Origin: Chromera velia
Taxonomy: Eukaryota; Sar; Chromeraceae
Direction: 5' to 3'
Length of the DNA: 24,885 bases
Assembly: GCA_018398765.1 (NCBI GenBank)
Contig: JAHBMJ010005393.1
Coordinates: forward strand, 45,945-70,829
How positions within the stretch are numbered: position 1 is the stretch's first letter; each line of letters opens with the position of its first letter. The position numbers and the translations under genes are program-made. The notes beneath the pieces are model-generated. The model was not told the DNA's origin. It ran no database searches and saw only the letters and a program-made list of their open reading frames with translations. This document shows, in pieces, positions 1 through 24,885 of the stretch.

Positions 1-26
1 CGGTTGGGGTCTGCAAGAAAGACAGA

Positions 27-36
27 ATGGCAGAAG
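27..36 (+). CDS. Candidate first coding exon (10 nt) of the small membrane protein gene
   Basis: ATG GCA GAA G is followed directly by the donor GTAAGC at 37. The single leftover G joins GT at 1955 to make a Gly codon, giving the start MAEGDAVDLERG. The same donor sequence is used after exon 3. Competing starts inside 37-1954 were checked only partly; the ATG near 1807 with the GT at 1819 puts a stop in frame. A 10-nt coding exon before a 1918-nt intron is unusual, so the start is tentative. Confidence 0.4.
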
Positions 37-3000
37 GTAAGCACAACTTCACAGATAGCTTGCACGAAAAAAGGGATGCACCCACAGGATGTGAAGTCTG
101 TCTACCTCTTTCCCGCCAGCCATCTCTAATCGGGCGGAAAATTAAGGGCATGCACACACGGGAGCAAACACCCTCTGCATGCAATGGGGGGGGGACAGTG
201 GGGATGAGACAGCGGAAGTCAAGCTACATGAAGACTGCTGATGAAGTCAGTCAGTGAGTGCAGTTGGAGAGACTCAGAGGCGGATAGGACTTGAGTGAAA
301 GTGGCCTGGAAGAAAAACAAAAAGCACAGAGACATCCATACAGAAAAGACAAGAATGAAGGAAGGACATGGAAACGCATGAATCATGAAGAGATGGACTC
401 CCATGTGAGGGAAAAGAAACCTCTGCGGCCTCCATTGTCTTGGAAACAGAACCAGAGAGGAGCGCGTTGTTGGGTATCCTCACGTACCGCTGACTTGAAA
501 CTAACACAGAGGATCGAAGAGTGTGATCGAAGCTTACACATGCATATTAATATCTTCTTGTCTCAATGACAGCTACTAGGCTGTACACAAGAAGAGCAGA
601 TGGACAAACGGCTGATCAGCGGGCAGTTCTGTATGACTCATTTTTGTAGGCGATGTCCACTGCACACTTGCGCAGAGCGTCGCTCGGAGGTGCTTTATGG
701 CATGGGGGCATTTCAAGAGCCAAACACTTGCATCCACCCATTCTGGCATTCACGTCTCCTTTTCGGCGTCTCTCGGCGTCTCGCGAGATCTCGCGCGGGC
801 GGCGCGGCCCGGTACGAAGGCCCGAATTTGGCCCCGGAAAGCGGATTTTTCAATTCTGAAACGGATCAGCCGATCGTCAACAACCAGCTGAACAGTCTTG
901 CAAGCTAGCTGCCCATGCACACCACTGATTGATCTTGCCAAGGGTATGCAGCGCCTCCGAGTCGTTTGATCTCCTACTGCCACACATCTGGAAACATCCA
1001 GCTAGGCTATTAAACGCACAGGCGGTTCTGAGGTGATTTCTGTTGCCGGACGTGCACGCGTGTCCAAATTCCAATCCCAATTCAACCACCACCGCAAGGA
1101 TGAACCCCGCGAACCAGATCCTCAGCGAGCAGGTCACAACAGCTAGAGGCCCCCACATTTGCAGAGAGGGGGCTGCCTCCGACCACTGACTCCACCGCCA
1201 CCAATGCTGGTCCGTCTCGATCCGTGTCTCCGTCTCCATGTCCCAAGCCTCCGTCTCCGTCTCTGTCTTTGTGTCCCAAGTGCCGTCCCCCTGTTCGAAG
1301 GCCTTATGTCCTTACCCCAGCAGCCCAACTTGCGTGTCCACCGAATCGTAATGCGATCGGACCCTACCAAGTGAACACAGTCCAGCTCAAGCAAGGCTGC
1401 AGTATGCCGATGGCCGAAAGAGATGGAAATGTGTTCATCGAAAGCGTCTCCCTCCCTGCCTGTGGTAATCTCTCTGTTTCTCGTGCCCTGTGATGCTCTG
1501 CGCTGTGCTCTTGCTTGAGTATGTTCCGACTGGTCTCTCAGAGTAGCTCTTGTCTCGCCGTGTCCTCTGATCTTGCTCCGTCTGTCTGTCTCTGGATGGT
1601 CTTCCGATCCTCTCCTCTTAATTCAATGCATGCCCGACGAGGCAGACCAGCGGGCGGGATGTGGCCCCTCAGTGAGAACATCGAACGTCTTTCTTCCTGG
1701 CTCTAGACACCGTCCTTCATTCGTTGGAGGCCCAGAGATAAAGAAGAGTAGAGTCGAGAAAAGAAGGGGGGAAAGAGAAAGACCTCTTGAAAGGAGAAGG
1801 GAAGAAATGAAAAAGGGAAGGTATAACGGTCATCATTCCTTTCCGTGAAAATCTCTGACCCGACTTTGAAAAAGGCATACACTGTATAAATCCTTTCCTG
1901 TTTCATTCGAATACATGCGCACGACTAGTGTTGTGTGTTTTTCGTCTCTCGCAGGTGACGCAGTTGACTTGGAGAGAGGCGTCAACGTCGTCGACGCCCC
2001 CGCAGTGCCTGAGGCCGAGACGCTTGGGAGCCCTTCCCCTGTGAAGGGGGAGCAGCAGACCACCCCCCAGACTGAGGAGGCCACCCACGCCAGCCCCGCC
2101 AAGACTGAGGCGGTCGTGCGAAGGAAGACGAACATCGACAGACTGAGTGACATGTGGGGCCTGTACGTGGTCCTCACTTGCTGCTTCTTCCCCGGGCTTT
2201 TTTGCCGTGAGTTTCCTTCCAATGATCAGACTGGGACAGCTGGCAGGAGGAGCCCTTTGCTGTTTCTTCTTCTACCCTTTTTTCATCCTTTTCCGTGGCC
2301 TCCGCCTTCCGCTGCTTCTCCCCTTTTATCGCACCCTCCGGCCCTTCGGATGCCGTTCACAATCCTGGACCTCGACCGGCTTGTTTTGTTTGTCTGCAGT
2401 CGGCGTCTACAGGCTGAGGAAGGACAACCAAAAGGCCAAGAAAGTAAGCCTTCATTTTCATATCAATGAATGCATGTGTGTGAAATGAATGCATGCCGAG
2501 GAAGGACAACCAAAAGGCCAAGAAAGTAAGCCGGGAGGTCGATCATTCATCCATTCATGCATTCATCCTTTCGTTCATACATTCATGAACACATTCCTTT
2601 CTTTCCTATTTGGTTCATCCACTCATTCGGTTCTCTACTCAGACCCAGACTGGCAGACTGAGCCGCAGCTTTCCTTTTTCCTTAGTTTTCTTACCTCGTC
2701 TTTTTCTCATGGTCTCTCGCTCTCCTTTATACTTCCTCTCCTTTCCTCCTCTCTTGCCTCCTGTAATAAGCCTGTCCTTGCTTTTCCTCTCCTTCCTGCC
2801 CTCAAGAGGCATTCAGAAGGCGATACGCGAAGCTGAACCTCTTTTGGATCGCTTGTCCCTCTCCCGTCTTCTTCTCTTCACCGATAGAGGCGTCACCTCC
2901 CTTTCCCTCCCGTCCCCTGATCATCAACCCCCCCTCTCCGCTCGCGTCTCTCTCTCTCTGTTTGTGCGTATTTTTATGTGCAGGTCGGTAAATATGCGAT

Positions 3001-3064
3001 GATCACCCTCTTCGTGTGTTTGGTCGCCTTCTCTCTCGCCCTCGCGTTTCGTCCCGGAGCCTAA
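27..3064 (+). CDS. Small two-helix membrane protein, four exons, function unknown
   Basis: I do not recognise this protein. Proposed exons are 27-36, 1955-2206, 2400-2443 and 2984-3064. Phases agree at every junction (1, 1, 0) and give 128 aa ending in TAA at 3062-3064. Donors are GTAAGC (37), GTGAGT (2207) and GTAAGC (2444); acceptors end TCTCGCAG, TCTGCAG and TGTGCAG. Residues 1-60 are acidic and Pro/Thr-rich. A hydrophobic segment at about 70-92 (starting MWGLYVVLTCC) and a second at about 106-124 (ITLFVCLVAFSLALAF) flank a short basic loop (RKDNQKAKK), so a membrane hairpin is inferred. There is no N-terminal signal peptide. Exons 2-4 are well supported by splice signals and phase. The first exon is inferred from phase and donor only. 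Other upstream exons remain possible. Confidence 0.6.
37..1954 (+). other. Long putative intron or upstream non-coding region
   Basis: No convincing coding region is visible here; open frames are short and on both strands. It holds a GC-rich island (about 745-850) with overlapping palindromes, a CCGTCTC-type tract (about 1208-1300), and a purine-rich stretch (about 1736-1825). It ends in a pyrimidine-rich run and GCAG at 1951-1954. It is an intron if exon 1 at 27-36 is right, otherwise intergenic DNA plus 5' UTR. Confidence 0.4.
2416..2532 (+). repeat. 35-bp direct duplication of an exon end plus its 5' splice site
   Basis: Bases 2416-2450 and 2498-2532 are identical (35 bp, offset 82). The copied unit is the last 28 nt of exon 3 plus GTAAGCC of the intron. 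The second copy has no CAG acceptor before it, so it is a decoy donor inside intron 3. Use of the distal donor would extend exon 3 by 82 nt, shift the frame and reach a stop near 2486. Confidence 0.9.
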
Positions 3065-3440
3065 AAATTCCTCACGTTTAATTTTCAAATTTGCGCTAGC
3101 TGCCTTTCCTTCTATGAAGCTCCATTCCCTTCGACCTTCTGTTCTCCTCACTGTGATAGTGAACATTCCACTTCTTTTTCTGGTCCTGCGTCGTCTAGTT
3201 GGAGTGTGCGGATATTTTGCTCCTCCCTATTCCACACGTTGACTGGGTGAGTGCCAACTTGCATTCCGATCAGCATTTTACTGCACATGTAAGCTGTCGA
3301 AGAGATAACGGCTATTCGACTGGTACGGTGTGCTGTGCAAGGCCTGTCTCGGAGCTGGTAAAGGAACGTTCACTCGTTCCTGCTCTGGATGGCAAATCGA
3401 CATACAATGAGGAGTGAGTGTGGCTGCAAGGGAGAGACGA

Positions 3441-3462
3441 AAAGAGAGAGAGAGAGAGAGAA

Positions 3463-3526
<64 letters not shown>

Positions 3527-3535
3527 GAGCGATCG
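3441..3535. repeat. (GA)n tract fused to a run of 30 G
   Basis: A GA/GAAA microsatellite (about 3441-3495) runs into 30 consecutive G (3496-3525), then GAGAGC. The whole stretch is purine on the + strand and could form triplex or quadruplex structure. A mirror-type tract (CT plus 30 C) lies at 21085-21190. Confidence 0.95.
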
Positions 3536-4009
3536 AGATTCGCAGGAATCACCCACCGCTCCCTCTGTTGTGTAAGAACTCAGAGAGGAGACGGTTTCGA
3601 TGAGAGATCGCGTGAGGGAGTGGCAGGTAGTTTATTCATGCGTGTTGCATTATTAAGTGCTCCACCTTTGAATTTCGGGTGCACAACGTAGTCGTGAGAA
3701 AGGAACTTTGAAAGGGGCTTTTGGGTGGCATTGAAATTTTCGATCGTTTTGCATAAAGTGGTCATCACAAAAGAAAGGAGTACCACCTGGACGTTATTTC
3801 GGTATGAATGGACGAGCCGTGGATGCGTGAGGGCGGACGTGAGAGTAAGGTGGCGTGGCAGAAAAAGTGTTGAAGAAGAGAGAAGGTCTGTGAGAGCTAA
3901 GTTTCTTCACACTTTTAATGCAGGCGACAAGTAATTCTCTCTTTGTGCAGTGCAAGTCGTGGAAACGAACTAAGGCCTCTAGACTGAGGCTCCACTGCTT
4001 GCCATGCTA

Positions 4010-4110
4010 GTTGCCATGCATGCATGATGTATTAAAGAGCAACGGCTTTCGCGGCATGCATGTAAGAGTGATGGCTGACGCGGCATGTATGATGCTTTTA
4101 ATACGCCGCT
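4010..4110. repeat. Degenerate repeats with GCATGCATG and GACGCGGCATG words
   Basis: Three diverged units of roughly 30-40 bp begin with GCATGCATG or GCATGTATG and end near CGCG (about 4016, 4054 and 4083). No coding potential is seen. The TGCATGC word also occurs elsewhere in the window. Confidence 0.4.
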
Positions 4111-4526
4111 ACCTTGCTGAAACGTGTTTTGTGAAAAGGCACATTCTAGAGCACTTTTGACAATTAAACACGAAAAGCCTTTTAAAGCACGTTTTTTGCA
4201 TTACATCATCACGAAGCATAGTGAGAATAGTAAAACCAGCAGTAGAAACTTCACTGGATAGTCAATTGCATAATTTACCGATCAGCCATCGTCAGCCTAA
4301 GCAAGCTGTAAGCCATTGAAGCCAAAGAACTAGCCTAAAAATTGAAAGTTGATACTTTTGAGTTATTATTCAATCTAGCATTCAATTATGTACACCATCA
4401 TCATAATTAGGCGTGATCCACTTAGGCTTATAAAACCGGTAGCCTTCGAATATATCATTGTATTTATTTCCATCTAATAATGATTCTAGTATACTAGTGA
4501 TATGATTCTATAATCTTGTTGGCAGA

Positions 4527-4546
4527 ATGATGATGATGATGATGAT
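4527..4546 (-). repeat. Probable TCA-repeat 3' tail of the retrotransposon
   Basis: Six to seven ATG/GAT trinucleotides on + read (TCA)n on the element strand. They lie about 130 nt beyond the stop codon and just before a clear change to AT-rich DNA. Non-LTR elements often end in poly-A or a short microsatellite. The boundary is inferred from position only. Confidence 0.45.
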
Positions 4547-4675
4547 TAAGGGTTAAATCCTAGATTTAGTGACGCCAAATCCCAAGCCACTAGCAAGGCT
4601 TTGAGGACAACCTAGAGCACACATTCATGGGGGGGGGGGATGAGGAAGCCTGCATGCCAAATGGATCGATGCGCC

Positions 4676-6646
4676 TCAACTTGCCTTATCAACAGAATGG
4701 ACCTTCTTGAGACAGTTGGCTATAGCTTTGGAACCGCTTCTAGGCAGAATTATGCACAACAGCAACACCATATCCTTCATTTTTTTCTCATTATCAGAAG
4801 TGCCCCTCCCGGTTGCACCTGCAACACGTTGTGTGATCTGTATTCTTATGTCAATGGGTGCTTTCTGCTTCACAATTTCGTACAGTTCTTTCAGCCTGTT
4901 CCGTTCCCTTTCTGTGTCCTTACATTCCGTCAGAACATGAATCTCATCTTTGATCACACGCGAGGGGGACAAACATTTATTGCACAGCCGTTCCGGTTGG
5001 GTTCTATCTATATCCCCCCCTGTAAGAGCCCTGAAAAGCGTACGGAAGCCTGCGGAGGACTGCAACAGACCCTTTGGCAGAGGTTCAACACTGCACTCTA
5101 TCATTTCACTTCTCGGACGCCATTTCCTTTCACTCAGAAGGTGCATGGCCAAACGCTGTCTGGACGGATTCTCTAATTGGAAAGGGGAGAGATTCGTAAA
5201 GTGAGGAAAAATTCCGTCTCTGTCTCTAACGTTTCTAGTTTCTTCTTTCAACCAGTCGGACAGCCAGGCACCCTCTACAATCTTTTTTGCCGCCCTTTTC
5301 CTTCTGCCCTTACCCTTCCCTTTAAACTTGTCCCCCACCGTGCTTAGCAATGGAGGCCACAAAAGGGAGCAATCTAATGGAACGGCCAGCCATTTTACTG
5401 TCTTAATGAAGGGTTCACATGAGCCAGCCAAGCACTCATTCCACACTGCCCGGGGTAGAGCACGGTCGATCGATTTGATGCATTGGATGAAGCCCCCACT
5501 TAACTTACCAAGTAGAGAACTGAATAGCTCGAGAGAGAGAGAGAGAAGGGAAGGCGAAACAAAGGAGTGATGGGAGAGACCAAAACAATATCGAATAAAA
5601 CGTAACTGTAATCCATCGAGGCAGACAACATCTGTCTTTCTCAGCGGGATCGTTTCCAGTCCATACAGCACGACTGGCAGCCAAAGAGCCTTGAATAAAG
5701 TAATTTTAGAAAAGGGAGAAACAAAGCCCAGAGAAGAGAGAATACCAAACACCGCCCCCAAAGCCTTCTCTGCCGCCTCAATGCGGGCTTCGACTGTCTT
5801 GCTAAGGTCCCCGCCCTCAAAAACCCAGTTGCCCAAATACTTATATTTACTCACCGCTTTCACTGGTCTGCCTTCATAAAGAAAAGGGGTCCGGGGCACT
5901 AGGTCGGGGTAGGGGGAGGAGAGACGCATAACTTTTGTCTTCTTTAAATTCACCTTCAGGCCGTGCTCTTTACAATAGTCCTCGAGGCGAGACAGGCATT
6001 TCTGTAAGTCAGAAGCACTGTGAGCAAACAGAACAAGGTCGTCAGCGTATCCGATGCTTTCGATTAAAACATCAGACAGTCTGACAGGAGTCTCTCTATC
6101 AGTACCCCCAGCCAAGCTTTGATTCCTGTTTTTATTATCGGAGCTGACAGACTTATGCAGATTGTTGATGAAAAGAAGAAAGAGGAGAAGAGAGAGAGGA
6201 TCGCCTTGTTTTACTCCTCCGCCTTCTGGAAAGCATTCTGTTGCCCCATCCACCCGAGCCTTCACCTGACTATACATCAAATGAATCATCCAAACATTGG
6301 CTCGGCTTACTCCTTCCTCCCTGAGCTTCTCTAACATTTTGACCCAAAGAACTGTATCAAACGCCTTGCTAAAATCAACAAACGCGGCAATCAGAGGGCT
6401 CTTCTTCTTTTTGAAGCTAAGAATTAACGAAGACAGAGCAGCGAAGGCCTCCCTTATCCCTACCCCCTGTCTGAAACCGAGCTGCCTTTCATCAATTTTC
6501 ACCTCTTTCTTGATCTTTGAGTCCATCAATAAAGCAAAAATCTTACCCAGAAGCCCCACAATGTGGATCGGGCGCCATTCGTTACAGTCGAGACTCGGCA
6601 GGCTTTTGGGGACGGGAGCAATGCGCAATACATTCCAGCGTTCAGG
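4676..6646 (-). pseudogene. Reverse transcriptase and C-terminal zinc-knuckle part of the retroelement
   Basis: About 656 codons are open from just after the TAG at 6647-6649 to the TGA at 4676-4678. Ordered RT motifs are visible: PVPKS and WRPIHIV; motif A VDFSKAFD; motif B GGVKQGDPLS; the catalytic box YADD (6038-6049); motif D LKVNLKKTKVM; and motif E YKYLGNWV. Downstream, at about 4930-4992, Cys-x2-Cys and His-x4-Cys form a knuckle typical of the C-terminus of many non-LTR polyproteins. No RNase H domain is seen. All catalytic residues are present and this part is uninterrupted, so the copy is fairly young, or the upstream breaks are partly sequence errors. The enzyme would make cDNA from element RNA at a nicked target. 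Confidence 0.85.
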
Positions 6647-7050
6647 CTAAAAAGAAAAAAGGTGAAACAAATTAAAAAAGACAAAGAGTAGCAAGCGGGA
6701 GAGAGGAGAAAAACCAAAACATAACGAGAGGTGACAGGGGCCAACCCCATCTAAACCCAGCGCCTTCTTTGGGTCAATTCCTTTCAGTGTTTCCTCGATC
6801 ATGTGTATAGAGAAGGCGGGCTGAGAAGGAGGGGGGAAGGCCAGACCAACAGATGCAGGCAGAAGACCAGGACCGTCGAAGACCCTTGCCCAGAACTGAG
6901 TGAAAGAAGATGCAGCGGGTTTATTATCCCCTCCCCTCTGTGTTTTGATTTTCCTGTTCCATTGCCAAACTTTCGAGAGGTCAACTGCTGTTTCTCTAGC
7001 TAGCCTCTCTGCTGTCTGTTGCTCGAGCTGCAAACAGTCGAGCTCTTTCC
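6647..7050 (-). pseudogene. Start of the reverse transcriptase domain, ended by an in-frame TAG
   Basis: This frame carries the RT entry motif (DPKKALGLDGVG, the usual K-A-x-G-x-D-G region) at about 6740-6770 and a hydrophobic helix, then stops at TAG 6647-6649. The RT body continues immediately downstream in the same frame (PERWN, then PVPK). The stop therefore looks like a point lesion, not a domain end. The sequence before it (TTTTTTCTTTTTAG) resembles a 3' splice site, but a splice here would remove family-typical residues, so I prefer a nonsense mutation. The frame differs from the preceding linker, which places a frameshift near 6996-7050. Confidence 0.7.
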
Positions 7051-7811
7051 CTTCTCAGTTTGACACATTCTTTTCGCAGAGGGTGAGAAGGGTTCGGAAC
7101 ATGTCTTGCCTTTTCCTCTGCCTCCTTCACCTTCAAATGAATCAGGCGGCATTGAGGGTCCCACCAAGCCTGACGGGTGTTCTGCTTTCTCCCAGACTGT
7201 CTTCTCTTCGTGGATGCCTTTCCTTCATCTACCACTGCACCCACTTTACTGTCTGCCAGCCTTTCTTCCCAGAAAAGACCCAACTGTTCCAATTGGTCAA
7301 GATAAGAAGCCTTGCTGAGAGAGTTGGGGGGGGGAGCATTCTGAGGGGGAGGTGGTTGTGGAGGAAGGGGTGGTAGGTCAGGGGGGGGTGGGATAAGGAG
7401 AACAACTTGACCTCTTTTACGCAGTTCGTTTACCCTTCTGTCGAACAGGCCGGGAAAAACCGTCTCAAAAAACGGTAGGACCGCTCTGGCGAGAGGAATC
7501 ATTTCATTATCAGTCACCGGGGAAGTTCTATTAACAGTGAGGAGAGGGGGGAGAAAAGAGAAATTCTTTTCGCCCGTGGGGGCATGCGGAGGATTAGAAG
7601 ACATAGGGGGAGGAGATGAATCAAGAAAAAAAGAAAGAGAAAGAACAACATATTGAGGGGCAAAGTCAGCTTCCAGGTTTGAAGTGGCAGAAGACCAGGC
7701 TGTCAAAAGAAAAGGATCTACAAAAAAGTGATCAATCGCTGTTGTTTCTTCTCCTGCTTTAAAAAAAGGTGCACGGGCCCGGAAAGGAGATATCAACACC
7801 CAGCCTCTCAC
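6996..7811 (-). pseudogene. End of the endonuclease domain plus linker of the retroelement
   Basis: This frame overlaps the endonuclease frame at 7759-7811 and continues it through KAGEETTAIDHFFVD, the ID-x-hydrophobic motif near the end of APE endonucleases. The switch falls at seven A (7761-7767), an obvious one-base slippage site. The expected terminal SDH triad is not visible: the aligned region reads APQYVV, so the catalytic His is apparently lost. After it comes a Pro-rich linker and a basic helix rich in Arg and Glu, then a stop near 6996. Confidence 0.7.
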
Positions 7812-8577
7812 ATTTCAAGGACAGGCTTTGGAGAGGAATTAAGTTAGAGCGTTCACAAAGACGGATCAGCCAATTCCCTTGCTCGTCAGGTTGACTGCCA
7901 TGGCTGCAGGCTGACAATCGAGAGGGCTTGCAAGCATTAACTTGGTTCTCTTCTCTGCTTTCATCAGTGGGACATAGCATTCTTTCCCAAGTTAGCCCTT
8001 CCGGCACCCGATTTCCCAGCTTGCCGTTCATGTCCCCAACCAGGATATGCAAATCCTCGAGAGGTACCTGATACAGTGCATCGATCACACCCTCTCTCTC
8101 TCTGTCTCTTTGCTCCCTGTCTCTCTGTCTCAGGTCAGACCCTCTAGGTAGAAAGTACACACCGAAGACATGGAAGACTCTCGTGGCTGACTCCCCCCCT
8201 TCTGAGGGAGAAGGCACATTCACTGACAGACGGACCAGATTTTGACCTACCAGCTCCCACCTTGGCTGCAGTTCATGAACTAAAGAATTCTTGACTAGGA
8301 TGCATACACCCTCTGTCTTTGCTTCCCCGATGGTTGCGGCTTTCCTTCTCGACCCTTCCACTTTGATTTTCCTTCTCAACCACTCAAAGTGATCGAAATT
8401 ATACCCTGTGTGAGTGGATGTTCTTACGGGCATGGAGGGGCACTTCGTTTCCGTCAACACCACAATGTCTGCCTGGCAAGCGGCCAGCCACCGCTTGAGA
8501 GCCTTGCTTCATATGCGTGACCCCAGCTCCCCCACATTTACCGTTTTTATTGTGAGTTTCCTTCTTCCTGAAGCCAT
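7759..8577 (-). pseudogene. APE-type endonuclease domain of the retroelement
   Basis: The domain would nick target DNA to prime reverse transcription. Visible motifs are TVNVG with the N-terminal metal-binding Asn, VVLTETK with the catalytic Glu (about 8450-8470), and GDMNGKLG with the Asp/Asn pair (about 8010-8030). It may start at the ATG at 8577 (MASGRRKL) or continue from the Ser-rich region, which is in the same frame. A TGA at 8509-8511 interrupts the domain between the Asn and Glu motifs. The codon context is compatible with CGA to TGA decay. The frame is lost again at the A7 run, 7761-7767. Confidence 0.75.
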
Positions 8578-9018
8578 GAGACCAGACCTCACATCGTAAG
8601 AAGGAGAGAAAACATTGTGAGAGGATGAGGATGCAGAAGAAAAGAGAAGGGAGGGGGGGGACGGCTGAAAGACCCATTGAGGGATTGAAGAGGTTGCGGA
8701 AGGGCGCACCGGTGGGGCAGAAGCAGAAGCATATGCAGAAGCCGAAGCAGAAGAGGAAGAAGAAAAAGAAACAGAAGCAGAAGAAGAAGAAGAAGAAGAA
8801 GAAGAAGAAGAAGAAGAAGAAAAAGAAGAAGAAGAAGAAGAAGAGGAGGATGAGGAAGAAGGAGAAGAGGAGGAGGAGGAGGAGGACGACGACGACACTG
8901 CAACCGGAGGGGAGGGAAGGTCGGAAGGAGAACCTGCATGACGCTTTTGTTGGTCTGAAACTTCACACTTTCTAAGTCTGCATGCTTCCCTGCGACCGGC
9001 CCAGAATAAATCGTTCAC
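8578..9018 (-). pseudogene. Ser-rich N-terminal region of the retroelement reading frame
   Basis: The frame is continuous with the endonuclease start and opens with GTG at 9018, with no ATG before 8577. About 40 basic, Cys-containing residues (FWAGRREACRLRKCEVS) precede some 70 residues dominated by Ser, encoded by the complement of a GAA/GAG purine tract. It could be the remnant of a nucleic-acid-binding N-terminal domain, or merely microsatellite expansion upstream of the endonuclease. Confidence 0.45.
8735..8896. repeat. GAA/GAG polypurine tract
   Basis: Almost pure purine on + with (AAG)n from 8781 to about 8850, followed by GAGGAG repeats and GAC repeats at 8884-8896. On the - strand it encodes the poly-Ser run of the retroelement frame. 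The Lys-rich frame on + is a by-product. Confidence 0.9.
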
Positions 9019-9559
9019 TGCCTGGCTGGTGACTGCATGCCAGTCAGTGTCAGGTGGATTTGATCATTCAATCATGATTGTCATTGATCGATCTGATTAG
9101 ATCTCATATCAGTAGATTGACACAAATGTGATTGATTTATTAATTACAATTGATTGATTCGCTCGAATATTGAATCTGATTGATCGTTAAATTTTGTTTA
9201 TACTTTACTATACTATCATGTACTATTAATTTACATTTAATCACTCGTATTAATTTACAGACTGCTTTCGTAGCTAGCCACTGGCACTTTCGTGTTATTA
9301 GAACTTAAACCTAGCATATCGATCTCTAAAGATGTACACGCACATCCATGCAGATGCACACACAAAAGCACACAAACGCAAACAAAGATACACACACACA
9401 TCCACATCCATATACTTAGTTACACACACACAAAAGCACACAAACGCAGGCAAACATACACACACGCACCGCTTCGTATGCCTTTCGACTTGACTGAGGA
9501 GGTCTTTCTTCACCGTCAGCTTTAATACAGACAGCTCTGTTCCTAGCTGTGTCAGTCAG
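9019..9559. other. AT-rich then CA-rich intergenic DNA
   Basis: Bases 9055-9260 are AT-rich with many GATTGAT words. Bases 9334-9475 are CA-rich, with a duplicated block (CACACAAAAGCACACAAACGCA near 9358 and 9427). No gene is supported. Confidence 0.5.
9334..9475. repeat. CA-rich microsatellite with an internal duplication
   Basis: ACACAC runs are interrupted by AAAGCACACAAACGCA, which occurs twice about 67 bp apart. The second copy is followed by GGCAAACATACACAC, close to the AACAAAGATACACAC after the first, so a local duplication of the block is likely. Confidence 0.7.
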
Positions 9560-11179
9560 TCAACTCGCATTACTCCCAGGCCACGCCACACGCAGGCGCA
9601 CATTGGGGAAGAGTTTTTGGAATTGTAGCAAGCACCCTAGGCCAAACACAGAGGGAGACGTCTCAGAGTAGAGAAACAGATCCCCTTCCCATTCACTGCG
9701 CATCGCAGAGTTGTTCAAAAAGTCGGTTCTCTCGTAAGCTTCTGTTTCCAAATGTTGGTGAGAAGGGACGGTCGAAGAGGAAGAATAATTCTCCAGGCAG
9801 ACGGCCGACTTCATTTCTCTGCAGACCGCCAAGAGAGCTTCGTGCTCTGGCGGCTGAGGCGGAGGGGGGGATCCCCTAGGACCCCCGAAGTCTGGCACTC
9901 CACTGATAATCAACCGACTCAAACCGTCTCGCTCTCCCGTCTCTTTTCTTCCTTTGCCGTCTCCTCGAGGCTTCATCTGTCCATCTTCAAAACCCCATCC
10001 TTCAAAGTCAAAAGACGAGTCTGCCTCTTCTGGGAAGCTCTCCTTGCTGAGAGGAGACGGGTTAGTCAGTTGGAGAGGCTGCTGCTGTTGGAAGAGACGC
10101 TTTGCAACACGAAGCCGTTGTTCGTCCCTAGAGAAACGAAATTGACCCCCGAGAGGGTCCCCTCGGCCGTCTCCTGTCGGAGAACTTGGACTACTCTTTT
10201 GACAGTTAAAGGGACACAGAGGGGCGATGACCCGTCCACGTTCAAGGAGACACATGGAATCGGAATCTGGGTTTCTCTCCCCTACAGCTTTCTGTTTCTT
10301 CTGCCTGAGATTGTACTGTATGAAGACCCGTGAGGGGTCCATTCGAACTCTTCCGCTGCTCAGAGCTGTCTGGGCATTTTCACAAAAAGTACTTGCTTCT
10401 GTAGAGTGGCCTTGTAAAAGCGAAGAGGGAAGAAGGACGGATAAAACCTCTCTGGTCGAACGGGAGCCCAACTTTGAGAGAAGGAGCCCTCTCAATCGGT
10501 CGGAGTACCGACGTTCTCTCTCATGGCTCCAACTCACAGGAACACGCATACATCCAGTCTGCAATGCACTCACAACACGGGAAAGAAGTCCACGTATGCG
10601 AAATTCTTCGGTGAACAGAGCCTCTTGAGTCTCCACAAACTTGCGGAGCTCTTGCCCTCCCGGTGTCCTCTGGCTTGATTTCAACTCATCACAGCTGAGC
10701 ATGATGCGATTCAGCCATGAGTCAGACACCAGGTGCTGGACCTGTTCCCCCCTCTCTTTTTTCCGTCCCTCCAAACCCATACCAGAAACTGTCGCCCGGC
10801 CCCTGGCCCCCCTTACCCCCGCTGCCGAGAAAGGCCGTGCCTTCATTTCCCCATCCCTGCCGGCAAGCCCCCCTCCCCCCACTGAGCGTCCCTCTGCCCC
10901 TCGTTCGCGCCTTCCCCGCATGCCCCCCCAATCTGCAGAACTTGAGCGAGGATCTCTTTGCATCTGCAAACGTGGAAATCTCACGGCCTTACGGCTCTGC
11001 AGACCCGCAGCTGAGAAGGAGACGGAGGGGAGCCCGTCGGCGCCTTCAATGCCGTCTCCGTCTCGGTCCCTCTTCAGCAACAGAACGTGAGGCAAAGGGT
11101 GGAAACACATGGGACCACTAGAAGACGCAAAGTTGATGACAGTAGAAAGGACGAAAACTATGCGTAAACAAAGTTGCAT
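9560..11179 (-). CDS. Unrecognised 539-aa protein, single exon
   Basis: One uninterrupted frame of 539 codons runs on the - strand from ATG at 11177-11179 to a stop at 9560. No domain is recognised. The first ~20 residues (MQLCLRIVFVLSTVINFASS) are hydrophobic after one Arg and could be a signal peptide or anchor. Residues ~80-135 are Arg/Gly-rich. A less biased, probably helical middle follows (about 145-300, with WLNRIMLSCDELKSS and SRVVSALQTG). Then come a short Gln run (LFQQQQPLQL), an acidic/aromatic patch (DSSFDFEGWGFED), a Pro-rich stretch, and a hydrophobic C-terminus (FGLGCLLQFQKLFPNVRL). Length and composition favour real coding over chance, although GC-rich codons also leave 130-190-codon frames open on +. 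It is divergent from the helicase gene. Met24 is an alternative start. Confidence 0.55.
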   Translation of the reverse strand: MQLCLRIVFVLSTVINFASSSGPMCFHPLPHVLLLKRDRDGDGIEGADGLPSVSFSAAGLQSRKAVRFPRLQMQRDPRSSSADWGGMRGRRERGAEGRSVGGGGLAGRDGEMKARPFSAAGVRGARGRATVSGMGLEGRKKERGEQVQHLVSDSWLNRIMLSCDELKSSQRTPGGQELRKFVETQEALFTEEFRIRGLLSRVVSALQTGCMRVPVSWSHERERRYSDRLRGLLLSKLGSRSTREVLSVLLPSSLLQGHSTEASTFCENAQTALSSGRVRMDPSRVFIQYNLRQKKQKAVGERNPDSDSMCLLERGRVIAPLCPFNCQKSSPSSPTGDGRGDPLGGQFRFSRDEQRLRVAKRLFQQQQPLQLTNPSPLSKESFPEEADSSFDFEGWGFEDGQMKPRGDGKGRKETGERDGLSRLIISGVPDFGGPRGSPPPPQPPEHEALLAVCREMKSAVCLENYSSSSTVPSHQHLETEAYERTDFLNNSAMRSEWEGDLFLYSETSPSVFGLGCLLQFQKLFPNVRLRVAWPGSNAS

Positions 11180-11906
11180 AGAGCTTTCAGTCGAGGAGCG
11201 GGAGAACGGTTTGTGGAGAGATCAGTTTAAATTTAAGCAACACAGACTTCATTGTGTTGCGGTGATCTTGTGTGGGCACTCTGACTCTGTGCCTGAACGC
11301 TCGCTCGGTCCGTTCACTTTTGCGACTCGGACATTTGTCTTGCACAGACCTGCAGCTGTCTGAAAGGAAGGTGCTCCTTCCATCGCCTCTCCGGCCGACG
11401 TCCGTTCTTTCTTTTGCCGTTCGACCGTAACTATGCTGATCGACGGTGTACGTGGAGACGGCGGCGCGGTGCATCCATGCAGAGCGTACGTAGCTAGGTA
11501 CATGCGCCCATGCAGCGCGCCGCCATCGCGCCGCCACAATTTAACCGCGCGAATTTTAAAGCTTCGAGCATGCACTGAATATTCAAACCTCGCGAGCCAG
11601 TGTCGGCCGGACTCATCTGCACGGGGGAAAGCAAGATGAAGCAAAACTTGTGCGCACTTCATCGGCCTCGCAACCGAAGCTACTGAGCTTGGACCGAGAG
11701 CTCTTACGCTGTGCTTGCTTGTATCAAAGTGGCTCGCTGTCTGTGCTTCCGTGACCGTGTGAAAACGTGCAGTGGATGCTCAGTCTGGTTTTGGATAGTT
11801 TTGCCCTCAACTGATCCATGCGCGCGTAAACGTCTGTCTGCTGCTCCTGTGCAATCAGGCACGAAAAGACAGAAGTGATTTTGGACTCCAACACATCGAG
11901 AGGCCG
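11180..11906. promoter_or_regulatory. Divergent intergenic region, likely holding both promoters
   Basis: It lies between the 5' ends of the - strand 539-aa ORF and the + strand helicase gene. A CpG-rich patch at 11455-11560 includes GCGCGCCGCC and ACCGCGCGAATTT. No TATA box is clear. In the helicase frame the region is open from 11799 but has no ATG before 11907; the ATG at 11818 is out of frame and meets TAA two codons later. Confidence 0.35.
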
Positions 11907-13394
11907 ATGCCAGGAGACTTTCTTTGCGTCGGCTTTGACCGTTTCCGTCTCCGCGTCTCCGACGAGGACGCGGCGTCTCTTTTCCCTTCCTCTTGCCATG
12001 TGGAAGGAGAACCAGGTAAAGCAGATGAAAGTGGGAGTGGGTTGTGCCTCTACACAAAGAGAAGGGACGATCCTTCCGGTCAAGCTGAAAGCTTCCTCCC
12101 TCTGTCCGTTTCCGTCTCCCAGTCTCCGACCGGGCATGTGCGCCCCCCCTCCCCCCCCTCTCCTGGATTCTCTACAACGCAAAGCTACGCACTGGAAGTG
12201 CTGTCCGAGTGCGAATCTACAAAATCCGTGCAAACACCCCCAACCGATCGGCTGCCCCTCTCGGTTCATCCCCCCCTTCCTCTTCCCCTTGAACGAGAGA
12301 CGGGACAAGACAGTACACGCAGAGGGCCATTGAGTACTCTGGGACAGTCCCTGACAGGCGGTAACGTGAAGCGTGTGTACACACTGAAACCCTGGGTGAA
12401 AAGCGAAACAGGCACCGAGAAGGAGGCACCGCCCTTGAACCCCACGCAGACTTTCCCCCCTTTCTCTGGTCCTTCTGCCCCCCCCAGTGCTGAATTTGAT
12501 GTTGCAATGAAAGCATCCTCCTCGGCTTCCCGCAAAGAAAAACAGGGCAGCGCGAGTGCTTTCTCCTCCCCCCCTGAACTAGAAATGACCCGTATCGATT
12601 GGCAGCGTTTTGCATGGATTCAGGAATGTCTTTGGGACTGGGGGCCCAGCAAAGGGCGCGCCGCCTGGTCCCTCCGACCTGTGTCGACCCCATGTGCCGT
12701 CGCCTCTGATTCCCCCAAGCAGACAGAATTGGAGGGGGACAATTTGAAGAAGAGCAGTCTGGAGCTTTGTGTGTATGTGTGGGTTGACGAAAAATTCCTT
12801 TTGGACGGACTTAAAAAGAAGGGGAACGAGAAAAAACTCCAACAGGTACTGGCAGTAGTGCAACCCTGTTGTCCCCCCCCTCCGCCTAGCTCCGGGTTTG
12901 GGGATATGGATAGGATTAGGGAGAGAGGAGAACAGTCTTTGTACTTTGCTGTCTCTGGGACTGAGCGCAATAGTGAGGTTGAGAGACAAACGAGAGCCAA
13001 AGTGCGGGACGTTTCGTCTCTCTTTGAGGCCCTCCCTTCGTCTGTATCTGTGCCGTCTCCGTTCGGACAGGCGATGTCAGGCAGGGATGAGGGGAGAAAG
13101 GGGGAAGGGAGGCATGGAAAGATCGGACAGAGGGGGGACGGTGCCAGTTATGAAGATGCTGGGCATGCAGCAGCAGCTGCTGCGCAAAGCTCTATGGGCA
13201 CAGAGGCAAACCGGGAATCGCGTGAGCTTGATATGGTGGATGGAGGGGCGCCGGTCTCTGTCTGTCTCTCATCCACTGAAGCTTCCTGCCCGTCTCTGTT
13301 TGATGTTCCCTTCCTGGTTGTGATTCCATTCCTCCAACTAGAAGATCTCAGACAGTTCAGGGCAACATGCAGGTTTGGATTCTCTCAGTGGGAG
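11907..13394 (+). CDS. Helicase exon 1: low-complexity N-terminus and F-box
   Basis: 496 codons from ATG at 11907 (MPGDFLCVGFDRF). Most is Ser/Pro-rich and poorly conserved in type, with a less biased patch (IDWQRFAWIQECLWDW, about 12598-12645). The last 33 codons (13296-13394, starting LFDVPFLVVIPFLQLEDL) fit an F-box: hydrophobic helix, L-x-x-EDL, then RATCR. It ends at GAG with donor GTCAGT (13395). The start is the first ATG in a frame open from 11799; an upstream exon cannot be excluded. Confidence 0.8.
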
Positions 13395-16300
13395 GTCAGT
13401 CAGTCAGCAGAGGAAAGGAAAGGAGGGGCGGGCACGTGGTTACTTAGTGTTGAGCTGATATCCTTCCTTTGCTTTCTGTGCAAAGGGGGAAGAAGTGGGT
13501 TTCCCTCCGAAACGTGTGCATGTTTTTAGGTGGACGTCTTTCTTGATTTCCTCCGTGTTCCTTTCTTCAGATGTGAAAGGACCGCGTCCCCGGCATTTTC
13601 TTCGGCTTTCCGTCTGAAAAAAGTATCTTTTTCATTTCACAATGTATGCACTATGCGTACCGCCTTTGCCGGATCTGCGAATGTTGTACTCTATTTCACC
13701 ACCTCTCTCTCTGTCTGCAGCAAGGAGGCGTGACCCCCTCCTTCCTCCCAACTCTGTACCCCCACCAGCTGGGTGCCCTCCGTTTTATGCTGCACCGCGA
13801 GGGCCTCTCTCTCCCCTCTTCTTCCCCGTCCGTCTCCGAGTCTGTCCCTGTGCCTGTCCCAGAGATCAGGAGAGACAGAGACGGAGAGGGAGACACAGAG
13901 AATCTCGTTTCGATGAGGGGACCCACAGAGACAGAGAGTAAGAGAAACCACCTGTTTCCCTTTACGGAAGACCAGACGGTGGAGAGAAGAGTGTGCCCTA
14001 GATTTCGAACAGAGGAAGAGGGAAAAGGCTCCCATGCAAAGAAGGGAAAGAGGAAAGGGGAAGAAAAAGGACGGTCCCAAAAGGCAAATGTAGCCACTCG
14101 TTTGAGTCCCTCTCTTGTCCATGTGGACAGAGTGACGGGCCTCCCTGTCGCAGTGTCTAAAAACGCTTTCCGAAGAAGAGTGAGAGAAGTGAGTCGTCGA
14201 GAAGGGGACAGGGGGGACAGGGCGGACATTCGTAGGGTTCGTGACTTCAGAGGGGGGATGTTGTGCGACGAGCCGGGACTTGGCAAGACGGTCACTGTGC
14301 TTGCTCTGTTGATGAAAACCCGGGGGATGCTACCTTTTGTCGGCTGTGACTCTTCTTGTGTTGGTATGTCGAATAGCGAAGCTGTCGATAAAGGGTACCT
14401 GTCGCGTTGTGCTCTGTCTGTGGGGGGGGAGGAGACGGTTGTGTGGGAGTGGCGGCAGGATCAGGAACACGAAATCGGCAGAACATCCCTAGATCGTTCT
14501 TGTAAGCGTGTAGAGAGAGAGGGGGAGACACAGTGTGGAGACAATGATGATGAAGAGGAGGAGAGCTCTTCCTTGTCAGTCGGGGAAGACGAATCGGATT
14601 TTGAGGTTGCCAGAGAAGGAGAGAGACAGGGAGGGGGATCTCTCTGTGTAGAGGAGACGGAGGAAGAAAAAGAAAAGAGAACAATCGAAGAGAGCAGAGA
14701 AGCAGGCACCATCCACGAGATGAAAGAAGGCCAAAAAGCGGGAAAAGAAGAAGAAGAAGAAGGTGGTTGCTCTGGAGCTTCATCCAGTCTCTCCCTTTCT
14801 GCCCCTCCTTCCTTTTTCCCCCCCAAACCAGAAATTCCTGAATGTTCGAGCCCCAGTCCAAAGCGCCGAAAAACACAAACCGAAGACAAACAATCGGCTT
14901 CCAACCACCCCTTCGCGACTCCCCAAACCAACAGAGGAACAGACAAGTCTGCCCCGTCTCCGTTTTCACCTCCGAGTAAATCCTCTGCCTCTGTCAAAAA
15001 AGGCAAAGAGAGGAGGGCAAACAGGGAGATCGACTGGCTAGATCCCGAAAAAAGTCGACCGCGTTTTTCCAAACGACAAGTCATCATACCTAAACGGTCG
15101 GTCAGTTTGGCGAGTCGCAGTTACAATGCAATGAACCCTTCGCTTCGTACAGTGCGACCGAAGGCCGAGAGAAGGAAAGATATTGCCTCTAGTCTCTCTC
15201 CTTCACTGTCCGTCCCAGATGTCTGGGCTCTGTTTGTTTGCGCGCTTCCTCTTTGGTCCGACATCTTCGCTTCTCTGTCTCTATCAGTCTCCTTCCTTTC
15301 TCGCCTGTGATCGAAGTGAGGATTAAGGAGCGTAGACAGGCATTGCGTTTCGTTCTAGTCAAACAGAAGGAAAAGGAAAGACAAGAGACTCAGTAGAAGA
15401 GAAATTGCAAATTCCTTTCCTCGTCCTTCTGTTCGTTCAGATGAAAAATTATCATCAAATAGAAAAGGCTGTTGATTTATAAATCTCTTCTTCTCACCTT
15501 GGTTGCGTGTGTTTGCTCAGATTGAATTTGATCACTGCTGACGATCCTGCTTTCTTTGAGGGTCTAGGTGACAGAGAGAAGAGAATGTACAGGGCACAGG
15601 GCATTCTCTCCCTGGGCAGCTTCGGGTTCGCACCCAAACACAGACAGATGGAGTTGGCGGCTGTCAGAAAGGGGGGGGCTCCGATGCCTCCTTCTCCTGT
15701 CGGGATGAGACGCAGAACGGGGCCGAGTGAGACTTGGAGTCGGTTTCTGACCCTCACCGCTGCTTCTCTGGTAGTGGTGCCTGATGAGTTGGTTGCCCAC
15801 TGGATAACCCAAGTGGGAAGGCACGTTGTGGCGGGGGGATTAAGGTTGATAGTAGAAGGGTCTAGAGGCCAGAGACAAGTGGCGGTGGTGGGAACTGAGG
15901 AGATGAGTTTCTCTCAACCTGCTGCTTCTGCAGCCTCTGGACAGAGGAGACGAAGTGGGAGGAATAACAGTGTGGTCGAGGAGATGGGTGAAACCCCGGC
16001 AGAGAGGGAGATGCGGAGGGTGGTTGCGTTTGTGAAGACAGACGTTGTGGTGACCACATTCTCGAGACTCCAGATAGAGATGGAGGGAGTCATGGGAGGG
16101 ACCTCTGCTTTCCTGAAGGTCCGTGTCTGGCAGATGGAATGAAGAATCTTTTCCAATCTTTCGTTTCCTGAATCGGTTTCAAGGCATCAATATCTGAGAT
16201 GGAGCGCCAGGCAGCCGGCAGGCAGGCAGTGGGGGGGTGATAAGGAGATGAAGAGAATCAACAGATCAGTCTTCTTGGTGTCTTTTTTTGGGCAGGTCTG

Positions 16301-16427
16301 TGAGAAGACATGCTCTCTGTCTGGAATGAAATTTGAATGGAGTCAGAGCAGAAAAGGACAAGAAGCTCTGAGTGTGAAAGAGAAAATCAGAAAGACAAAG
16401 ACGGACAGACATGTTCCGATTGCATGC

Positions 16428-16464
<37 letters not shown>

Positions 16465-19400
16465 GCTGCAGGTCCATTGGAAACGTCTGGTGATCGATGA
16501 GGGCCACAAGATGGGTGCAACTCTGGTAGAAACCAACACAAAAAAGGTCAGGCGGGCAGAGAGCAGAAAGAACATCTACCTGCCAGTCGTTGGGCGGAAA
16601 CAATTTTGTTTTGTTTTGTGACTTGGTACCCACATGTGCTCTTCTGCATGGACGCGCTCCTCTCTCCTTTATTCCTTCTATTCTTTCTCTCTCAAAATAC
16701 CTTCCCGCACTGTCTTTGTGGTTGAAGCACGGCTCAACGCCTATTCTGGCAAGCCTCCCCTCATCCTTTTTTCATTCTCTCTCTCCATCTGCTTGACACA
16801 ACTTTACGTGATCTGCTGCCCTGATTGTTTGACAGGCCTAGACGCCCTTCATTATCGATACCTCAGACGTCCGTCTGCTTGAAGAATGGGTGTGCATGCC
16901 TCTGGTCTTTATTTTCCATATCTGTTTCACAATATCGATATAGCCCCATGCGCATGATTGATTCTTGACGTGCAGGTCCTGAACGCCCTGAGTGCGGAGT
17001 CTCGGTGGGTCCTCACAGGAACCCCCACAAGAGGGGAGGCTGTGGAGAAACTCTGGCCGCTCCTCGAATTCCTCAGAGATCCCTCAAGACTCCAGGGACA
17101 CAGGTGGGTTTGGGTGGGTTTGGCTGGCGGGCTTGGAAAGTTGGTCGGCTGCGGCTGCGCTTTCTTTCAATACTCATACAGAGCAGGGCGGGTACGCTTG
17201 AGGAAAACTCGATGACGTGCGGACGTTATGCTGCAGCGTTGAAGGGAAATGAAAGTCCGGATCTCTCTACGTTCTTGCTGTGACTTTCGTGAATAATTTG
17301 ATGCAGATCTATGAAAAGTGATCCCCGCATTTAAATTTGTATTAGCTTTCTCGGACTGAAGTTCCCTAGTGATGGCTTCCGATTTCTGCACCCCCTCCCC
17401 TTCTCGCAGGTTTTCGAAGGCCGTGACGAGACGGCTGACCTCCAAGGGGACTCTAGCGCTCCGTCGGTATTCGTGTAGCGGTGAGGGGGGGACAGGGGAA
17501 GAGGGGGAGTGGAGCGTTTGCAAAGTGGTGTCGATGAGGGAGAGAGAGCAGGCGTGGGAGGCCCTCAGATCTATTTTGGAGAGAATCTGTGTGAGGACCC
17601 GGAAGGCAGATTGTGACGCTTTTCTGCCTCCCCTCCGGTATCTGCGTGTGCCGTTGAATTTCTCAAAAATGGGCGTGAAGGGATACAATACTCTGTGTGA
17701 GATCGTCCAGAGGAATCTTCTGTTGGCCGACTGGTCAGAATCAGGTTTTTTCTCACACAAATCTTCTTGAATGTTTGGTGTGAGTTTGATTCGATTTGAG
17801 AAGCCAATAGTGTGGGATCGCGGAGTCCAAATCCTTCGATCATGTGCGCCTGTTACTGTTAAGGAAGAGACACAGAGGGTCGAGGGATTGCTGCTGTAGG
17901 AGGAGTGGGCGGATGAAGAGCCGAGAAAGAGATATCTAGTTAAAGAGCGAGGCGGAGAGGGAATAAAGGAGGATCGCATGCCAGTCCTGGATCTCTTCAG
18001 CCTCTTTTGCTCCTCTTTCTTGCGTTGCATCTGCTGTGACTGTATCTTCCATTTGCTTTCTTTAATGTTTTTTGAATGAATGTTGAAAGTCATCTACTGT
18101 GGAATAAAAAGGACATTCAGCCGAGCAAGTAGATGACGAACGGCGTTCCCCCCCCCCTCGTTATCTCTGTTGGAACTTGCACCTGCAGGTTCGACCCCAC
18201 ACACAGCGAGAGTTTGCTGTACCGAGAAAACAGACAATTCAGAGAGATAGCCATGTCGAACCTCGTCAAGGCCTGCAGTGTGACGGCAGAAGTGGAGGTT
18301 TATCAGGAGGCGTGGCAGGTTCCCGAGATTATCGACTGGCTCAGAAAGCATATGCCTGCAAGACGGGCACTGGCCCCTGACAGCCATGCTCTTCCCCTCG
18401 CGTCCCTCTCCTTTTCCTCTTCCGTTCCAGCTGTGGACACGGAGAAGACAGGGGTATCCGGAGACACCGAAGAGGAATCTCTCGCAAAACGCCTACGAAG
18501 AGAGGGAACGATAGAGACAGACACCACAATGGAGAGCCAACAACCCTCTGTTTCCTCTAGTAGCCGTATTCCCTCCGCTGTCTGCATCCTTTCTGATGAG
18601 AGACTCCTTCGCATAGATTCCTCTTCCTCTTCCGTCTCCATCCCTTCAGAGGTCACCCCTGCTGTCCCATCCCTTCCGATCTCATCTGTGTCTCAGTCGC
18701 ACTCCCTCTCAGCAGACTCACCTCTGACCGCGTCACCCCTGACAGACGTAGCAGCCCCTGTCGTCCCAACATCCGTCCATCCCGAACCAAACGGGACCCT
18801 TCCGGCACTTGACGACGCCCCCATGCGCCCATCTGAGGTGGAACAAGAAGACACCACAAGCGTGACACACCTCGATTCTGCACTGCCCTCTGAGGCACAC
18901 ACAAAAAGGCCCCGATCCCCCTCTCCCACAGCATCCGAGCGTTTCCGATCGGAGCTCGAAGTCTTTCTTGACACACTGAGACCCAGGATATCCAGCAGCA
19001 CCCCGTGTGACGTCTGCAGTCTGATGGTCGAGATGCCCCTCGTGACACCCTGTGGGCACTTGTCGTGTTGCGAATGCATCGCCAGTTGCCCTCGCCATTG
19101 TCCCCTCCCTTCCTGCCAGGCGCCCTATCTGTTCGACAGACAGGGGGACCCGAAGGAACTGATCGAGCTGCAGCCTGCGTGGCTCAATCCGACGCCCTAT
19201 TGGAAGGCCAACTGGTGGCAGGTCTCTTCCACGAAGCTGGAATGGCTGCTGCCTCATGTCAAGAGAAGGCTGGTGGCTGACAGAGGGGAACGAGGGGGGA
19301 GCAGAGGAGACGGCTTTGCTATGGCTGGAAAAGGCCGGGTTGTGCCGAAGGTGAGTGCCTTGACAACGCAGGGAAGCGTAAGGCAGTGTCGGTTGAAAGA

Positions 19401-21127
19401 AGAGCACTTTTTTCCTGTTTGAGGAATCTGAAGGTCCCAGAGATGTCTTGACGATCGGTCAAAGTTGTCTGCTCATTTTTATACGTCCGTCGCATCCACG
19501 CAAGTCACGTCAAGGCTTGAATGGCCTCGATGATCAGAGAAAGAGGAAGCGTATGGATGTCATGGTCTGGGTGTGTCTGTCTTTTTCCTTCAAAATGGAT
19601 ACGTTCTTCCGGCTTTTCTCTGTGTGTTTGCTTCCCTCCATTTCTCTATTCGTTCATCGCAGGGCCCTCTGCCGAAGATTTTGATCTTTTCGCGTTTCAT
19701 CGAGACGTTGGAGGTCGTCAAGCAGAACCTGATTGTGGCGGCGGGGTTCCGCTACTTTGATGACGACCACGCACTGAAGGGGAAAAGCGTGAGGGAGGCG
19801 GCCAAAGAAGATGAAAAGCTAAGGGCAGATGCGGCAGCGTTGGGTGAACACAACCCGGCGACAGATGGTGCAGGGGTGGCGGTGGGGGCGGTTCAATTAG
19901 AGGAGGGGCAGGATAGGTTGCCTTTTTGGTCTTCTGCTCTTCCCTCTCCTTCGTTTGGAGGAAACGAAAGAGGGGGGGATCCTGGAACTTCTGCTAAAAG
20001 AGTGAGCCCAGCGGGGGGGATTCAGGAGACCGGAAGTGGAGGGGTGGACAACGGGGGTGTTCTGACTTCCTCTTTGTCATCTTCCTCCTCCTCCTCCTCT
20101 GCTGCTGCTGCTTTGCCTTCCGCACCGGAGCATCAACAGAGAGGTGGTGGGGAGGAGAGTGGAGTTGGGAGGCGACTGTCTAGCAGCAGTGGCAGTGGCA
20201 GCAGTCCTCCTAGGCCGGCATGGCCTGTTGCTGCTGCAGGGAGAGGAATGGGAGGAGATGGGGTGCTTCAACGTTCTATGTCTGCTGCCGCATCCTCTCC
20301 TGTGTATGTGGGGCACTCAGAGGACCCAGACGACTGGGTGTTCGTCACTGAATTTTATTCTCCTATGCCGGTGCGTCCACATGCTTTGTTGGAAGGAGCT
20401 CTGTGTCTGTTTTTTGTTTTATCGCCCTTCTTCGTTTTATTTGAGGCTTTGCAAGGACCTGCTGCGTCCATCTGTTCCTCCCTCTCTCCTTATTTTTTGG
20501 TTGGGGACAGGAGGGCCGGATGTCCTATCCCTTTGCTCTCTTTCTCTGATGCTTCCCCTTCCTCTCTTCTTTTTCTCATCGAATGTCAGAACTTCAGCCA
20601 GACCAGGGAAATGAAACTGTATCGGCCAGCTGAGGTTCACATGACTTCGCAAAGTGGATAGACGGACGAAAAATCTGGTAATGTTTTGCAGGGAAACATC
20701 AAACTTTTCCATCTGAATCAATTCGTCAACAACCCGCGAGCTGCCGTTCTCCTCTGTGACAAGACTGCAGCACTCGGTCGGTCGGTCTATCGGTCGGGTC
20801 CTTTCCACGCCTGCTTCCTTCCTTCCTTTCTTTTCACCACTTGTGAGTGAGTCTGATGGATAGACCCCTTCGTAGCGCACGCGCTTATGTGCTCTGCTCG
20901 GTGAATGGACTGACTCTGCTTTAACGTTGTTTTGAGGAGTTTCGTGCGTAGCAAATACTGTTTCCTTTTTGTTTTTGCCGTCTTTCGGAAAATTGGTGTG
21001 CTGGACGTCGTAAGAACCTGGCGAGTGGCTCATTTCCTTTTTTTGTCGGTCTCATTATTAATATATCCCCATTTGCCTCTTCATCTGTCTCTCCCTCTCC
21101 CTCTCCCTCTCTCCCTCTCTCTCTCTC

Positions 21128-21160
<33 letters not shown>

Positions 21161-23571
21161 TCTCTCTGTGTGTGTGTGTGTGTGTGGCAGGTCTGGATCT
21201 CTCCATGGTGACTGACGTGATTTTGATGGACCCTGTATGCGACCCTCTTTTTTTCCATCAACTTGTTTCGAGAGCACACAGGTCGGGGAAGGGAAGGCAA
21301 GGGAAGGGACATTTGATTGAGTCCCTTGTTTTGCTCAGCTTTCCTCCCTGTCCATTCCAGATCAAAATCTTCACTGCATGCAGTGAGAGAGAAAGGAGAC
21401 ACCAGGGTCCCCTGTCCATTTCCATAAGGCAGGCAGGCGCCACTCTTGCTTTGCGCAAAGACGAACCCACCCGAGTCAAATCATACCGTTCGGACAAATC
21501 ATCTGCTGGAGACAGTCCCTGTGGTCTTATGGATAGGGGAAAGCAGGCGTCCGTCCATTCGGTCTGCCTGCTCTGTATGCATGTGCATGTGGCGTGAATA
21601 CATGTGGAATACTTTCTTACTTTCTTACAGAAGCATACACGTTCGCTATGCCACATGTGCATGAGCACTCCTCAGTCCTTCTCTGTGTCTGTTCTTGAAC
21701 ATTGCTGCCTTCGTCTTTCCCTCCTCCCCTCTTCTTCTTTCTTTCTGCAGACTGGGCGCCCGAGAGCCCGTGACGGTGTACCAACTGTACATGAGGCAAA
21801 GCATCGAAGAAATTGAAATCGAAGTCAGTCAGTCAGTCAGTCAGTCGGTCGGTCAGTCAGTCGGTCGGTCAGTCGGTCAGTCAGTCAGTCGGTCGGTCGG
21901 TCGGTCAGTCAGTCAGTCAGTCAGTCAGTCAGTCGGTCGGTCAGTCAGTCAGTCAGTCAGTCGGTCGGTCGGTCAGTCAGTCAGTCAGTCAGTCGGTCGG
22001 TCGGTCAGTCGGTCGGTCGGTCGGTCAGTCAGTCAGTCAGTCGGTCGGTCGGTCGGTCAGTCAGTCAGTCAGTCAGTCAGTCAGTCAAATCGACATTCAG
22101 AATTTGTGCCTGCCTGTAGACTTCGGTTTCCACTTTGAAGACTGTGAGCTGATGTGTTCTCCCCGCGCGCGGCCCTTTGCGAGTCTTCTCTCTTGTTTCA
22201 TTGCGTAAGTGTCTCGTCTTTTTATCTGCCTGCTTATATGAAGGTGCTCTTGGCGATCTTTTTTACATGACTCCTCTTCATTGCGTTCAGGAGACGGACA
22301 AAAGCAAGCGCGTCTCCTCTGGAAAGACGGGAAACTCAGACGCCGATGGGAAAGAGCAAGAAAGCCGAAAAGGCGGTTATGGAGGAAAGCAAAATGGAAG
22401 AGAGGATTTCCCCCGCTCCATCTCCGAACAGACTACCAAGACCGAGAACACTGCACTAAACAAGGAAGAGGAAAGATTGTTTGACTTTGCGTTGCAAAAA
22501 GAGAAAAAGAAAGAGACTCAGGGCATCGCAAGAGTCCCTTCGGACAGCCTGAACATCGCTGACATTCCCTGCGTCCGTAGCAAGGGAAGGGGAGGGATCT
22601 CGGGGGGTCCGGCTCACGCATCCGCAGGGCCAACCGGTGGGGGGCCCTCTTCTGCTTCCAGAAGGGGGTCTGCCGGGGCCCGTGTTTCAGGTAGGGGGTC
22701 TGCCGGGGCCCCTCGTTCATCGAGGCCCAACAGGGGTCGTGGGGGCACTGCGGCTGTGAGGGGAAGAGGGCAGAGTGATGGGCTGAGTAACCCTGTTCCT
22801 TCCCTCGGCTCTGGTCTGTCTGAAGCCCCAGCTCCAGATACTGTTCCTTCTGCTTCCTCTTCTGTATTCCCGCCGCCCTCCTCAGGAGAGAACGGTCAAG
22901 CAATGCCAAGAGAGCATGAAGGAGAAGAAGCGGGGGACACTCTAAGCAGAGAGTCAGGAGAGAAAGGGGGGCAGGCAGCAGAGGAGAGTCGAAATTCTTC
23001 AGAAATACTGCAAATTGCAGAATCAAGTTCCAGCCCCCCTGCAGCAGATCCCCCCTCCACCCGCTCCCGTTTGTCCTGTCGTGATTCCCTTGGGGGAGGT
23101 CGACGGCGAGCCCCCCCTCCTCGTCACGGGGAGCTGCCCCCATACCACCTGAGAGACATACAGAAAAGTAGAGAGACGGCAGAGGTTGCAGACGTGCAGA
23201 GAGGCACCAGAAAGCGAGGACCCCCACCTGCTCAGCGTCAGTCTCTATCTTTGCCGATTGGAGAAGCAGAGCAGGGCGGGGCAGAAGACAGAGAAGGTGA
23301 TAAGTCAGCAGAGGCTGGAGAGCCGCCTCAGTCTGCGAAAACATCCAAGAACAGTGGGCAGAAACGAAAAAGAGAGAAGGAGAATCCAACCTCACCTGGA
23401 GAGGAGAAGGAGGCCGAGAGTGAGAGAGCTCAGCGGGAGCTTGAAGAGTATGAAAATAAACGCACGGCAGAAAGAGAGAAGGAAAAAGAGAAGCAGAAAG
23501 AGGATCGCGAGCTTGAGACAGTCAGACACATTCTCTTCAGAGTCCGACCCCTCAGACAAATTGTATCATAG
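11907..23571 (+). CDS. F-box / SNF2 ATPase / RING helicase (Rad5/16-related, plant At3g54460-like)
   Basis: Twelve exons: 11907-13394, 13721-15096 (or 15207), 15521-16118, 16472-16546, 16976-17103, 17410-17733, 18189-19350, 19663-20370, 20692-20776, 21191-21281, 21751-21823 and 22291-23571. All junctions keep phase, giving about 2462 aa. Order: F-box-like segment (464-496); Q-motif PHQLGALRFML (508-523); Walker A DEPGLGKT (679-686); motif Ia LVVVP (about 1038); DEGH (1163-1166); motif III LTGTP (1192-1196); RING finger (1603-1639); lobe 2 from KILIFSRF (about 1718); motif V LGLDLS (about 1981-1986); motif VI QLVSRAHR (2005-2012). SNF2 proteins of this group are nuclear ATP-driven DNA translocases. 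A RING between the lobes is the Rad5/HLTF/SHPRH layout and suggests E3 ubiquitin ligase activity. The F-box could dock SKP1/cullin. Similarity to the plant family is from memory, including ADW-x-DPTHSESLL and ELQP segments. The CW zinc finger I recall in the plant proteins is not seen. Confidence 0.9.
13721..15096 (+). CDS. Helicase exon 2: Q-motif, Walker A and a large acidic insertion
   Basis: It begins after CTGTCTGCAG with the Q-motif region LYPHQLGALRFMLHRE. Walker A DEPGLGKT lies at 14267-14290. About 270 residues of Glu/Ser/Lys-rich sequence follow, with a likely nuclear localisation signal PKRRKTQ. The phase needed by exon 3 (two leftover bases) is met by donors at 15097 (GTCGGT, preceded by G), 15208 (GTCCGT) and weaker later sites. 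I prefer 15097 because its context matches the other donors. Choosing 15208 adds 37 residues. Confidence 0.75.
15521..16118 (+). CDS. Helicase exon 3: motifs Ia and TTF
   Basis: The acceptor is TTTGCTCAG at 15512-15520. It carries ASLVVVPDELVAHW (motif Ia region) and DVVVTTFSRL, the D-x-V-x-TT segment before motif II in Rad5/16-type ATPases. A 25-residue Gln/Ser/Arg-rich insert lies between. The exon ends FLK with donor GTCCGT (16119), phase 0. Confidence 0.85.
16431..16460. repeat. (TC)15 tract before the exon 4 acceptor
   Basis: Fifteen TC dinucleotides lie directly before TTTTGCTGCAG. They serve as the polypyrimidine tract of this 3' splice site. Confidence 0.95.
16472..16546 (+). CDS. 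Helicase exon 4: DEGH (motif II), 75 nt
   Basis: Twenty-five codons starting VHWKRLVIDEGHKMG. DEGH at 16496-16507 is the Walker B box of this SNF2 subgroup. The acceptor follows a (TC)15 tract and TTTTGCTGCAG. The donor is GTCAGG (16547). The spacing from DEGH to the next exon's RWVLTGTP matches what I recall of plant homologues, including the aligned TN pair, which supports this donor over GTAGAA at 16527. Confidence 0.9.
16976..17103 (+). CDS. Helicase exon 5: motif III
   Basis: It begins VLNALSAESRWVLTGTPTRG, with motif III LTGTP, then a helix EKLWPLLEFLRD. The exon ends in phase 2 at AG, with donor GTGGGT (17104). The donor is the first base of two tandem GTGGGTTTGG units. Confidence 0.9.
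17410..17733 (+). CDS. Helicase exon 6: end of ATPase lobe 1
   Basis: The first G completes an Arg codon. The exon encodes the segment joining the lobes (LRSILERICVRTRKADCD, LNFSKMGVKGYN, RNLLLADW). It ends inside the Trp codon: TG before donor GTCAGA (17734), completed by G at 18189. The result, ADWFDPTHSESLL, is close to the plant family at the same point and fixes this unusual donor. Confidence 0.85.
18189..19350 (+). CDS. Helicase exon 7: Ser-rich insert and RING finger
   Basis: After FDPTHSESLL there are about 200 Ser/Thr/Pro/Glu-rich residues. Then comes a C3HC4 RING at 19006-19116 with spacing C-x2-C-x11-C-x-H-x2-C-x2-C-x7-C-x4-C; all eight zinc ligands are present. A conserved tail follows (DPKELIELQPAW, STKLEWLLPHVKRRL). 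The donor is GTGAGT (19351), phase 0. RING fingers of this type recruit E2 enzymes. Confidence 0.9.
19663..20370 (+). CDS. Helicase exon 8: start of lobe 2 and a low-complexity insert
   Basis: It opens GPLPKILIFSRFIETLEVV, the first strand and helix of the helicase C-terminal lobe. About 180 residues of Ala/Gly/Ser-rich insert follow, including Ser and Ala runs from TCC and GCT repeats. It ends VTEFYSPMP at donor GTGCGT (20371), phase 0. YSPM resumes the conserved lobe, so the insert sits in a surface loop. Confidence 0.85.
20692..20776 (+). CDS. Helicase exon 9
   Basis: Twenty-eight codons plus one base (FHLNQFVNNPRAAVLLCDKT). This is the lobe 2 segment just before motif V. The donor GTCGGT at 20777 starts a short GTCGGTCGGTC repeat. 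The leftover G joins GT of exon 10 to make Gly of LGLDLS. Confidence 0.85.
21085..21190. repeat. CT tract, 30 C, CT and TG repeats at a 3' splice site
   Basis: CTCTCC repeats run into 30 consecutive C (21129-21158), then TCTCTCTC, then about ten TG/GT units, then GGCAG at 21186-21190. The whole forms an extreme polypyrimidine plus TG acceptor region for exon 10. Its length is prone to slippage. Confidence 0.95.
21191..21281 (+). CDS. Helicase exon 10: motifs V and VI
   Basis: It encodes LDLSMVTDVILMDPV and QLVSRAH; the arginine finger motif is completed across the next junction. The acceptor GGCAG is preceded by CT repeats, 30 C, and a TG repeat. The donor is GTCGGG (21282), with two leftover bases. 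Confidence 0.9.
21751..21823 (+). CDS. Helicase exon 11: end of motif VI
   Basis: It completes SRAHRLGAREPVTVYQLYM, then QSIEEIEIE, the usual T/S-IEE helix closing SNF2 lobe 2. The exon ends at GAA, and the donor is the first GTCAGT of a 66-unit tetramer array. Phase 0. Confidence 0.9.
21824..22087. repeat. 66-unit GTCA/GTCG tetranucleotide array starting at a 5' splice site
   Basis: 264 nt consist only of GTCA or GTCG, with no other substitution or indel. The first base is the first base of intron 11. GTCA and GTCG units occur in runs of one to seven. No stop codon occurs in any forward frame, which produces spurious Ser/Val/Gln/Arg/Gly frames. Confidence 0.97.
22291..23571 (+). CDS. Helicase exon 12: charged C-terminal tail
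   Basis: It begins ETDKSKRVSSG after CGTTCAG and runs 426 codons to TAG at 23569-23571. The tail is disordered in type: Lys/Glu-rich, an Arg/Gly-rich part with a 10-residue repeat (GRGSAGA), Ser/Pro-rich, then a charged coiled-coil-like end (EREKEKEKQKEDRELE). Another frame stays open to 23707 and looks protein-like at its end, so an unseen small intron changing the C-terminus is possible. Confidence 0.75.
   Translation, partial: ETDKSKRVSSGKTGNSDADGKEQESRKGGYGGKQNGREDFPRSISEQTTKTENTALNKEEERLFDFALQKEKKKETQGIARVPSDSLNIADIPCVRSKGRGGISGGPAHASAGPTGGGPSSASRRGSAGARVSGRGSAGAPRSSRPNRGRGGTAAVRGRGQSDGLSNPVPSLGSGLSEAPAPDTVPSASSSVFPPPSSGENGQAMPREHEGEEAGDTLSRESGEKGGQAAEESRNSSEILQIAESSSSPPAADPPSTRSRLSCRDSLGGGRRRAPPPRHGELPPYHLRDIQKSRETAEVADVQRGTRKRGPPPAQRQSLSLPIGEAEQGGAEDREGDKSAEAGEPPQSAKTSKNSGQKRKREKENPTSPGEEKEAESERAQRELEEYENKRTAEREKEKEKQKEDRELETVRHILFRVRPLRQIVS
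22663..22711 (+). repeat. 30-bp tandem duplication encoding GRGSAGA-type repeats
   Basis: Nineteen identical bases (AGGGGGTCTGCCGGGGCCC) start at 22663 and 22693. The offset is 30 bp, so the helicase tail gains a 10-residue repeat in frame. Confidence 0.85.
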
Positions 23572-24520
23572 ACTGCTGGAGAATTTGGATTGGTTTGATA
23601 TAACTGCGCTTTCAGGGCAGAAAATAAAAAACGTCGCCCGACGTAGCGGCGTAGCGCCGCTCCTTTCAGGAGAAGTATACTATTCCAAACTAGATTCCGA
23701 ACTGTAGACAGAGATGATGTTTGCTCCAAATTATACTAAACTCAGAATTGTGAAATACTCAGGCTATTACTACTACTAGTAGCGATAACCATCATTATAT
23801 ATTGGTAGTAAACGTTGAAATACAGATTTAGTTCTAGATAGATTTAGTTCTAGATTTAGTTATAGAACATATTCATTTTTAAGTATATAGTCTTTAATAG
23901 GTTTTTAAAAAGAAATTCAAAGATGTTTTTGTTAATGTTCATACAAAGTTGCATAATTTATTTTTTTCTAAAAAATGGTCTCATTGTAGAGCTCGTAGCG
24001 AGAAGAAATAAATAAAACAGAATGAAGAGGAAGAATGACAAGCTACAACTTAGCTAGGAAAGAACCTTAAGTCTTAGCTTAAGTCAACTTCAATGCCCCC
24101 CTAGAATTAGATTCATTACTATTTATAATTAAACGGTGATTCGTCCGTGAAATTAACTAGCTAGCTAACTCTTTTACTATAAAATTACTGAAATAACAAA
24201 CATTAACAAACTATATTTCACTAATATTTTACTATCAAATGGAACGAATAGTCAAACCGTGAACTATTTGAACTATGTTTACTATTTTTCTAACCAGTTA
24301 GGAATTAGGATTAGGATTAGAATTTATGTCTGGAGGATTGGCCTCCCGCTTCAATGCCGAATGTCCGACGTTTCTAACTACCTTTACTCTAGATTTTATA
24401 GAAATATTTTATCTAGTTTGCCGACTCATAGATCAAGCTAGAGATGAAAGTGAGAGACGAACCAAAAAAACCTACCGACCTATTCATTAATAGTAGTTAG
24501 AATAGTATAAATACAGACAC
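23572..24520. other. AT-rich 3' flank
   Basis: No gene is supported. It holds two adjacent hairpins (23631-23661), AATAAA-like words (about 23624 and 24007) that could serve polyadenylation, and a small tandem repeat near 23823-23865 built on AGATTTAGTTCTAGAT. Confidence 0.5.
23631..23661. other. Two adjacent short inverted repeats
   Basis: ACGTCG-CC-CGACGT (23631-23644) is followed directly by AGCGGCG-TAG-CGCCGCT (23645-23661), both perfect stems in otherwise AT-rich DNA. They lie 60 nt past the helicase stop codon, possibly in its 3' UTR. Confidence 0.7.
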
Positions 24521-24527
24521 AAACATA

Positions 24528-24562
24528 CACACACACACACACATACATATACATACGCACAC

Positions 24563-24634
<72 letters not shown>

Positions 24635-24694
24635 ACACACACACACCCTAGACTGTAGGCTAGACACACACATACACACACACGCATACACGCG

Positions 24695-24733
<39 letters not shown>

Positions 24734-24793
24734 ACACACACACACCCTAGACTGTAGGCTAGACACACACATACACACACACGCATACACGCG

Positions 24794-24836
<43 letters not shown>

Positions 24837-24885
24837 ACACACACACACCCTAGACTGTAGGCTAGACACACACATACACACACAC
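24528..24885. repeat. CA microsatellite with a ~100-bp minisatellite at the window edge
   Basis: A CA/CATA tract is followed by three copies of a unit carrying CCCTAGACTGTAGGCTAGAC, starting at 24646, 24745 and 24848 (spacing 99 and 103 bp). Each copy then has ACACACACATACAC, a CACGCATACACGCGCATAC block and a CA run of variable length. The array continues past the window edge. Confidence 0.95.

Follow-up and report, generated by a model that had tools for sequence, protein, structure and literature searches.

GTCR Microsatellites at 5′ Splice Sites in Chromera velia: A 66-Unit Array in a Helicase Gene and Its Recurrence across the Genome

The Array and Its Host Gene

The window, a stretch of 24,885 nucleotides of the Chromera velia genome (contig C3738, positions 45945-70829), contains a gene for an SNF2/Rad5-like helicase. 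Ten resolved exons (15521-23571) join to a single open frame of 1507 amino acids, separated by nine GT-AG introns. Pieces of the product matched the Pfam families SNF2 (1.8e-31) and Helicase_C (6.6e-07) and thus carry domains of the SNF2/Rad5 type; a RING match was weak, at E 0.045 and 14 bits where the cut-off is 27. The features of the gene, all on the forward strand, are as follows.

13395..13407, + strand: putative start of a third helicase intron led by a GTCR run, GTCAGTCAGTCAG (3.25 units), from the open, phase-0 join 13394/13721
15521..21281, + strand: helicase exons 15521-16118, 16472-16546, 16976-17103, 17410-17733, 18189-19350, 19663-20370, 20692-20776 and 21191-21281 (open join, Pfam)
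20777..20787, + strand: second such helicase intron, starting with GTCGGTCGGTC (2.75 units; gene model)
21751..21823, + strand: helicase exon ending in LGAREPVTVYQLYMRQSIEEIEIE, at the end of the Helicase_C region; adjoins the 5′ side of the array (gene model, Pfam)
21824..22087, + strand: perfect 66-unit (GTCR) array from the first intron base (exact pattern match)
21824..22290, + strand: array-led intron with the acceptor cattgcgttcag (gene model)
22291..23571, + strand: last exon found, a low-complexity tail of 426 residues (gene model)

Positions 21824-22087 consist of exactly 66 GTC(A/G) units, 41 ending in A and 25 in G, in a match to (GTC[AG]){66}. The window contains 66 matches to GTCRGTCRGTCR, of which 64 fall inside the array, against 0.03 expected from dinucleotide shuffles; such head-to-tail repetition of a 1-6 base unit beyond chance makes the array a microsatellite. 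In the gene model, the upstream exon ends with GAA at 21823 (...QSIEEIEIE), the first base of the array is the first base of the intron, and the next exon starts with GAG at 22291, after ttcag, and begins ETDKSK. The perfect array that the first-pass annotation had placed exactly at a 5′ splice site was therefore borne out. The A and G variants of the unit were clustered (19 runs against 32 expected; 19 or fewer in 9 of 20,000 shuffles), consistent with units having been duplicated locally.

At its nine resolved introns the gene has the donors gtccgt, gtcagg, gtgggt, gtcaga, gtgagt, gtgcgt, gtcggt, gtcggg, and gtcagt, with C at +3 in six of the nine, or in four of seven when the two introns with GTCR runs are left out. 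GTCR runs lead three introns of the helicase, the one at 13395 being deduced from its open, phase-0 join. GTCAGT had been described as a donor that this gene uses elsewhere; GTCGGT at 20777 was read directly, but the exact GTCAGT appears only at the putative donor at 13395. The array-led intron had also been numbered 11, which fits if exon 1 is an F-box-like exon, recognized by eye, upstream of 13395 and if a further intron lies between about 15100 and 15521.

Recurrence of GTCR Arrays across the Genome

The whole assembly (177.8 Mb, 4040 contigs) was scanned. We found that a GTCR array at a donor is no one-off and recurs across the genome, a larger point that the first-pass annotation had missed. 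The 28-base pattern (GTCR)7 gave 3773 + 3678 matches, overlapping ones counted. Right edges of GTCR arrays numbered 1083, 1605, and 630 (six, five, and six units), that is, 3,318 over three of the four end phases, where one array may contribute several edges; left-edge phases gave no information, as an exon-final A or G resembles the array. Immediately before (GTCR)3, MAG was found 879 times and MAY 279 times, a 6.3-fold excess per base, part of which may be composition, since the mirror-image control also leaned toward G (147 vs. 91 for two bases, 3.2-fold per base). The background MAG/MAY ratio in the sampled DNA was 1.07 before any GT and 1.47 before GTCR (Fisher P about 1e-16, clustering ignored).

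The 879 MAG|(GTCR)3 sites amount to 8% of the MAG|GTCRGT sites. Among the donor types counted genome-wide (GTTRGT was left out), MAGGTCRGT occurred 10,720 times, MAGGTGRGT 8,417 times, and MAGGTARGT 4,792 times, against 5,736, 7,549, and 12,660 for the respective mirror controls, which are crude and no exact backgrounds, given that the mirror of MAGGTARGT exceeds its forward count. These counts point to C at +3 as a common kind of donor in the Chromera velia genome. GTGA, a second donor-like unit, behaved like GTCR (MAG|(GTGA)3, 142 vs. 34 mirror matches, with the mirror as sole control), which favors a general donor-seeded process over an element specific to GTCR.

Exons beside the Arrays

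From 90 loci, 44 distinct arrays of at least 5 perfect units were kept, a non-random sample consisting of the earliest in contig order, with L060 and L061 sharing one array field. Beyond the repeat itself, the sampled loci looked different from one another by eye. The Pfam scan covered open frames that abut an array and run to 30 codons or more: 78 frames on the donor side and 50, 67, and 59 on the other three sides. On the donor side of the 44 arrays, 12 families pooled to 8 exons (two kinases, kinesin, M16, MORN, ankyrin, sushi, and cNMP), the ankyrin models being merged into one exon, the second kinase model into one of the kinase exons, and the assignment of matches to arrays being read from the translations. 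The other three sides yielded 1, 1, and 0 exons: one side had a single frame matching C_tripleX, another had two EGF models that we counted together, and the third had no match. The donor-side excess had P 0.0004 with equal sides and 0.002 when weighted by the frames scanned. Codon usage provided a test that is weak at 90 bases: scores above 0 were obtained on 19 of 44 donor sides against 14, 14, and 6 on the others, and scores above the 90th null percentile on 5 against 1, 2, and 1.

Outside this uniform count, two donor-side exons picked by eye were supported by comparison with PDB, a HECT exon at L092 (9.7e-09, aligned up to the last codon before the array) and a prefoldin 3 exon at L045 (0.00017); twelve other flanks, from the separate Pfam scans given next, had no credible match. 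In these scans, ten flanks on the donor side that had been judged coding by eye were run singly and yielded no credible match (a hit at 0.031 to a virus coat family fell below the cut-off), and flanks of seven loci had no Pfam match at 0.05. Most of the 44 sampled arrays have no Pfam-recognized exon on any side.

These distributions bear on the simplest alternative, that an ordinary intronic microsatellite touches the helicase exon by chance. Tetranucleotide arrays are indeed abundant in this genome, but the bias of domains to the donor side, the bias toward MAG starts (with the caveat of the mirror control), and the presence of GTCR runs in three introns of one gene all disfavor coincidence, which we consider improbable.

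Splice Junctions and U1 Pairing

At five other loci (L078, L043, L013, L045, and L092), the last exon base immediately precedes the first unit, and the frame is restored on joining to a downstream exon preceded by cag. Donor use at the first unit was compared in Pfam with splicing that adds four array-coded residues, and the bits were 94.4 and 90.5 for kinesin, 73.5 and 62.3 for M16, 29.6 and 20.4 for cNMP, and 34.2 and 24.0 for prefoldin, so that the first unit scored higher at all four junctions that could be scored. The HECT exon had no Pfam match at 0.01 with either splicing and was left out of the four. Units one and two shift the frame at these junctions. Judged by the domain scores, the first unit is probably the productive donor in four other genes of the same architecture.

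The same scores bear on whether the array is coding sequence (a V-S-Q-S repeat) next to a misplaced junction. Retention of the helicase intron would keep the frame open through the array and, just as had been predicted (about 104 residues), adds exactly 104 residues before a stop at 22136-22138. However, retention costs the open tail of 426 residues, and the four added residues lowered the domain score at every scored junction elsewhere. Nor does the array look like a product of assembly. The Chromera assembly of PMC4501334 was made with Velvet at k 71, and if ours is the same assembly the array length may be wrong; yet so many GTCR arrays, as counted by their right edges and the distinct sampled arrays, could hardly come from assembly error. 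We give a coding or artifactual array very little credence.

At the five resolved junctions the acceptor is a cag of its own, lying some 200 to 800 bases past the end of the array. This position matters for the idea of intron gain, in which expansion of a GTCAG repeat, containing both a donor (GTCAGT) and an acceptor (CAG), would create or extend introns within exons, by an introner-like or tandem-duplication origin. GT and CAG do lie within the unit, and the arrays start exactly at exon edges; the separate acceptors, on the other hand, mean that these introns also include much non-array sequence, and we think intron gain improbable, as we do coincidence.

The 5′ end of the genome's own U1 (L031) is AAACUUACCUGG, and both U1 copies with an intact 5′ end carry ACTTACCTGG. 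A compensating U1 matched to GTCAGT was sought by pattern and none was found; a genome search with ACTNACCTGGCTGGCGCT gave only those two copies with an intact 5′ end. The U1 5′ end is the usual one in Chromera velia, although C at +3 seems common. For pairing with U1, the predicted energy was -2.6 kcal/mol at the first unit and ranged from -2.6 to -5.4 kcal/mol over the other 65. With later units predicted to pair equally well or more strongly, the first is not distinguished by base pairing alone. The earlier picture of dozens of near-equivalent donors accordingly holds in part: the units are donor-like and the first pairs no better than the rest, but domain scores in four other genes favor the first.

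Consequences of Donor Choice in the Helicase

Slippage of the spliceosome to later array units, as previously proposed, is plausible. The arithmetic of a frame change two times out of three was right, in that 44 of the 65 later units would shift the frame if used as donors; in-frame use of later units would add 4 residues per three units. With units one and two as donors, the shifted tails stop after 65 and 58 residues, within the last exon found. A stop codon in the last exon is no obvious target of nonsense-mediated decay (NMD) of the exon-junction-complex (EJC) type. A slipped donor at either of these units would therefore yield a protein without the 426-residue tail, from a transcript that is not an obvious target of EJC-type NMD.

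Such output could itself be useful. Repeated donors might raise the avidity for U1, or some shifted transcripts might be made deliberately, with array length tuning the output under selection. Predicted pairing that is weak at the array donors, and equal or better at later units, agrees with this proposal, as does recurrence in kinesin, M16-peptidase, prefoldin, HECT, and kinase genes. The blocks of the sampled arrays, however, span 20 to 513 bases and many are interrupted, as in a drifting repeat, and we regard a functional array as unlikely. Slightly less likely still is the broader proposition of a heritable, fast-changing dial on the yield of functional protein, in which mutable donor arrays in at least several hundred genes would set, through their length, the frequency of slipped donors.

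Origin of the Arrays

The 66-unit array is most simply explained as a microsatellite that was born at a functional donor and is anchored by it. From the position and purity of the array, the donor-side association, and the first-unit junctions in other genes, we infer that the donor GTCRGT probably seeds microsatellites by slippage, with the first unit staying a functional donor and later units being rarely used or tolerated. The core GTCRGT, commonest of the three MAG|GTNRGT types counted, already amounts to 1.5 copies of GTCR. Replication slippage at donors would then lengthen GTCR downstream, into the intron; upstream growth would be blocked by the coding exon, and any change in length would still leave a donor at the exon edge. 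Arrays could survive at exon edges for these two reasons. Normal splicing would use the first unit, and later units would be potential tandem donors at 4-nt steps.

At least one locus has a different arrangement. At L058, an array on the opposite strand lies directly before the acceptor of an ABCG-like exon, and the intron strand reads TGACTGAC, in which we take CTGAC to be a branch-point-like motif. A donor seed alone does not account for L058, and this one supported case is a hint that repeats may also be seeded by another splice signal. L074, picked by eye as an acceptor case with an EF-hand exon, was not supported.

Comparison with Known Systems and Significance

The closest likeness is to GYNNGY tandem 5′ splice sites, which, as described in PMC4267661, comprise two GY donors 4 nt apart, so that the 4-nt shift changes the frame. 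GTCAGT fits GYNNGY, and at least two GY dinucleotides stand 4 nt apart at the exon-intron boundary at 21824. In Chromera, by contrast, a single intron carries 66 iterations of the motif, and such arrays recur genome-wide. Tandem alternative splice sites (TASS) were catalogued from RNA-seq in PMC8055015, whereas what we describe in Chromera are long microsatellites read from DNA sequence. Introner elements of Amoebophrya (PMC7789003) likewise tie repetitive DNA to intron boundaries in an alveolate; as described there, they have both inverted and direct repeats and appear to propagate in the manner of transposons, whereas in Chromera a tetranucleotide array marks one end of introns that otherwise look unrelated by eye. 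In intron 5 of dog LHX3, the copy number of a short intronic repeat of seven bases was associated with abnormal splicing (PMC3223203), in a single gene; the opening of that abstract mentions no donor array from an exon edge. Among the matches listed in open-licence PMC papers, we found no report of microsatellites beginning at 5′ splice sites or of Chromera donors, and the main text of the Chromera genome paper (PMC4501334) has no word starting with "splice".

The choice among neighboring 5′ splice sites is usually studied with pairs of sites, whereas here up to dozens of near-identical donors follow one another at 4-nt steps. The donor arrays lie in conserved genes, each with a frame readout, and form a natural test of choice among identical splice sites. 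Our results suggest that splice signals can be birthplaces of microsatellites, and that which repeats a species accumulates may depend on its donor consensus.

Other Features of the Window

Besides the helicase gene, the window contains two homopolymer runs, a tandem repeat and a retrotransposon-like element.

3496-3525: pure run of 30 G
4676-6646 and 7759-8508: reverse transcriptase (RVT_1 match) and endonuclease-like frame (inspection by eye), both on the minus strand
21129-21158: pure run of 30 C
24565-24885: 99-base tandem repeat, 3.2 copies, AC-rich, containing CCCTAGACTGTAGGCTAG

The C run lies within a helicase intron, close to the acceptor, and the 99-base repeat adjoins an AT-richer stretch starting at about 23600. 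The reverse transcriptase was identified by its RVT_1 match (E = 9e-29) and is preceded on the same strand by the endonuclease-like frame recognised by eye; together they look like a non-LTR retrotransposon.

Splicing-Related Loci Elsewhere in the Genome

One of the three U1 snRNA matches was above the family cut-off, while two were below it, one covering the whole model and the other partial. At the cNMP-binding-domain locus (L013), the exon start is nearly repeated from about 1761 (GRVKFISKRN vs GRVKLISKRN), and this is perhaps a tandem exon duplication.

Opposite-strand arrays were seen just upstream of exon starts, in the layout (TGAC)n…TGCAG|exon. At L058 (1178-1480, minus strand) the array lies immediately 5' of an exon that is ABCG-like by homology, the sole homology-backed case among L058, L074 and L083. 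The same layout was recognised by eye at the other two loci; homology comparison gave no support for the exon beside the L074 array, and a Pfam scan of the L083 flank returned no match. Such arrays before exon starts were possibly seeded by branch points.
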